Positions 1-64,000 of a DNA stretch of 64,000 nucleotides are shown here, in pieces (the first letter of the stretch is position 1; each line of letters opens with the position of its first letter). This DNA is from Pseudomonas rhizosphaerae (GTDB lineage Bacteria > Pseudomonadota > Gammaproteobacteria > Pseudomonadales > Pseudomonadaceae), in NCBI RefSeq assembly GCF_000761155.1, contig NZ_CP009533.1:4457501-4521500 (forward strand), read 5' to 3'. The notes below the pieces were generated by a model. That model was not told the origin of the DNA, ran no database searches, and saw nothing but the letters and a program-made list of their open reading frames with translations. The translations under genes were made by a program, and so were the position numbers.

Positions 1-2
1 GC

Positions 3-131
3 GGTATCGGCGCAGCGCTGCTGGGGCATCTGGCAGACATCCACGGCATCGAGTACGTGTACTGGCTGTGCTCGTTCCTGCCGCTGTTCGGCATTCTGAC
101 GATCCTGCTGCCCAGCACCAAGAAGGTCTAG
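3..131 (+). CDS. MFS transporter, C-terminal end (partial)
   Basis: The reading frame is open from the left edge and gives 42 residues ending in PSTKKV before TAG. It contains a hydrophobic stretch (YVYWLCSFLPLFGILTILLP) typical of the last membrane helix of a major facilitator superfamily transporter. The tail resembles fosmidomycin-resistance type MFS proteins, but so little is visible that the substrate cannot be called. Its stop codon overlaps by four bases the stop codon of the converging c-di-GMP gene on the other strand. Confidence 0.6.
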   Translation, partial: GIGAALLGHLADIHGIEYVYWLCSFLPLFGILTILLPSTKKV

Positions 132-2254
132 CGGGCGCGGTGTTCGGCCGGCTGGGGGCGGCCGAACAGGTAGCCCTGGAAATGCGAGCAACCCTCGGCC
201 TTGAGCCGCATGAATTGTTCGTCGCTCTCCACGCCCTCGGCCGTGACCTGCATCTGCAGGCTGCGGCCCATACCGGTGATAGCTCTGATAATGGCAATCG
301 CTTCGTTGCTGTCGCTCATGTCATGCACGAATGACTTGTCGATCTTGATCTTGTCGAAGGCAAACGCGCGCAGGTAGCTCAGGGACGAGTAGCCGGTGCC
401 GAAATCATCCAGGGCGATACGCACGCCCAAGGCTTTCAAGCGCTGCAAAATGCCGATGTTGGCCTGGTTGTTGTCCAGCAGCACCGATTCGGTGATCTCC
501 AGTTCCAGCCGCGCAGCGTCCAGGCCCGAATCGGCCAATGCCGCCTGCACCAGCTCCACCAGCCCGTTGTTGCGGAACTGCACCGGTGACAGGTTGACCG
601 CGACGGTCAACTCGCCCGGCCAGCGCTGTGCTTCGTGGCAGGCTTCACGCAGCGCCAGTGCGCCGAGTTCATGGATCAGCCCGGTCTCCTCGGCAATGGC
701 GATGAAGTCCAGCGGCATGATCATGCCGTGCTGCGGGTGCTGCCAGCGGATCAGGGCTTCATAGCCGATGATCCGCGTATCGCACTTGTCGATGATGGGC
801 TGGTAATGCAGGTGCAGCTGCTTGTCGACGATGGCCTGGCGCAGATCGTTCTCCACCGTACGGCGCTTCTGCGCCACGGCGTCCATGCGCGGGTGAAAGA
901 ATTCGTAGCGATGGCGACCGTTGCGCTTGGCCTCGTACAAGGCCATGTCGGCACAGCGCAGCAGCTCTTCGGGGGTGTTCTGATCCTTGGACGCCAGTGC
1001 AATCCCGACGCTCAAACCCACACAGAGGCTGTGGCCCTCGATCAAAAAGGCCGGCTCGATGGTGTCGATCAGGCGCTGGGCTGAGAACTGCGCGTCCTCA
1101 CCGTTCTTGAGCTCGGGCAGGATCACCGCAAACTCGTCGCCGCCCAGGCGCGCCAGGGTGTCGTTGGCCCGCAGCACATCGCGCAGACGCCTGGCGATGG
1201 CGCGCAACAAGCGATCGCCGAACTCGTGGCCCAAGGCATCGTTGACGTTCTTGAAGTTGTCCAGGTCCAGGCACAGGGTGGCCGTCATGCGATCGCGGCC
1301 GGCGTCTTCACGCAGCGCCTCTTCAAGACGCTGGCGAAACAGCGCGCGATTGGGCAGCCCGGTCAGGCTATCGTGATGGGCCATATGGCGAATGCGCGCC
1401 TGTGCGGCGTTTTCGTCGGTGATGTCTTCGACGATCAGCAATACATAGCTGCTGCCCAGCGCCTTGCCGCTTATGGTCACGGTCTTGCTGCGCAAGGTCC
1501 GCAGGCCACGCGGCGTGTGTTGCTGGCTCTCGGCATGGTGCAGACCCTCGGTACGCACGCACTGGTCGGTCAGCCGGCGCAAATAGCTACTCAAGGCGGG
1601 AGCGAGGCATTGCTCCAATTGCCGACCGATCATGTGTTCGCGAGCATTGCCGAACAACCGCTCGGCCTGCAGGTTGACCAGGAGGATCTGCCGCGAGACG
1701 GCGTCCTGCACGATCACGCTGGACGGGATGTTGGCGATCACCGAATCGAGAAACATCGACAACGAGGCCATCTCGGCGCTGTGACTTTCCGCCAGACGCT
1801 TGGCCTCAAGCAGGCTCAGGTCATGCGCACGCTTCTCGCTGATATCGCGCGTCACCTTGGCAAAACCCAGCAGATGGCCCCTGTCGTCACGAATGGACTC
1901 GATCACCACATGGGTCCAGAACAGCGTGCCGTCCTTGCGTACCCGCTGCCCCTCGCACTCGAAGCGGCCAACCTGTCGCGCGGTCTCCAGGCTCTGCGCC
2001 GGCAGCCCTCGGGCACGGTCCTCCGGGGTGTAGAAACAGGAAAAATGCTGCCCGACGATCTCGTCCGCCCGATAACCCTTGGCCCGCTGCGCCCCTGCAT
2101 TCCAGTTCGAAACGATGCCCTGCGGCGACAGCATGTAGATCGCATAATCCACCACGCCCTGTACGAGCAGCCTGTACATCACATCGGAGTTTTCGTTCAT
2201 GGGGGAGGTCTGCTGGCGGGAGTTACGGGGCAGTGAGGGGCTGCTTGCGGTCAT
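128..2254 (-). CDS. PAS-PAS-GGDEF-EAL c-di-GMP turnover protein
   Basis: This 708-residue soluble protein is predicted to make and/or degrade c-di-GMP. Two PAS domains (about residues 27-145 and 165-280) precede a GGDEF domain (about 285-450) and an EAL domain (about 460-700). The GGDEF signature is intact (LARLGGDEFAVIL), and five residues upstream lies RAND, which fits the RxxD inhibitory site. The EAL domain keeps YEALIRW, NLSPVQF, ELEITES, DDFGTGYSS, DKIKIDKSF and TAEGVE, so phosphodiesterase activity is also plausible. No membrane segment is seen. The start at 2254 has a weak GACGAG upstream; an alternative ATG at 2200 (MNENSDV) lacks a purine-rich site. The signal sensed by the PAS domains is unknown. 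Confidence 0.93.
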   Translation of the reverse strand: MTASSPSLPRNSRQQTSPMNENSDVMYRLLVQGVVDYAIYMLSPQGIVSNWNAGAQRAKGYRADEIVGQHFSCFYTPEDRARGLPAQSLETARQVGRFECEGQRVRKDGTLFWTHVVIESIRDDRGHLLGFAKVTRDISEKRAHDLSLLEAKRLAESHSAEMASLSMFLDSVIANIPSSVIVQDAVSRQILLVNLQAERLFGNAREHMIGRQLEQCLAPALSSYLRRLTDQCVRTEGLHHAESQQHTPRGLRTLRSKTVTISGKALGSSYVLLIVEDITDENAAQARIRHMAHHDSLTGLPNRALFRQRLEEALREDAGRDRMTATLCLDLDNFKNVNDALGHEFGDRLLRAIARRLRDVLRANDTLARLGGDEFAVILPELKNGEDAQFSAQRLIDTIEPAFLIEGHSLCVGLSVGIALASKDQNTPEELLRCADMALYEAKRNGRHRYEFFHPRMDAVAQKRRTVENDLRQAIVDKQLHLHYQPIIDKCDTRIIGYEALIRWQHPQHGMIMPLDFIAIAEETGLIHELGALALREACHEAQRWPGELTVAVNLSPVQFRNNGLVELVQAALADSGLDAARLELEITESVLLDNNQANIGILQRLKALGVRIALDDFGTGYSSLSYLRAFAFDKIKIDKSFVHDMSDSNEAIAIIRAITGMGRSLQMQVTAEGVESDEQFMRLKAEGCSHFQGYLFGRPQPAEHRAR

Positions 2255-2365
2255 CCAGGCTCGTCACGTTCGCTTGGGTCTGGTCCACAGGTTGTCGGCT
2301 CGCCATGCGCTATCTTTAGCGAGGGATGGGAAGGGCGCTTCACGAGCGTAATCCGGCGAGTTGCA

Positions 2366-2390
2366 ATGTATATCCTCCGGGTATATACAT
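2366..2390. promoter_or_regulatory. Palindromic operator/promoter of vapBC
   Basis: A perfect 8-bp inverted repeat (ATGTATAT, nine-base spacer, ATATACAT) lies about 50 bases upstream of the antitoxin start. VapB-type antitoxins autoregulate by binding such palindromes, so this is the likely operator. The AT-rich half-sites could overlap the -10 region. Function is inferred from position and symmetry. Confidence 0.6.
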
Positions 2391-2437
2391 CATCTTTGCG
2401 ATCAATCACGATGCCTGAATCGAAGCGAGGTGTACTC

Positions 2438-2668
2438 ATGGAGCAGGGCTCTGTTTTTCTGAGCAATAAAAGCCAAGCCGTTCGTCTGCCCAAGGCGCTG
2501 GCATTGCCCGATGGCGTCAAGCGTGTCGACGTTGTTGCCATAGGTCGGACGCGAATCCTGACCCCAGCTGGCGAGTCATGGGACAGCTGGTTCGAGGGTG
2601 AAGCTGTGACCAGCGACTTCATGCTTGACCGAGAGCAGCCAGCCATCCAAGAGCGCGACGGGCTCTGA
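2438..2668 (+). CDS. vapB: VapB-type antitoxin (AbrB/SpoVT fold)
   Basis: The 76-residue protein begins MEQGSVFLSNKSQAVRLPKA, the swapped-hairpin AbrB pattern of VapB antitoxins, which bind DNA through the N-terminus and wrap the toxin with the C-terminus. The ATG at 2438 is preferred over an upstream ATG in the same frame because a GAGG ribosome site lies eight bases before it and the AbrB fold starts there. It overlaps the toxin gene by one base (TGATG), so the two are probably translationally coupled. The pair sits alone between a c-di-GMP gene and ychF, typical of a mobile accessory module. Confidence 0.85.
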   Translation: MEQGSVFLSNKSQAVRLPKALALPDGVKRVDVVAIGRTRILTPAGESWDSWFEGEAVTSDFMLDREQPAIQERDGL

Positions 2669-3078
2669 TGTTGAAGTTCATGCTCGACACCAATATCTGC
2701 ATCTTCACCATCAAGAACCGTCCGGAACATGTTCGCGCTGCCTTCAAGCGTAGTCACGGGCTGATGTGCATCAGCAGTGTAACGCTGATGGAGTTGATCT
2801 ACGGGGCTGAAAAATCCCTGCACGTTCAGCGCAATCTCGAAGTCGTGGAAAGCTTCGCCGCGCGCCTGGAAGTGCTCGATTACGATTCGTTCGCGGCCGC
2901 TCATACCGGGCAATTGCGAGCCGAGTTGGCTCGCTTGGGCATGCCGATCGGAGCTTACGATCAGATGATCGCCGGGCATGCCCGCTCCAAAGGCCTGATC
3001 CTGGTGAGTAACAACACCAGGGAGTTCATGCGGGTGCCTGGGCTTCGAATCGAAGATTGGGCAACACCGGCAGCCTGA
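2668..3078 (+). CDS. vapC: VapC-type PIN-domain ribonuclease toxin
   Basis: This 136-residue protein is a PIN-domain endoribonuclease expected to cleave RNA (in characterised VapCs often tRNA) unless bound by VapB. The start MLKFMLDTNICIF carries the first catalytic Asp (D7). Glu42 in LMELIYGAEKS and Asp98 in GAYDQMIAGHA complete the acidic metal site, so the toxin looks intact. It follows vapB with a one-base overlap. The RNA target cannot be read from sequence. Confidence 0.9.
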   Translation: MLKFMLDTNICIFTIKNRPEHVRAAFKRSHGLMCISSVTLMELIYGAEKSLHVQRNLEVVESFAARLEVLDYDSFAAAHTGQLRAELARLGMPIGAYDQMIAGHARSKGLILVSNNTREFMRVPGLRIEDWATPAA

Positions 3079-3082
3079 ACGC

Positions 3083-3120
3083 AAAAAGCCCCGCATCGCA
3101 GGGAGATGACGGGGCTTTGG
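3083..3120. terminator. Bidirectional terminator between vapC and ychF
   Basis: A nine-base stem (AAAGCCCCG at 3085-3093, CGGGGCTTT at 3110-3118) closes a 16-base loop between two converging genes. The A and T tracts at its ends let it serve either strand. Confidence 0.7.
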
Positions 3121-3150
3121 GTGCAGCGGCCAACGGTGTTGCGGGTTTGC

Positions 3151-4251
3151 TCAGACGTTGAAGCGGAAGTGCATCACGTCACCGTCCTTGACGATGTATT
3201 CCTTGCCTTCCAGGCGCCATTTGCCGGCTTCCTTGGTACCGGCTTCGCCGTTGTACTGGATGAAGTCGTTGTAGGCGATGACTTCGGCGCGGATGAAGCC
3301 TTTTTCGAAGTCGGTGTGGATCACGCCGGCAGCCTGGGGGGCGGTGGCGCCGATCTTCACGGTCCAGGCGCGAACTTCTTCGACGCCGGCAGTGAAGTAG
3401 GTCTGCAGGTTGAGCAGGTCGTAGCCGGCGCGGATCACGCGGTTCAGGCCGGGTTCTTCCAGGCCCAGGGCCTCGAGGAACATGTCCTTCTCTTCGCCGT
3501 CGTCGAGCTCGGCGATTTCGGCTTCGATCTTGTTGCACACCGGCACCACGATCGCGCCTTCTTCTTCGGCAATCACCCGCACCACGTCCAGCAGCGGGTT
3601 GTTCTCGAAGCCGTCTTCGGCGACGTTGGCGATGTACATCACCGGTTTGGTGGTCAGCAGGTGGAAGCCGCGAATGACGGCTTTCTCGTCGTTGCCCATG
3701 TTCTTCATCAGGCTACGGGCCGGCTTGCCCAGGGTGAAGTGGGCAATCAACTGCTCCAGCAGGCCCTTCTGCACCACGGCGTCCTTGTCACCACCCTTGG
3801 CGTTGCGCGCAACCTTCTGCAACTGCTTCTCGCAGCTGTCGAGGTCGGCAAAGATCAGCTCCAGGTCGATGATCTCGATGTCGCGCTTGGGGTCGACGCT
3901 GTTGGAAACGTGGATCACGTTCTCGTCTTCGAAGCAGCGCACCACGTGGGCGATGGCGTCGGTCTCGCGGATGTTGGCCAGGAACTTGTTGCCCAGGCCT
4001 TCACCTTTCGAAGCGCCAGCCACCAGGCCTGCGATGTCGACGAACTCCATGGTGGTCGGCAGCACGCGCTTGGGATTGACGATGGCGGCCAGGGCTTCCA
4101 GGCGCGCATCGGGCATTGGCACGATGCCACTGTTGGGCTCGATGGTGCAGAACGGGAAGTTCTCGGCCGCAATCCCGGATTTGGTCAAGGCGTTGAACAG
4201 AGTGGACTTGCCGACGTTGGGCAGGCCGACGATGCCGCAGTTGAATCCCAT
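3151..4251 (-). CDS. ychF: Redox-regulated ribosome-binding ATPase YchF
   Basis: This 366-residue Obg-family P-loop protein hydrolyses ATP rather than GTP and binds the ribosome, where it is linked to stress responses. The P-loop GLPNVGKST is near the N-terminus, DIAGLV is the G3 motif, and NKIEAE replaces the usual NKxD, which is the change behind ATP specificity. A TGS domain fills the last 85 residues or so. Length matches the family. It follows pth by 21 bases on the same strand, a pairing common in bacteria. Confidence 0.97.
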
Positions 4252-4272
4252 GGTGAATCCCTCTTCGAAGAG

Positions 4273-4857
4273 TCAGGCCTTTTGGCTGTGCAGGTTTTTC
4301 ATCGCGCGATTCCACTCGCCGGCGAAGATATCCGGCAGCACACCGAGGGCAAAATCGATACTGGCATCCAGTTTTTCCTGTTCGGCGCGCGGGGCGCGGC
4401 CAAGCACGAAATTGGACACCAACTTGCTGTCACCCGGGTGGCCGATGCCAAGCCGCAGGCGGTGAAAGCCGTTGTCATTGCCGAGCTGCGCGATGATGTC
4501 GCGCAGGCCGTTGTGCCCGCCGTGCCCGCCGCCCAGTTTAAGCTTGGCGACGCCGGGGGGCAGGTCGAGTTCGTCGTGGGCCACCAGGATCGCTTGCGGC
4601 GGTATGCGAAAGAAATTCGCCATCGCTGCGACGGATTGACCGCTGCGGTTCATGTAGGTGGTGGGGATCAACAGGCGAACGTCATGGCCCTGATGGCTGA
4701 AACGCGCCGTCAGGCCGAAATATTTGCGATCGGCAACCAGGTTCACACGGTGTGCCTGGGCGATGCGCTCAACGAAAAGAGCCCCTGCGTTATGCCGGGT
4801 CTGTTCGTATTCGGGGCCGGGGTTACCCAGGCCAACGATCAGTTGTATGGCGGTCAC
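4273..4857 (-). CDS. pth: Peptidyl-tRNA hydrolase
   Basis: Pth hydrolyses peptidyl-tRNAs released during abortive translation, recycling tRNA. The motifs GLGNPG, TRHNAG (catalytic His) and [10 protein letters not shown] are all present. I place the start at a GTG (VTAIQLIVG) giving 194 residues, because GGAAGAG lies just upstream and this matches the family length. A longer in-frame extension from 4893 adds 12 residues with no homology. It lies between rplY and ychF in one translation-related cluster. Confidence 0.95.
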
Positions 4858-4930
4858 GGCAGGGGCTCTTCCTTGTCGAGTCGTGGACGACACCCGAGGG
4901 CGTCATCCACAGCTCGGCGTGCGAGTGAAA

Positions 4931-5536
4931 TTACTCGGCAGCGCCTTCTTCGGTTTCTTCGTCGGCAACGATACGCGGAGCGTGGACGTTGGCAACTGCC
5001 AGGTCGGTACCATGAGCCAGTGCCACGAATTCGACGCCTTGCGGAGCCTTCAGGTCGGACAGGTGGATGATGGTGCCGATTTCAGCGTCAGCCATGTCGA
5101 CTTCGATGAACTCAGGCAGGTCTTTCGGCAGGCAGGTCACTTCCAGCTCGGTCTCGGTGTGCGAGATCTCGCCGCCTTTCTTGACTGCTGGTTCCTGGTT
5201 CATGAAGTGCAGAGGCACGATGGCGGTCAGTTTCTGGCCGGCGATCACGCGTACGAAGTCAGCGTGCAGGACGTGACCCTTGGCTGGGTGACGCTGCAGT
5301 GCCTTGATCAGGACGTTCTGCTTGGTGCCGCCAACGTTCAGTTCGATCACGTGGCTGAAGGCAGCCTCGTTTTCGAGCAGTTTGGCAACTTCCTTGGCCA
5401 GCATGCTGATGGACTCAGGGGCTTTGTCGCCACCGTAGACAACAGCTGGAACCAGGCTGGCGAGACGACGCAGGCGGCGGCTCGCACCTTTCCCCAGGTC
5501 GGAACGCGCTTCGGCATTCAAAGTAAAATCGTTCAT
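4931..5536 (-). CDS. rplY: 50S ribosomal protein L25 (CTC family, long form)
   Basis: This is the 201-residue long form of L25, which binds 5S rRNA in the large subunit. An N-terminal L25 domain ([17 protein letters not shown] to about residue 95) is followed by a CTC/TL5 C-terminal domain and an acidic tail ([10 protein letters not shown]). The start at 5536 is set by a good GGAG site seven bases upstream; seven extra residues upstream are unlikely. It precedes pth by about 73 bases and follows prs after a strong terminator, so it probably also has its own promoter. Confidence 0.95.
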
Positions 5537-5598
5537 GTGTTTCTCCAAAATAACCACGTTCGCCCAGCGTTTGCGACCAGCGCCAAGGCGATACGGGC

Positions 5599-5642
5599 AA
5601 AAAAGCCCCGGCCCGACAAGAGTGTCGGGCCGGGGCGCTTTT
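5599..5642 (-). terminator. Terminator after prs
   Basis: A 14-bp perfect stem (5605-5618 with 5623-5636) around an AGAG loop is followed on the minus strand by a run of six T. It lies between prs and rplY, so most prs transcripts should end here before rplY. Confidence 0.85.
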
Positions 5643-5674
5643 CGTCAGAGCAATGTTTGCGAAGGGCAGGGCCC

Positions 5675-6616
5675 TCAGCGGAACATCGCGCTGATCGATT
5701 CTTCGTTGCTGATGCGACGCATCGCCTCGGCAACAACCGGAGCGATATCCAGTTGACGGATACGCCCACAGGCTTGTGCGGCTGCGGACAGCGGGATGGT
5801 GTTGGTCACCACCAGCTCGTCCAGCACGGATTTCTCGATGTTCTCGATCGCACGACCCGACAGAACCGGGTGGGTGCAATAGGCGAACACCTTCGCCGCG
5901 CCATGTTCTTTCAAGGCCTTGGCCGCGTGGCACAGGGTGCCGGCGGTATCGACCATGTCGTCGACCAGGATACAGGTGCGACCTTCGACATCACCGATGA
6001 TGTGCATCACTTCGGAGTGGTTGGCCTTTTCGCGGCGCTTGTCGATGATACCCAGGTCAACACCCAGCGACTTGGCTACGGCCCGTGCACGCACGACGCC
6101 ACCAATGTCGGGGGAAACGATCATCAGGTTCTCGAAGCGCTGGTCTTCGATATCGTCCACCAGAACCGGGGAACCGTAGATGTTATCTACCGGGATATCG
6201 AAGAAACCTTGAATCTGGTCGGCGTGAAGATCGACGGTGAGGACACGGTCGATACCCACCACGGTCAGCATGTCGGCTACGACCTTGGCGCTGATTGCCA
6301 CACGGGCAGAGCGCGGACGGCGGTCTTGCCGAGCGTAGCCGAAGTAGGGGATCACGGCGGTGATTCGCGAAGCCGAGGAGCGGCGGAAGGCATCAGCCAT
6401 CAGCACTAGTTCCATCAGGTTATCGTTGGTCGGCGCACATGTAGGCTGGATAATGAAGACGTCTTTACCGCGGACGTTTTCATTGATCTCGGTACTGATT
6501 TCACCATCGGAAAACTTGCTGACGGAGACATCACCGAGAGGGATATGCAGCTGACGCACTACGCGTCGAGCCAGATCGGGGTTTGAATTCCCCGCAAAGA
6601 CCATCATCTTGGACAC
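5675..6616 (-). CDS. prs: Ribose-phosphate pyrophosphokinase
   Basis: Prs makes PRPP from ribose 5-phosphate and ATP for nucleotide, His and Trp synthesis. The 313-residue product carries [11 protein letters not shown] and the PRPP-binding loop [13 protein letters not shown]. The start is a GTG ([10 protein letters not shown]), chosen because it gives the standard family length; the frame stays open upstream through the tRNA gene without homology. It lies directly downstream of tRNA-Gln and ispE on the same strand. Confidence 0.96.
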
Positions 6617-6663
6617 GCGCAGTACCTGCCGGCTGAGGGTATACCTGGATGAGTATAGGAATA

Positions 6664-6738
6664 TGGCAGGGGCGGCTGGATTCGAACCAACGCATGGCAG
6701 GATCAAAACCTGCTGCCTTACCGCTTGGCGACGCCCCT
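6664..6738 (-). tRNA. tRNA-Gln (anticodon UUG)
   Basis: A 75-base cloverleaf on the minus strand has a seven-base acceptor stem (AGGGGCG with CGCCCCT), a G discriminator and an encoded CCA end. The anticodon loop reads CAGGTTTTGATCCTG, giving anticodon TTG. The T arm GGTTCGAATCC is standard. It sits between ispE and prs and is probably processed from their shared transcript. Confidence 0.97.
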
Positions 6739-6776
6739 GTAGCTTGAAACTCCGAGTGCCCAGCACTCGTTTCCTG

Positions 6777-7622
6777 TTACAGACTTTGCAGCTTGCGATG
6801 CAACATCGAAACGTTGCTTCCCTTGGCCACGAACCCTGAAAGGGTGTCTGCAAGAAGGTGCGAAACTCTATCAGCTTCCGCTTTGCTTGGGAAGGCCCCA
6901 AACACACAACTTCCAGTGCCTGTTAGCCGAGCTTCAGTGAATTTGTTGAGCAAATTCAGTGCGTTACGTACATCTGGGTAACGACGCTCTACTACTGGCT
7001 GGCAGTCATTACGACTGTTTCCCTCAAGAACGGGGCGCACTTTAATGGGCGCCGAGTCACGTGTCAACAACGGATCCGAAAAAATTTCCGCTGTACTTAC
7101 AGAGACTTGCGGCACGAGCACGAGGAACCAGGGTTCGGGCAGTTCGACCGGGGTCAGTTTCTCGCCCACGCCCTCGGCAAACGCGGCGTGGCCGCGAACG
7201 AATACCGGCACGTCTGCACCCAGGCACAGGCCCAGTTGCGCGAGCTGATCTTCGCTGCAGCCGGTCTGCCACAGGTGGTTCAGGCCCAGCAGGGTGGTAG
7301 CGGCGTCGGAGCTGCCACCGCCGATGCCGCCGCCCATGGGCAGCACCTTGCGCAGCCAGATGTCGGCGCCCAGGGTCGTGCCGGTCAGTGCCTGCAACTG
7401 CCGCGCGGCCTTGACGATGAGGTTGCTGTCGTGGGGCACGTCGGCAATCTCGGTATGCAGCTGCACCACACCGTCGGTGCGCAAGGCAAAGTCCAGCTCG
7501 TCGCCATGGTCCAGAAACTGGAACAGCGTCTGCAACTCGTGATAGCCGTCCGGGCGACGCCCCAGAATGTGCAGCATCAGGTTGAGCTTGGCGGGGGCGG
7601 GCAGGGTGAGCGTAGGGTTCAT
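6777..7622 (-). CDS. ispE: 4-diphosphocytidyl-2-C-methyl-D-erythritol kinase
   Basis: IspE phosphorylates CDP-methylerythritol in the MEP route to isoprenoids. The product has the GHMP-kinase ATP loop [14 protein letters not shown] and an N-terminal [12 protein letters not shown] block. The ATG at 7622 ([12 protein letters not shown], 281 residues) is preceded by GAAGG; a GTG five codons earlier is possible. It follows lolB within a few bases, an order usual in gammaproteobacteria (lolB-ispE-prs). Confidence 0.96.
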
Positions 7623-7638
7623 GGTGCCTTCGTTCACG

Positions 7639-8274
7639 TTACTGCCCCAACCGGCGTGGCTGCCAATCCTTGACCACTAGGGTCACGTCCAGGTCCTGGC
7701 CATGCAGCTTGATGCGCTCGGGCAGCCAGTAGCCGTTCTGTTCGGCATAGCTCAGGTATTCGACGCTCCAGCCATCCTGCGTCAGGCCTGCGAGGCGGCT
7801 GTTGCCGTCCAGGGTCAACTGGCTCTTGCTGTCGGGCGCAGGCAGGCCACGTACCCACCACGACAGGTGCGACACCGGCAGCTTCCAGCCCAGTTGCTGT
7901 TCCAGCAACTCTTCGGGGGTGGTCGCCTGGTAGCGGCCCTGGTTGGCCACCTCCAGGCTGACATCGCCCGGACGTCCGGTCAGGCGCGCCGCGCCACGCC
8001 CCAATGGGCCGGACAGACGAATGTCGTAGTAGTCCTGGCGCTGCAGCCAGTACAGGGTGCCGGAACCCGAGTCCTTGGGTGCGCGAATGCCGATCTTGCC
8101 GTTGATCTCCCAGCCGTCGAGCTGGGTCAGCTGTTGCTTGTGGGCTTGCCACTGCTGGGGGTTGCCCTGGCCCTGCAGGGCTTCGTGGGAACCCATGCCG
8201 GCGCAGCCGGTGAGCACGGCAATGAAGGAAGCAACCAGCAGGTGACGCATGTAGGAGGTAGGACGCAAAGGCAT
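7639..8274 (-). CDS. lolB: Outer-membrane lipoprotein insertion protein LolB
   Basis: LolB takes lipoproteins from the carrier LolA and places them in the outer membrane. The N-terminus is a lipoprotein signal ending in the lipobox VLTGC, and the body contains [14 protein letters not shown] and [11 protein letters not shown] typical of LolB. Two starts are possible: 8274 (MPLRPTSY), five bases after the preceding stop, or the internal ATG at 8250 (MRHLLVASF), which gives a family-length protein. Neither has a strong ribosome site, so coupling to the TPR gene upstream is likely. Confidence 0.93.
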
Positions 8275-8277
8275 GGA

Positions 8278-10005
8278 TTAAAGATTCTCTGATCCGGTCA
8301 GGCGCAGGATGGTGCTGCGCAGAATAGGGCTGTCGGGTTGTTCTTGCAGGGCCGCGCCCCAGACTTTGCGGGCTTCGCGCTGCTTGCCGTTGGCCCACAG
8401 CACTTCGCCCAGGTGGGCCGCCACTTCGTGGTCTGGAAAACGTTCCAGGGCGCTGCGCAGATAGCGCTCGGCGTCGTCGAGGTTGCCCAGGCGATAATTG
8501 ACCCAGCCCAGGCTGTCCAGCACGGCCGGATCTTCCGGGTTGATCCGGTGGGCCCGCTCAATCAGCACGCGGGCTTCCTCGAAGCGGTTGGTGCGGTCGG
8601 ACAATGTGTAGCCCAGGGCATTGAGCGCCATGGCGTTGTCCGGCTCGCGCGCCAGGATGGCCCGCAGATCCTTTTCCATCTGCACCAGGTCGTTGCGCTT
8701 TTCAGCCAGCATCGAGCGGGTGTACAGCAGGTTCAGATCATCCGGATTCTGCTTGATGGCGTTCTGCAGTACCAACCAGGCGGATTGGGTCTTGTCGTTG
8801 TTGGCCAGGGTTTCGGCTTCGATCAGGTAGAGCTGGATCGCGTAGTCGGGCTGGGCATCGCGAGCCTCGGCCAGGCGTCGCGATGCTTCGTCGGCGCGGC
8901 CATTGGCGATCAGGATATCGGCCTGGCGCAGCTGTGCGGGCAGGTAGTCGGTGCCGATGCCGACTTGTGCATATTCATCGAGGGCCGCCTGCGGGTCGCC
9001 ACGTTCTTCGGCGATGCGGCCCAGGTTCAAGTGGGCGGAATCGACATGACTGCCACGCTCCACCAGCTGTTGCAGGTAGTTGTAGGCTTCATCCCACGCC
9101 TTGCCTTCCAGGCAGACCAGTGCCAGCGAGTAGCGCAGTTCGTCGTCGTCGGGGTATTGCTGAACCAGGATGGCGAACTGCACCTTGGCGTCGTCCATGC
9201 GGTTCTGCTCGACCAGCATGCGCGCGTAGGTCAGGCGCAATCGCTTGTCGTCGGGGATCTTCTTGAGGTTCTTTTCGAGCAGCGGCATGGCTTCGCTGCC
9301 ACGGTCCAGCGCGGCCAGCAGGCGTGCGCGCAGCAGGATCGGAGCGATCTCGCCTTCCTGCGGCGGGTTGTCTTCGAGCAGGGCGAGGGCGCCTTCGGTG
9401 TTGCCGTCCTGTTGCAGCAGCAGGGCCTTGCCGAAGATCAGCTGGCCATTGCCGGGATACTTGCCGAGCAAGCGCTCGAAACTCTGCAGCAGGCCACGTC
9501 GGGTGTTTTCATCGGTGTCGGCGGCCGACAGCGCGAGAAAGTCGAAGTGGGTGTCGCCCTGACCCTGCAGGACCTTCTCCATGTACACCAGCGACTCGTC
9601 GTACCTGCCGTTGCGCGCCAGCTGGATGGCGGCAGCGCGTTGGGCATCGAGATCGGCGGGTGCATTGCGGGCCCACAGCAGCGCGGTTTCCAGCGCCGGT
9701 TGATCGGCGCCCAGGTACTCGGCGATGCGGAAGGCGCGCTCGGAAATGCCAGCATCTTGGGTCTTGCGGGCCTGGGTGACGTAGTTGCCCAGCGCCAGAT
9801 CGAAACGATCACGCTGCCCGGCCAGCTCCGCACTGAGCAGGCTGAACACGGTTTCCTCGCTGAACGAGCCGTAGACCTTGGGCGCCTCGTCCGGCGCGGG
9901 CGCCGGCTGCGCCACGGGAGCCGGAACCGCCTGCTCTCTGGACGGCCAGGACTGGCAGCCCTGCAGCAAGGCGAAGGCGAGGAGCAACGTGGAGGTTCTA
10001 TTCAT
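8278..10005 (-). CDS. TPR-repeat lipoprotein
   Basis: The 575-residue product has a lipoprotein signal (LLLAFALLQGC) and a Pro/Ala-rich linker followed by many tetratricopeptide repeats across about residues 70-560, such as ALLQQDGNTEGALALLEDNP and VLDSLGWVNYRLGNLDDAERYL. TPR arrays mediate protein-protein contacts; the partner is unknown. Four bases separate it from lolB, suggesting an envelope-related job. The same gene order occurs in other pseudomonads as I recall it. No catalytic domain is seen. Confidence 0.88.
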   Translation of the reverse strand: MNRTSTLLLAFALLQGCQSWPSREQAVPAPVAQPAPAPDEAPKVYGSFSEETVFSLLSAELAGQRDRFDLALGNYVTQARKTQDAGISERAFRIAEYLGADQPALETALLWARNAPADLDAQRAAAIQLARNGRYDESLVYMEKVLQGQGDTHFDFLALSAADTDENTRRGLLQSFERLLGKYPGNGQLIFGKALLLQQDGNTEGALALLEDNPPQEGEIAPILLRARLLAALDRGSEAMPLLEKNLKKIPDDKRLRLTYARMLVEQNRMDDAKVQFAILVQQYPDDDELRYSLALVCLEGKAWDEAYNYLQQLVERGSHVDSAHLNLGRIAEERGDPQAALDEYAQVGIGTDYLPAQLRQADILIANGRADEASRRLAEARDAQPDYAIQLYLIEAETLANNDKTQSAWLVLQNAIKQNPDDLNLLYTRSMLAEKRNDLVQMEKDLRAILAREPDNAMALNALGYTLSDRTNRFEEARVLIERAHRINPEDPAVLDSLGWVNYRLGNLDDAERYLRSALERFPDHEVAAHLGEVLWANGKQREARKVWGAALQEQPDSPILRSTILRLTGSENL

Positions 10006-10169
10006 AGAGGGGATTTTGGCGGCTTACCTGCGGTCGGATCATCATGACACAAGCCACAGGTCAAACCCATAACTCGAGGTTGCCTATTAGGACAATAGAT
10101 AGCGGTGGTTGTTCTGGGCCGGACGAAGTAGGACAATTACCGGCTTCTCGACATCATCAGCGACCTTGA

Positions 10170-11447
10170 ATGGCCTTTCTCGCCCTCGGCATCAACCATA
10201 AGACTGCTTCGGTCGACGTGCGCGAGCGCGTGGCGTTTACCCCGGAGCAGCTGGTAGAGGCCCTGCAGCAGCTTTGCCGGCTGACCGACAGCCGCGAGGC
10301 CGCGATCCTCTCGACCTGCAATCGCAGCGAGCTGTACATCGAGCAGGACCACCTGACCGCCGATGCCGTGCTGCGCTGGCTTGCCGATTACCACCGTTTG
10401 AACGTCGAAGAGCTGCGCGCGAGCGCTTATGTGCACGAAGAAGATGCGGCTGTTCGTCACATGATGCGCGTCGCGTCGGGGCTCGATTCGCTGGTGCTGG
10501 GCGAGCCGCAGATCCTGGGGCAGATGAAATCCGCCTACGCCGTGGCGCGCGAGGCTGGCACCATCGGGCCACTGCTCGGGCGTCTGTTCCAGGCCACCTT
10601 CAGCGCCGCCAAGCAAGTACGCACCGACACCGCGATCGGCGAAAACCCGGTTTCGGTGGCCTTTGCCGCCGTCAGCCTGGCCAAGCAGATCTTCAGCGAC
10701 CTGGCTCGCAGCCAGGCATTGCTGATCGGCGCGGGCGAAACCATTACCCTGGTCGCACGCCATCTGCACGAACAGGGGGTCAAGCGCATCGTGGTGGCCA
10801 ACCGGACACTGGAACGCGCGAGCACCCTGGCCGCGCAGTTCGGCGCCCATGCAGTGCTGCTTTCCGACATTCCCCAGGAGCTGGTCAACAGCGACATCGT
10901 GATCAGTTCCACCGCCAGCCAGTTGCCGATCCTGGGCAAGGGTGCGGTCGAAAGCGCGCTCAAGCTGCGCAAGCACAAGCCCATCTTCATGGTCGATATT
11001 GCCGTGCCACGGGACATCGAACCCGAGGTTGGCGAACTGGACGACGTCTACCTCTATACCGTCGATGACCTGCACGAAGTGGTTGCCGAGAACCTGAAAA
11101 GCCGCCAGGGTGCCGCCCAGGCCGCCGAAGAACTGGTGAGCGTGGGCGCCGACGACTTCATGCTGCGCCTGCGCGAGCTGGCAGCCGTGGATGTGCTCAA
11201 GGCCTACCGCCAGCAAGGCGAGCGCCTGCGCGACGAGGAGTTGCAGAAGGCCATGCGCCTGCTGGCCAACGGCGGCAATGCCGAAGAAGTGCTCGCGCAA
11301 CTGGCCCGGGGCCTGACCAACAAGTTGCTGCACGCGCCCAGTGTGCACATGAAAAAGCTCTCTGCCGAAGGCCGCATCGATGCGCTGGCCATGGCCCAGG
11401 AACTCTTTGCCCTCAACGAGGGCTCAACGGATAAACCGCCGCAATGA
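10170..11447 (+). CDS. hemA: Glutamyl-tRNA reductase
   Basis: HemA reduces Glu-tRNA(Glu) to glutamate-1-semialdehyde, the first step of tetrapyrrole synthesis. The N-terminus [20 protein letters not shown] and the catalytic Cys in [11 protein letters not shown] are clear, followed by a Rossmann NADPH domain (LLIGAGETI) and a dimerisation tail. At 425 residues it has normal length. No good ribosome site precedes the ATG. It heads an operon with prfA (four-base overlap), prmC, a MoeB-like gene and murI, and is divergent from the TPR lipoprotein across 164 bases. Confidence 0.97.
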
Positions 11448-12526
11448 AAGCGTCCCTGCTCAATAAACTGGACACGATCCAGGACCGATTCGAGGAATTG
11501 ACCGCCTTGCTGGGCGACGCCGAAGTCATTTCCGAGCAAACCCGTTTCCGTGCCTACTCCAAGGAATACGCCGAAGTCGAACCTGTGGTGCTGGGTTACC
11601 AGCAATGGACCAAGGTGATGGCTGACCTGGAGGGCGCACAGGCGCTGCTCAAGGACAACGACCCGGACATGCGCGAGATGGCGGCCGAGGAGGTGCGTGA
11701 AGCTCGCGAACAGCTGGTGCAGTTGGAAGGCGCGCTGCAGCGCATGCTCCTGCCCAAGGACCCCAACGACGGCCGCAACGTGTTCCTCGAAATCCGCGCC
11801 GGTACCGGTGGCGATGAAGCGGCGATCTTCTCCGGCGACCTGTTTCGCATGTATTCGCGCTACGCCGAACGCCGCGGCTGGCGCCTGGAAATTCTTTCGG
11901 AAAACGAAGGCGAGCACGGCGGCTACAAGGAAGTCATTGCCCGTGTCGAGGGCGACAGCGTCTACGGCAAGCTCAAGTTCGAGTCCGGGGCGCACCGGGT
12001 CCAGCGCGTGCCGGAGACCGAGTCCCAGGGCCGTATCCATACCTCGGCCTGCACGGTCGCGGTGTTGCCCGAGCCGGACGAGCAAGTCGCCATCGAGATC
12101 AATCCGGCCGACCTGCGCGTGGACACTTACCGTTCCTCCGGCGCCGGCGGCCAGCACGTCAACAAGACCGATTCGGCGATCCGCATCACCCACTTGCCGA
12201 CCGGCATCGTGGTGGAGTGCCAGGAAGAACGTTCGCAGCACAAGAACCGCGCCCGCGCCATGAGCTGGTTGTCGGCCAAGCTCAACGACATGCAGAGCAG
12301 CGCCGCGGCTAATGCCATCGCCAGCGAGCGCAAGCTGCTGGTGGGTTCGGGCGACCGTTCCGAGCGCATCCGCACCTACAACTTTCCCCAGGGCCGGGTG
12401 ACCGACCATCGCGTCAACCTGACCCTGTACTGTCTGGATGAAGTTTTGGCCGGTGGGGTCGATGCAGTGATAGAGCCGCTTCTGGCTGAATACCAGGCCG
12501 ATCAGTTGGCCGCGTTGGGTGAATAG
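11444..12526 (+). CDS. prfA: Peptide chain release factor 1
   Basis: RF1 reads UAA and UAG and triggers peptide release. The GGQ loop is present in [15 protein letters not shown], and the stop-codon recognition segment reads [14 protein letters not shown], a PxT form of the RF1 tripeptide. The 360-residue length is standard. The start overlaps the hemA stop (ATGA), so translation is coupled. The next gene encodes the methyltransferase that modifies the GGQ glutamine. Confidence 0.97.
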
Positions 12527-12529
12527 AAC

Positions 12530-13360
12530 ATGACCATCATTGCCAGTCTGCTGCGCGCCGTGGAACTGCCCGAGTCACCCACCGCACGCCTCGATATCGA
12601 GCTGTTGCTGGCCGCCGCGCTGGGCAAGTCGCGCAGCTACCTGCACACCTGGCCCGAGCGCATCGTGCCCAGCGAAGCGGCCACTGCCTTTGCCGCATTC
12701 ATCCGCCGTCGCCAGGCCGGCGAGCCGGTGGCCTATATCCTCGGCCAGCAAGGTTTCTGGAAGCTCGACCTTGAAGTGGCCGCGCACACCTTGATCCCGC
12801 GTCCCGAGACCGAGCTGCTGGTGGAGGCTGCGGTGCAGTTGCTGCCGACACACTCGGCGCGGGTACTCGACCTGGGTACGGGCAGCGGCGCGATCGCCCT
12901 GGCCCTGGCCCATGAATGCAGTGCCTGGCAAGTCACCGCGGTCGACCGCGTTGCCGAAGCCGTGGCTCTGGCCGAACGCAACCGGGTGCGCCTGAACCTG
13001 GGCAACGCCCGGGTGCTGGAGAGTCACTGGTTCAGCGCCCTGCAAGGCGAGCGCTTCGACCTGATCGTGAGCAACCCGCCGTACATCGCCAGTGCCGACC
13101 CTCACCTGAGTGCCGGTGACGTGCGTTTCGAACCGGCCAGCGCGCTGGTGGCAGGCGAGGACGGCCTCGACGACCTGCGCCTGATCATTGGTCAGGCCCC
13201 GGCGTACTTGCAGGCGGGCGGCTGGCTGTTGCTCGAGCATGGCTACGACCAGGCGCCGGCGGTCCGTGAACTGCTCGCACAACACGATTTCGAGCAGATC
13301 GAAAGCCGTATCGACCTCGGCGGTCACGAGCGCATCACGCTCGGGCGGCTGCTGTGCTGA
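12530..13360 (+). CDS. prmC: Release factor glutamine methyltransferase
   Basis: PrmC transfers a methyl group from SAM to the Gln of the GGQ motif in RF1 and RF2. The SAM-binding motif VLDLGTGSGAIALALA and the substrate-binding NPPY (VSNPPYIAS) are present, with a helical N-terminal domain ahead of them. Length 276 is normal. It starts three bases after prfA, next to its substrate gene, and overlaps the following gene by seven bases. Confidence 0.96.
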   Translation: MTIIASLLRAVELPESPTARLDIELLLAAALGKSRSYLHTWPERIVPSEAATAFAAFIRRRQAGEPVAYILGQQGFWKLDLEVAAHTLIPRPETELLVEAAVQLLPTHSARVLDLGTGSGAIALALAHECSAWQVTAVDRVAEAVALAERNRVRLNLGNARVLESHWFSALQGERFDLIVSNPPYIASADPHLSAGDVRFEPASALVAGEDGLDDLRLIIGQAPAYLQAGGWLLLEHGYDQAPAVRELLAQHDFEQIESRIDLGGHERITLGRLLC

Positions 13361-14109
13361 CCGACCAGGAGCTTCTGCGCTACAGCCGCCAGGTGCTGCT
13401 GTCGCAGGTCGACATCGAAGGCCAGCTACGGCTCAAGAACAGTCGGGCACTGATCGTCGGCCTGGGTGGGTTGGGTTCGCCAGTGGCGATGTACCTGGCC
13501 GCTGCGGGTGTCGGCGAGCTGCACCTGGCGGACTTCGATACGGTCGATGTGACCAACCTGCAACGCCAGGTCCTGCACGACAGCGCCTCGATCGGGGAGA
13601 CCAAAGTCGACTCGGCCATTGCCCGCTTGAGTGCGATCAATCCCGAGATCGATCTGGTCGCCCATCGCAGTGCGCTGGATGAGGACTCGTTGAGTGCGGC
13701 AGTTGCCGCCGTCGACCTGGTGCTCGACTGCTCCGACAACTTCGCTACGCGCCAGGCGGTGAATGCCGCCTGCTTTGCCGCTGGAAAGCCGCTGGTCAGT
13801 GGCGCTGCGATTCGTCTGGAAGGGCAGCTCTCGGTGTTCGACCCGCGGCGTCCGGAAAGCCCCTGCTACCACTGTCTGTACGGAGAGGGCAGCGATGCCG
13901 AGTTGACCTGCAGCGAGGCCGGTGTGGTCGGCCCGTTGGTGGGGTTGGTCGGCAGCCTGCAGGCACTCGAAGCATTGAAACTGCTGGCGCAGTTTGGCGA
14001 CGCGCTGGTGGGGCGACTGTTGTTGATCGATGCATTGGGCACGCATTTCCGTGAAATGCGGGTCAAGCGCGATCCCAAGTGTCCGGTCTGCAGCGCGCGA
14101 CATGTCTGA
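13354..14109 (+). CDS. moeB: MoeB/ThiF-family adenylyltransferase
   Basis: This E1-like enzyme adenylates the C-terminal Gly-Gly of a sulfur carrier (MoaD for molybdopterin, or ThiS for thiamine). The 251-residue protein has the ATP-binding GLGGLGSP, the region [11 protein letters not shown], the [10 protein letters not shown] segment and two zinc CxxC pairs (PCYHC and CPVC). The start is GTG and overlaps the prmC stop. Assignment to MoeB rather than ThiF rests on context and overall resemblance; no rhodanese domain is fused. Confidence 0.88.
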
Positions 14110-14893
14110 AGCGCCGGTAGGCGTGTTCGATTCCGGCGTCGGCGGCTTGTCGGTACTGGGTGAGATCGAACGCCTGCTGCCCCGCGAATCCCTGCTGTAC
14201 GTGGCCGACACCGGCCACATGCCCTATGGTGAAAAGTCTCCGGAATTCATTCGCGAGCGTTGCGCCAAGGTGGCGCAGTTCTTCCGTGGGCAGGGCGCCA
14301 AGACCTTGGTACTGGCCTGTAACACGGCCACGGTCGCGGCCGTCGCGGATCTGCGCGAACGGTACCCTGACTGGCCGATCGTCGGCATGGAGCCTGCGGT
14401 GAAGCCCGCTGCGGCGGCCACACGCAGCGGCATCGTCGGTGTGCTGGCAACCACTGGCACCTTGCGCAGCGCCAAATTCGTGGCATTGCTCGATCGCTTC
14501 GCCAACGAGGTGCAGGTCATCACGCAGCCTTGCCCCGGCCTGGTCGAGCTGATCGAAACCGGCGACCTGCGCAGTCCGGCGCTGCGTCTGCTGCTGCAAG
14601 GCTATGTGCAGCCGTTGCTCGACGCTGGCTGCGATACCTTGATTCTAGGCTGCACGCATTACCCTTTCTTGAAGCCGCTGCTGACCGAAATGGTCCCGGC
14701 CGACGTGGTGCTGGTGGATACCGGCGCCGCCGTGGCGCGTCAGCTGCAGCGATTGTTGAGCGCCGGTAATCTGCTGAACGAGGGCGCTGCGAAACCTGCA
14801 CGGTTCTGGACCAGCGGATCCGTAGATACTTTCCGAAATGTCCTACCGAAGCTGAGGAATTTCTCAGACAACGTGCACCTATTCACGTTGTAA
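14102..14893 (+). CDS. murI: Glutamate racemase
   Basis: MurI interconverts L- and D-glutamate, supplying D-Glu for peptidoglycan. The 263-residue product shows [11 protein letters not shown] at the N-terminus, the first catalytic Cys in [11 protein letters not shown] and the second in [10 protein letters not shown]. The ATG at 14102 ([12 protein letters not shown]) lies inside the end of the moeB-like gene, an eight-base overlap, and closes the hemA operon. The longer upstream frame is moeB read in another phase. Confidence 0.96.
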
Positions 14894-15008
14894 AAAAAAT
14901 GTGAAAGAATCGATGTGTAACGCTGAACTTACGTGCCAACTTCGATTCCATAGCTTGTTCATTTTTTTGACAAAAATTCTTACAACCGCATTTGGTGGGA
15001 TGTTTCTC

Positions 15009-15527
15009 ATGATGAGACTGTTCAGTTTGGCTGCGATTGCAGCCTTGATGTTGGGGCAATCGGTGACCGCGAACGCGGCTGACCTGTCGTTTTCCGCGGG
15101 TGAAACGGGCGAGTCGTCCCAGGTCTATCGCATCGGCCTGCAATCCAATTGGGACAAGAGCTGGTTCCAGACCGACGTCGGTCGCCTGACCGGTTACTGG
15201 GACGCCGGCTATACCTACTGGGATGGCAAGGACTTCAAGGACAACCACAGCCTGTCGTTCGCTCCGGTATTTGTCTACGAATTCGGCGGCGGCTCGATCA
15301 AGCCCTACATCGAGGCCGGCATCGGCGTTGCGGCTTTCGCTCACACCCAGATCGAAGGCAACAAGCTGGGCTCCTCGTTCAACTTCGAAGACCGCATCGG
15401 CGCAGGCGTGCGCTTCGGTGGCGGCCATGAGCTGGGCGTGAGAGCGATTCACTACTCCAACGCCGGCATCAAAGAGCCGAACGATGGTATCGAAGCCTAC
15501 ACCCTGAACTACCGCATGCCGTTGTAA
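15009..15527 (+). CDS. pagL: Lipid A 3-O-deacylase, PagL family
   Basis: PagL is an outer-membrane beta-barrel that removes the 3-O acyl chain of lipid A and so remodels LPS. A signal peptide (MMRLFSLAAIAALML, cut after TANA) precedes a mature barrel of about 148 residues. The C-terminal block AIHYSNAGIKEPNDGIE holds the His and Ser of the known catalytic site. The start is either 15009 or 15000 (MFLMMRL), and GGTGGG lies just upstream. A TTGACA-like -35 lies at 14967 in the AT-rich gap after murI, suggesting a separate promoter. Confidence 0.9.
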   Translation: MMRLFSLAAIAALMLGQSVTANAADLSFSAGETGESSQVYRIGLQSNWDKSWFQTDVGRLTGYWDAGYTYWDGKDFKDNHSLSFAPVFVYEFGGGSIKPYIEAGIGVAAFAHTQIEGNKLGSSFNFEDRIGAGVRFGGGHELGVRAIHYSNAGIKEPNDGIEAYTLNYRMPL

Positions 15528-15555
15528 CCGTTCCCCCGGCCGTCATCGGCCGTCG

Positions 15556-15579
15556 CGCGGGCAGAGCCTTCTGCCCGCG
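15556..15579. terminator. Hairpin between pagL and phr
   Basis: A nine-base perfect stem (CGCGGGCAG with CTGCCCGCG) and six-base loop lie between the converging ends of pagL and phr. There is no strong T tract, so it is a possible terminator or transcript-end stabiliser. Confidence 0.45.
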
Positions 15580-15600
15580 ATCGTATTCTCGACACCCTTC

Positions 15601-17022
15601 CTATTTGGCTTTGCGTGGCAGATTCTTGAATGCTGCCAAGGCGCGCGCGCGTCCCTCTTTCAGGTCCACGATGGGGCGGGGATAGCCGCTTTGCTTGAGT
15701 GCGTCGGCGGTCGGTGCATGGACCTGCTTGCGATCCAATCCTTCCAGCTCGGGCAGCCACTGCTTGAGAAACACGCCTTGCTCGTCGAACCGCTGCGACT
15801 GGCTGACTGGATTGAAGATACGGAAGTACGGCACTGAGTCGGTGCCCGTGGATGCGCTCCATTGCCAACCGCCATTGTTGGAGCACAGGTCGCCGTCGAT
15901 CAGGTGCTGCATGAAGAACCGCTCGCCTTCGCGCCAGTCGATCAGCAGGTTTTTGCTCAGGAACATCGCGGTGATCATGCGCAGACGGTTGTGCATCCAG
16001 CCGGTGGACACCAGTTGGCGCATCGCCGCATCGACGATGGGAATGCCGGTACGGCCTTCCTTCCATGCTTGCAGCTCGCTGGGCGCATTGCGCCAGGGCA
16101 GGGCTTCGTATTCCTCGCGAAACGGCCGGTGCATCGACACGCGCGGGTAGCCGACCATGATGTGCCGGTAGAACTCGCGCCAGATGATCTCGCCGATCCA
16201 CGTCACGGCGCCAACGTTGCCGCTCTCGAATTCTCCACGGTTGGCATTGAGCGCGGCATGCAGGCACTGGCGCGGCGAAACCACGCCCGACGTCAGGTAG
16301 GCCGAAATCTGGCTGGTCCCCGGGTGCGCCGGTAGGTCACGCTCGACCTTGTAGTCTTCGATCGGCTGGTCGGTGAAGGTGTCCAGGCGCTTGTGTGCTT
16401 CCTTCTCGCCAGCCGGCCACAACTTGCGCAGCGCCTCGTCGGGTGTGGTGAAACCCTTGACCTGATCGGGTACCTTGTCGGCGGCGACGTGCACCGGCTT
16501 TTGCGCACGGGGTTTTTTCGCCAGGGCCGGAACGGACTGATGCAGGCGCTCGTAGCAGACCTTGCGGAACTGGCTGAACACCTGAAAGTAGGTGCCGCCC
16601 TTGGTCAGTACGCTGCCGGGCGTGAACAGCGCTTGGTCCAGATAGCGATGCAGAGGGATATCCGCCTTTTTTAGCGCTGCCTCCACTGCTTCGTCGCGGC
16701 GGTTTTCATTGACGCCGAACTCGTCGTTGCAATGCACGGCCTCGATCTTGTGTTCGGCGCACAGCGCGGCGATCACCTTGGGTGCCTTGTCCCAGGTGTC
16801 CGCTTCACGCAGCAGCAGTGGGATGTGCAAGGCCTTGAGGCTGGCACTGAGTTCCTTGAGATTGCGCAGCCAGAAATCGACCTTGTTCGGCGAGTCGTCG
16901 TGCGCAAGCCATTGCTTGGGGCTCAGCAAGAACACGGCCAGGGTCGGGCCCTGCTCGCAGGCAGCTGCCAGGGCGGGGTTGTCGTGCACTCGCAGGTCGC
17001 TGCGCAGCCAGATCAATTGCAT
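15601..17022 (-). CDS. phrB: Class I CPD deoxyribodipyrimidine photolyase
   Basis: PhrB uses light and reduced FAD to split cyclobutane pyrimidine dimers. The 473-residue protein starts MQLIWLRSDLRVHDN (antenna-binding Rossmann domain). Its FAD domain carries EIIWREFYRHIM, STGWMHNRLRM and NNGGWQWSASTGTD, the pattern of class I CPD photolyases. The ATG at 17022 has GAGG five bases upstream; the open frame beyond it is the shadow of the regulator gene. It is the last gene of a three-gene operon with a PplR-type regulator and a DUF523/DUF1722 gene. PplR-type boxes upstream of the operon suggest light induction. Confidence 0.95.
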   Translation of the reverse strand: MQLIWLRSDLRVHDNPALAAACEQGPTLAVFLLSPKQWLAHDDSPNKVDFWLRNLKELSASLKALHIPLLLREADTWDKAPKVIAALCAEHKIEAVHCNDEFGVNENRRDEAVEAALKKADIPLHRYLDQALFTPGSVLTKGGTYFQVFSQFRKVCYERLHQSVPALAKKPRAQKPVHVAADKVPDQVKGFTTPDEALRKLWPAGEKEAHKRLDTFTDQPIEDYKVERDLPAHPGTSQISAYLTSGVVSPRQCLHAALNANRGEFESGNVGAVTWIGEIIWREFYRHIMVGYPRVSMHRPFREEYEALPWRNAPSELQAWKEGRTGIPIVDAAMRQLVSTGWMHNRLRMITAMFLSKNLLIDWREGERFFMQHLIDGDLCSNNGGWQWSASTGTDSVPYFRIFNPVSQSQRFDEQGVFLKQWLPELEGLDRKQVHAPTADALKQSGYPRPIVDLKEGRARALAAFKNLPRKAK

Positions 17023-17042
17023 GGGGGCCTCATCGTTCGGAT

Positions 17043-17954
17043 TCAGGGTTGCCGGTCGGCCAATACGCCGGACGCCTGCAGCAATTGCTGGGCGTGCAAC
17101 GGATCGGTCGCCAGGTGCAGGTCGGCAATGGGAGAGGAGGCGTCGCCTGCGGCGGCGCGGTGGATGAGCACAGCCGAGCCCACCAGCCACTTGGGGCAGG
17201 CGCAGCCCACCAGCAGCCGGCCCAGGGTTGCCAGGTTGAGCGCCTTGTCGGCGTAGACCAGCAGGGCACGCGCTTGCAGCTTGTCGCACGCCAGGGCCAA
17301 TTCGCCGGCTGGGAGTGGCGCGTCGAACACCTGGACCGGGCAATCGCTACTGCTGATCAGCCATGCGCCCAGCCACAGGTAAGGATCCGGGGTAACATCG
17401 GCCTGATTGACCAGCACCACGGGCGCGCCGCTCAGCTGGCGGTTGTTGTGATAGATCCGCGCACCCAGCTTGCTGCGCAGCCAGCCATGGAAAAACACCC
17501 GTTGCATCTGCGCGCCGAATTGGCCTGCCCAACGCTGCTCGAGGTCGTTCAGCAGCGGCAGCAGCAACTGCTCGCACAGGGTCGCTGGGGGATACAGGGC
17601 CATTGCCTGGTTGAACAGATCATCCAGCGGGCGTTCGGCCATGTCTGCAATGGCCTGGGCCAGCGTCTGACGCAGTTGCTGCCAGTCGTTCTGGACCTCG
17701 GGCTGCGCATCGCGGGGAGCATCGAGCAACTGTTTGACCTGGCTGACGGCCACGCCGCGGTTGAGCCAGGTCAATACATGATGGATGCGTGCAATCTGCG
17801 CGGCGTCGTACAGGCGATGACCCTTGGCCGTGCGGTGCGGCACGATCAGGCCATAACGCCGCTCCCAGGCGCGCAGGGTGACGGGGTGCACACCGGTTTG
17901 CCGGGTGACTTCGCGGATCGGCAGCCAGTCGGTGCCGTTGGTCTCAGATGGCAT
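17043..17954 (-). CDS. MerR-family light-response regulator (PplR1/LitR-like)
   Basis: A MerR winged-helix domain at about residues 10-80 (LPIREVTRQTGVHPVTLRAW, then YGLIVPHRTAKGHRLYD) is followed by a roughly 220-residue effector-like domain. No E/DxHxxG cobalamin signature is visible in that domain, which fits the class II LitR proteins of P. putida rather than B12-dependent CarH. It starts inside the end of the DUF1722 gene (11-base overlap) and lies 20 bases before phr, matching the KT2440 order I recall for pplR1-phrB. It is predicted to bind TGTACA-type sites upstream of its own operon. A paralogue lies at 55631-56578. Confidence 0.85.
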   Translation of the reverse strand: MPSETNGTDWLPIREVTRQTGVHPVTLRAWERRYGLIVPHRTAKGHRLYDAAQIARIHHVLTWLNRGVAVSQVKQLLDAPRDAQPEVQNDWQQLRQTLAQAIADMAERPLDDLFNQAMALYPPATLCEQLLLPLLNDLEQRWAGQFGAQMQRVFFHGWLRSKLGARIYHNNRQLSGAPVVLVNQADVTPDPYLWLGAWLISSSDCPVQVFDAPLPAGELALACDKLQARALLVYADKALNLATLGRLLVGCACPKWLVGSAVLIHRAAAGDASSPIADLHLATDPLHAQQLLQASGVLADRQP

Positions 17955-18906
17955 TGCGCAGGCTCAGGTTTTCAGGATGAGGCTGCAAGTAGGTCTGCTG
18001 AGCGATGTAAGGGTCCGGATGAATGCGGAACAGGTGCTTGAGCAGCGTCATCGGCACTACCAGTGGAACGATGCCTTCGCGGTATTGATTGATCAGCTGT
18101 TGCAGTTCCTGCTTGTCCTGCGCATCGATGTCACGCTTGAGGTAGCCGCTGATGTGCTGCAGCACATTGCTGTGGGTGCCGCGTGTGGCGCAGCGTTTGA
18201 GTGCCTGCATCAGTTCGCTGAAATAACGCGGACCGACCTGCTCGGCATCGCCACGGCCCATGCTACCCAGCAATTTGCCCAGCACCTTGTACTGCAGCGG
18301 GTGGTTGGCCATTAGCTGGTATTTGAAGCGCGAATGAAATTCCATCAAGGCGCGCGGCGTCAGGCCGCCGGCCAGCAGCGCCTGCCACTGGGCATAGGCG
18401 CCCACGCGCACCAGGAAATTTTCCCGCAGTACCGGGTCGCACAGGCGACCTTCTTCTTCCACCGGCAGGTCCGGATGGCGTGCGCAGAATGCCTGTGCAT
18501 AAATGCCTCGGCCGCCTTCGCGCTGGGGAGCACCGTTGTCGCGGTAGATCTTCACGCGCTCCAGGCCGCAGGAGGGCGACTTCTGCATGAAGATGTAGCC
18601 ACAGAGGTCGGTCAGCTCACCCGCCATCTGTTCGCCGTAAGCGGCCAGCGGTGCGGTGACGTTGATGTCGGGATGCACAGTGCCCACTGCCTGGGTGTGA
18701 TCCTTGTCGCCAACCAGGCGAATCGGTTCGCGCGGCGTACCCAGGCCAATGGCGACTTCGGGGCAGACCGGGACGAACTCGAAATGCTCGACCAGAATCC
18801 GGCTGCACCAGCGCGACTCCTTGTGCCCGGCGTTGTAGCGCACCGGCGCACCGAGCAGGCAGGCGCTGATGCCGATCTTGGGTTTGCTGACACTGGGCTC
18901 TTGCAT
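17944..18906 (-). CDS. DUF523/DUF1722 (YbgA-like) protein of the photolyase operon
   Basis: The 320-residue product has an N-terminal DUF523 domain (IGISACLLGAPVRYNAGHKES, with QKSPSCGLERVKIY) and a C-terminal DUF1722/YbgA domain from about residue 190 (FHSRFKYQLMANHPLQYKVLGKLL). The function of these domains is not established; Cys residues in SACLLG and SPSCGLE could bind metal. The ATG at 18906 has AGAGG seven bases upstream. It is the first gene of the operon with the PplR-type regulator and phr, directly downstream of two predicted light-regulatory boxes, so a role in the light or UV response is inferred. Confidence 0.85.
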   Translation of the reverse strand: MQEPSVSKPKIGISACLLGAPVRYNAGHKESRWCSRILVEHFEFVPVCPEVAIGLGTPREPIRLVGDKDHTQAVGTVHPDINVTAPLAAYGEQMAGELTDLCGYIFMQKSPSCGLERVKIYRDNGAPQREGGRGIYAQAFCARHPDLPVEEEGRLCDPVLRENFLVRVGAYAQWQALLAGGLTPRALMEFHSRFKYQLMANHPLQYKVLGKLLGSMGRGDAEQVGPRYFSELMQALKRCATRGTHSNVLQHISGYLKRDIDAQDKQELQQLINQYREGIVPLVVPMTLLKHLFRIHPDPYIAQQTYLQPHPENLSLRNAI

Positions 18907-18926
18907 GACGGACCTCTTCTGAAACC

Positions 18927-18950
18927 TGTACATACTGACAACGCTGTACA
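18927..18950. promoter_or_regulatory. PplR-type box A (exact match)
   Basis: TGTACA, 12 bases, TGTACA: an exact match to the site reported for PplR1 of P. putida, T(G/A)TACA-N12-TGTA(C/T)A. It lies 21-44 bases upstream of the DUF1722 start codon, just downstream of a possible promoter (TTGCAT, 16 bases, TATGAT on the minus strand), where binding would block transcription. Confidence 0.75.
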
Positions 18951-18976
18951 GCATAGTTTCATCATAAGTCTGGATT

Positions 18977-19000
18977 TGTACAATGCAAATTCTTTGCACA
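18977..19000. promoter_or_regulatory. PplR-type box B (one mismatch)
   Basis: TGTACA, 12 bases, TGCACA: one mismatch to the PplR1 consensus. It overlaps the -35 region of the putative promoter of the DUF1722-merR-phr operon. With box A it brackets the promoter. Confidence 0.55.
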
Positions 19001-19032
19001 GCTATTTGGCAAACCCCAGGTCGTGCGGTTGA

Positions 19033-20327
<1,295 letters not shown>

Positions 20328-20357
20328 CTATGCACACGTGTGTTCTGAAAACAAACC

Positions 20358-20381
20358 TGTACAAAAGTCTTAATAAGTATA
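20358..20381. promoter_or_regulatory. PplR-like box (one mismatch) in a divergent promoter region
   Basis: TGTACA, 12 bases, AGTATA: one mismatch to the PplR1 consensus. It lies 58-81 bases upstream of the FAD oxidoreductase start and about 120 bases upstream of the divergent epimerase gene, so it could serve either or both. On the minus strand the second half reads TATACT, a possible -10 element. Confidence 0.5.
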
Positions 20382-20504
20382 AGTTAACGGGATCCTTTTC
20401 GCTCAGGTGTCCTATGGTTCATGAGAGAGCCATGACAGTGGAAAGTGCCTCTCTCCTGTAAATAGACTAGCGCTGCAGACGCAACGCCACATTGGAGAAA
20501 CCTT

Positions 20505-21407
20505 ATGCACATATTGCTGACCGGCGGCACCGGACTCATCGGCCGCAAGCTTTGCCAGCACTGGGTAGGGCAGGGGCATCGGCTGACGGTGCTCAGTCGC
20601 CAACCAGGCCAGGTCAAACAGCTGTGCGGGGCCAGTGTGCGCGGTGTCGCGCAGCTCGAGGAAGTCGGCGACGAAACCGTGGACGCCGTGGTCAATCTGG
20701 CCGGCGCGCCGATTGCCGATCGACCCTGGACGGCACGCCGCCGGGCGCTGTTGTGGAGCAGCCGGATCACCCTCACCGAGGGTTTGCTGGCTTGGCTGGA
20801 AAGCCGCACGCAACGGCCTGAAGTGTTGATTTCGGGCTCGGCGGTCGGCTGGTATGGCGACGGTGGCGAGCGTGAACTGAGCGAGACTTCGCAACCGGTC
20901 AAGGAGGACTTCGCCAGCCACCTGTGCATCGCCTGGGAAGAAACCGCCCTGCGCGCCGAAGCGCTGGGTATCCGCGTGGTGCTGGTGCGCACTGGGCTGG
21001 TGCTGGCCAGCCAGGGTGGCTTTCTCAAGCGCCTGACGCTGCCCTTCAAACTGGGGCTGGGAGGGCCGATCGGCAGTGGCCGGCAGTGGATGCCGTGGGT
21101 TCACATCGACGATCAAATCGCCCTGATTGATTTTCTCTTGCACCAGACCCAGTGCCGCGGTCCCTATAATGCCTGCGCGCCAGAGCCGGTGCGCAACCGC
21201 GAGTTCGCTCGGCAATTAGGGCACGCGCTGCATCGACCCGCTTTCCTGCCGCTGCCGTCGCTGCTGCTCAAAGCGGGGCTGGGCGAGCTGTCGGGTCTGT
21301 TGCTCGGCGGCCAGCGTGCACGCCCGGTGGCTTTGCAGGCTGCAGGTTTCAACTTTCGCTACCGCGAACTGTCTGCTGCCCTGACCGAACTGTCTCGGCG
21401 GCTTTGA
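20505..21407 (+). CDS. TIGR01777 family NAD-dependent epimerase/dehydratase (YfcH-like)
   Basis: This 300-residue extended SDR protein starts MHILLTGGTGLIGRKLCQHW with the TGGTGLIG nucleotide-binding loop. A C-terminal DUF1731 region covers about 250-300 (LGELSGLLLGGQRARPVAL). The substrate is unknown. GGAGAAAC lies seven bases before the ATG. It is divergent from the FAD oxidoreductase across 204 bases containing the PplR-like box and is followed by hemH after 34 bases, so it may share a transcript with hemH. Confidence 0.9.
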   Translation: MHILLTGGTGLIGRKLCQHWVGQGHRLTVLSRQPGQVKQLCGASVRGVAQLEEVGDETVDAVVNLAGAPIADRPWTARRRALLWSSRITLTEGLLAWLESRTQRPEVLISGSAVGWYGDGGERELSETSQPVKEDFASHLCIAWEETALRAEALGIRVVLVRTGLVLASQGGFLKRLTLPFKLGLGGPIGSGRQWMPWVHIDDQIALIDFLLHQTQCRGPYNACAPEPVRNREFARQLGHALHRPAFLPLPSLLLKAGLGELSGLLLGGQRARPVALQAAGFNFRYRELSAALTELSRRL

Positions 21408-21441
21408 GCTCTAACCACAGAATCTGGAAATAGGACGCTGC

Positions 21442-22467
21442 ATGACCGATCACGCCCTGCTGCTGGTCAACCTGGGGTCGCCCGCATCGACCCAGGTCGC
21501 CGATGTACGTAGCTATCTCAACCAGTTCCTGATGGACCCCTATGTCATCGACGTGCCGTGGCCGGTGCGGCGTCTTATCGTTTCGCTGATCCTGATCAAG
21601 CGCCCGGAGCAATCGGCACATGCCTATGCCTCGATCTGGTGGGACGAGGGCTCGCCACTGGTGGTGCTGACCCGACGTTTGCAGGCGATCATGACCGAGC
21701 AGTGGCGCCATGGCCCGGTGGAAGTCGCCATGCGCTATGGCGAACCTTCGCTGGACACGGCGCTGTCGCGCCTGGCTGGGCAGGGGGTGCAAAAAGTCAC
21801 TCTGGCACCGCTCTATCCACAGTTCGCCCAGAGCACCGTGACCACGGTGATCGAGCAGGCCCGCAAGGTGGTGCGCGAGCGCAAGCTGTCCATGCAGTTC
21901 AGCGTGCTGCAACCGTTCTATGACCAGCCTGAGTACCTGGACGCACTGGTAGCCAGCGCCAAGCCCTACCTGGCGCAACCCCATGACCATCTGTTGATGA
22001 GTTTTCACGGCTTGCCCGAGCGGCACCTGACCAAGATCGACCCTACCGGCAGCCACTGCCTGCGCACCGCCGACTGCTGCCAGAATGCCCCGCCCGAAGT
22101 GCTTGCCGTCTGCTATCGCGCCCAGTGCCTGCGTACGGCCAGTGCCTTCGCCGAGCGCATGGGGCTGGCCGAGGGCAGTTGGTCGGTGTCGTTTCAGTCG
22201 CGCCTGGGCCGGGCCAAGTGGATCGAGCCGTACACCGAGGCACGCCTCGATGAACTGGCCAAGCAAGGGGTGAAAAAGCTGTTGGTCATGTGCCCTGCGT
22301 TCGTTGCCGATTGCATCGAGACGCTGGAGGAGATCGGCGACCGCGGTCGCGAGCAGTTCTGCGAGGCGGGCGGCGAGGAACTGGTGCTGGTGCCGTGCCT
22401 GAACGATCACCCGCAATGGGGTGAAGCGTTGAACACCCTGTGCGAGCGGGCGCCGTTGATGCTGTAA
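21442..22467 (+). CDS. hemH: Ferrochelatase
   Basis: HemH inserts Fe2+ into protoporphyrin IX, the last step of haem synthesis. The 341-residue product starts [16 protein letters not shown] and contains the conserved SFHGLPERH (metal-binding His) and [16 protein letters not shown]. Length fits the family. It lies downstream of the epimerase on the same strand and converges on the uracil permease gene. Confidence 0.96.
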
Positions 22468-22481
22468 CGGTGGATCGGAAA

Positions 22482-22510
22482 GCAGGGAGCGCCGCTGCGA
22501 CGCTCCCTGC
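22482..22510. terminator. Hairpin between hemH and uraA
   Basis: A ten-base perfect stem (GCAGGGAGCG with CGCTCCCTGC) around a nine-base loop lies between converging genes. There is no clear T tract. Confidence 0.55.
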
Positions 22511-22515
22511 GGACA

Positions 22516-23778
22516 TCAGGCTTGTGCGTCCTTTTTCCAGTCGCCGTGCCCTGGCAACAGCAGGTTCAAGGCAATCGCCACCACGGCGCACAGGGCAATG
22601 CCTTTGAGGCCGAAGTCGTCAGGCCCGGTCCCAGTGCCGACCAGCACGCCGCCGATACCGAACACCAATGTCACCGAGACGATCACCAGGTTGCGCGCCT
22701 CGGCCATGTCGACCTTGTGGCGAATCATGGTATTCAGGCCCACGGCGGCGATGGAGCCGAACAGCAGGCACAGGATACCGCCCATCACTGGCACCGGAAT
22801 GCTCTGCAACAGCGCGCCGAACTTGCCCACGAAGGCCAGGCTGATCGCAAAGATCGAGGCCCAGGTCATGATCTTGGGGTTGTAGTTCTTGGTCAACATG
22901 ACCGCGCCGGTGACTTCCGCGTAGGTGGTGTTGGGCGGTCCGCCGAACAGGCCAGCGGCGGTCGTGGCGATGCCGTCGCCGAGCAGGGTACGGTGCAGGC
23001 CGGGTTTCTTCAGGTAGTCACGTCCGGTCACGCTGCCCACGGCGATCACCCCACCGATATGCTCGATGGCCGGCGCCAGGGCCACCGGAACGATGAACAG
23101 GATGGCCTGCCAGTTGAACGCCGGCGCGGTGAAGTGCGGCAGCGCTAGCCAGGAAGCCGCAGCGATCTTGGCCGTGTCGACCACGCCGAACGCGAACGAC
23201 ATGCCGAAGCCGACCAGCACCCCGGCGATGATCGGTACCAGGCGAAAGATGCCCTTGCCGAACACCGCGACCACGATGGTGGTCAGCAACGCTGGCATCG
23301 AGATCCACATGGCCGTGGCGTAGGGAATCAGCTCGCTGCCATCGCCGTTCTTGCCCATCGCCATGTTGGCGGCAATCGGCGCCATCGCCAGGCCGATGGA
23401 GATGACCACCGGGCCGATCACCACCGGCGGCAGCAGGCGGTCGATGAAGCCGGTACCCTTGATCTTCACCGCCAGCCCGAGAAAGGTGTAGACGAATCCG
23501 GCGGCCATGATCCCGCCCATCGTTTCTGCCAGGCCGAACTGGCCCTTGGCAAGAATGATCGGCGTGATGAAGGCAAAGCTCGATGCCAGGAATACCGGCA
23601 CCTGACGACCCGTCACCAGTTGGAACAGCAGCGTGCCCAGGCCCGCGGTGAACAGCGCCACGTTGGGGTCCAGGCCGGTGATCAGCGGCATCAGCACCAG
23701 CGCGCCGAACGCTACGAAGAGCATCTGCGCGCCAGAGAGCACCTGCCGCCAGAGCGGGTCGTTGAACTCGTCCTGCAT
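22516..23778 (-). CDS. uraA: Uracil permease (NCS2 family)
   Basis: This 420-residue inner-membrane protein takes up uracil by proton symport. Many hydrophobic helices are visible, with the NCS2 region FIVPVALAPAIEHIGG and GLFGGPPNTTYAE. It begins three bases after upp on the same strand, and the upp-uraA pair forms a uracil salvage operon: UraA brings in uracil and Upp traps it as UMP. Confidence 0.93.
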   Translation of the reverse strand: MQDEFNDPLWRQVLSGAQMLFVAFGALVLMPLITGLDPNVALFTAGLGTLLFQLVTGRQVPVFLASSFAFITPIILAKGQFGLAETMGGIMAAGFVYTFLGLAVKIKGTGFIDRLLPPVVIGPVVISIGLAMAPIAANMAMGKNGDGSELIPYATAMWISMPALLTTIVVAVFGKGIFRLVPIIAGVLVGFGMSFAFGVVDTAKIAAASWLALPHFTAPAFNWQAILFIVPVALAPAIEHIGGVIAVGSVTGRDYLKKPGLHRTLLGDGIATTAAGLFGGPPNTTYAEVTGAVMLTKNYNPKIMTWASIFAISLAFVGKFGALLQSIPVPVMGGILCLLFGSIAAVGLNTMIRHKVDMAEARNLVIVSVTLVFGIGGVLVGTGTGPDDFGLKGIALCAVVAIALNLLLPGHGDWKKDAQA

Positions 23779-23781
23779 GGG

Positions 23782-24420
23782 TCAGGCGTCCTTCTGCTTG
23801 GTGCCGAAGATCTTGTCGCCGGCGTCGCCCAGCCCGGGGATGATATAGCCGTGTTCGTTCAGACGTTCATCGATCGAGGCGGTGTAGATCTGCACGTCGG
23901 GATGCGCCTTCTCCACGGCGGCGATGCCCTCGGGCGCAGCCACCAGCACCATGGCGCGGATTTCCTTGCAGCCGGCCTTCTTCAGCAGGTCGATCGTGGC
24001 AACCATGGAGCTGCCGGTGGCCAGCATCGGGTCGATGATCATCGCCAGGCGCTCGTCGATCTCGGGTACCAGCTTTTCCAGGTAGGTGTGCGCTTCGAGG
24101 GTGTCTTCGTTACGCGCAACGCCCACGGCGCTGACCTTGGCGCCTGGAATCAGGCTGAGCACGCCGTCGAGCATGCCGATGCCAGCGCGCAGGATGGGCA
24201 CCACGGTGATTTTCTTGCCGGCGATCTTCTCGACCTGCACCGGGCCGGCCCAGCCGGGGATCTCGTAGTTTTCCAGGGGCAGATCCTTGGTAGCCTCGTA
24301 GGTGAGCAGGGCTCCGACTTCCTGGGCAAGCTCGCGGAAGTTCTTGGTGCTGATGTCGGCACGGCGCATGAGGCCGAGCTTGTGGCGGATCAGCGGGTGG
24401 CGGATCTCACGGATAGGCAT
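23782..24420 (-). CDS. upp: Uracil phosphoribosyltransferase
   Basis: Upp makes UMP from uracil and PRPP. The 212-residue protein begins [19 protein letters not shown] and has the PRPP-binding [21 protein letters not shown]. The start at 24420 follows GGAG ten bases upstream; eight residues before it are not conserved. Divergent from the hypoxanthine phosphoribosyltransferase gene, which groups base salvage around one intergenic region. Confidence 0.96.
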
Positions 24421-24593
24421 GGGGGAAAGGCTCCGAACGGGCAAAAAAACGGCGGTAGATTAATCTATTGTATCGAGGTGTCCTATAGACATGCTGCACG
24501 TTAGTACATGAAACCTTGGATTGTGCTTGATTCGTGCCGGGTGTGTGCGTACCTTTGCCCGCTTTTCTTCCACCGCCCCCCTTGGAGAGCGTC

Positions 24594-25151
24594 ATGTCCG
24601 CTGATCTCGAGCACATCCGTCAAGTCATGCGAGAGGCCGACTGCCTGTATACAGAAGCCCAGGTCGAGGCCGCCATCGCCAAGGTCGGCGCGCAGATCAA
24701 CGCTGAACTGGCCGAACGCAATCCGGTGGTGTTCTGCGTGATGAACGGCGGGCTGATCTTCTCTGGCAAACTGCTGACCCACCTGAATTTCCCGCTGGAG
24801 GCGTCGTACCTGCACGCTACGCGCTATCGCAATGAAACGCGCGGTGGCGACCTGTTCTGGAAGGCCAAGCCGGAAATCTCCTTCATCGACCGCGACGTGC
24901 TGATCATCGATGACATTCTCGACGAAGGCCATACGCTCAGCGCCATCATCGACTTCTGCAAGCATGCCGGTGCGCGTGCCGTGCACACGGCGGTGCTGAT
25001 CGACAAGGACCACGACCGCAAGGCCAGCCCGGACCTCAAGGCCGATTTCGTGGGCTTGCCGTGCATCGACCGCTACATCTTTGGCTACGGTATGGATTAC
25101 AAGGGTTACTGGCGTAATGCCGCTGGCATCTTTGCCGTCAAAGGCATGTAA
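24594..25151 (+). CDS. hpt: Hypoxanthine-guanine phosphoribosyltransferase
   Basis: This enzyme salvages hypoxanthine and guanine to IMP and GMP with PRPP. The 185-residue product begins MSADLEHIRQVMREADC and has the PRPP motif VLIIDDILDEGHTL; CVMNGGLIFSGKLL is the usual upstream loop. The ATG at 24594 follows GGAGAG; the open frame upstream is non-conserved. It shares a 173-base divergent promoter region with upp. Confidence 0.92.
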   Translation: MSADLEHIRQVMREADCLYTEAQVEAAIAKVGAQINAELAERNPVVFCVMNGGLIFSGKLLTHLNFPLEASYLHATRYRNETRGGDLFWKAKPEISFIDRDVLIIDDILDEGHTLSAIIDFCKHAGARAVHTAVLIDKDHDRKASPDLKADFVGLPCIDRYIFGYGMDYKGYWRNAAGIFAVKGM

Positions 25152-25175
25152 AGCTGCGGCACCTCATGCACCGCC

Positions 25176-25240
25176 GACGCGGCTCGCGCCGCTGCTACAG
25201 AAACACCGCGATCCCCTGTAGCAGCGGCGCAAGCCGCGTC
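25176..25240. repeat. Inverted pair of REP-like elements, family 1
   Basis: Two 23-base copies (25176-25198 and 25218-25240) face each other and match at 22 of 23 positions. Each carries a GCGGC...GCCGC core ending in GTAGCAG. A third copy lies at 26158-26180. They sit just after the hpt stop and can fold into a long hairpin. This is the pattern of Pseudomonas REP/REPIN elements. Confidence 0.8.
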
Positions 25241-25309
25241 CCGCCGCGCCACGGATTCGAACCCCACGCAACATGCTAAAGTCTGCGGCTCTTTCCCAAG
25301 GAGCCGCCC

Positions 25310-25789
25310 ATGCGCCTGATCGTTGCTGCCATTGCCTTGCTGACGTGCCTGACGCTGGTCGCCGCGCCGGCGCCTGGCCCCCTGCACGAACAATTCCTGC
25401 CGCCGGATGAACAGGCCCTGCGCGTGGGTGATCCGCAACAGCAACTGCTGCAGGTGACCAGCTACTCCGTGGTGATGGGCAACCAGCGGCTTTCCAACCA
25501 GCAGCCCATACCGGTGACCGCGCCCATGCTGTTGCGTTTGAAGGGCAAGGCCCTGAGCAAGGATGCGAAGCTGGCCGAAGTGTTGATCACCTTCGACGGT
25601 GAAAGCAAAAGCCTGAAGCGTCCAGCCTTCGATGCGGCCAGCGGCACCCTGGCCCTGACCTATCCGCTGAGCCAGTACCGGATCCTGCTCGACCTGCTGC
25701 GCAACGATACCGTCTACGTACAATTCCTCAGCTATTCCAATGGGCATGTCTGGGCCGATCTGCACACCGGCAGCGTACGTGCGCGTTGA
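25310..25789 (+). CDS. Hypothetical exported protein
   Basis: The 159-residue protein begins with a clear signal peptide (MRLIVAAIALLTCLTLVAA, then PAPGPLHEQ) and is predicted periplasmic. I recognise no catalytic motif. The mature part has a mixed beta-like pattern (VLITFDGESKSLKRPAFDAA) and ends VWADLHTGSVRAR. AAGGAG lies just before the ATG. It sits between hpt and a PA4642-like small gene; a similar gene occurs at this place in related pseudomonads as far as I recall. Confidence 0.75.
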   Translation: MRLIVAAIALLTCLTLVAAPAPGPLHEQFLPPDEQALRVGDPQQQLLQVTSYSVVMGNQRLSNQQPIPVTAPMLLRLKGKALSKDAKLAEVLITFDGESKSLKRPAFDAASGTLALTYPLSQYRILLDLLRNDTVYVQFLSYSNGHVWADLHTGSVRAR

Positions 25790-25856
25790 GCCAGTGGCCA
25801 TGCCGAAGGTAGACTGCCTGCCCCGTGAATGACCGTGATAGCCAGTGGAGTCGGTA

Positions 25857-26144
25857 ATGCGTAAAGACAAGAAGCAATTGATTGGCGACGAGATCGGCGA
25901 TGAGCAGATCAAGCTGTTCCTGAATTTCGAACCGGTCGATGCCACCTCGCCGTCGCTGCACAAGTTGATCAAGGCGTACCGTGGTTTGCGTGTCGATGAC
26001 TTTGCACGCTTTCTGGTGTTCTTCAAGGAGGCGGGCTACGCGTTCGACGGCAAGGACGAACACGGCAACGATTTCATCGCGTTGATTCGTGACCAGCGCA
26101 ACGCCCCTGAATACATCGACCTGATCCAGCAGGCCCAAGCCTGA
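25857..26144 (+). CDS. PA4642-family small conserved protein
   Basis: The 95-residue acidic soluble protein begins MRKDKKQLIGDEIGDEQIKL and contains YRGLRVDDFARFLVFFKEAGY, matching a Pseudomonas family named after PA4642, of unknown function. The ATG at 25857 is set by GGAG eight bases upstream; a GTG at 25845 is less likely. It converges on mqo, with which the family is commonly neighbouring. Confidence 0.8.
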   Translation: MRKDKKQLIGDEIGDEQIKLFLNFEPVDATSPSLHKLIKAYRGLRVDDFARFLVFFKEAGYAFDGKDEHGNDFIALIRDQRNAPEYIDLIQQAQA

Positions 26145-26157
26145 CGCACGATCCCGT

Positions 26158-26180
26158 GTAGCAGCAGCGCAAGCCGCGTC
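26158..26180 (+). repeat. REP-like element, family 1 (single copy)
   Basis: This copy differs at one base from 25218-25240 and shares its upstream flank CGATCCC. It lies between the PA4642-like gene and mqo. Confidence 0.75.
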
Positions 26181-26190
26181 GGCGCCCAAC

Positions 26191-26214
26191 GCGGTGTGCC
26201 GGCAGGCACACCGC
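26191..26214. terminator. Hairpin downstream of mqo
   Basis: A ten-base perfect stem (GCGGTGTGCC with GGCACACCGC) and four-base loop lie just after the mqo stop codon. No T tract follows, so it may act as a weak or factor-dependent terminator or as an RNA stabiliser. Confidence 0.5.
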
Positions 26215-26219
26215 GGCAC

Positions 26220-27731
26220 TCAGGCGTAATACTGCACGCCGTCAGCTTTCTCGGTGAGCTCGAGCGCCACGTCGCTGTCATGGCTGACACGACGATAAAC
26301 CTCGGCATCCACCGCCAGCACTTTTTCGCGTGCCGGGAAGATCTCCGCCAGCTTGGTCGCCCAGGCCGGTGAGCGGGTCTGCTCGGGGAAGCAGCGTTCC
26401 AGCAGGTCGAGCATGATCGACACGGTCACCGAGGCGCCAGGAGATGCACCCAGCAACGCCGCCAGCGAGCCATCGGCCGCCGACACCAGCTCGGTACCGA
26501 ATTGCAGCACCCCACCTTTCTTCGCATCTTTCTTGATGATCTGCACGCGCTGGCCAGCCACTTCCAGGCGCCAATCCTCGGCCCGGGCCTCGGGGTAGAA
26601 GCGCCGCAACGAATCCAGACGCTGCTCCATGGACTGGCGCACCTCGCTCATCAGGTACTTGGTCAGGTCCATGTTGTCCCGTGCCACGGCCAGCATCGGG
26701 CCGATGTTGGCCGCGCGCACCGACAGCGGCAGGTCGAGGAACGAGCCATGCTTGAGGAACTTGGTGGTGAAGCCGGCATACGGCCCGAACAGCAGCGACT
26801 TGTTGCCATCCACCACGCGGGTGTCCAGGTGCGGCACGGACATGGGCGGCGAGCCCACCGCGGCCTGGCTGTAGACCTTGGCCTGGTGCCGCTTGACCAC
26901 CTCGGGATTGTCGCAGCGCAGCCACTGGCCGCTCACCGGGAAACCGCCGAAGCCCTTGCCTTCCTCGATACCGGACATCTGCAGCAGCGGCAATGCAGCG
27001 CCGCCTGCGCCCAGGAACACGAACTTGGCATCGATCTCGCGGGTGGTGCCGCTGTTGACGTCCTTGACGGTAACCGTCCAGCCGCTGCCCTTGCGCTCAA
27101 GGCCGGTGACTTTCTTGCAATACTTGACCTGCGCGCCAGGTGCGCTGGAAAGATGGGCCAGCAGCTTGTTGGTCAGGGCGCCGAAATTGACGTCGGTGCC
27201 GCCCATTACACGGGTGGCGCTGATGTGCTGGTCGGCGGGCCGCCCGGGCATCATCAGTGGCATCCACTCGGCCATCTTCGTCTTGTCTTCGGTGTATTCC
27301 ATGTCCGCGAAGGCGTGGTGGGCCTTGAGCAGTTCATAGCGCTTCTTGAGGAAGGCCACGCCCTTGTCACCTTCGACATAGCTCAGGTGCGGCACCGGGC
27401 TGATGAACGAGCGCGCCGAGCCGAAACTGCTCTTCTTGCTCAGGTAGGCCCAGAACTGTTTGGACACCTCGAACTGGGTGTTGATCTGCACGGCTTTCTT
27501 GATGTCGATGGAGCCATCGGCGGCTTGCGGCGTGTAATTGAGCTCACACAGGCCGGCATGGCCGGTCCCGGCGTTGTTCCACGGGTTGGAGCTTTCCGCG
27601 GCACCGGAGTCCATGAGCTCGACGACTTCCAGCTTCAATGCCGGGTCGAGTTCCTTGAGCAGTACGGCCAGGGTGGCACTCATGATGCCAGCCCCTACCA
27701 ATACCACGTCGACTGCTTCGTTTTGCGCCAT
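26220..27731 (-). CDS. mqo: Malate:quinone oxidoreductase
   Basis: Mqo oxidises malate to oxaloacetate and passes electrons to quinones, serving the TCA cycle in pseudomonads. The 503-residue membrane-associated flavoprotein starts [20 protein letters not shown] (FAD loop [11 protein letters not shown]) and contains [20 protein letters not shown], typical of the family. GGAG lies nine bases before the ATG. About 600 bases separate it from the next upstream gene on the strand, giving room for its own promoter. Confidence 0.96.
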
Positions 27732-28327
27732 TTAACGCGTCTCCAAAATCTTCAGCACCCATTGACAGCATGTGACCCTGGTACATCTATGCAGGCCTGG
27801 GTCGCCATGTCCGAATCTTCGCAATTGCATCGCTGAAATGGCCTGTGCCGACAAGCTCGCGGGCAGTGCCCATGAACTCACGTTCGGCCCGCCAACGCCA
27901 TAGGACCAAGGTTGATGGAAACCGGGTCGATACGGACGCTCAGCGACCGGAACCCTTCATGCGAAGCGTTCGATCCTTCCTCGTTGGGCTGTTCGGGACG
28001 CAGATAGTGCTGGTACAGATCCAAGACTTTTCATTTGCTCGCCACACTCTTGTGAAGTTGTGAAACCCGTTTATTTTACGCTCTTTTGGAGTCGTGAACC
28101 TCAAGAAGGCTGCTAGGACAATCGGCAGCGGCAGGGGGCGCGAGCAAATGGAAACGCCAGCGCGTGACCTGCGTGGGCGGCTCTCTGTGGGCGGTGCGGA
28201 GGCCAAGACGAGTGCGTTGGCGGTGCTGCGAGGCCCGATCAGGAGACGTCCTTATAATCGGGGGAAGATTATAGCGATGAAACGCGGCGAGTTGATCGTT
28301 ATTTACAGGCTTTTGGTGACCGGGCAG
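27732..28327. other. 596-base non-coding gap upstream of mqo
   Basis: No convincing gene is seen here. The stretch is partly AT-rich (28050-28090, with a TAAAAT-like hexamer on the minus strand) and holds a perfect palindrome at 28253-28273. It probably carries the mqo promoter and leader. Small open frames within it lack ribosome sites and conserved look. Confidence 0.5.
28253..28273. promoter_or_regulatory. Palindrome upstream of mqo
   Basis: TATAATC and GATTATA form a perfect 7-bp inverted repeat around the 7-base spacer GGGGGAA. Each half also reads TATAAT, a consensus -10 hexamer, on one strand. It could be an operator overlapping a promoter; the bound protein is unknown. Confidence 0.4.
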
Positions 28328-28561
28328 TCAGGCATGCACGACCCGAATCCCGCCAGCCCCCGTGGTACGGGAGCTGACACGGGCATGGGCGGGCAATGGC
28401 TGGCCCAACCATTGTGGGCGAATATCGCCAACCTCGACCCAACCCTCACCCACGGGCGCCTGCTGGCATTGCTTGAAGGCACGGCACAGGCCTTGCCCGT
28501 CGAGCGCGACGTAGCAGCGGTAGGGCTGGCTAGCCCGGAACAGAGACTTGAGAAAACCCAT
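28328..28561 (-). CDS. Small conserved-looking protein upstream of mqo
   Basis: The 77-residue protein starts MGFLKSLFRASQPYRCYVAL and continues with QGLCRAFKQCQQAPVGEGWV, a soluble Cys- and Trp-containing protein. A good GGAGAAAC site lies before the ATG, and the text looks like real protein rather than a shadow frame. No function is recognised. It reads toward mqo and is divergent from the YajG lipoprotein gene at 28732. Confidence 0.6.
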   Translation of the reverse strand: MGFLKSLFRASQPYRCYVALDGQGLCRAFKQCQQAPVGEGWVEVGDIRPQWLGQPLPAHARVSSRTTGAGGIRVVHA

Positions 28562-28731
28562 GAGCGTTTCTCCGTGCGGTGGACTGTGAAGGCAATACTG
28601 CCCAGCGACGGTGACAAGCTGATGACACGGACCGCGCCGCCGTCACTCGCGGCTGTTTCATGGCTGGTCCATTGCCCGCAGGCCCCGCTATACTCCCGAC
28701 TTATCCACTGCCCGTTGCCGGAGAGATGCGC

Positions 28732-29325
28732 ATGTTGCACCGCCTGTTGTTCGCTATGATCGCTGTGACCAGTCTGACGTTGGTCGGTTGTGCCAACAGC
28801 CCGCAACAACTCAGCCCGCAGCCGCGCCTGACCTCGCAGTTCGCCGCCGTCGGCCAGGGCCAGGCAGTGGCCGTGCGCGTCGTCGATGGCCGGCCTTCGC
28901 CGACCCTGGGCACCCGCGGTGGCCTGTACCCGGAAACCAGTGCGGTCAGCGTCGCCGCCAACGACGTATTGCCCAAGCTGCAGGCCCAGGCCGAAGCAGC
29001 CGTGCGCCTGCTGGGCTTCACGCCCACCGGCAACAACGGCAGCGCACCCACGCTGACCATCACCCTGGCCGAACTCAAGTATCAGTCGCCCAAGGACAAG
29101 ATGTACGTCACCGAGGCCAACATCGGCGCCACCTTCAAGGCCGACGTCACCAACGGTGGTCGTCACTACAGCGGCCGCTATGGCGCCTCGCTGAACCAGC
29201 GCTTCGGCATGGCTCCGAACCAGGAAACCAACACCAAGCTGGTCAGCGATGTGTTGAGCGATGCGCTGACCCGTGTGTTCAAGGACGCCACCATCGGCCA
29301 GACCCTGTCCCAGCGCAACTTCTGA
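28732..29325 (+). CDS. YajG-family lipoprotein
   Basis: The 197-residue product has a lipoprotein signal (MLHRLLFAMIAVTSLTLVGC) with lipobox LVGC, then a YajG-like body (AVAVRVVDGRPSPTLGTRGG; TLTITLAELKYQSPKDKMYV). It is expected in the outer membrane or periplasm; its function is not established. The ATG at 28732 sits eight bases after GGAGAG; the in-frame ATG at 28726 is too close to that site. A strong terminator follows. Confidence 0.85.
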   Translation: MLHRLLFAMIAVTSLTLVGCANSPQQLSPQPRLTSQFAAVGQGQAVAVRVVDGRPSPTLGTRGGLYPETSAVSVAANDVLPKLQAQAEAAVRLLGFTPTGNNGSAPTLTITLAELKYQSPKDKMYVTEANIGATFKADVTNGGRHYSGRYGASLNQRFGMAPNQETNTKLVSDVLSDALTRVFKDATIGQTLSQRNF

Positions 29326-29343
29326 CAGCGTCGGCCAGGCATG

Positions 29344-29372
29344 AAAAAGCCCGCGTTCATCGCGGGCTTTTT
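29344..29372. terminator. Terminator after yajG-like gene
   Basis: The stem GCCCGCG/CGCGGGC (29349-29355 and 29361-29367), flanked by five A and five T, is a classic intrinsic terminator between converging genes and could work in both directions. Confidence 0.85.
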
Positions 29373-29399
29373 CGTGGGACCAGGTTTCAGGAACTGAAG

Positions 29400-29606
29400 T
29401 CAAGCGGCGCGCATGTGGAAATCGAGCAGGCTGATGCCGGTGCCCAGGTCCAGCTCGGGCCAGTCGCCGTGCTGATGACCGCCCAGCGCGCAATACACCA
29501 GCCACTGTCGATCCTGGACATTGAACGCCAGGGCGTCGATCAGGGCTTCCTGCTCGTCGCTGGCGGCAATGTGGTAGAGGCGATCCTGATTCAGGGCGTG
29601 CAGCAT
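29400..29606 (-). CDS. Small hypothetical protein
   Basis: The 68-residue acidic soluble protein starts MLHALNQDRLYHIAASDEQE and ends GISLLDFHMRAA. A GGATG lies six bases before this ATG; the frame is open for 25 more codons upstream, so a longer start cannot be excluded. No domain is recognised. It converges on the YajG-like gene across the terminator and lies downstream of an acyltransferase gene on the same strand. Confidence 0.55.
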   Translation of the reverse strand: MLHALNQDRLYHIAASDEQEALIDALAFNVQDRQWLVYCALGGHQHGDWPELDLGTGISLLDFHMRAA

Positions 29607-29714
29607 GACGGCATCCAAAGCGTGTTGAGTAAGGGTGCAACACGATGCCTGGTTTGTGTGAAAGGGGCGTGACGGACGCATGACCGTCGCGTTACGCCCC
29701 TGGTGCGGGTTGGC

Positions 29715-30878
29715 CTAGAGCGACAGCCCCGCCTTGACTCGGTACTGGTTGCGCACCGGAGTGGCATATTGCAGGACCAGGAACGGCCGCTGCTCCACTG
29801 GGCATTCACGCAGCCGTCGCAGCCATTCGGCACGGGCTTTTTCCAGCTCGGCGGCAGGAAACACGTCGGCGGCCGCAGGCACCTGCAGCTCGGGATCGGC
29901 GTCTGCCCATTGCGCGTAGGCCAGGTAGTGCACCGGAAACAGGCGATAGCCGCCCAGGATCTGCCGGTCGATTTCGATGGCCAGCTGCTTGGTGTCTTCG
30001 AACAGCTCGGTGATGGGCGGGGCAAAGTTGATGTGCACGCGGCCCTTGTAGCCGGTGATGCCCTGGGCAATGCTCACGTCGTCTTCGCCGGGCGCCTTGT
30101 TGTAGGCACCCTTGGTGGCGCGGATGTACAACTCGCGTGCCTTGGCCTGGTCGCAGGGGTCGTATTCGTAGCTGATCGACACCGGTGTCAGGTTCAGCGC
30201 CTTGATCGTTTCACCGAAGGGCTCGTCCTTGCGGCTCATGTGGAACATCTTGAGGATCGCCGAATCGGTACGGTCATCCCCGTCCTTGGCGCGACCTTCG
30301 GCCTGGGCAATCCAGATCGAGGCGCAGTCGTGGCGGATCGAGTGGTTGATGTAGGCGGAAAGCAGCTGATAGGACGCCAGCTTTTCGCGGCGCCCAACCA
30401 GTGAGCGATGGACGATGAAGCTTTTGTTCAGGCGCATCAGGTCGCTGACGAAAGGTTTCTGCAGCAGGTTGTCGCCAATGGCGATGCGCGGCGTCGGCAG
30501 CCCGGCGTGATACACCGCGTAGTTGACGAACGCGGGGTCCATGACGATATCGCGATGGTTGGCCAGGAACAGATACGCGCTGCCGGACTTGAACTGCTCG
30601 ACGCCGGTGTAGGTCACACCGTCCGTGGCGCGGTCGATGGTGTGGTCGACGTAGAACTCGACCTTGTCCTGCAAGGTCGCCACGTTGGTGACATCCTTGA
30701 ACTCGCGACGCAGACGCCGCGCGATCAGTGGCTTGAGCAGCCAGCCAAAGGTCTTGGCCTGACGCGGGAAGCGGAAGTGGGTGAGGATATCCAGGAATGC
30801 CGGGTCGCTGAGCAACCGTGCCAGAACGGCAGGTACTTCGGCGTCGTCGTACGGTCGGATGGCATCGAATTCGCCCAT
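29715..30878 (-). CDS. 1-acyl-sn-glycerol-3-phosphate acyltransferase-like protein
   Basis: The 387-residue protein belongs to the glycerolipid acyltransferase group. The acceptor motif reads LFLANHRDIVMDPAFVNYA, one residue longer between His and Asp than the common HX4D. No clear membrane helix is seen. It probably moves an acyl chain to a lysophospholipid or related acceptor; substrate unknown. The start at 30878 (MGEFDAIRPYDD) follows GAGAG; the ATG one codon earlier is equally possible. Confidence 0.8.
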   Translation of the reverse strand: MGEFDAIRPYDDAEVPAVLARLLSDPAFLDILTHFRFPRQAKTFGWLLKPLIARRLRREFKDVTNVATLQDKVEFYVDHTIDRATDGVTYTGVEQFKSGSAYLFLANHRDIVMDPAFVNYAVYHAGLPTPRIAIGDNLLQKPFVSDLMRLNKSFIVHRSLVGRREKLASYQLLSAYINHSIRHDCASIWIAQAEGRAKDGDDRTDSAILKMFHMSRKDEPFGETIKALNLTPVSISYEYDPCDQAKARELYIRATKGAYNKAPGEDDVSIAQGITGYKGRVHINFAPPITELFEDTKQLAIEIDRQILGGYRLFPVHYLAYAQWADADPELQVPAAADVFPAAELEKARAEWLRRLRECPVEQRPFLVLQYATPVRNQYRVKAGLSL

Positions 30879-31011
30879 CATGCTCTCTTGTTGGAAACGG
30901 CTAAGGTAAAGGTACAGGCGCAAGGTTGTGGGCAAAGGGTAGGGGCCCATGTAGCCAACGGCCTGCAAACAGAGTGGCGATTATACGCACAAGTGAGCCG
31001 TGGAGGCCGTG

Positions 31012-31194
31012 ATGCTGGAAACCCATGAGTACGATTGCCCCTATTGCGGCGAGCCCGTCGAGGCGGTGCTCGACCTGTCCGCTGGCGATCAGGACTATAT
31101 AGAAGACTGTCCGGTGTGCTGTCGGCCCATCGTGTTCGCCTTGCAAACCGATGGCGAAGACTGGTCGGTGGACGTGCGCAGCGAGAACGAGTGA
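31012..31194 (+). CDS. CPXCG motif-containing Cys-rich protein
   Basis: The 60-residue acidic protein has two Cys pairs, CPYCGE near the N-terminus and CPVCCRPI mid-chain, forming a likely zinc knuckle. Its function is unknown. The ATG at 31012 is six bases after GGAGG. It overlaps the next gene by one base (TGATG) and is divergent from the acyltransferase. Confidence 0.82.
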   Translation: MLETHEYDCPYCGEPVEAVLDLSAGDQDYIEDCPVCCRPIVFALQTDGEDWSVDVRSENE

Positions 31195-31454
31195 TGCAGC
31201 GCATCTACGAACCTGCCAGCCTGCTCGAGGCGCAGATGCTCCTGGGCATGTTGGAGAACGAAGGAGTGGGTGCCCACCTGACGGGCCGGGATCTGGTCGG
31301 CGGCATGGGCGACCTGCCCGCCATGGGCCTGCTGGGCCTGTTGGTGGCCGACGAGCAGGCCGATTACGCACGGCAGCTGATCGGTGAGTACAATGCCGCG
31401 CTGCCAGTGTCGGGCGACGAGCCCGACAGTTTTCCCGGGGTTCTGCTGTGCTAG
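31194..31454 (+). CDS. DUF2007-type putative signal-transducing protein
   Basis: The 86-residue protein reads MQRIYEPASLLEAQMLLGML and then NEGVGAHLTGRDLVGGMGDL, matching the DUF2007 fold (a PII-like small domain) of unknown function. The one-base overlap with the Cys-rich gene and the 21-base gap to the HMCES-like gene suggest one operon. Confidence 0.8.
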   Translation: MQRIYEPASLLEAQMLLGMLENEGVGAHLTGRDLVGGMGDLPAMGLLGLLVADEQADYARQLIGEYNAALPVSGDEPDSFPGVLLC

Positions 31455-31475
31455 GCCCCTCAAGAGTTTTTTCTG

Positions 31476-32096
31476 ATGTGTGGACGTTTTGCCTTGTTTC
31501 GCTGGTCGCCCGGTTTCGCTGCGCAGGAGGGCTTTCCCCAGGGTCAGCAGGCGCAGTGGAACATATCGCCGGGTGATTCGGTGCTGATCCAGCGCCGCGA
31601 AGGTGAGCGCTCGACCCTGGCCAAGGCACGCTGGGGGCTGACCCCGCCGTGGTTGACCGACCTGTCGCGTACCCCGGCCCACGCGCGTGCCGAGACAGTG
31701 GCCGAGCAGCCGATGTTTCGTGAAGCCCTGCGCTTGCGCCGCTGCCTGATTCCGGCCAACGGTTTCTACGAGTGGCGGGGCAATGTGCGCAAGCGGCCGT
31801 TCTGGCTGACGCCGGGAGAGGGTTCGTCGCTGTTTTTCGCGGGTATCTGGGAGGCCTATCCGGTGCAGGAGCAGGTGTGGTTGAGCACGGCGGTGGTGAC
31901 CCAGCCAGCCATGAGCCAGCGTCGGCCGTTGATCCTCGATGCCGCAGGCCAGGCGTCCTGGCTGGACCCGGAAACGCCTATGGCCATCCTGCAGTCGCTG
32001 CTGGCCGCGCCCCAGGCCGCGCTGCGCGAACGCCCCCTGGCGAACCTGGTCAACGACCCCAAACTCAATGCCCCGGAGTGCCTCACCCCGGCGTGA
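31476..32096 (+). CDS. SOS response-associated (HMCES/YedK-like) protein, divergent active site
   Basis: HMCES/YedK proteins crosslink through Cys2 to abasic sites in single-stranded DNA. This 206-residue protein keeps MCGRF with Cys2, the ARxET segment, and Glu in NGFYEW (E105 of E. coli YedK). The residue matching Asn75 appears to be His (HARAET instead of NARVET), and the catalytic His160 appears to be Ser (MSQRRPLIL instead of IHDRRPLVL). It may crosslink with altered kinetics or reversal. No LexA box is seen just upstream. Confidence 0.85.
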   Translation: MCGRFALFRWSPGFAAQEGFPQGQQAQWNISPGDSVLIQRREGERSTLAKARWGLTPPWLTDLSRTPAHARAETVAEQPMFREALRLRRCLIPANGFYEWRGNVRKRPFWLTPGEGSSLFFAGIWEAYPVQEQVWLSTAVVTQPAMSQRRPLILDAAGQASWLDPETPMAILQSLLAAPQAALRERPLANLVNDPKLNAPECLTPA

Positions 32097-32123
32097 TGGC
32101 CACCCAAAGACCGCGTCGCTCTT

Positions 32124-32147
32124 TTCGCGGCCACTGACCGCTCCCAC
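32124..32147 (+). repeat. REP-like element, family 2 (single copy)
   Basis: A 24-base element with a TTCGCGGCC start and CCGCTCCCAC end follows the HMCES-like gene. It differs at one base from the copies at 33050-33126. Confidence 0.75.
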
Positions 32148-32210
32148 GGGGGTGTGTCGTGGTGGATATGCACCGTGTAGGATACCGGCAAGTTTCCCAG
32201 GAGAGTCCCA

Positions 32211-33032
32211 ATGGGCAAGTTCTTCATTCCGGCCACCTTGGCCGTCAGCGTCCTGCTGGCCGGTTGTCAGGCCGTCAACACCACTAGCTCCGGCGCCGTG
32301 GGTGTCGATCGCAAGCAATACATGTTCAGCATGTTGTCCACCGAAGAGGTGAACAAGATGTACGCACAGTCCTACCAGCAGACCTTGACCGAGGCCAGTG
32401 GCAAGGGCGTGCTCGACAAGACCAGCGCCGAGGCCAAGCGCGTGCAGGCGATCGCCGATCGACTGATCGCCCAGGCCCCCAAGCTGCGGCCGGATTCGGC
32501 GCAGTGGCAGTGGGAAGTGAACCTGATCAAGAGCGACGAACTCAACGCCAACTGCGGTCCCGGTGGCAAGATCATCGTCTACACCGGCCTGATCGACAAA
32601 CTGAAGCTGAGCGACGACGAAATCGCCGCCGTGATGGGCCATGAAATTGCCCACGCCCTGCGCGAGCACGGTCGCGAAGCGATGTCCAAGGCCTATGGCA
32701 TCCAGATGGCGCGCAACGGCGCAGGGGCCTTGCTGGGCCTTGGCGAAGACAGCCTGAAACTGGCCGACACCGTGGTCAATTACAGCCTGACCTTGCCCAA
32801 CAGCCGCGGCAACGAGAACGAAGCCGACCTGTTCGGGCTGGAGCTGTCGGCGCGCGCGGGATTCGACCCCAACGCCGCCATTACCCTGTGGAACAAGATG
32901 ACCGCGGCGGCAGGCAGTAACTCGCCACCGGAATTCATGAGCACCCACCCGGCGTCGGCGAGCCGGATATCGTCATTGCAGGCGGCGATCCCGAAAGTCA
33001 TGCCGTTGTATGAGCAGGCGAAGAAGTCCTGA
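32211..33032 (+). CDS. M48-family metalloprotease lipoprotein
   Basis: The 273-residue product has a lipoprotein signal (MGKFFIPATLAVSVLLAGC) and a zinc protease motif HEIAH (VMGHEIAHALREHGREA), with the third ligand Glu in NENEADLFG. It resembles the LoiP/YcaL/BepA group that degrades misfolded outer-membrane proteins. AGGAG precedes the ATG by about nine bases. Flanked on both sides by family 2 REP elements, it appears to be a single-gene unit. Confidence 0.9.
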   Translation: MGKFFIPATLAVSVLLAGCQAVNTTSSGAVGVDRKQYMFSMLSTEEVNKMYAQSYQQTLTEASGKGVLDKTSAEAKRVQAIADRLIAQAPKLRPDSAQWQWEVNLIKSDELNANCGPGGKIIVYTGLIDKLKLSDDEIAAVMGHEIAHALREHGREAMSKAYGIQMARNGAGALLGLGEDSLKLADTVVNYSLTLPNSRGNENEADLFGLELSARAGFDPNAAITLWNKMTAAAGSNSPPEFMSTHPASASRISSLQAAIPKVMPLYEQAKKS

Positions 33033-33049
33033 TACACCGCGGCGCCTGA

Positions 33050-33126
33050 TTCGCGGCCGCTGACCGCTCCCACATTGATTGGTCCGTGTGAGGACATCCC
33101 TCGTGGGAGCGGTCAGCGGCCGCGAA
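33050..33126. repeat. Inverted pair of REP-like elements, family 2
   Basis: Two exact 24-base copies in opposite orientation (33050-33073 and 33103-33126) are separated by 29 bases, between the protease gene and the converging GDT1-family gene. They can fold into a strong hairpin and may help end transcription. Confidence 0.8.
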
Positions 33127-33149
33127 AGCCGTATCACCGATCTTGACGC

Positions 33150-33734
33150 CTAAACCCAGCCGCTCACCTTCATCGCCTGATAAACGGCGACGAACGCCAG
33201 GATGAAAAACGCCCCCGAGGCCAATCGGCGGATCAGCGTCAAGGGCAGCTTGTCGGCCGCGAAATTACCCGCCAGCACCACCGGCACGTTGGCAATCAGC
33301 ATGCCCAGCGTGGTGCCGATGATGACCATCAGCAGATGCGGATACTGCGCTGCCAGCATCACCGTCGCGACCTGGGTCTTGTCGCCGATCTCGGCAATGA
33401 AGAACGCAATCAGCGTGGTCATGAACGGCCCGTAGCGGCGAGCGGTGTTGGCCTCGTCGTCGTCGATCTTGTCCGGTATCAAGGTCCACAGCGCGGTGGC
33501 GGCAAAGCTTGCGGCGAGAATCCAGTGCAATGCGGCGTCCGAGAAGAAGCTGCTGAACCAGGCACCCACTGCGCCGGCTGCCGCATGGTTGGCCAGGGTT
33601 GCAGCGACGATGCCTGCGATGATCGGCCAGGGCTTGCGAAAGCGCGCCGCAAGGATCAGCGCGAGCAACTGGGTCTTGTCGCCAATTTCGGCCAAGGCCA
33701 CCAGCCCGGTAGGGACAAGCAGGGATTCCAACAT
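33150..33734 (-). CDS. TMEM165/GDT1-family manganese exporter
   Basis: This 194-residue membrane protein has the twin family motifs EIGDKTQLLALI and EIGDKTQVATVM and about six hydrophobic helices, as in UPF0016/GDT1 proteins that export Mn2+. A yybP-ykoY Mn2+ riboswitch lies in its leader, strongly supporting manganese as substrate. The start MLESLLVPTGLVALAEIG has AGGA upstream. It converges on the M48 protease gene. Confidence 0.9.
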   Translation of the reverse strand: MLESLLVPTGLVALAEIGDKTQLLALILAARFRKPWPIIAGIVAATLANHAAAGAVGAWFSSFFSDAALHWILAASFAATALWTLIPDKIDDDEANTARRYGPFMTTLIAFFIAEIGDKTQVATVMLAAQYPHLLMVIIGTTLGMLIANVPVVLAGNFAADKLPLTLIRRLASGAFFILAFVAVYQAMKVSGWV

Positions 33735-33814
33735 CAGGAGCGTTCCTATGGGGGCGGGTCGACACGGCTATGACACGAACAGCCTCCCCGCCCCGGGTAA
33801 GGTGTGCGTGTCAT

Positions 33815-33945
33815 AGGTCTTGTCAAACCTGGGCCGTCTGTGCGGCCGCTGGGTCGCACGCGCCATGGCCTGAGGGCCAAGTATGTTGACGCGTGCCTTG
33901 CGAGCTGGCGCTCGCGGGAGACTACTCCCCTAGGACGGAGCGGAT
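33815..33945 (-). ncRNA. yybP-ykoY manganese riboswitch
   Basis: The leader of the GDT1-family gene holds, on the minus strand, the signature GGGGAGTAG (33922-33930) and downstream GTCAACATAC (33881-33890), the conserved loop sequences that form the Mn2+ site of yybP-ykoY RNAs, with paired arms between (GAGCGCCAGCTC) and after them. A GGGGCGGG / CCCGCCCC pairing follows nearer the gene and could form the expression platform. Boundaries are approximate. Confidence 0.8.
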
Positions 33946-33984
33946 TCTGCCTAGGCGATCACGATAGGGCAAGAAAATATTTCG

Positions 33985-34980
33985 CTATTTGACGGCTCGA
34001 TAAATCTTGAAACCGCGGCCTTCGGACAGCGTCTGGCAACGCCCGAAAGCCCCTTCGATCAGCGGCTGGTAGCGTAGGAAGCTGTTGGCAACCAAGCGCA
34101 GTTCGCCACCTTTTTTCAGATGTTGGCTGGATTTTTCCAGCAAGTTTTCAGCGGCATGGTAGTTGGTGTGCACGCCTGCGTGGAACGGTGGATTGCTGAT
34201 GATCGCGTCCAGATGCAGCGGCGCGGCGTCGATACCGTCGCCGGTGATGACGCACGCCTCCAGGCCGTTGGCCGCCAGGGTCAAGCGACTGCTGGCCGTA
34301 GCGAAAGCGTCGACATCGAGCATGGTCACCTGGTTGTCCGGGTAGCGGCGCTTGAGACTGGCGCCGACCACGCCGGCACCGCAGCCGAAATCCAGCAGAT
34401 GGCCGCGGGGCAGGCCGTCGATGTGTTCGAGCAGCAGCTCGGTGCCGCGGTCCAGCCGGCCATGGCTGAACACACCCGGCAGGCTGACCACGGTCAACGG
34501 CTCGCCGGCGATCTCGAGCTGATAACGCTGGGCCAGGCTTTCCAGCTCCACGGCCTGTGGCGCCTGTTCGACCGTCACCTGCCACAGCTGACAATGGCGT
34601 GCGCTGTCCAGCTTGCGCGGCTTGCCGAAACCATGCAGCAGCTTCGCCGCACCCTCGATGCCGCCACGCTTCTCGCCCACCAGGTATAGCTCGCGGCCTT
34701 GCAAGCGAGCGGCCAGGGCATTGAGCAGATAGCTGGTCAGGTCACGGGACTTGGGCAGGAACAGAACCGCGCCCTCGAACAGAGTTTCAGGAACGTTCAC
34801 CCCGAAATGGCTGCGGCCTTCGAAGCGTGCCTCCAACGCCGCCTGATCGCCTGCGTGCCAGCACCAGCCGGCGGCGTTCGGCAACTGGCCGAAGAGGTCG
34901 TCGGCCGGCAGCCCGGCCAGCAACAGCTGGCCTTGAAACAGATTGGCCTGACGAAGCAGCACTTCACTGCGCGGGTCCAT
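33985..34980 (-). CDS. rsmC: 16S rRNA (guanine1207-N2)-methyltransferase
   Basis: RsmC methylates G1207 of 16S rRNA in the 30S subunit. The 331-residue protein has an N-terminal degenerate methyltransferase half and a C-terminal catalytic half with [16 protein letters not shown] (SAM site) and [15 protein letters not shown] (NPPF active site), the RsmC/RlmG architecture. RlmG is the alternative, but length and PFHAGV favour RsmC. Confidence 0.88.
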
Positions 34981-35028
34981 GGGAGGGCTCCTGGCAAAAG
35001 CGCGGATTCTAACAGACCGCGGCCCTTG

Positions 35029-35988
35029 TCAGACGCTGCGGATGGGCTGGCCGGCGAAGAAGGCCGTGGCGTTTTCCGCCAGTTGGCCAATGATCCGCTG
35101 ACGTGCCTCGACACTGCCCCAGGCGCTGTGCGGGGTGATGATCAGGCGCGGGATGTCGTCGGCCAGCAGCGGGTTGCCGTCCACCGGCGGTTCCACGCTG
35201 AGCACGTCGGTCGCTGCACCGCCCAGGTGGCCGCGGCGCAGGGCATCGGCCAGCGCTTGTTCGTTGATCATGCCGCCGCGTGCGGTGTTGACCACGAAGG
35301 CGCTGGGCTTGAGCAGGGCCAGTTCCGGCGCGCCGATCATGTCCCGCGTGTGCTCGTTGAGCGGGCAGTGCAAGGTCAGGGCATCGACCTGCGGCAGCAG
35401 TTCGTGCAGCGGCAAGCGATCGGCACGGTCGGGACGACCGGGAATCTGCCCCAGCAGCACGCGCATGCCGAAAGCTTCGGCAAGCTTGGCGACTGCGCCG
35501 CCCAGTTCGCCATGGCCCAGCAGGCCGAGGGTCTTGCCTTCCAGTTCGACGATGGGGAAATCCAGCAGGCAGAACTGCTTGGCCCGCTGCCATTTGCCGG
35601 CCGCAATGGCCTGCTGGTAGTCAGGCAGTCGCGTTGCCAGTGCCAGCAACAGCATCAGCGTGTGTTGCGCCACCGAGGGGGTGCCGTAGCCTTGGCAGTT
35701 GCACACGGTGATACCCAGCTTGCGCGCGGCCTCGAGGTCGACGTTGTTGGTGCCGGTGGCCGACACCATTACCAGCTTCAGGTCAGGGCAGGCCTGCAGG
35801 GTCGCGGCGTCCAGGGCGATCTTGTTGCTGATGACCACGTTCAGGCCGCGCAAACGCTCGGGTAGTTGCTCAGGTGTCGTGCTGGGGTAGAACTGCAGGT
35901 CTTCGAAGCACGCCTTGAGCGCGGAGGGGTCCAGGTCACCCAGGTCCAGGGAGCTGTAGTCGAGGAAGGCGGCACGGGTAGCGGGCAT
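35029..35988 (-). CDS. D-2-hydroxyacid dehydrogenase
   Basis: This 319-residue NAD(P)-dependent enzyme reduces 2-keto acids or oxidises D-2-hydroxyacids; glycerate/hydroxypyruvate is a possible substrate. The Rossmann loop is LGLLGHGELGGAVAKLA, and the catalytic Arg (NTARGGMI), Glu (VEPP) and His (ITPHSAWGS) are present. The start MPATRAAFLDYSS at 35988 has AGAGG eight bases upstream; the longer frame is not conserved. It is divergent from the LysE-family exporter. Confidence 0.9.
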   Translation of the reverse strand: MPATRAAFLDYSSLDLGDLDPSALKACFEDLQFYPSTTPEQLPERLRGLNVVISNKIALDAATLQACPDLKLVMVSATGTNNVDLEAARKLGITVCNCQGYGTPSVAQHTLMLLLALATRLPDYQQAIAAGKWQRAKQFCLLDFPIVELEGKTLGLLGHGELGGAVAKLAEAFGMRVLLGQIPGRPDRADRLPLHELLPQVDALTLHCPLNEHTRDMIGAPELALLKPSAFVVNTARGGMINEQALADALRRGHLGGAATDVLSVEPPVDGNPLLADDIPRLIITPHSAWGSVEARQRIIGQLAENATAFFAGQPIRSV

Positions 35989-36134
35989 GGGTGAACCTCT
36001 TGAAGTGGTTATGGATGTTCTACCATAGCTGCTGGATGAAAATCTTGTGGCCCGGGCTGCCCGCGTGCGGTAGCGTCGATGGCCGTTTTGAGCAATCACC
36101 GCGTTTGCAACCACCGCGCCTGGAGCCTGCTGTC

Positions 36135-36764
36135 ATGTACTGGACCGAATTTCTCACCGTCGCCTTCATCCATCTGCTGGCAGTGGCCAGCCCCGGTCCG
36201 GACTTCGCGGTGGTCGTGCGCGAGAGCGTCAGCCATGGTCGTCAGGCCGGCCTGTGGACCGCGCTGGGTGTGGGCACGGCGATCTTCGTGCACGTGGGCT
36301 ATTCATTGCTGGGGATCGGCTTGATCGTGTCCCAGTCCATCGTGCTGTTCAACGCCTTGAAATGGGCCGCTGCCGCGTACCTGCTGTACATCGGCTTCAA
36401 GGCCCTGCGCGCCAAGCCCGCACCTGTCGGCGAGCCCACCAGCAGCACGGTGCCCGTCCAGCGCACGGCCAAGGGCGCCTACGTAGCCGGGTTCATGACC
36501 AATGGCCTGAACCCCAAGGCCACCTTGTTCTTTCTGTCCCTGTTCACCGTGGTGATCAGCCCGCACACGCCACTGCCGGTTCAGGCCGGTTACGGGGTGT
36601 ACCTGGCGTTGGCCACGGCGCTGTGGTTCTGCCTGGTGGCCATGTTGTTCAGCCAGCGCCGGGTTCGCGAAGGCTTTGCCCGTATGGGGCATTGGTTCGA
36701 CCGAGCCATGGGGGTGGTCCTGGTGGCGCTGGGGGTGAAGATCGCCCTGAGCGAAATACGCTGA
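36135..36764 (+). CDS. LysE/RhtB-family amino acid exporter
   Basis: This 209-residue inner-membrane protein has about six hydrophobic helices and the family signature ASPGPDFAVVVRESVSHGRQAG near the N-terminus. A central FMTNGLNPKATLFFLSLF is also typical. It probably exports amino acids such as threonine or homoserine; the substrate is not set by sequence. The ATG at 36135 is preceded by GGAG. Confidence 0.9.
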   Translation: MYWTEFLTVAFIHLLAVASPGPDFAVVVRESVSHGRQAGLWTALGVGTAIFVHVGYSLLGIGLIVSQSIVLFNALKWAAAAYLLYIGFKALRAKPAPVGEPTSSTVPVQRTAKGAYVAGFMTNGLNPKATLFFLSLFTVVISPHTPLPVQAGYGVYLALATALWFCLVAMLFSQRRVREGFARMGHWFDRAMGVVLVALGVKIALSEIR

Positions 36765-36861
36765 AAGCGGCCGGCCACCCGCGCCGGCTATCGCTGTTGG
36801 CCGGTTATAATGACCGCGCAGCGCCTCTTGCCAGCACCCCAATGAACATGGAACAGCGTCG

Positions 36862-38736
36862 ATGAATTCAGTACAGGTGCCCTGTCGCCGGGCCAGATTA
36901 TCCCTGGCAGTTGGTTTGGCGACGCTTGCCGGCCCGGCGCTTGCCGTCAGTTTCAACATCGGCGAAATCGAAGGGCAGTTCGATTCCTCGTTGTCGGTCG
37001 ACAGCCGTTGGTCCACCGCCGGCGCGAATCGCCACCTGATCGGCGTCAACAATGGTGGGTCGGGCCTGTCGCAGACCGGCGACGACGGTCGCCTGAATTT
37101 CAGCAAAGGTGAAACCTTTTCCAAGGTCTTCACGGGCCTGCACGGCCTGGAACTGAAGTACGGCGACAGTGGCGTGTTCATCCGCGGCAAGTACTGGTAC
37201 GACTTCGAACTCAAGGACGAAGGCCGCCGCTTCAAGGACATCGATGACAGCCATCGCAAGCAGGCCGCGCAGTCTTCCGGCGGGCAGATTCTCGATGCGT
37301 TCGTCTACCACAACTACGCCATTGCCGAGCAGCCGGGCGCCGTTCGCCTGGGCAAGCAAGTGGTCAGTTGGGGCGAGGGCACCTTCATCCAGAACGGTAT
37401 CAATGCGCTCAATCCGATCGACGTCTCGGCCTTCCGGCGACCTGGTGTGGAGATCAAGGAAGGGCTGGTCCCGGTCAATCTGTTCTACGTCTCCCAGAGC
37501 CTGACCGACAATCTTTCGGCCGAGGCCTTCTATCAACTGGAATGGGACCAGACGGTTTCCGACAACTGCGGGACGTTCTTTGCGCAGACCGACATCGCCG
37601 CCGACGGCTGCAGCGACAACCTGCGCGTGCTGGGCAAGCGCTCGGGCCTGCCGCCGGCTGCCCTGCCAGCGCTCACCGCGGCCGGTGTGGACGTGAATGA
37701 AGAAGGCGTGCTGGTGCGCCGCAGTGGGGACCGCGATGCGCGCGATGGTGGCCAGTTCGGCGTCGCGCTGCACTACAACTACGACCCGTTGGGCACCGAG
37801 TTCGGTGCCTACTTCATGAACTACCACAGTCGCTCGCCAGTGTTCAGCGCCAGTGGCGCATCCGCCGCGACCTATGCAGCGGCGGCACGCGCCGGGGCGC
37901 TGGGACCTTCGCTGGTGGCTGGCGATTCCAGCTACTTCTATGACTACCCCGAAGACATCCGCCTCTACGGGCTGAGCTTTTCCACCACGCTACCCACCGG
38001 CACCGCCTGGAGTGGCGAGGTCAGCTATCGCCCCAACGCACCGGTGCAGCTCAACACCACGGACGTTCTCCTGGCCGGTGTACGTCCGCTGGGTGGCGCC
38101 TACGGCAATGCATCGCTGCTCGACGGTACGCCCGGCGAGGACCTGAAAGGCTACCGCCGCAAGGAAATCACCCAGCTGCAGACCACCCTGACGCATTTCT
38201 TCGATCAGGTCATGGGCGCGGACCGATTGACGGTGGTGGGCGAGGTCGGGGTTACCCATGTCGGCGGCCTGGAGAGCTCGTCGCGCGCCCGCTACGGGCG
38301 CGACGCAGTCTTCGGCCCCGGCGCCTTGCCCGCCACCGGTGGCCTGGACACCTGCGCGGCCATTCTCAACAGCGGCACCCTCGCTGCGGCAGGGCCGGGC
38401 ACCTCGACCAGCAACCGCTCGCGCAATTGCACCGATGGCGGTTTCACCACCAGCACGTCATGGGGCTATCGCGCTCGCGCCATCTGGGATTACAACAACG
38501 TCTTCGCCGGAGTCAACCTGCGGCCCAGTGTGGCCTGGTCGCACGATGTGTCCGGGTATTCGCCCGGCCCCGGCGGCAACTTCGAGGAAGGCCGCAAGGC
38601 GGTCAGCCTCGGGATCGATGCCGAGTACCAGAGCACCTACACGGCGAGCCTGTCGTACACCAACTTCTTCGACGGCAAGTACACCACGGTGGATGATCGC
38701 GACTTTCTTGCACTCGGCTTTGGCGTGAAGTTCTGA
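36862..38736 (+). CDS. DUF1302-family outer-membrane protein
   Basis: The 624-residue exported protein has a signal peptide (RARLSLAVGLATLAGPALA) and a long beta-rich body ending in a C-terminal Phe (FLALGFGVKF), as in outer-membrane barrels. DUF1302 proteins of pseudomonads are often found near lipid or sterol metabolism genes; the role is unknown. A TATAAT hexamer at 36806-36811 could be part of its promoter. No DUF1329 partner gene is adjacent here, although the two are commonly paired. Confidence 0.82.
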   Translation: MNSVQVPCRRARLSLAVGLATLAGPALAVSFNIGEIEGQFDSSLSVDSRWSTAGANRHLIGVNNGGSGLSQTGDDGRLNFSKGETFSKVFTGLHGLELKYGDSGVFIRGKYWYDFELKDEGRRFKDIDDSHRKQAAQSSGGQILDAFVYHNYAIAEQPGAVRLGKQVVSWGEGTFIQNGINALNPIDVSAFRRPGVEIKEGLVPVNLFYVSQSLTDNLSAEAFYQLEWDQTVSDNCGTFFAQTDIAADGCSDNLRVLGKRSGLPPAALPALTAAGVDVNEEGVLVRRSGDRDARDGGQFGVALHYNYDPLGTEFGAYFMNYHSRSPVFSASGASAATYAAAARAGALGPSLVAGDSSYFYDYPEDIRLYGLSFSTTLPTGTAWSGEVSYRPNAPVQLNTTDVLLAGVRPLGGAYGNASLLDGTPGEDLKGYRRKEITQLQTTLTHFFDQVMGADRLTVVGEVGVTHVGGLESSSRARYGRDAVFGPGALPATGGLDTCAAILNSGTLAAAGPGTSTSNRSRNCTDGGFTTSTSWGYRARAIWDYNNVFAGVNLRPSVAWSHDVSGYSPGPGGNFEEGRKAVSLGIDAEYQSTYTASLSYTNFFDGKYTTVDDRDFLALGFGVKF

Positions 38737-38971
38737 GCCGCTTTTCCCTGTCTGGAGGCTGATCAAACAACCGGACGTGTGCCGTCAACGTGCCTGGCTG
38801 GCAGGCTCGTGTCAGAATGGCACACGCGTGTGCAGCGCAAGCCGCCTGCGGCGCAACGGGGAATCTTTCCCGGTTTTGGCCCTCCAAGTGAGTCTGAGGT
38901 CCACGACCCGCCGCCGCATTTTCGTCACGCAGATGTCCGTCTCAAATTTCCGCCTTGTAGTAGGAGTTGCC

Positions 38972-39679
38972 ATGTTTACCTCGCGTCGCTTGATCACTGC
39001 CGCCGCTGCCATCGCCCTGTTGTCCGGGTGTGCGTCGCAGAATCCGTATGAAAACCAGGGCCAGGCCCAGGGTTCGTCGGGCATCAGCAAAACGGCCAAG
39101 TATGGCGGGCTCGGTGCACTGGCCGGTGCCGTGGCCGGCGCTGCCATCGACCACAACAACCGTGGCAAAGGCGCGCTGATCGGCGCTGCCGTGGCCGGTG
39201 CCGCTTCGGCCGGCTATGGCTACTATGCCGACCGTCAGGAAGCTGCGCTGCGTGAAAGCATGGCCAACACCGGTGTGGAAGTGCAGCGCCAGGGCGACCA
39301 GATCAAGCTGATCATGCCGGGTAACATCACGTTCGCCACCGACTCGTCGAACATTTCCAGCAGCTTCTACAGCCCGCTGAACAACCTGGGCAATTCGTTC
39401 AAGCAGTTCAACGAGAACAACATCGAGATCGTCGGCTACACCGACAGCACCGGCAGCCGCCAGCACAACATGGACCTGTCGCTGCAGCGCGCCCAGGCGG
39501 TCAGCAATTACCTGACGTCCCAAGGCGTCGACGGCTCGCGCCTGTCGGTACGCGGCGCAGGCCCCGACCAGCCGATCGCCAGCAACGCCGACGCCAATGG
39601 CCGTGCCCAGAACCGCCGCGTCGAGGTCAACCTCAAGCCGATTCCAGGCCAGCAGTACTCGCAGCCAGCCCAGCAGTAG
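38972..39679 (+). CDS. OmpA-family lipoprotein with glycine zipper
   Basis: The 235-residue protein has a lipoprotein signal (MFTSRRLITAAAAIALLSGC), a Gly-zipper segment (GGLGALAGAVAGAA, then GALIGAAVAGAA) and a C-terminal OmpA peptidoglycan-binding domain (VGYTDSTGS, MDLSLQRAQAVSNYL, QNRRVEVNL). It probably tethers the outer membrane to peptidoglycan, as in YiaD-like proteins. The start has TAGGAG upstream, and a terminator follows directly. Confidence 0.92.
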   Translation: MFTSRRLITAAAAIALLSGCASQNPYENQGQAQGSSGISKTAKYGGLGALAGAVAGAAIDHNNRGKGALIGAAVAGAASAGYGYYADRQEAALRESMANTGVEVQRQGDQIKLIMPGNITFATDSSNISSSFYSPLNNLGNSFKQFNENNIEIVGYTDSTGSRQHNMDLSLQRAQAVSNYLTSQGVDGSRLSVRGAGPDQPIASNADANGRAQNRRVEVNLKPIPGQQYSQPAQQ

Positions 39680-39697
39680 CAATCACTGCAAGGGTTG

Positions 39698-39727
39698 GAA
39701 AAATCCCGCTCTGGCAGCGGGATTTTT
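39698..39727 (+). terminator. Terminator after the OmpA-like gene
   Basis: Stem AATCCCGCT (39702-39710) with AGCGGGATT (39716-39724), a five-base loop, and a T run after it. The A run before it means it may also serve the converging acyltransferase gene. Confidence 0.85.
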
Positions 39728-39736
39728 TGTGGGCGG

Positions 39737-40615
39737 TCAGTCGGCCTCGAGCCGCGCCAGCGTTGCGTCCTTCTGCGTCCACAAGGTATTCACCCACGTC
39801 TGGAACAGCGCACGATAGGCCTCGTCCTGGTCATAGCTGTGGCCGATGAACTGCGCAGGAATCGGCAGTTCCTCGAACAGCACATGAATCTCGCCGACCC
39901 GGCCGCACAGCAGGTCCCAGAAACCGGGCGCGCCCTGTGGGTAGAAAATCGTCACATTGACCATCGATTGCAATTGCTCGCCCATGGCGTCGAGGACGAA
40001 GGCAATGCCACCGGCCTTGGGCTTGAGCAGATGGCGAAACGGTGATGCCTGGGCGGCGTGCTTGGCTTGGGTGAAGCGAGTGCCTTCGGCGAAATTGAAG
40101 ATGGCGGTCGGCTTGCCGCGAAACTTGGCGCAGGCACGGCGAGTGGTAAGCAGGTCTTCGCCTTTCTTTTCCGGATGCTTGGCCAGGTAGGCCTTGGAGT
40201 AGCGTTTCATGAACGGAAAGCCCAGCGCCCACCAGGCCAGGCCGATGATCGGCACCCAGATGAGCTCGCGCTTGAGGAAAAACTTCAGCGGCCGAATGCG
40301 TCGGTTGAGCACGTATTGCAGCACCAGGATATCGACCCAGCTCTGATGGTTGCTGGTCACCAGGTAGGAGTGTTGGTAGTCCAGCCCCTGCAGGCCTTCG
40401 ACCTTCCAGTGGATGCCGCCGAGCAGGTTCATCCAGGCCTTGTTGTTGCTGATCCAGGCTTCGTGGATATGGCGCATCAGTTCGTCGGTCAGCCGTTGCG
40501 CCGCGGCGAACGGCAAGCACAGCTTGATCAGGCTGACGACGAACAGCGGCGTGCAGCAGACGACGGTGTTCAGGGCCAGCAGCAGCGCGGCGCACAGCCC
40601 GGTGAGAATTCGCAC
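39737..40615 (-). CDS. PlsC-type acyltransferase (YihG-like)
   Basis: This 292-residue membrane protein has an N-terminal helix (ILTGLCAALLLALNTVVCC) and the acyltransferase motifs NHQSWVDI (HX4D) and FNFAEGTRF (EGTR). It likely acylates lysophosphatidic acid or a related lipid, like E. coli YihG. It begins 10 bases after the pta stop on the same strand, so the two may be cotranscribed. Confidence 0.88.
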   Translation of the reverse strand: MRILTGLCAALLLALNTVVCCTPLFVVSLIKLCLPFAAAQRLTDELMRHIHEAWISNNKAWMNLLGGIHWKVEGLQGLDYQHSYLVTSNHQSWVDILVLQYVLNRRIRPLKFFLKRELIWVPIIGLAWWALGFPFMKRYSKAYLAKHPEKKGEDLLTTRRACAKFRGKPTAIFNFAEGTRFTQAKHAAQASPFRHLLKPKAGGIAFVLDAMGEQLQSMVNVTIFYPQGAPGFWDLLCGRVGEIHVLFEELPIPAQFIGHSYDQDEAYRALFQTWVNTLWTQKDATLARLEAD

Positions 40616-40625
40616 GATGGTTTTC

Positions 40626-42722
40626 CTAGAGGTCGATGGCGCGGTTGGCCTGGATGGCGGTCAGGGCAATGGTGTAGACGATGTCGTCGACCTGGGCACC
40701 CCGAGGCAGGTCGTTGACCGGTTTGCGCAGCCCTTGCAGCATCGGCCCCAGGCTGACGCAATCGGCGCTGCGCTGGACCGCCTTGTAGGTGGTGTTGCCG
40801 GTGTTCAGATCGGGGAACACGAACACCGTCGCACGGCCGGCGACGCGGCTGTCCGGGGCCAGTTGGCGCGCCACGTTTTCGTTGGCAGCCGCGTCGTACT
40901 GCAACGGACCGTCGATCAGCAGGTCGCGCTGGATCTCCTGTGCCAGCTGGGTAGCCTCGCGCACTTTCTCGACTTCTTCGCCACTGGCCGAGTTGCCGCT
41001 CGAATAACTGATCATCGCCACCCGCGCGGCAATCCCGAAGGCTTCGGCAGAGTCGGCGCTTTGCAGGGCGATTTCCGCCAGTTCGGCGGCACTCGGATGA
41101 GGGTTCATCACGCAGTCGCCATACACCAGCACCTGGTCGGGAAACAGCATGAAGAACACCGAGGACACCAGGCTGCAGCCCGGCGCGGTCTTGATCAACT
41201 GCAAGGCGGGGCGGATGGTGTTGGCGGTGGAGTGAATGATGCCCGAAACCAGGCCGTCCACTTCATCGAGCGCCAGCATCATGGTGCCGATCACCACGTT
41301 GTCTTCCAGCTGCTGTTCGGCCATGGGCGCGTTGAGGCTCTTGCTCTTGCGCAGCGCCACCATCGGCTCCACGTAGCGACCACGAATCAGGTCGGGATCG
41401 AGTATCTCCAGCCCCTCGGGCAGCTCGATGCCCTGGGCACTGGCCACCGCCTGCACCTCGGCCGGCTTGGCCAGCAACACGCAGCGGGCAATGCCACGGG
41501 TCTGGCAGATGGCCGCTGCCTGGATGGTCAGGGGGTCGTGGCCTTCGGGCAGGACGATGCGCTTGTCGGCCTGCTGGGCGCGCTGAATCAGTTGATAGCG
41601 GAACACGGCCGGCGACAGGCGCAACTCGCGCGGCGTGCCGCAGCGCTGGTGCAGCCACTGGGCATCCAGGTGACCGGCGACGAAATCGGTGATGATCTCC
41701 GCGCGCTCGCGGTCATCGATGGGGATTTCCTTGTTCAACTGGTTCAGACGCGTGGCGGTGTCGTAGGAACCGGTGCTCACCGACAGCACCGGCAGGCCGG
41801 CCTGCAGCGCTCCCCGGCACAGTTCGAGGATGCGCGGGTCGGGCAGGGTGTCGCTGGTCAGCAGCAACCCGGCCAGGGGCATGCCGTTCATGGCGGCCAG
41901 GCTCACCGCCAGGATGATGTCGTCACGGTCGCCCGGGGTCACGACCAGAACCCCCGGCTTGAGCAACTGCACGGTATTGAGCACGGTCCGCGCACAGATG
42001 ATGATCTTGGTCATGCGCCGCTGCTCGTAGTCGCCGGCGTTGATCACTTGGGCACCGAGCAACTCGGCCACATCACGCGTGCGTGGCGCATTCAGGTCGG
42101 CCTGGTAGGGGATGCAGCCGAGCAGGCGAAAGTCACCACCGCGCAGCAGGGGCGAGTGCTCCTTGAGGCGCGCGGCGAACACGTCCATGCCTTCATCGGT
42201 GCGCACCTTGTTGAGGATCACGCCCAGCACCTTCGGATCGCGCGGGCCACCGAACAGCTGCGCCTGCAACTCGACGCGGCCGGAAAGCTCGGCGAGCACT
42301 TCGTTCTCGGCGCTGGAGACCAGTACCACGTCGGCATCCAGGCTTTTCGCCAGGTGCTGATTGACCCTGGCGGCATAACTGGCGTGGCGGGTCGGCACCA
42401 TGCCTTCGACGATGACCACATCGTTGCCTACGCAGGCTTGCTGGTAGAGCGTGAGGATCTCTTCGAGCAGCTCGTCGAGCTGACCGTCGCCCAGCATGCG
42501 TTCCACATGGGCCAGGCCCAAAGGCTTGGGCGGCTGCAGGCCATGGGTGCGGGCAACCAGTTCGGTCGAGCGTTCCGGACCCAGGTCGCCAGGGTGTGGC
42601 TGGGCGATGGGCTTGAGAAAGCCGACCTTCAGGCCGGCGCGTTCCAGGGTACGTACCAGCCCCAGACTGATGGAGGTCAGGCCTACGCCGAAATCGGTCG
42701 GCGCGATGAAGAAAGTTTGCAT
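40626..42722 (-). CDS. pta: Phosphate acetyltransferase (long form)
   Basis: Pta interconverts acetyl-CoA and acetyl phosphate. This 698-residue long form has an N-terminal P-loop-like domain (MQTFFIAPTDFGVGLTSISL), a central DRTGG domain (about 215-330) and a C-terminal PTA_PTB catalytic domain. The start at 42722 has GAGAAG seven bases upstream; the 15 residues before it are not conserved. No acetate kinase gene is adjacent, unlike the common ackA-pta pair. Confidence 0.93.
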   Translation of the reverse strand: MQTFFIAPTDFGVGLTSISLGLVRTLERAGLKVGFLKPIAQPHPGDLGPERSTELVARTHGLQPPKPLGLAHVERMLGDGQLDELLEEILTLYQQACVGNDVVIVEGMVPTRHASYAARVNQHLAKSLDADVVLVSSAENEVLAELSGRVELQAQLFGGPRDPKVLGVILNKVRTDEGMDVFAARLKEHSPLLRGGDFRLLGCIPYQADLNAPRTRDVAELLGAQVINAGDYEQRRMTKIIICARTVLNTVQLLKPGVLVVTPGDRDDIILAVSLAAMNGMPLAGLLLTSDTLPDPRILELCRGALQAGLPVLSVSTGSYDTATRLNQLNKEIPIDDRERAEIITDFVAGHLDAQWLHQRCGTPRELRLSPAVFRYQLIQRAQQADKRIVLPEGHDPLTIQAAAICQTRGIARCVLLAKPAEVQAVASAQGIELPEGLEILDPDLIRGRYVEPMVALRKSKSLNAPMAEQQLEDNVVIGTMMLALDEVDGLVSGIIHSTANTIRPALQLIKTAPGCSLVSSVFFMLFPDQVLVYGDCVMNPHPSAAELAEIALQSADSAEAFGIAARVAMISYSSGNSASGEEVEKVREATQLAQEIQRDLLIDGPLQYDAAANENVARQLAPDSRVAGRATVFVFPDLNTGNTTYKAVQRSADCVSLGPMLQGLRKPVNDLPRGAQVDDIVYTIALTAIQANRAIDL

Positions 42723-42950
42723 GCGAGCTTCTCGGGTGAGCTTTGGGCTGCACGCTACAAGCATCACGCCACACGCCGCAAGTAGAAACGAATCGCGCCA
42801 GGGGCAGTCATATCTTTCATGGCACGTGCCACAGTCCCCTACGGGCTTGGACAGTGCAGCGAGTCATCCACTGGCCGAGTGGGTTCGCTTTCGAGCCAAC
42901 CCTTGGTTACACTTGGTCGTTCTACATTCTTATGCAAAAGGTCTTACCTC

Positions 42951-43436
42951 ATGCTGATCGCCGCCAACAAGGCTGTCTCCATCGAATACACCCTGACCAA
43001 CGACGCCGGTGAGGTTATCGACAGTTCCGCCGGCGGCGCGCCGCTGGTTTATCTGCAGGGCGCCGGCAACATTATTCCCGGTCTGGAAAAAGCGCTGGAC
43101 GGTAAGCAGGTCGGCGACGACCTGGACGTGGCCATCGAGCCTGAAGACGCCTACGGCGAATACGCAGCCGAATTGGTCAGCACCTTGTCGCGCAGCATGT
43201 TCGAAGGCGTCGACGAACTGGAAGTGGGCATGCAGTTCCACGCTTCCGCGCCCGATGGCCAGATGCAGATCGTGACCATCCGTGATCTGGACGGCGACGA
43301 CGTCACCGTCGACGGCAACCACCCGCTGGCCGGCCAGCGCCTGCACTTCAAGGTCAAGGTCGTCGACATCCGCGACGCCAGCCAGGAAGAAATCGCGCAC
43401 GGCCACGTGCACGGTGAAGGTGGTCACCACCATTGA
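42951..43436 (+). CDS. FKBP-type peptidyl-prolyl isomerase, SlyD-like
   Basis: The 161-residue protein has an FKBP core (VIDSSAGGAPLVYLQGAGN; IIPGLEKALDGKQVGD) with an inserted chaperone flap, and a short His-rich tail (HGHVHGEGGHHH) that can bind Ni or other metals as in SlyD. It catalyses proline isomerisation and may aid metal delivery. The ATG at 42951 has AAAGG upstream. A terminator follows. Confidence 0.92.
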   Translation: MLIAANKAVSIEYTLTNDAGEVIDSSAGGAPLVYLQGAGNIIPGLEKALDGKQVGDDLDVAIEPEDAYGEYAAELVSTLSRSMFEGVDELEVGMQFHASAPDGQMQIVTIRDLDGDDVTVDGNHPLAGQRLHFKVKVVDIRDASQEEIAHGHVHGEGGHHH

Positions 43437-43478
43437 TCTGCGCGGCGTGCTTTTCAAAGCCGCCAAGTGGATTGAATG

Positions 43479-43515
43479 AAAAAAAGGGACTCGTCGCTGA
43501 CGCGTCCCTTTTTTC
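43479..43515. terminator. Terminator after the slyD-like gene
   Basis: GGGAC and GTCCC, flanked by seven A and six T, form a symmetric intrinsic terminator with an internal GACG/CGTC pairing. It separates the isomerase from the fimbrial operon. Confidence 0.8.
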
Positions 43516-43601
43516 ATTATGGAGCCCGTATCTGCTGACTGGCTTGGCCTCTGAAGGGGCTGCTCTTGGCCCTTGCAGCATGGACAGCTCACTGCGGCAC
43601 A

Positions 43602-44594
43602 CTACCGATAGGTCAAGGTGAACGTCGCTGTAGCCTGTGCAGGGCCTCCAGTCACAGTGGCCGCGGTCTTGTAGTAGCGCGCCACCAGGGCCACCTCGTA
43701 GGGCCCCGCTGTCGATGACGAGCCGTCCAACAGACGAGAGCCCAATGCCACCGGCACACCTTTGTGCAGCACCTGTACGCCGATACCCGTTGCAGACCCG
43801 CTTATGCGATCCAGTGCCAGCACGCCCTGAGCACCGCTAGGCGTGCCATCGATTTGGACATTGACCCTGGCGTTGGCATCGCAGTCGAGCGGGATACTGA
43901 AGGGCACGTCGGGCGAGGTCGAGGCCGGGCCGGTGAACCGCTCGATCCTGACATGACCCAGGGACACGGGAATGTTGGGTTGAGTCACGGCACAGGCAAT
44001 AACGGTGATCGGAAGGGGCGCTCGAATTGCGATCTGGTTCAGCGGAGCATTGACGGCGGTGCTTACCGGGGTCTTGTAGTTGTACAAGAAAGTCCATGCC
44101 GGAAACTGGCCTGAAGCGACAGGTCCGGTCTTGATCAGCTGAAACGTATCGTGCAGCTGTACGGTGCCGACTGACGGCACGCCTCGGCCACCGGGCCAGG
44201 CATTGAGCGGCTGCCGGGTCCATGTGGCAGTCGTGCCCGTATGGCTAGTGATGTTGACCCACCTGATGCCCAGCCCGGCAACGGGTGTTGCCCTTACTGC
44301 GGCTATGGACGTAGGCCCGTAATCGCGGTTCAGCGGTGAGGGAAACACCTGCCAGCTGTGGTCCCTGGGACTCAGCCCTGCCGCGTTGCACGTCACTGAG
44401 GTATTCACTATACCGGTGGCCACGACGGCGCCAATCGGCATGTCGCGCTGCATGACGATGGGGCTGGCAAACGTAAGCCGCTGGTCGGACGCGGTGCAAT
44501 GGGCCAACGCTGCAGGCAGCCAGCCCATCGAGGCGATCAAGGCCGACAGGCAGGCTGCCCAATGGGGATTGGGCATTGGTTGTTCTGGCTTCAT
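43602..44594 (-). CDS. Fimbrial tip adhesin/minor subunit
   Basis: The 330-residue exported protein has a signal peptide (WAACLSALIASMGWLPAALA), an N-terminal region that may be a receptor domain, and a C-terminal pilin-like domain from about residue 190 ending in TATFTLTYR, the donor-strand pattern of chaperone-usher subunits. It is the last gene of the operon, a usual place for adhesins. The ATG at 44594 (MKPEQPMPN) lies eight bases after GTGAG and overlaps the usher gene end by none; 44603 is an alternative. Its ligand is unknown. Confidence 0.8.
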   Translation of the reverse strand: MKPEQPMPNPHWAACLSALIASMGWLPAALAHCTASDQRLTFASPIVMQRDMPIGAVVATGIVNTSVTCNAAGLSPRDHSWQVFPSPLNRDYGPTSIAAVRATPVAGLGIRWVNITSHTGTTATWTRQPLNAWPGGRGVPSVGTVQLHDTFQLIKTGPVASGQFPAWTFLYNYKTPVSTAVNAPLNQIAIRAPLPITVIACAVTQPNIPVSLGHVRIERFTGPASTSPDVPFSIPLDCDANARVNVQIDGTPSGAQGVLALDRISGSATGIGVQVLHKGVPVALGSRLLDGSSSTAGPYEVALVARYYKTAATVTGGPAQATATFTLTYR

Positions 44595-44619
44595 GACTGG
44601 CATCTCACGATTCTGCATA

Positions 44620-47265
44620 TCAGTTTGCGCAGACGGCACTGAGGGTCTTCACCCAGGCCGCCGATGGGGCATCCACCAGCGATAATCCCGCGCTGCAGGA
44701 CTGCTTCGCTTCGGTGCCCCACTTCACCTGCACCCGTGCCTTGCGCGGCACGCCGCTCAAGTACAGTTCCCCCCGTGCGCCGACGATGCCGGAGCCGATT
44801 GCCTGCCCGTTGTCCGTGCCGTCTTGCTCAGCGAACAACGTCGCCGTAGCGCCGAAGGGTACGAATTCGTTGCCCGTTCGTAACGTCACCAGCACCCGGC
44901 TGCCGATGCGCGTCTCGAATTCGGCGAGCACCACGGCGCCTTGAGTAGGCACCACGGTTTTTACCGTGTCGGTGAGGTCCACGTTTTCATCCAGGGTCTC
45001 AGGCCAGAGCGCTACCCGGTTTTCACGATAGGTGGTGGCATAGGGCACCACGGCATAACCACGGCGGTCGGTTTCGATACCCGGTTGATTTTGCACACGC
45101 ACGCCGGCCGCACCGGGTGCCCTGACCAGGGTGACGGTGTGACCCAGAGGTTGGGACAGGGTCACGCCATACCGATGAGCGATCAATCCGCCTCGCAGGC
45201 CAGCGCTGTATTGCTGGCTGCTGCCGGTATAGCTGTAGGCGGCCTGCACTTCGCCGTTGGTCCCTTTGTAGGTCGCATGGGTACCGCCTCCGTGACCTTT
45301 GCCCTGATCGCCGTAGCTTTGCCGAACGGCGTAGTTCAGGTTGTTGTTTTCCAGGGCCTGACCGTTGACGGCGACGCTTTGCGACGTGCCGTGGCGGCTG
45401 CCGGTCTGGGTGCTGGAGGTCAGCCAGCTACTGCCGAGGGTGCTCAAGGGTATCTGGACGCCGAGGGCATATTGTCGATCCGACCCGTGGCCGCCGGGGG
45501 TGATGGAGTGGGTGGCGGTGAGTCCCAGGGTGACGCCGTTCTTCAGGCTGACGTTGTAGCTGGCACTGGCGTTGCGCTCGGTGCCTCGCATTCTCCAGTA
45601 ATCCTGCTGGAAGGCATTGACGTGCAGGCTGCCGTATTCACCCAGCAACTGACTGAGCTGCACCTGCACCCTGCTGCGCTTGTGGTAGCCCCAGCGGCCG
45701 AGATCCGTTGCGCCGGGGGCAATCTCGTTGGCTTCGTTGAAGTCGTAGAAGCCAGCGGTGGAATACCGATAGCCGGCCAGGGTGAACGTGGTGCCACTCT
45801 GGAACAGGTCCTTGGCGTACTGCACGCGATACGACTGGCCCCGATGCGTGCGTTTGTCCTGCAGGCGCGCAGTGGCCTGGGTCGCGTCGAACGACACCGA
45901 GCCCAGGCTTCCCAGGCTTTTTCCCAACCCGGCCAGGCCTGAAGCGTAATCCGCACTGCCGGTGACGCCGCCGTAGACCGTAGTGGCGCTGCTCAAGCCA
46001 TAGGCCGCACTGGCCTGGCCAAAGCTCGGCTCGTTGGCACCGGCATAGGGAGAGCGATACCGGCCGCCAGTGAATTCGTAGCGCAGGCGAGCCTCGCGTT
46101 GCATCAACGGTACCGAGGAGTAAGGCTGGGTATAGGTGCGTGTTTTTCCGTTGTCTTCGCGAACGGTCACTTGCAAGTCGCCCGAGCCGGCCGTCGCATA
46201 CAAGTCGCGAATCACATAGGGGCCAGGCGCCACGTAGGTCTGGTAGATCATGTAGCCATTCTGGTGCACGGTGATCTGCGCACTGCCGTCGGCAACCCCT
46301 CGCACCACAGGGGCAAAGCCGCGCTGGCTGTCGGGCAGCATGCTGTCGTCGGAGGTCAACTGGGCGCCACGGAACTGGATCGCTTCGAATATCGTGCCCG
46401 AGGTGCTGCCTTCGCCCAGGCTGAGTCGGGCTCCCAGGCGCTGGATATCGCGTTGGGCGTACGTATTGATGCTTTGCCAACGGCGGTGGCTGCCCTGGCC
46501 GAGCGTATCCTCGAGGCGTTCCTCGCTTGCTTGAAAACCAGGCCTGCCTTTGTGCTGGGTATAGGTGTAGGTCGAGTTGTTACGCAAACGCCATGCACCC
46601 AGGTTGATTCCGGTACCCAGGTTCAGGAAAGCGTTGTCGGTGACGCCATGGCCGTCTTGGCGATGGCGCGCGCCGGTCAGGTTGTAGTTCAGCACGAAGG
46701 CGGACAGGCCAGGATCCCAGCGAGACGGATCGACGGCGTTGCGCGCATCGAAACGCAGTGAGGCCTGCGGCACCCCTATGTCCAGACGCTGTTTTGCGAA
46801 ATCGAATTGCGTCGTCGCCTCAGGAATGTACTTGCCCGGATGGGTAACGATGGCCTGGGCATCGAGCGTCGTCAGCGATGCGAAGGCTTGCGTATGGATG
46901 CCCATGTCGTTCAGCTCTTGCACCGTCAATTGTGGGCGCAGTGTGTTGTCTTCCACGACAAAGGTGACGTTGCGGCTACCGACTCGCTTGTGGTTGAGGT
47001 AGATGTCCACCCAATACTCGCCTGGCAATTGTTCGCCCCGTGAAAAGGCATCCAAGTCGGCGGCCACACCGCCACCCCTGGCGTCCAGCGCGTGCGGGTT
47101 GAAGTACAGCGAGCCTTCCGCGCGAGCCGGCAGCGGTGAAAGCATCCAATACCCATCTATCAGGCAAGCCCACAGAGCAATCGCCTTCGGCCCTGGCGTC
47201 CAGCGGCTGCATAGCCGTGGCGCACTCGCTGCGGATGGCCGAAGGCGGCAGGGCCGGCTCATCAT
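44620..47265 (-). CDS. Fimbrial usher (FimD/PapC family)
   Basis: This 881-residue outer-membrane usher assembles and exports fimbrial subunits. After the signal region, the N-terminal domain begins SLYFNPHALDARGGGVAADL; the barrel contains GFAPVVRGVADGSAQITVHQ, followed by the plug and C-terminal domains. The start overlaps the chaperone stop by four bases and has GAGG upstream. The product looks full-length and intact. Confidence 0.95.
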   Translation of the reverse strand: MMSRPCRLRPSAASAPRLCSRWTPGPKAIALWACLIDGYWMLSPLPARAEGSLYFNPHALDARGGGVAADLDAFSRGEQLPGEYWVDIYLNHKRVGSRNVTFVVEDNTLRPQLTVQELNDMGIHTQAFASLTTLDAQAIVTHPGKYIPEATTQFDFAKQRLDIGVPQASLRFDARNAVDPSRWDPGLSAFVLNYNLTGARHRQDGHGVTDNAFLNLGTGINLGAWRLRNNSTYTYTQHKGRPGFQASEERLEDTLGQGSHRRWQSINTYAQRDIQRLGARLSLGEGSTSGTIFEAIQFRGAQLTSDDSMLPDSQRGFAPVVRGVADGSAQITVHQNGYMIYQTYVAPGPYVIRDLYATAGSGDLQVTVREDNGKTRTYTQPYSSVPLMQREARLRYEFTGGRYRSPYAGANEPSFGQASAAYGLSSATTVYGGVTGSADYASGLAGLGKSLGSLGSVSFDATQATARLQDKRTHRGQSYRVQYAKDLFQSGTTFTLAGYRYSTAGFYDFNEANEIAPGATDLGRWGYHKRSRVQVQLSQLLGEYGSLHVNAFQQDYWRMRGTERNASASYNVSLKNGVTLGLTATHSITPGGHGSDRQYALGVQIPLSTLGSSWLTSSTQTGSRHGTSQSVAVNGQALENNNLNYAVRQSYGDQGKGHGGGTHATYKGTNGEVQAAYSYTGSSQQYSAGLRGGLIAHRYGVTLSQPLGHTVTLVRAPGAAGVRVQNQPGIETDRRGYAVVPYATTYRENRVALWPETLDENVDLTDTVKTVVPTQGAVVLAEFETRIGSRVLVTLRTGNEFVPFGATATLFAEQDGTDNGQAIGSGIVGARGELYLSGVPRKARVQVKWGTEAKQSCSAGLSLVDAPSAAWVKTLSAVCAN

Positions 47266-47930
47266 CGGCAGACCTCTTCGGTACGCCCGCCGTAGTCGTT
47301 GATTGCACGCCAGCTCACCCGGCCAGGCGAGTTGGGTGGCACCTTCAGCGAAAAGGTGCCGAAGGGAGCAACCATGGCGGGTTCCGCCTGTGCCTGGCCG
47401 TCCAGGTACACATCGAAAAAAGAGATGAAGTGCGGGGTCGGGTTGGTGAACGTCAACCGATCACCAGTGCGCGTCACGGTGAGCTGCCTATAGGCCTCTG
47501 CTGCACTGGCTCTAAGGGATATAGGGCGATAAATCATCTTGATGCGGGTGCGCACGGATATCTGTAGCTGATTGGGTTGATCATGGGTGGCAGCGATGGA
47601 CTTGACGTTCAACCAATAAAGGCTTTCTCGGTCTTGCGGTACTTCTCCGGTATTGACGACACGCAGTAGGTTTTCTTGGCCAGGATCAAGTCGAAACAAG
47701 GGAGGGGTGACGATAAAAGGTATGGCAGAGCTCGTTTCATCTTCTCCCTGGTCGAGCCAGGACTGAATCAAATAGGCGACGTCTTTTTCCGGGTTCTTCA
47801 ATGGCAGGCTGCTTTCACGCCGGCCTGCATCATAAATAAGCCGCGTGCCTCCCACTTCAACCCCAGCAAGCACCGGGTCCATGAAAGTGAAGGCAAGCAG
47901 CGTGGTGAACAAGGTGCGAATCTTCCACAT
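47262..47930 (-). CDS. Periplasmic pilus chaperone (PapD/FimC family)
   Basis: The 222-residue chaperone stabilises fimbrial subunits by donor-strand complementation. A signal peptide (ending DPVLA) precedes two Ig-like domains: GVEVGGTRLIYDAGRRE at the start and a hydrophobic G1 strand region (QLQISVRTRIKMIYRP). It lies between the major subunit and the usher. Base composition is more AT-rich than the flanking genes. Confidence 0.93.
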   Translation of the reverse strand: MWKIRTLFTTLLAFTFMDPVLAGVEVGGTRLIYDAGRRESSLPLKNPEKDVAYLIQSWLDQGEDETSSAIPFIVTPPLFRLDPGQENLLRVVNTGEVPQDRESLYWLNVKSIAATHDQPNQLQISVRTRIKMIYRPISLRASAAEAYRQLTVTRTGDRLTFTNPTPHFISFFDVYLDGQAQAEPAMVAPFGTFSLKVPPNSPGRVSWRAINDYGGRTEEVCR

Positions 47931-48021
47931 CGGGGCAGGTCTTCTTCATCGCTATCGAAGGGAGCGGGGTACGCAGAGCGGCAAACCGCTCTGCGGCGCA
48001 GACGAGCGCGAACGGCAGGGT

Positions 48022-48555
48022 TCAGTTGTAGTCCAGGGTGAAGGTGGCCACGGCATTGGCCGGGCCGCCGGTGATAGCGCTCACGTCGGCGGTTGCTACG
48101 TATTTGGCCGTGAAGTCCAGGCGGGCGGACGCGCCGCTTGCCGGAGCAGCGATACCCAGCGACTTGGTGCCCAGCGGGACCAGCGTACTGCCGTCGCTCT
48201 CGAACAGGCCGATACCTACCCCGGCGGCTGCACCAGTGCTGGCCGTCAAGCCCAGCAGCTGATTGTTGCCTGCCGCAGGACGACCATCGAAACGCAGGGC
48301 AACGCGCGTCACCGCAGGATTGCAGGAATTGAAAACAACGGAAAAAGGCGCCGAGGACGCACGGTCGCCAGCATTGACGAAGGCCGCCTTGTTGACGGTA
48401 CCGAGAGCAACGTTCTGTGTTGCAGAACCTGGCTCCACGGTACAAGCACCCTCAAGGATGGTGCCCGTGAAGTTGATCGTGCCATCAGCACTGTGGGCCA
48501 TGGGTGCCAGGCATGCAGCGACCATGAAAGTGCTGGAAAACAGGATAGTACGCAT
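48022..48555 (-). CDS. Fimbrial major subunit (type 1 pilin)
   Basis: The 177-residue exported protein has a signal peptide cut near AHSA, two Cys residues for the pilin disulfide (GACTVEPG and FNSCNPAV) and the C-terminal donor-acceptor pattern ATFTLDYN. As first gene of the operon it is likely the rod subunit. A purine-rich site precedes the ATG. Confidence 0.92.
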   Translation of the reverse strand: MRTILFSSTFMVAACLAPMAHSADGTINFTGTILEGACTVEPGSATQNVALGTVNKAAFVNAGDRASSAPFSVVFNSCNPAVTRVALRFDGRPAAGNNQLLGLTASTGAAAGVGIGLFESDGSTLVPLGTKSLGIAAPASGASARLDFTAKYVATADVSAITGGPANAVATFTLDYN

Positions 48556-48892
48556 TCTGGAAGTCTCCAGTCGTTCAACGATTAAACAGGGAGTAGGAAA
48601 TATCCCAGGCAGAACGAAAGAGTAAATAAGTTCACGTTTTCATTTGGCCTGGACGTGTTTCATTCGCAGGAATATGCATTGCCGAGAACGAGGCAAATAT
48701 AGAGGATGTCGTTCGATTATATTTCTTATTGCTGTGTAGGAATGTTCCTTAAAACATGTTGATTATGTATAAGTAACTGGATTGCGCAGTGCCCGTCGAG
48801 ACAAGTAGCGGGGCCTGTCGAAAGGTTTTTCAGTGGCGAACGATCGCCCGCGGCCTGGCTCATGGTCGGGGTAACACTACCGTTGGCGGCAG
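48556..48892. other. Non-coding gap upstream of the fimbrial operon
   Basis: This 337-base stretch is clearly AT-rich between 48640 and 48790, unlike its surroundings, and likely holds the fimbrial promoter and the end of the glycosyltransferase transcript. No gene, invertible repeat pair or recombinase gene is seen, so phase inversion of the promoter is not supported. Confidence 0.55.
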
Positions 48893-50086
48893 TCAGCTGC
48901 GGGTGACGGGCGGGGTTGCCTGGGTATGAGCGACATCTGCCGAGGGCCAGGGCTCGCGGGCGCGCGCCAGGTGTTTCTCGAGCTGCTCGACGATCGCCTC
49001 CCAACCCTGCAATCGGGCATGCCGACGCGCATTGAGACGGACCCTGCGCAGGTTTTCTTCGTCTTCCAGCAGCCAGCCGGCGGCTTCCAGAAAGGCCGCC
49101 TCGTCGCCAGGCATGGCCAAGGCGCCGCTGTGGCCGTGGCGAATGTGCTGAGCCGCGGCGGCCTCATCATAGGCCACCACGGCCAACCCCGAGGCTTGCG
49201 CTTCCAGGACCACGTTGCCGAAGGTCTCGGTAAGGCTGGGAAACACGAAGATGTCACCGCTGGCGTAGTGTTCGGCAAGCCGTTCGCCACGCAACGCACC
49301 GCAGAACAAAGCCTCAGGAATTTGTCGTTGCAGATCGCTTCGTCGACCGCCATCGCCGATCACGATCAACCGGATCGCTCGCTGTGGGTAATGTGCCTGC
49401 AGATAGGCACAGGTACGCGCAAGCAGGTCCAGGTTTTTCTCGTGTGCCAGGCGTCCGACATGCAGAATGGCCAGGTCGCCTTCCGCCAGTCCCCAACTCT
49501 GACGCAATGCCGTGCTGCGCCGCGCAGGGTGGAACAGCTGACTGTCGACGCCGCGTGCCAACAGTTGCAAACGCTCGAAACCGCGTCGCTGCAACTCCAG
49601 GCGTTGGCTGATGCTGGGCACCAGGGTCAGGGCGGTGCGCCTGTGAAACCCGCGTAGATACTGCGTCAGCAGACGCGCCAGAAGGCCCAGCCCGCCTTGC
49701 GCGGCGTATTGCTGGAAGTTGGTGTCAAAGCTGCTGACCACCGGAATGCCCAAACGCCGAGCCGCGCGCACAGCGCTCAGGCCCAAGGGCCCCGGGGTCG
49801 CTACATACACCACCTCGGGCCGCGTCGAGCGCCAGCGCCGCAGCAGCCGGCGCATGCACGACGCGCCCCATTGCAACCCCGGATACCCCGGGATCGGCCA
49901 GCCCCGACACAGCATTGCATCATCATCGCTTGCCCCGTCCTGGGCTTGCCGCGGCCGCACCACCTCCACCCGATGACCACGACTGCGCAATCCGTCGTGC
50001 AAATAGCCAAGCGTGCTGGCAACCCCGTTGATCTCGGGTGGGAAGGTTTCGGTAACCAGGGCAATATGAAGAGGGGGTACTGTCAT
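48893..50086 (-). CDS. Family 4 glycosyltransferase
   Basis: The 397-residue GT-B enzyme probably transfers a sugar, likely mannose, to a lipid or glycan. The N-terminal domain begins HIALVTETFPPEINGVASTL, and the C-terminal domain has GRLAHEKNLDLLARTC and PSLTETFGNVVLEAQASGLA, the donor-binding E7 motif region. The start at 50086 follows GGAAAC. It resembles GDP-mannose-dependent mannosyltransferases of pseudomonads; the product is unknown. Confidence 0.87.
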   Translation of the reverse strand: MTVPPLHIALVTETFPPEINGVASTLGYLHDGLRSRGHRVEVVRPRQAQDGASDDDAMLCRGWPIPGYPGLQWGASCMRRLLRRWRSTRPEVVYVATPGPLGLSAVRAARRLGIPVVSSFDTNFQQYAAQGGLGLLARLLTQYLRGFHRRTALTLVPSISQRLELQRRGFERLQLLARGVDSQLFHPARRSTALRQSWGLAEGDLAILHVGRLAHEKNLDLLARTCAYLQAHYPQRAIRLIVIGDGGRRSDLQRQIPEALFCGALRGERLAEHYASGDIFVFPSLTETFGNVVLEAQASGLAVVAYDEAAAAQHIRHGHSGALAMPGDEAAFLEAAGWLLEDEENLRRVRLNARRHARLQGWEAIVEQLEKHLARAREPWPSADVAHTQATPPVTRS

Positions 50087-50191
50087 CAAGACAGTTTCCA
50101 AGCATCGCATGACGCTGGAGTGTCGCATTCATGAGGAATTCGTGACGCCGGTACCGGCGGTGCGAGCCGCAGTCGGCCGCACCGCCAGGGC

Positions 50192-50920
50192 TCATCCGCG
50201 CTCACGCACCCAGAACAACGTCGCGCCCGCCACCGCTGCCGGCATCATCAACACGTTCACGCCCGGGATCAGCAAAGCAAGGTAAACGATCCCGCCGAAG
50301 CTCAGGCTGCGCCAGCGCTTCTGGCGCAGCCAGGCGAGCATGTCCTGCCAGCTCATCTTGTGGTTGTCGGCAGGGTAGTCGATGTACTGGATCGCCATCA
50401 TCCAGACGCCGAACAGCAACCACAGGGGGGCGGCAATGATGTTGAGTATCGGGATGAACGACAGGACGAACAGCGCCAGCGCGCGTGGCAGGAAATAGCC
50501 CAGCTTGCGCGCTTCACGGGCCAGCGTGCGCGGGATCATTTCCAGCAGTTCGGTCCAGCTAAACGCCGGGAAATCGTCCTTGCCCCGTGCGACGACCTCG
50601 ACCTTTTCCGAGAGAAACCCATTGAACGGTGCCGCGATGATATTGGCCAGCATGGTGAAACTGAAAAACACCATGAAAGCCACGAGCACGGCGAACAGCG
50701 GCCAGAGTATGAAGCTGAGGAAACCCAGCCAGTGTGGCAGGCTCTGGATCAGGTGGTCGACCCACCCACTGAACAAGTGGCCGGCGAAGTAGATCAGACC
50801 AATGAACAGCGCCAGGTTGATACCCAATGGCAGCAGCACAAACGCGCGCAGTCCTGGGGACAAGACCATTTTCAGGCCTTCGCGCAGGTATTGCGGGCCG
50901 GACAGTGCAGGGACAGGCAT
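50192..50920 (-). CDS. cysZ: Sulfate transporter CysZ
   Basis: CysZ is an inner-membrane protein that brings in sulfate for cysteine synthesis. The 242-residue protein has hydrophobic helices ([40 protein letters not shown]) and the family start [20 protein letters not shown]. The ATG at 50920 has a CGGAG site; the longer frame is the upstream gap read through. It is divergent from the peroxiredoxin gene. Confidence 0.9.
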
Positions 50921-51152
50921 GGACAACTCCGAGACAGGGAAAACCTGCTGACAGTACCGGCTTTGCCAACGCTCGGGAACCGCGGCAATGGCCGGTAACA
51001 ACCTTGCTGGATGTATCCGCACCGGCGGCATTGGCATAGAGGAGCGCTATAGGTGGGATTGCCAAAGGGTATTTCCCTAATGAGGCACACCTCGTTAAGC
51101 TTGCTCCCATCAAATTTAAAACCTTCCCATCTTCGCTTCCAAGGAGTTCGCC

Positions 51153-51752
51153 ATGAGCATTCTGGTCAACCGCCAAGCCCCCGACTTCGACGCCGCTGCG
51201 GTATTGGGCGATGGTTCGATCGTCGACAGCTTCACGTTGTCTTCCCTGCGGGGCAAGTACGTGGTGTTGTTCTTCTGGCCGCTCGATTTCACCTTCGTGT
51301 GCCCATCGGAAATCATTGCCCACAACAACCGCATCGCCAAGTTTCGTGAGCTGGGTGTCGAGGTGGTCGGCGTGTCCATCGATTCGCAGTTCACCCACCA
51401 TGCCTGGCGCAGCACGCCAGTCGAGAAGGGCGGTATCGGCGAAGTCGAATTCACCATGGTCGCCGACGTCAAGCATGAGATCGTCCGCGCCTACGGCGTC
51501 GAGCACGAAGATGGCGTGGCCTTGCGTGCCTCGTTCCTGATCGACCAGCAAGGCGTGGTGCAGCACCAGGTGGTCAACAACCTGCCGCTGGGCCGTGATG
51601 TCGACGACATGGTGCGTCTGGTCGAAGCGCTGCAGTTCACCGAACAGCACGGCGAAGTCTGCCCGGCTGGCTGGCGTCCGGGCCAGAAAGGCATGAAGGC
51701 CGACGCCCAGGGCGTCGCCGACTACCTGGCGGGCAACGCCAAGAGCCTGTAA
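51153..51752 (+). CDS. 2-Cys peroxiredoxin (AhpC/TSA family)
   Basis: This 199-residue peroxidase reduces H2O2 and organic peroxides. The peroxidatic Cys lies in DFTFVCPSEI and the resolving Cys in GEVCPAGWRPGQKGMKA. Its length and C-terminal extension match typical 2-Cys enzymes. AAGGAG precedes the ATG. The thioredoxin reductase gene follows 134 bases later on the same strand, giving a likely electron source. Confidence 0.93.
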   Translation: MSILVNRQAPDFDAAAVLGDGSIVDSFTLSSLRGKYVVLFFWPLDFTFVCPSEIIAHNNRIAKFRELGVEVVGVSIDSQFTHHAWRSTPVEKGGIGEVEFTMVADVKHEIVRAYGVEHEDGVALRASFLIDQQGVVQHQVVNNLPLGRDVDDMVRLVEALQFTEQHGEVCPAGWRPGQKGMKADAQGVADYLAGNAKSL

Positions 51753-51760
51753 GCGGCTAA

Positions 51761-52849
<1,089 letters not shown>

Positions 52850-52869
52850 GTCAGGACCGCGGCGCGGCC

Positions 52870-52935
52870 TTCGCGGGTAGAACCCGCTCCCACAGTCGGA
52901 TTGTATCGCCTGTGGGAGCGGGTTCTACCCGCGAA
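52870..52935. repeat. Inverted pair of REP-like elements, family 3
   Basis: Two exact 26-base copies in opposite orientation (52870-52895 and 52910-52935) with a 14-base spacer follow trxB. The core GCGGGTAGAACCCGC is itself a hairpin. This family differs in sequence from the other two in the window. Confidence 0.8.
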
Positions 52936-52954
52936 GAGGCCCTCCGCCAGGCAC

Positions 52955-52986
52955 AAAAAAACCGACCCCGCGAGGTCGGTTTTTTC
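52955..52986. terminator. Bidirectional terminator after hopJ-like gene
   Basis: ACCGACC (52961-52967) pairs with GGTCGGT (52974-52980), flanked by seven A and six T. It lies between trxB and the converging hopJ-like gene. Confidence 0.85.
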
Positions 52987-52997
52987 ATGCCTGTCGA

Positions 52998-53339
52998 TCA
53001 GCCCAGGCGAGTCAGTGGCAGCTCGGAGAATTTCACTGCTGCCAGCCCATGTTCCATCAGATTACGGATATTGCCGTGATCACTGCCTTCGGGCGTCGCC
53101 ACCACCGAGCGGTAGTGTTCGCCGAACGCCAGCAGCGCCTCTTCATCGCTCAGGCGTTCCAGCACTGCCAGACCCAGCGTCTTGCAGGACCCTTCGTTCT
53201 GACCGGCGGCGTTGTCCAGCGCACCATTGCGAAACGCCTGCGGCGTATAAGCATAGTGCTCGGCCACGAACGCCAATGTCGTTGCGAACAGGTGTTCGCC
53301 GCTGGCCAGGCTGGCGCGCAGCGCCGTCACATCATGCAT
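52998..53339 (-). CDS. HopJ-family protein
   Basis: The 113-residue protein begins MHDVTALRASLASGEHLFAT and ends AVKFSELPLTRLG, matching the HopJ family. HopJ was named as a type III effector in P. syringae, but homologues are widespread and many are housekeeping proteins of unknown role; no secretion genes are near. The ATG at 53339 overlaps the DUF1244 gene end by eight bases. It closes a five-gene minus-strand run with folX and folM. Confidence 0.8.
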   Translation of the reverse strand: MHDVTALRASLASGEHLFATTLAFVAEHYAYTPQAFRNGALDNAAGQNEGSCKTLGLAVLERLSDEEALLAFGEHYRSVVATPEGSDHGNIRNLMEHGLAAVKFSELPLTRLG

Positions 53340-53628
53340 TGGGCGTCCCCTTGGCAAAGGCCGCCTGCTGTTCGGCGCTGGCCTCCTGCTGATACTGAGC
53401 TTTCCACTGTGCGTATGGCATCCCGTAGACGACCTCGCGAGCCTCGTCGAGGCTGACGTCGACCTGCTGCTCGTCGGCTGCTGCCTTGTACCATTTGGAC
53501 AGGCAATTACGGCAGAACCCGGCCAGGTTCATCAAGTCGATGTTCTGCACGTCCTTGCGCTCGTCCAGGTGCTTGACCAGACGACGGAAGGCGGCAGCTT
53601 CTAGTTCCAGGCGTTGTTGTTCGTTCAT
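53332..53628 (-). CDS. DUF1244-family protein
   Basis: The 98-residue helical protein begins MNEQQRLELEAAAFRRLVKH and has the Cys pair FCRNCLSKWYKAAA, typical of DUF1244, a small metal-binding-like family of unknown function. It overlaps hopJ and lies 27 bases after folX. The conserved link to HopJ suggests a shared job. Confidence 0.82.
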   Translation of the reverse strand: MNEQQRLELEAAAFRRLVKHLDERKDVQNIDLMNLAGFCRNCLSKWYKAAADEQQVDVSLDEAREVVYGMPYAQWKAQYQQEASAEQQAAFAKGTPNA

Positions 53629-53655
53629 GTCGCTCTCCAGCGGGGCGGCAACCGG

Positions 53656-54027
53656 TCAGCGGCTGCCGGCGAGGGTGATCGAAACCGATTCGGCGAAGCG
53701 CAGCGCGTGGGGCTTGTCGACTTCCACTTCGGCGTAGCGCACGGCGGTGTTCTGCATGACCAGGTCGAGAATCTCCTGGGTCAGCCGTTCGAGCAGGGCA
53801 AAGCGATTGCCCTCCACGTGTTGGATCACGGCCTTGGTGATGGTGCGGTAGTTCAAGGCATGCTCGATATCGTTGTCGCGCACCGCCTCAAGCGCCGGAT
53901 ACAGCACGGTGAGGTTGATCAGCACGTCCTGTTTGTTGACGATTTCGTCTTCGTTGATACCGATGAAGGTGCGCAAGCGCAGGTCCTTGACCCGGATGCG
54001 TGCCATTCCTGGCTGCAGTTGTGCCAT
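53656..54027 (-). CDS. folX: Dihydroneopterin triphosphate 2'-epimerase (FolX)
   Basis: FolX epimerises dihydroneopterin triphosphate to dihydromonapterin triphosphate. The 123-residue protein shows the family pattern [20 protein letters not shown] and [20 protein letters not shown]. FolX and FolM together give tetrahydromonapterin, the cofactor of phenylalanine hydroxylase in pseudomonads. FolB (aldolase) is the alternative, but pairing with FolM favours FolX. It lies 61 bases after folM. Confidence 0.88.
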
Positions 54028-54088
54028 CGTTGTGTGCTCCGCAGAATGTTCGGGGTCGACGCCGTGCCCGAGCCGACGCAGGCAGACC

Positions 54089-54790
54089 CTATTTTACGTG
54101 TCTGCCGCCGTTGACGGTCAAGGTGGTGCCGGTGACGTAGGGGTTTTCCAGCAGGTAGCGCAGGCTTTGGTAGATGACCTCGGCGCCCGGCTCGATGCCC
54201 AATGCCGACTTGGCCAGCGACTTGTAGCGGTAGTCGGCGTCGTCGTCCGGATTGAACAGGATCAGCGCCGGAGCGATGCCATTGACCTTGATTGCCGGTG
54301 CGAAGCGTGCAGCGAACGACAGGGTCAGGTTGTCCAGCCCCGCCTTGCTGGCGCAATAGGCCATGTGCTTGGCACTGCCCTTGCGCGTCACGTCGTCGCT
54401 GATGTGCACGATATCGGCAGGGCTCGACGCACGCAACAGCTCGGCGCAGTGCAGGTTGATGAGGTAGGGCGCCAGCATGTGCACGTTGACCATCTGCTGG
54501 AACGCAGCCGCTTCGTCGCCCGCACTGTCGGCGATCCAGGCCGAGGCGTTGTGGACGATGGCACGCAGCTTCGTGGTCTGCGCTTTCAGCGCAGCGATGA
54601 ACGCCAGGATGCCAGCTTCGCTGGCGAAGTCCGCCTGGATGGTCACTGCGCCCATCTCGCGCAGATGAGCGACGGTCTCACGCTCCTGGCGGTAGCTGAT
54701 GATGACCGGCTGGCCTTCGCCCAGCAGGCGTTCGGCGCAGTGCAGCCCTATGCGCTGACTGGCGCCGGTGATGAGGATCGGATGAGGCAT
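54089..54790 (-). CDS. folM: Dihydromonapterin reductase (FolM)
   Basis: FolM reduces dihydromonapterin to tetrahydromonapterin with NADPH. The 233-residue SDR enzyme has [19 protein letters not shown] (cofactor loop), the YxxxK pair in [13 protein letters not shown] and a C-terminal NGGRHVK. It lies just upstream of folX and downstream of a monooxygenase-domain gene on the same strand. Confidence 0.9.
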
Positions 54791-54857
54791 GTGGCGAGCT
54801 CTTGGTCGGCAGGTTGCTGCGCTGATTTATACCACAACGCGCAGCAGGGCCGGCCGA

Positions 54858-55424
54858 TCAGGCCACCTTGACCTTGGGCAGTGGGGCGCGGGTCGGCGTG
54901 GCGTGCAACCAGCCCCGCAGCAGGCGCGTCGACAGGGGAATGAAGAAAAACACCATGATCGGGGTCAGGGCCAGGGTGCTGAGCAAGACTCTGGGCACCA
55001 GGCTGATCTCGTTCAGGACGTGACCGAACAGGAAGTTGAAGATCAACGACACCGGGAAAAAAGCCAGCCAGATGGCCACGGCCTGTTTCCACCGAGGTGG
55101 ACGCTGCAGGCCGCTGTCGCCGAACCAGCCTTCGGTGCCGCTCACCCGGTGCACGTGGGGCTGGGCGAACAGGTCGCTGCCACGGCCCAGCCATGAGCGC
55201 CGGGAAGCCGAGTGCTCCCATGCGTGCAGGGTGGTTTCATCGGCGAAGCGGAAGATGATCTGGAATTCGTCATCGCCAGGCGCCGGTGCCAGGACGCCTG
55301 AGCCCAGGTAACCCGGAAAATCGGTGGCCAGTTGTTCGCCTTCATGCAACCAGGCGATCAGGTCCTGATATTTGCCATCGGCGACGCGGCGCGCAACCAT
55401 CAAGGTAACGGGGGAGGTAGACAT
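54858..55424 (-). CDS. Antibiotic biosynthesis monooxygenase-domain membrane protein
   Basis: The 188-residue protein has an N-terminal ABM-like domain (LMVARRVADGKYQDLIAWLH to about residue 90) and two C-terminal membrane helices (AVAIWLAFFPVSLIFNFLFG; VLLSTLALTPIMVFFFIPLS). Function is unknown. The ATG at 55424 has TGGAG upstream. It is the first gene of the folM-folX-DUF1244-hopJ run and is divergent from the second PplR-like regulator gene across 206 bases. Confidence 0.82.
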   Translation of the reverse strand: MSTSPVTLMVARRVADGKYQDLIAWLHEGEQLATDFPGYLGSGVLAPAPGDDEFQIIFRFADETTLHAWEHSASRRSWLGRGSDLFAQPHVHRVSGTEGWFGDSGLQRPPRWKQAVAIWLAFFPVSLIFNFLFGHVLNEISLVPRVLLSTLALTPIMVFFFIPLSTRLLRGWLHATPTRAPLPKVKVA

Positions 55425-55630
55425 CGTGTATCTCCAGGCAATCTGGTGCTCCGGGTAGGAGCCTCCATCGAATGCAGCGCCGGGGTGGTGGGCTGCATCT
55501 GAAATCAAGCAAGTATTATTCCTGAAAACCACCAATTGCACATCTACCGTCCGTTGGATCATCCATGAACCTCGATGTGCCGGCAGCGGTTACACTGTGG
55601 TTTCCTGTTCCTGGCGGCGGTTGACGAGCA

Positions 55631-56578
55631 ATGAGCGAATCCAGCACCCGATTGCCTGGCGTGCAAGACCCTGCGCTGGACGAGCTGTACCCCATTCGCG
55701 AGGTGGCCCGACTCACCGGGATCAATCCAGTCACGCTGCGTGCGTGGGAGCGTCGCTATGGCCTGGTACAGCCAACCCGCACCGAAAGTGGGCATCGCTT
55801 GTACTCTTTGGCCGATATCGAGGAGGTGCGCAGCATCCTGGGTTGGATCGAACGCGGTGTAGCGGTGAGCAAGGTCGGCAAGATCCTGGCGCGCACCCAG
55901 CAGGCCAGAACGGCAGCGCCCAGCCCTGGCGACGAGCACCATGAATGGCAGCGGTGGCAAGAGCGGATTCGCCAGTGTGTACATGAATTTGCCGAAGCTC
56001 GCCTTGATCAGGTCTACGGCCAAGTGTTCTCCAGCTACCCGCTGGCCGTGGCCTTCGAACAGGTATTGATGCCCGTCTGGCAGGAACTGCTCGTGCATCA
56101 GGGCCACTTTGGCCAGGCCAGCGAGTGGTTGTTTCTCGACACGTTCCTGCGTGCGCGCACTCTGCAAAGGCTGCGCCTGACCTGCGATCAGGGCCAGGAC
56201 AGCCGGGTGCTGCTGGTCGCCATACCGGATCAGTGCCGCGAACTCGAGCTTCAGGTCAGCGGCCTGCTGTTGGGCGGGCCACAGGTGGACGTGCAGCTGC
56301 TGGGTCTCGGTCAGCCGCTGGAAGAGCTCAGCCTGGTCTGCGAGAAGATTGCGCCCCATGCCGTGGTGCTGTTTTCCAACCGCCCCCCGGTGCCGACCCT
56401 GCCCAAGCAGTTGGCCAGGTTGAGCAATGCCCTGAATTGTCCGCTGCTATTGGCCGGCGAGCTGTCCGAGATGGTCCATGAAAGCCTGCGCGCCACTGAC
56501 ATCGTGTGTCTGGGCAGTGACGGGCGCTTGATGCAGCGGCGTCTGCAACAGTACCTGGCGGGCCACCTGGACAGCTGA
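55631..56578 (+). CDS. MerR-family light-response regulator (PplR3/LitR-like)
   Basis: The 315-residue regulator has a MerR DNA-binding domain at about residues 18-90 (LYPIREVARLTGINPVTLRA, then YGLVQPTRTESGHRLYS) very like the regulator at 17043-17954. The C-terminal half lacks an E/DxHxxG cobalamin motif. It lies next to a short LOV photoreceptor gene, as described for pplR3/ppSB1-LOV in P. putida KT2440, so it is probably a partner in blue-light signalling. No PplR-type box was found in its upstream region, suggesting constitutive expression. Confidence 0.85.
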   Translation: MSESSTRLPGVQDPALDELYPIREVARLTGINPVTLRAWERRYGLVQPTRTESGHRLYSLADIEEVRSILGWIERGVAVSKVGKILARTQQARTAAPSPGDEHHEWQRWQERIRQCVHEFAEARLDQVYGQVFSSYPLAVAFEQVLMPVWQELLVHQGHFGQASEWLFLDTFLRARTLQRLRLTCDQGQDSRVLLVAIPDQCRELELQVSGLLLGGPQVDVQLLGLGQPLEELSLVCEKIAPHAVVLFSNRPPVPTLPKQLARLSNALNCPLLLAGELSEMVHESLRATDIVCLGSDGRLMQRRLQQYLAGHLDS

Positions 56579-56589
56579 CCGAGCGGGCT

Positions 56590-57195
56590 TCAGGTGTGCG
56601 GCTGCGGATGGACCAGGTGATGCTGCTGCAGGATGAACTGACGCAGCGACTCGATCGCCTTGGCGTTGTTCTGGCTGAGCCGGTACGCGAACAACCCCTG
56701 TTCGGCCTCGCGAATCATCGAACCGCGCAGAGGTATCGGCGAGCAGCCTTCGGGGGTGAACCACAGCTGGAACTGCGTGGGCGCCTGCGCGCCGTTGCGC
56801 GCTTCGAGCAGGGCGCCCTTGAAGGAAATGTCCCGCACCCAGAAGTCGCTGTCGCGCCCTTCGCTGTCGCGCAGGACGATCGGCTGCGCCAGGCTCAGGC
56901 GCCAGGGGCGCAGCATCGGCCCGTCTTCGTAGATGCTCGGCGCACCCAGTTCCAGATGGGCCGCCTGGAACTCGTCCTCCACCACCTGCAGGGGGAAACT
57001 GATCTGCTGATTTTCCAAGTGCGCCTCGATGGTGACCTGCTCGTGGGAGGCCAGGCGCATGAGCAGTTCGCGTACCTGTGGACCGCCCTTCACCGAAAGG
57101 CTGAGCAGGGTGTCCCGCACGTTGAGCTGCGGATTGGCCTGCATGGCCCGCAGGAAATCCAACTCGTCCTGGGTCAGCAACACATCAGGTGGCAT
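56590..57195 (-). CDS. PilZ-like domain protein
   Basis: The 201-residue soluble protein has an N-terminal helical part and, from about residue 88, a PilZ-like domain: LRPWRLSLAQ (a shortened form of the RxxxR loop) and WVRDISFKGALLEARN, which matches [D/N]xSxxG. PilZ domains bind c-di-GMP; the imperfect first motif leaves binding uncertain. The start at 57195 (MPPDVLLTQ) is chosen over a GTG three codons earlier; neither has a clear ribosome site. It lies about 56 bases after the LOV gene on the same strand. Confidence 0.75.
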   Translation of the reverse strand: MPPDVLLTQDELDFLRAMQANPQLNVRDTLLSLSVKGGPQVRELLMRLASHEQVTIEAHLENQQISFPLQVVEDEFQAAHLELGAPSIYEDGPMLRPWRLSLAQPIVLRDSEGRDSDFWVRDISFKGALLEARNGAQAPTQFQLWFTPEGCSPIPLRGSMIREAEQGLFAYRLSQNNAKAIESLRQFILQQHHLVHPQPHT

Positions 57196-57251
57196 GGCGC
57201 GCACTCATGGCGAAAGGGATTCAAAGCAACCCTGGGAAATGTCCATGCCCG

Positions 57252-57719
57252 TCACGCCGGACCCGGGCGCGCAGGGGTGTCCAGTTCAGCAAGTCGCCGT
57301 TGCAGGGCCGCGACCTGCTGCTCCAGATCGATGATGCGCTGCTGCGCCTCGACCTCGCGGCTGACATCCTTCTGGATCCCGATGTAGTACATCAATTGGT
57401 CGCTTTCGTTGTGTACCGGCGTGATCGACAGCTCATTCCAGAAAAAGCTGCCGTCCTTGCGGTGATTGCGCAGGACCTCGCGGCATGCCACGCCCTGGTC
57501 GATCGCCTCGCGTACGCGCCGGCGCGCCGGCTGGTCGCGGTCGTCACCCTGCAACAGGCGGCAATCCTGGTAGAGCATTTCCAGCGAGGTATAACCGGTC
57601 ATGCGTTCGAACGCCGGATTGACGTAGATGAGGATATTGTCCTCACCTTCCTGTTCGGCGACGACGATGCCGTCGTTGGACGCATCGATCACCAATTGCA
57701 GCAGCTTCGCGTTGATCAT
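57252..57719 (-). CDS. Short LOV-domain blue-light photoreceptor (PpSB-LOV-like)
   Basis: The 155-residue protein begins MINAKLLQLVIDASNDGIVV and is a single LOV domain with no fused effector. The flavin-adduct motif reads YQDCRLLQGDDR, keeping the photoactive Cys and the Gln/Asp/Arg that contact FMN, with WNELSITPVHN and YYIGIQKDVS further on. A C-terminal coiled-coil helix (VEAQQRIIDLEQQVAALQRR) is the usual output element for dimers. It is very similar to the short LOV proteins of P. putida that act with PplR regulators. AGGGAA precedes the ATG. Confidence 0.9.
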   Translation of the reverse strand: MINAKLLQLVIDASNDGIVVAEQEGEDNILIYVNPAFERMTGYTSLEMLYQDCRLLQGDDRDQPARRRVREAIDQGVACREVLRNHRKDGSFFWNELSITPVHNESDQLMYYIGIQKDVSREVEAQQRIIDLEQQVAALQRRLAELDTPARPGPA

Positions 57720-57853
57720 GTCAGGGTTCCCTAGCGTGCAGGGTAGTCTAATTCATACCGGCCTCGGCAGGGATCCCGGCGCGTCAAATCCTGCCTTTCA
57801 ATGCGCGAGCGGGCTGTTAAAATCAGGCCCTTCAATGGTTCGAGACAGTCATC

Positions 57854-58306
57854 ATGAAAGTTGCCATCCTCAGCGGTTCGGTCTACGGCGCGGCCGAGGA
57901 CGTCGCTCGACACGTCGAAAAGCTGCTCAAGCAACAGGATATCCAGGCCTGGCACAACCCGCGCGCCACCTTGCAGGACGTGCTGGCGTTCGCGCCCGAG
58001 GCGCTGCTGGGGGTCACCTCGACCACAGGCATGGGTGAACTGCCGGACAACATCATGCCGCTGTACGCTCAACTTCGCGATGAGCTGCCTGCCGCGTTGC
58101 GTGGCCTGCCCGGTGGCGTCATCGGCCTGGGCGACTCCAGCTACGACCTTTATTGTGGCGGGGGCGAGCAGTTGCGCGAGCTGTTCGCCGAACTGGGCGT
58201 ACGCGAAGTGCAGGGCATGCTGCGCCTGGACGCCAGCGAAAGCGTCAACCCGGAAACCGATGCAGAGCCCTGGCTGGCGGAGTTCGTGCGAGCGCTGCGG
58301 ACCTGA
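57854..58306 (+). CDS. Flavodoxin (MioC-like)
   Basis: This 150-residue FMN-binding electron carrier begins MKVAILSGSVYGAAEDVARH, with the phosphate loop SGSVYGAA, and has TSTTGMGELPDN and GLGDSSYDLYCGGG for the isoalloxazine ring. It resembles MioC-type short flavodoxins. It is divergent from the LOV gene; its electron partners are unknown. Confidence 0.9.
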   Translation: MKVAILSGSVYGAAEDVARHVEKLLKQQDIQAWHNPRATLQDVLAFAPEALLGVTSTTGMGELPDNIMPLYAQLRDELPAALRGLPGGVIGLGDSSYDLYCGGGEQLRELFAELGVREVQGMLRLDASESVNPETDAEPWLAEFVRALRT

Positions 58307-58309
58307 CGG

Positions 58310-58585
58310 TCACGCCTGCTCGGCGGTGTCCGCCGTGGCGGTGAGCAGCTCGTTCAATGCGTCGGGCTGGCTCTTGAACGCCTTGGCGAAGATGTCGCGG
58401 TTTTTCGCCATGTAGATACCGGCGTCTTCGACCTGCTTGTCGTCGAGCGACGGCACGGCTTTCTTCAATACGTCTGCCAGCAACTCGGCCAGCTCGAGCA
58501 TTTTGTCGTGACGATCGGCTTCAGCTTTGTCCATAAACAGGCGCTCCAGATCTCGGCTGCTGCGGTATACCACTTCGACGGCCAT
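58310..58585 (-). CDS. yebG: YebG-family SOS protein
   Basis: The 91-residue protein begins MAVEVVYRSSRDLERLFMDK and matches YebG, a small DNA-damage-inducible protein of unknown biochemical role. The start at 58585 fits the family; four extra residues upstream are less likely. A LexA box 43 bases upstream supports SOS control. It converges on the flavodoxin gene. Confidence 0.9.
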   Translation of the reverse strand: MAVEVVYRSSRDLERLFMDKAEADRHDKMLELAELLADVLKKAVPSLDDKQVEDAGIYMAKNRDIFAKAFKSQPDALNELLTATADTAEQA

Positions 58586-58627
58586 TGACCACCTCATATG
58601 CCTAGGGGAATTCGTTCAGTACAACTA

Positions 58628-58643
58628 CTGTTCGTTTATACAG
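58628..58643. promoter_or_regulatory. LexA (SOS) box upstream of yebG
   Basis: CTGTTCGTTTATACAG matches the CTGT-N8-ACAG LexA consensus exactly in its outer bases. It lies 43-58 bases before the yebG start, so LexA cleavage should induce yebG. Confidence 0.85.
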
Positions 58644-58811
58644 TGCCAAGCATAAGGCAAATCGCTCCCCTTGAACAGAGGCGCCGACGAGCTGCCCTGC
58701 GACAGTGTGGCTGCTTCTCATCTGTCACAGCTGGCCCTTATGCTGCATGCCTTGAACGAGCATAGGCGATCATTCGCCGCTCTCCATCGGTTTGCAAAAG
58801 GAACACAGACA

Positions 58812-59252
58812 ATGAAATGGGCTGAAAAGCTTCGCGGGAGTCTGCATGCTCAGGCCGATTCGCTGGGCAATCTGTGCGTGGAGGCTTTCCACTACCTGGC
58901 GCTGTTCGGCATCGGTGCCATCACCGCCTGGGCGGCAGTCAGCGCTTTTCTGGGGATGGTGGAGAAGGGCAGCGTCAGCGTGGATGACATCCTGCTGCTG
59001 TTCATCTACCTGGAGCTGGGGGCCATGGTGGGGATCTACTTCAAGACCAACCACATGCCGATCCGCTTCCTGCTGTACGTGGCAATCACTGCCTTGACTC
59101 GCCTGCTGATCGGCGATGTATCGCACCACAATGCACCGGATCTGGGCATCATCTACCTGTGCGGCGGCATCCTGCTGCTGGCGTTTGCCATTCTGGTGGT
59201 GCGCTACGGTTCGTCGCGCTATCCGTCGGTGAAGGAGAAATCGGACAGCTAA
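58812..59252 (+). CDS. psiE: Phosphate-starvation-inducible PsiE family protein
   Basis: The 146-residue inner-membrane protein has about four hydrophobic segments and the PsiE-type DDILLLFIYLELGAMVGIYF with YFKTNHMPIRFLLYVAITAL. Function is unknown; the E. coli gene is induced by phosphate starvation. The ATG at 58812 follows AAGGAACAC; the upstream open frame is not conserved. No Pho box was found. Confidence 0.88.
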   Translation: MKWAEKLRGSLHAQADSLGNLCVEAFHYLALFGIGAITAWAAVSAFLGMVEKGSVSVDDILLLFIYLELGAMVGIYFKTNHMPIRFLLYVAITALTRLLIGDVSHHNAPDLGIIYLCGGILLLAFAILVVRYGSSRYPSVKEKSDS

Positions 59253-59268
59253 GCCGCGTTGCGGCTCA

Positions 59269-59604
59269 TCACAGGCTGGCGGACACCGGCGTGGTGCGCG
59301 CGGCGTTGGCGTGCAGGGCCGGCTTGCCGCCCAGCTTGTCGACGTTGCCGGCATCGGTCATTGCCGCCAGCATCTGCATGGTACTGCCACCTTGCTCGAT
59401 GGCCATGCCGAACTTGATGCTTTCGATCAGCCGGCGCATGCGCTTGGGGTCGTTGCGCTGTTCGGCGGTGATCATGCGCTTGGCAGCAACGCCGCGCTCG
59501 TTCGACAGCGTCAGCATGATGCTGCCGTCCAGGCGCTGGATGCTCAGGTTGACGCGGTATTCAGGTTGGAACGCGTCGGTAAGCGCTTGGAATGGATTAT
59601 CCAT
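59269..59604 (-). CDS. DUF3509-family protein
   Basis: The 111-residue soluble protein begins MDNPFQALTDAFQPEYRVNL and contains DGSIMLTLSNERGVAAKRMI, matching a small Pseudomonas family of unknown function. It converges on psiE. About 230 bases, AT-rich in part, lie between its start and the HPF-like gene terminator. Confidence 0.75.
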   Translation of the reverse strand: MDNPFQALTDAFQPEYRVNLSIQRLDGSIMLTLSNERGVAAKRMITAEQRNDPKRMRRLIESIKFGMAIEQGGSTMQMLAAMTDAGNVDKLGGKPALHANAARTTPVSASL

Positions 59605-59777
59605 GATGTACTACCTGCAATAGTCGAACTTCGTTAATGGACTAGGCGATTAGTTACTGGTTCCAGACCGCTGGTCGGCGCCGCGTTTCATCTTTTGCTA
59701 TATGTAACTGCTCCTTGCTTCGCCAGAATTGATTTAGCAATTGCCGTGCCCGGATTTAAAAACTAATTCGACGGCCA

Positions 59778-59812
59778 TAAAAAAGACGAGCCGTAGGGCT
59801 CGCCTTTTTTAG
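59778..59812. terminator. Terminator downstream of the HPF-like gene
   Basis: CGAGCC (59787-59792) pairs with GGCTCG (59797-59802) around a four-base loop, flanked by A and T runs on both sides. It lies just after the HPF-like stop on the minus strand. Confidence 0.8.
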
Positions 59813-59835
59813 GTTGCTAGGCTGTGTGACAGGGC

Positions 59836-60246
59836 TCAGGACTTGCTGTTGAGCACCTGTTCGTTCTCCAGAAACTCTTCCTCGAGCAGCGCCTCGTTCG
59901 GGCCGTCGGGGATGGTCTGTGTATTGGCTGCACGCTTATTGCGCAGTTTGCCGAACAGATGCTCCAACGCGTGGCTGAGCTTCTCGGCAGCGCCGTCGAT
60001 CGCCAGCTCCAGCGTTTCTGCCTTGTGGGTCACGGAGATGGGCTGATGGCCCTTCGGCCGTGCTTCCATCTGGCAACGCATGTCGTCGGGGCCGGATTTC
60101 TGGCCATTCTCGTCGGCCAGATGGACCTCCACGCGGGTGAGGTCTTCCTGGTAGTGCTCGACTGCGCCTTCCACTACGGTGCGTACCCACTCCTGCAGGC
60201 GGGCGTCGCCTTGAATATGGTTATCGCTATTGACCTGGATCTGCAT
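59836..60246 (-). CDS. HPF/RaiA-family ribosome-associated protein
   Basis: The 136-residue protein begins MQIQVNSDNHIQGDARLQEW and has the beta-alpha-beta pattern of the ribosome hibernation S30AE fold (RVEVHLADENGQKSGPDDMR; LELAIDGAAEKLSHALEHLF), with an acidic tail. Such proteins bind the 30S subunit in stationary phase or stress. It is shorter than long HPF and separate from the rpoN locus where hpf usually lies, so it may be a stress-specific paralogue. Confidence 0.82.
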   Translation of the reverse strand: MQIQVNSDNHIQGDARLQEWVRTVVEGAVEHYQEDLTRVEVHLADENGQKSGPDDMRCQMEARPKGHQPISVTHKAETLELAIDGAAEKLSHALEHLFGKLRNKRAANTQTIPDGPNEALLEEEFLENEQVLNSKS

Positions 60247-60486
60247 AGTTCATCCCTTATTCGGCTTTCTCGCTTGAGATTCGATGACTGATTATCATCG
60301 CCTCTTGAAGTACAAGGTCAGGGAGTTGAAGAAACAATTCAACCCCCCGAAGAAGATAAATATTCAGTAACTTTTTCGAACTTTTCCCGAAATAAGTGCG
60401 AAGCCTGATAGCCATGGCCATGCGAACACAGGCCGCATCCCGCTGCCATCGAGGGATGCACCTGCAACCGGGACCAGTCGCCAGCC

Positions 60487-62859
60487 TCAGAAGGCAACCG
60501 AGGTCTGCACGTAGATCGTGCGCGGCTCGCCTACGTACTTGCCTTTGTTGTTGTCGTCGAAGGAGCGGGTGTAGTACTGGCGATTGAAGATGTTTTTTAC
60601 ACCGACCGCGACGTTGAGGTCCGACAGCTGCGGTCCGAAATCGTAGCCAGCGCGGCTGCTGAACAGCATGTAGCCAGGGATGCGTCCGGTGCTGCCGTCG
60701 GCGCTTTCGGCCTGGGTGTTGGCGTTGTCGGCGAACTGGCTGCTCTGGTAGGTGCTGTCCAGGTCCAGCTTCCAGGGGCCTTGCGTGTAGCCCACGCCCA
60801 GGGTGCCTTTGTGTCGTGAGGAAAACGGCACACGGTTGCCTTTGTTCGGGCCGTCTTCGCGGATGGTGGCGTCGACGAATGCGTAGCTGGCATGAACGTC
60901 GAAACCGGCCAACGCCGGGCTCAGGCTGTCCAGAGCGTAATTGATGCTGGTTTCGATGCCCTGATGCCGGGTTTCACCGCGCGCGATCACCGTATCGTTG
61001 GTCTGGTTGCTGTCGTATTGATTGTCGAAGTTGATCAGGAACGCGCCGATTTCCGCCCGCAGGTTGCCGTTGTCGTAGCGCGTGCCCAGCTCCCAGGTCC
61101 GGGCTTTTTCCGGCTTCACTTCACCACCGGTTACGCGGTTGGGCATCTGGCTGTATTGCACACTGCCGAACGAGCCTTCGGTGTTGGCGTACAGGTTCCA
61201 GTTTTCATTGACGTGGTAGAGCACGTTCAGCGCCGGCAGGGCAGTGGTGTAGTCGCCCTGGTATTTGACGTTGGTGAGGTTGTTGGTCTGCTGCGAGTCG
61301 ATCATCTCGTAGCGAATGCCCGGCGTGAACGTCCAGCGGCCGATATCGATGCGGTCGTCGATGTAAAAGGCGTGGGCCTGAGTGCCGCCTCGGGTGTCGC
61401 GGTCGTTGCGGCTGTCGGTGCTCGGCAGTTGCTGGTTGGCGCTGATCGGAGTGCGGTAGCGCAGCTCGTGGCCCGCCTCGCTGATGTAGCGGTAGCCCAC
61501 GCTCATCTCGTGCTGGGTCTGGCCCAGATCGAAGCCCTGGGAGAAACGGGTTTCGACACCGCGTACCCAATATTCGCGCGGCGACAGCGAGAGGAAGTTG
61601 CCTTGGTCCAGGTAGCCACTGCGCAGGGTCTTGGTGAAGAAGGTGTTGGCCGTGAATTCGCGGCGATCTTCCTGATAGCGATAGCCGAAATTGACCATGG
61701 TGCGGCGGCCCCAGAACTTGTCGTAGCGGCGGGTCGACTGGTAAGGGTCGGCCTTGTAGGCGGCCGAGCTGAGGCCGCCGGGCATGTCGGCCTCACCTTC
61801 GTAGTACTGGGCCTGGGCGTTGAGGCTGTTGGCTTCGTCGATCTGGTATTTGCCCTTGAGAATCAGATCGTCGATCTGGGCATCGCTGTGCTCGCGCCAG
61901 TCGCTCCCGCGCACGCCGGAGTAGAGCACGGCGCCGCCCAGGCCGTTTTCAGCGGTGCCACCGGCCAGCAGGTTGCCGGTGGTCTTGAAGCCGTCCTGGC
62001 TCGAAGAGGGGCTGGCCTGGGTCTGGAAGCCACCTTTCACGGTCGGCTCGTCGGGAATGGCGCGGGTCACGAAGTTGACGATGCCGCCGACGTTCTGCGG
62101 GCCATAGCGCACCGCACCGCCACCACGGACCACGTCCACGGCATCCATGTTGCCCATGCTCACCGGAGCGAACGACAGCTGCGGCTGGCCATAGGGCGCG
62201 AACGGCACTGGGATGCCGTCCATCAGTACCGTGGAGCGGGTCGCCAGCCGTGGGTTGAGGCCACGGATGCCGAAATTCATCGCCATGTCATGGCTGCCCG
62301 TGCCGTTGTTCTGCGGCGCGTTGACCCCTGGAATGCGGTTGAGCACGTCGCGCGCGCTAGTGGCGCCTGTACGCTCGAAGTCTTCGCGGCGCACCACGTC
62401 CCGCGCGCCGGGGTGCTCGAATACGTTGATCTGCTCGGCGGCGCCGAGCCAGTCGCCCACTACGCTCGAAGCGCCCAGTTCGACAGTGGCGCCGGTACTG
62501 GGATCGGAGCTGGCGGGCTGCGCCAGCGAGGCCTGTTCCAGGCTGTAGGCACCATCGCCCAGGGAACGCGCCTGCAAACCCGTGCCTTCAAGCAACACTG
62601 CCAATGCCTGTTCGACGGTGTACGAGCCTTGCAAGCCAGGGCTAGGCTGGTCTGCCACGGTGGTCGATCCGAATGAAATCAGGACACCTGCCTCGCGGCC
62701 GAACTGGTTGACCGCACTTTCCACCGAGGCGGGCGCGATGTGGTACTCGCGAGTGGCGCTTTCGGCGGCCACGGCCTGCGGCAGTTGAGCCACGCTCACG
62801 GTAGTGCCGAGCAACAGGCAGCGCAGGGTGCGGGCGAGTGGAGTAGGCAGGTTGGGCAT
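60487..62859 (-). CDS. fecA: TonB-dependent ferric-citrate-type receptor (FecA-like)
   Basis: This 790-residue outer-membrane receptor takes up a ferric siderophore, probably ferric dicitrate. A signal peptide precedes an N-terminal signalling (STN) domain at about residues 35-110 (YHIAPASVESAVNQFGREAG), then the plug (RDVLNRIPGVNAPQNNGTGS, GGAVRYGPQNVGGIVNFVTR) and a barrel ending in Phe (TSVAF). The STN domain contacts FecR. It lies after fecI-fecR on the same strand. Homology to FecA is strong, but the ligand is inferred. Confidence 0.9.
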   Translation of the reverse strand: MPNLPTPLARTLRCLLLGTTVSVAQLPQAVAAESATREYHIAPASVESAVNQFGREAGVLISFGSTTVADQPSPGLQGSYTVEQALAVLLEGTGLQARSLGDGAYSLEQASLAQPASSDPSTGATVELGASSVVGDWLGAAEQINVFEHPGARDVVRREDFERTGATSARDVLNRIPGVNAPQNNGTGSHDMAMNFGIRGLNPRLATRSTVLMDGIPVPFAPYGQPQLSFAPVSMGNMDAVDVVRGGGAVRYGPQNVGGIVNFVTRAIPDEPTVKGGFQTQASPSSSQDGFKTTGNLLAGGTAENGLGGAVLYSGVRGSDWREHSDAQIDDLILKGKYQIDEANSLNAQAQYYEGEADMPGGLSSAAYKADPYQSTRRYDKFWGRRTMVNFGYRYQEDRREFTANTFFTKTLRSGYLDQGNFLSLSPREYWVRGVETRFSQGFDLGQTQHEMSVGYRYISEAGHELRYRTPISANQQLPSTDSRNDRDTRGGTQAHAFYIDDRIDIGRWTFTPGIRYEMIDSQQTNNLTNVKYQGDYTTALPALNVLYHVNENWNLYANTEGSFGSVQYSQMPNRVTGGEVKPEKARTWELGTRYDNGNLRAEIGAFLINFDNQYDSNQTNDTVIARGETRHQGIETSINYALDSLSPALAGFDVHASYAFVDATIREDGPNKGNRVPFSSRHKGTLGVGYTQGPWKLDLDSTYQSSQFADNANTQAESADGSTGRIPGYMLFSSRAGYDFGPQLSDLNVAVGVKNIFNRQYYTRSFDDNNKGKYVGEPRTIYVQTSVAF

Positions 62860-62950
62860 TCGGCGTTTCCAGGCAGGATATAGGGAGAGTTACCCTGTCT
62901 GTCACGCGAGCAAGGCAAAACGGCTCAACGAAGGTGCAAAAAGATTTCGG

Positions 62951-62964
62951 CGGCCCTTGGGCCG
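62951..62964. other. Hairpin between fecR and fecA
   Basis: A short GC-rich palindrome (CGGCCCTTGGGCCG) sits just after the fecR stop, with a T-rich run 9 bases further in the direction of transcription. It could attenuate read-through from fecIR into fecA, which probably has its own FecI-dependent promoter in the same 106-base gap. Confidence 0.45.
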
Positions 62965-62965
62965 A

Positions 62966-63919
62966 CTAGACGCGGGCCTGCACCGTGACCCAATAGCGAG
63001 TGAAACGCCGGACCTTGACCGGCAGTGCGGCCTCCAGTGAATCGAGGATGCTCTCGGTATTGCCCAGTGGGAAACTGCCCGAGAGCAACAGGTTGGCCAC
63101 CGAGGCGTCGCAGTCCAGCTGGCCACGGCGATAGCGGCCCACTTCGGCGAGAAAATCGCCCAGACGCATGTGCGCCGCGATCAGCATGCCGTCGACCCAG
63201 GCCCCGCTGTTGGCGTCCAGTGGCCGCGCCGGATTGACGCGCTGGCGTTCGAACTCGACTTGCTGGCCGTCAGCCAGGCGCAGTGGAGTTCCCTGCACTG
63301 CGGCTGGCTGAATCGCGACGGCGCCGTGCAACGCCTGCACCCAGGTGCTGTTGAGCATCTGGCGAACATTGACCTGTCCGCGTTCGGTGGTAACCAGCCC
63401 CTGGTCGGTGCTGATGCGCAAGGGCCGCGCGTCGACCCCTGCAGTGAGCATGATTTCGCCTTCGAGCAGGTGGATCAGGCGCTGGCTCGCATCGAAGCGT
63501 ACGTCTACGGCGCTGGTAGTATTGAGGTGGATGCGGCTGCCGTCGTCCAGTTGCAGTTGGCGGCGCTGGCCCAGCGGGCTGCGGTAATCGGCCACCAGTG
63601 GCGGCAGCCAATGCTGTTGACGCAAGGCCAGCGTCGTTGCGCCAGCCATGCCCAGCAACAGCAGCGCCTTGAGTGCGCGTCGGCGGCCGGGCGAGTGGGG
63701 CGCGCCAACGGTGGCCTGGGCCAGGGGACCGGGCAGGCCGGCGAACTGCTGATTGACCTTTTGCATGTGCTCCCAGGCTCGGCGGTGTTCGCCGTCGGCA
63801 TGCAGCCAGCGCTGCCAGGCCTGTTGCTGGCGCGGGTCGAGCGCTCCGTCCTGAAGTTCGAGCCACCATTGCACGGCCTGTTCGGCCACCTGCGGGGAAA
63901 ACGTGCGGGCCTCGTTCAC
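62966..63919 (-). CDS. fecR: FecR-family anti-sigma/sigma regulator
   Basis: FecR relays the loaded-receptor signal across the inner membrane to activate FecI. The 317-residue protein has a cytoplasmic N-terminal domain (VAEQAVQWWLELQDGALDPR; WLHADGEHRRAWEHMQKV), one membrane helix (ALKALLLLGMAGATTLAL) and a periplasmic FecR domain (LDDGSRIHLNTTSAVDVRFD). The start is GTG and overlaps the fecI stop by three bases. Confidence 0.92.
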   Translation of the reverse strand: MNEARTFSPQVAEQAVQWWLELQDGALDPRQQQAWQRWLHADGEHRRAWEHMQKVNQQFAGLPGPLAQATVGAPHSPGRRRALKALLLLGMAGATTLALRQQHWLPPLVADYRSPLGQRRQLQLDDGSRIHLNTTSAVDVRFDASQRLIHLLEGEIMLTAGVDARPLRISTDQGLVTTERGQVNVRQMLNSTWVQALHGAVAIQPAAVQGTPLRLADGQQVEFERQRVNPARPLDANSGAWVDGMLIAAHMRLGDFLAEVGRYRRGQLDCDASVANLLLSGSFPLGNTESILDSLEAALPVKVRRFTRYWVTVQARV

Positions 63920-64000
63920 AGCGCAAAGTAGCAGCGCATGGCTGCCTTGTGCAGGTAGCGCTTCACCGTGGCCAGGGAAATGCCGAGTTCGTCGGCGATT
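63916..64000 (-). CDS. fecI: ECF sigma factor FecI-like, C-terminal end (partial)
   Basis: The last 28 codons run off the right edge: IADELGISLATVKRYLHKAA then MRCYFAL and stop. This is the region 4 helix-turn-helix of an iron-responsive ECF sigma factor. The stop overlaps the fecR start, confirming the fecI-fecR-fecA order. A Fur-controlled promoter would lie outside the window. Confidence 0.88.
   Translation of the reverse strand, partial: IADELGISLATVKRYLHKAAMRCYFAL

Follow-up and report, generated by a model that had tools for sequence, protein, structure and literature searches.

The closest described relative of the promoter analysed here is P6650 of Pseudomonas mendocina NBRC 14162, which heads nine light-induced genes of the pmlR1-phrB region (PMC9758184). 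P6650 reads TTGACT-N16-TATGAT, its start was mapped 48 bp from the ATG, and it carries two similar operator sites, one over the -35 element and the other between the start site and the ATG (PMC9758184). PmlR2 represses this promoter in vitro, with both sites inside one broad DNase I-protected region, and illuminated PmSB-LOV binds PmlR2 and relieves the repression (PMC9758184). The two binding assays conflict, because illuminated PmSB-LOV and PmlR2 stayed on the DNA in gel shifts whereas in surface plasmon resonance illuminated PmSB-LOV abolished PmlR2 binding, and it is the latter result that the authors favour (PMC9758184). In P. mendocina, blue light raises pmlR1 RNA about 6-10 fold and phrB RNA about 27-33 fold (PMC9758184). 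In P. putida, genes PP_0738-PP_0742 were up in an illuminated co-culture, a change that the authors did not credit to light itself (PMC11014904), and transcription in P. putida without both LOV genes has been described as constitutively low in dark and light. Additionally, RudS, a TudS-DUF1722 fusion, has been reported to remove 4-thiouridine from tRNA, PP_0741 of P. putida being among the enzymes assayed (PMC11417400). The regulators of this group, the class II LitR proteins, are described as B12-dependent in one source (PMC11417400) and as not needing B12 in another (PMC9758184).

We analysed a stretch of 64,000 nucleotides of the P. rhizosphaerae genome (assembly GCF_000761155.1, contig NZ_CP009533.1, positions 4,457,501 to 4,521,500; the window), for which a sequence-only reading had proposed two PplR-type operators around a dark-repressed promoter. 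Both sites were recovered where that reading had placed them (Table 1). Box 1, TGTACATACTGACAACGCTGTACA, has no mismatch to the PplR1 consensus T(G/A)TACA-N12-TGTA(C/T)A and is its sole exact match in the whole 4.685 Mb genome, and box 2, TGTACAATGCAAATTCTTTGCACA, has one mismatch; the gap between them is 26 bp. The minus-strand promoter proposed between and under the boxes, TTGCAT, 16 bases and TATGAT, also held, with the refinement that TTTGCA with 17 bases, picked by a consensus scan, fits slightly better (4/6 matches to TTGACA vs 3/6). The -35 element is weak, reading TTGCAT or TTTGCA, and the -10 element and spacer agree with the TTGACT-N16-TATGAT type. From the position of the predicted promoter and the ATG, box 2 would lie over the -35 element and box 1 between start site and start codon. 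A promoter scan of positions 16000-22000 returned two promoter-like sites against 0.7 in shuffles, which is weak evidence. Six matches to the box consensus with at most two mismatches were found in the window (shuffle mean 1.26; none of 100 shuffles reached six), and 13 places in the whole genome match with at most one mismatch, compared with 4 for the reversed pattern. Three of these 13 cluster inside 1.5 kb of the window (P ~2e-5, taking the 10 remote sites as background density). The third of them, box 3, was absent from the sequence-only reading and probably puts the FAD-oxidoreductase and TIGR02450 genes under LitR.

Table 1. Predicted regulatory elements and genes of the light-response loci, with positions in the window
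Feature	Position	Strand	Remarks
phrB, deoxyribodipyrimidine photolyase	15601..17022	-	NF007955 above cut-off; start by translation
litR1, class II LitR, PplR1-like by synteny	17043..17954	-	MerR HTH + B12-binding_2
rudS, TudS-DUF1722 fusion, predicted tRNA 4-thiouridine desulfidase	17944..18906	-	Pfam PF04463 + PF08349
Box 1, predicted class II LitR operator	18927..18950	-	TGTACA-N12-TGTACA; ~+5 to +28, downstream of predicted start site
-10 element	18966-18961	-	TATGAT; predicted start site near 18954, 48 bp ahead of rudS ATG
-35 element	18983..18989	-	TTGCAT (18988-18983, 16-base spacer) or TTTGCA (18989-18984, 17-base spacer)
Box 2, predicted LitR operator over -35	18977..19000	-	TGTGCA-N12-TGTACA on the minus strand, 1 mismatch
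TIGR02450 Trp-rich protein (DUF2389)	19033..19257	-	profile match
FAD-dependent oxidoreductase	19254..20300	-	domain search
Box 3, LitR-like site	20358..20381	-	1 mismatch; 57 bases ahead of FAD-oxidoreductase ATG
litR2, second class II LitR, PmlR2-like	55631..56578	+	sole other LitR1 homologue found in the genome
Short LOV blue-light receptor, 155 aa, predicted anti-repressor	57252..57719	-	motif DCRLLQ, without effector domain

Downstream of this promoter, the operon announced by the sequence-only reading as DUF1722-merR-photolyase has the minus-strand order rudS, litR1, phrB. Its first label needs correction, since DUF1722 covers just the C-terminal portion of RudS and a TudS (2-thiouracil desulfurase) domain occupies the N-terminal part. 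The probable start of rudS is the ATG at 18906, with AGAGG just upstream, rather than that of the longer frame from the GTG at 18999. All seven residues expected of the enzyme (PMC11417400) are conserved, at the KT2440 positions minus one: the three cluster cysteines C16, C48 and C113, the catalytic E50, R59, S110 and S112, so that desulfidase activity is predicted for this fusion. LitR1 matched the Pfam domains PF13411, PF00376 and PF02607 only. No match was obtained in LitR1 at E 0.001 to PF02310, which we take to be the family of the second, cobalamin-holding B12-binding domain. LitR1 has, in other words, the domain pattern of a class II LitR and not the second B12-binding domain by which CarH and class I LitR are recognised. 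A MerR domain with B12-binding_2 and no second B12 domain is also the pattern given for the PmlR proteins (PMC9758184).

Because the window also encodes another class II LitR, along with a short LOV, the published circuit is complete there, and two LitR, one short LOV and three boxes all fall within ~42 kb of one genome. LitR2 matched the HTH, with no B12-binding_2 match at E 0.001. The putative short LOV has the features of its ~150 aa class, a PAS/LOV domain only and a cysteine within DCRLLQ (in place of DCRFLQ), and its best PDB match was 7r5n (E 7.9e-66, residues 1-147). These genes belong to a cluster at 53656-57719 that encodes a FolB/FolX-like protein, a FolM-like protein, a protein whose ABM match is sub-threshold, LitR2, a PilZ-domain protein and the short LOV, and no box with at most two mismatches was found near the litR2-LOV-fol part of the window.

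Taken with the biochemistry of P6650, this arrangement suggests that the rudS-litR1-phrB promoter is very probably controlled by class II LitR and light-inducible, with LitR repressing in the dark and the short LOV relieving repression in blue light; binding and light response at the boxes in P. rhizosphaerae itself are what we infer by analogy. In the dark, LitR2, LitR1 or both would sit on box 2, over the -35 element, and on box 1, just past the start site, and with both boxes occupied RNA polymerase would be unable to use the promoter. Under blue light, binding of the short LOV to LitR would abolish repression and the operon would be transcribed, the photolyase then mending UV dimers and RudS stripping 4-thiouridine from tRNA. 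As litR1 lies inside its own operon, light would also raise LitR1, which could help restore repression afterwards. Side-by-side cooperative binding of LitR at boxes 1 and 2 is plausible. DNA looping between them, the other mode raised by the sequence-only reading, found no support, given the 26 bp between the boxes and the continuous published footprint.

The same architecture was found across the genus in loci chosen by protein and not by DNA. From 62 LitR1-anchored loci of named Pseudomonas genomes, L047 was dropped for having too little upstream sequence, which with the window left 62 scorable loci. All 62 (window included) have an exact box 1, and box 2 occurs with at most two mismatches at 49-51 bp in 60 of them (none in 54, one in 5 and two in 1), the centre-to-centre distance being 50 bp in 50 loci, 49 in 9 and 51 in 1. 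In L063 and L064 (about 3880-3940) the upstream box, judged by eye, apparently has a 13-base spacer, TGTACA-N13-TGCACA. Because the box pair and its spacing are conserved, the same operator role is expected in the window, and the claim of two PplR-type operators around a sigma-70 promoter is thereby supported together with the P6650 biochemistry. Among 104 distinct promoters selected by box match, with 48-52 bp allowed, the spacing was 50 in 81, 49 in 15 and 51 in 8, and of 398 Pseudomonas genomes, counting that of the window, 235 have a strict double box and none has the reversed pattern. In an alignment of 83 distinct promoters, information content reaches 1.76-1.98 bits per column at the half-sites, -35 and -10, against 0.45 for the box 1 spacer and 0.46 for the upstream flank, a contrast inflated by the choice of these rows partly on the same elements; the 62-locus counts are not inflated. 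A site with at most one mismatch also stands at the position of box 3 in 61 of the 62 scorable loci (L065 is the exception), and this conserved third box before the FAD-oxidoreductase gene is new but small.

We also asked whether the spacer of box 1 extends the palindrome or could form an RNA hairpin. Complementarity of the inner spacer arms, taken over 94 distinct sequences of box 1, was 276 against a column-shuffle mean of 210.7 (0 of 2000 shuffles as high), and it became weak when thinned to 30 dissimilar sites (72 vs 58.9; 34 of 2000). G-U pairs were not enriched, and the window's own box 1 forms one of six inner pairs. With the signal weak after thinning, and symmetric protein contact sufficing to explain it, this feature was set aside. 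A second kind of double-box promoter was observed at L137 4087-4161 (with a -10 of TAGGCT type) and L138 3960-4034, in both cases directly adjoining a short LOV gene and near an SDR/FAD-oxidoreductase cluster; a homologue of the FAD oxidoreductase of the L137 cluster was not found in the window's genome at E 1e-10, in a search run without a positive control.

Several observations weigh against the main reading, among them the conflicting binding assays and B12 statements cited above, the lack of a box near the litR2-LOV-fol genes and the double boxes of some genomes in which no short LOV was found. Another is the state of the window's own promoter, whose -35 element and outer half of box 2 are degenerate. 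This -35 falls in the final six bases of the box 2 spacer; 55 of the 62 loci have TTGACT there, and TTGCAT was found in the window only. The nearest relatives are L057 (G043, P. baltica) and L005 (G249), each with 93% LitR1 identity. Where these have TTGACC at -35 and TAAGAT at -10, the window has TTGCAT and TATGAT, and the outer half of its box 2 has changed to TGTGCA, with box 1 identical in all three; L005 box 2 also has one mismatch, but at its inner half. It is thus conceivable, if rather unlikely, that box 2 and the -35 have drifted in this lineage in such a way that repression now works mainly via box 1 and the better -10 re-sets promoter strength, leaving a weaker or leakier switch. 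The changes listed fit that account, and yet the inner half-site of the window's box 2 is intact and the total of consensus matches is still 9/12 in the TTTGCA register, as it is in the nearest relatives. From these comparisons, the altered -35 and box 2 look like drift with compensation, a change in the window lineage that is new but small.

A second alternative holds that the regulator at the boxes answers some other light-derived or oxidative signal and not LOV, as proposed for the MerR-phr pair of V. cholerae, whose MerR has been linked to blue light with a proposed reactive-oxygen route (PMC5241685). One ground for it lies in genomes without a short LOV. A search for the short LOV at E 1e-25, with the best nine candidates scored per genome, matched 365 of 398 genomes, and one for LitR1 homologues at E 1e-30, with the best five scored, matched 394 of 398. 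Sixteen of the LOV matches were weak (best E >1e-40) and probably represent other LOV proteins, which gives 349 genomes with and 49 without a short LOV. The 49 have one LitR match in 43 cases, two in 2 and none in 4, and because 43 have a single match, the second LitR and the LOV tend to go missing together. By hand tally, 14 of the 49 nonetheless keep a strict double box. Six of these 14 were inspected, and in three (G018, G149 and G189, loci L131, L132 and L136) the pair stands before rudS-litR1-phrB and box 3 is kept as well; in the other three (G190, G127 and G259) the double box is elsewhere, none of 16 window proteins matching within the 8 kb examined. The strict double box is, on the other side, more frequent in genomes with a short LOV, at 221 of 349, compared with 14 of the 49 others (Fisher P 8e-6 and odds ratio 4.3, uncorrected for relatedness). 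Because the operon of G020 and G182, which also have no short LOV, is accompanied by boxes 1 and 3 and no box 2 within one mismatch, a general retention of the double box without LOV is disfavoured. Since genes for a short LOV and a PmlR2-like LitR are present in the window, and P. putida without both LOV genes shows the low transcription mentioned above, a signal other than LOV is improbable as the input here.

For the genus as a whole the question is a different one, and how LitR1 is controlled where no short LOV was found is the one lead beyond routine, although it concerns relatives and not the window. Since no short LOV was found in some genomes that have the double box, inputs other than the short LOV are possible in the genus. 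It is doubtful, though worth considering, that the LitR1 double-operator circuit does without the short LOV across the genus. In the species that keep the operon, LitR1 and both boxes with no short LOV found and mostly a single LitR, LitR1 would then answer another light or oxidative signal or no longer respond to light, and the LitR1 and LitR2 of the window might, on the same view, take different inputs to the two boxes that they share. In this regard, (N/D)CRFLQ motifs are present elsewhere in G018 and G149, where LOV kinases are therefore possible, and no such motif was found in G189 by that imperfect pattern, which misses the short LOV of G043 and G249, cannot match DCRLLQ and therefore gives weak negatives. 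BLUF proteins as an alternative sensor were searched in 32 genomes (26 of the 49 without a short LOV, including G018, G149 and G189, and 6 with one) and found in none, the E. coli control being positive. Searches of the open-licence literature listed no paper on a double operator kept without a short LOV. At L069 133-1722 (own genome, near position 1.957 Mb) we observed a gene whose 529-aa product bears an NCRFLQ LOV motif in its N-terminal part and looks like a LOV histidine kinase.

Lastly, that boxes 1 and 2 are chance matches without a role is scarcely credible, for although the remote one-mismatch sites of this genome look like chance (4 of 10 inspected), three sites fall inside 1.5 kb and the genus-wide conservation of the boxes contradicts it. 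A wider LitR regulon in this genome was also considered and dropped, since none of those four remote sites lies beside a recognisable light gene.

The reading that we prefer is a LitR-repressed, LOV-relieved promoter. In the genus-wide sample, promoters with two such operators prove to be common in Pseudomonas, as a light-response device linking DNA photorepair to removal of 4-thiouridine from tRNA. The window, being a local version of the P. mendocina switch that is common in the genus, is largely ordinary: the switch is probably functional, its architecture is known, and the result is useful as annotation.

Among known systems, CarH and class I LitR share the MerR HTH and B12-binding_2 with LitR1, which differs from CarH in the second B12-binding domain, for which it gave no match, and in scoring 67 bits against an NCBIfam CarH cut-off of 400. 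In V. cholerae MerR-phr (VCA0056-VCA0057) a MerR-like regulator likewise adjoins a photolyase and the response is to blue light, the reactive-oxygen route being proposed there and no LOV partner being mentioned in the available text of the source (PMC5241685). Another known system is the PplR1 regulon of P. putida KT2440, with the consensus site, PplR1 and PhrB as neighbours, RudS as PP_0741 and PplR1 as PP_0740 (PMC9758184, PMC8508746, PMC11014904); KT2440 is described as having three PplR and two short LOV, and two LitR and one short LOV were found in the P. rhizosphaerae genome. The double-site architecture itself is already published, and by synteny the window promoter is the P6650 orthologue. 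It resembles P6650 in its two TGTACA-N12-TGTACA-type sites, 16-base spacer, TATGAT -10 and start-to-ATG distance of 48 bp (predicted in the window, mapped in P. mendocina), and differs in the one mismatch of box 2 and in a -35 of TTGCAT/TTTGCA instead of TTGACT. Among the genes seen in the litR1 region of the window there is no counterpart of the SDR/ufaM genes that the P. mendocina unit has, and the LOV motif of the window is DCRLLQ. We further infer, from its place, that PME6650 of P. mendocina, called hypothetical in PMC9758184, is a RudS. Both genomes have a litR1/pmlR1 and phrB unit, a short LOV and a second LitR, and the litR2-PilZ-LOV-fol arrangement of the window resembles the pmlR2 region of P. 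mendocina.
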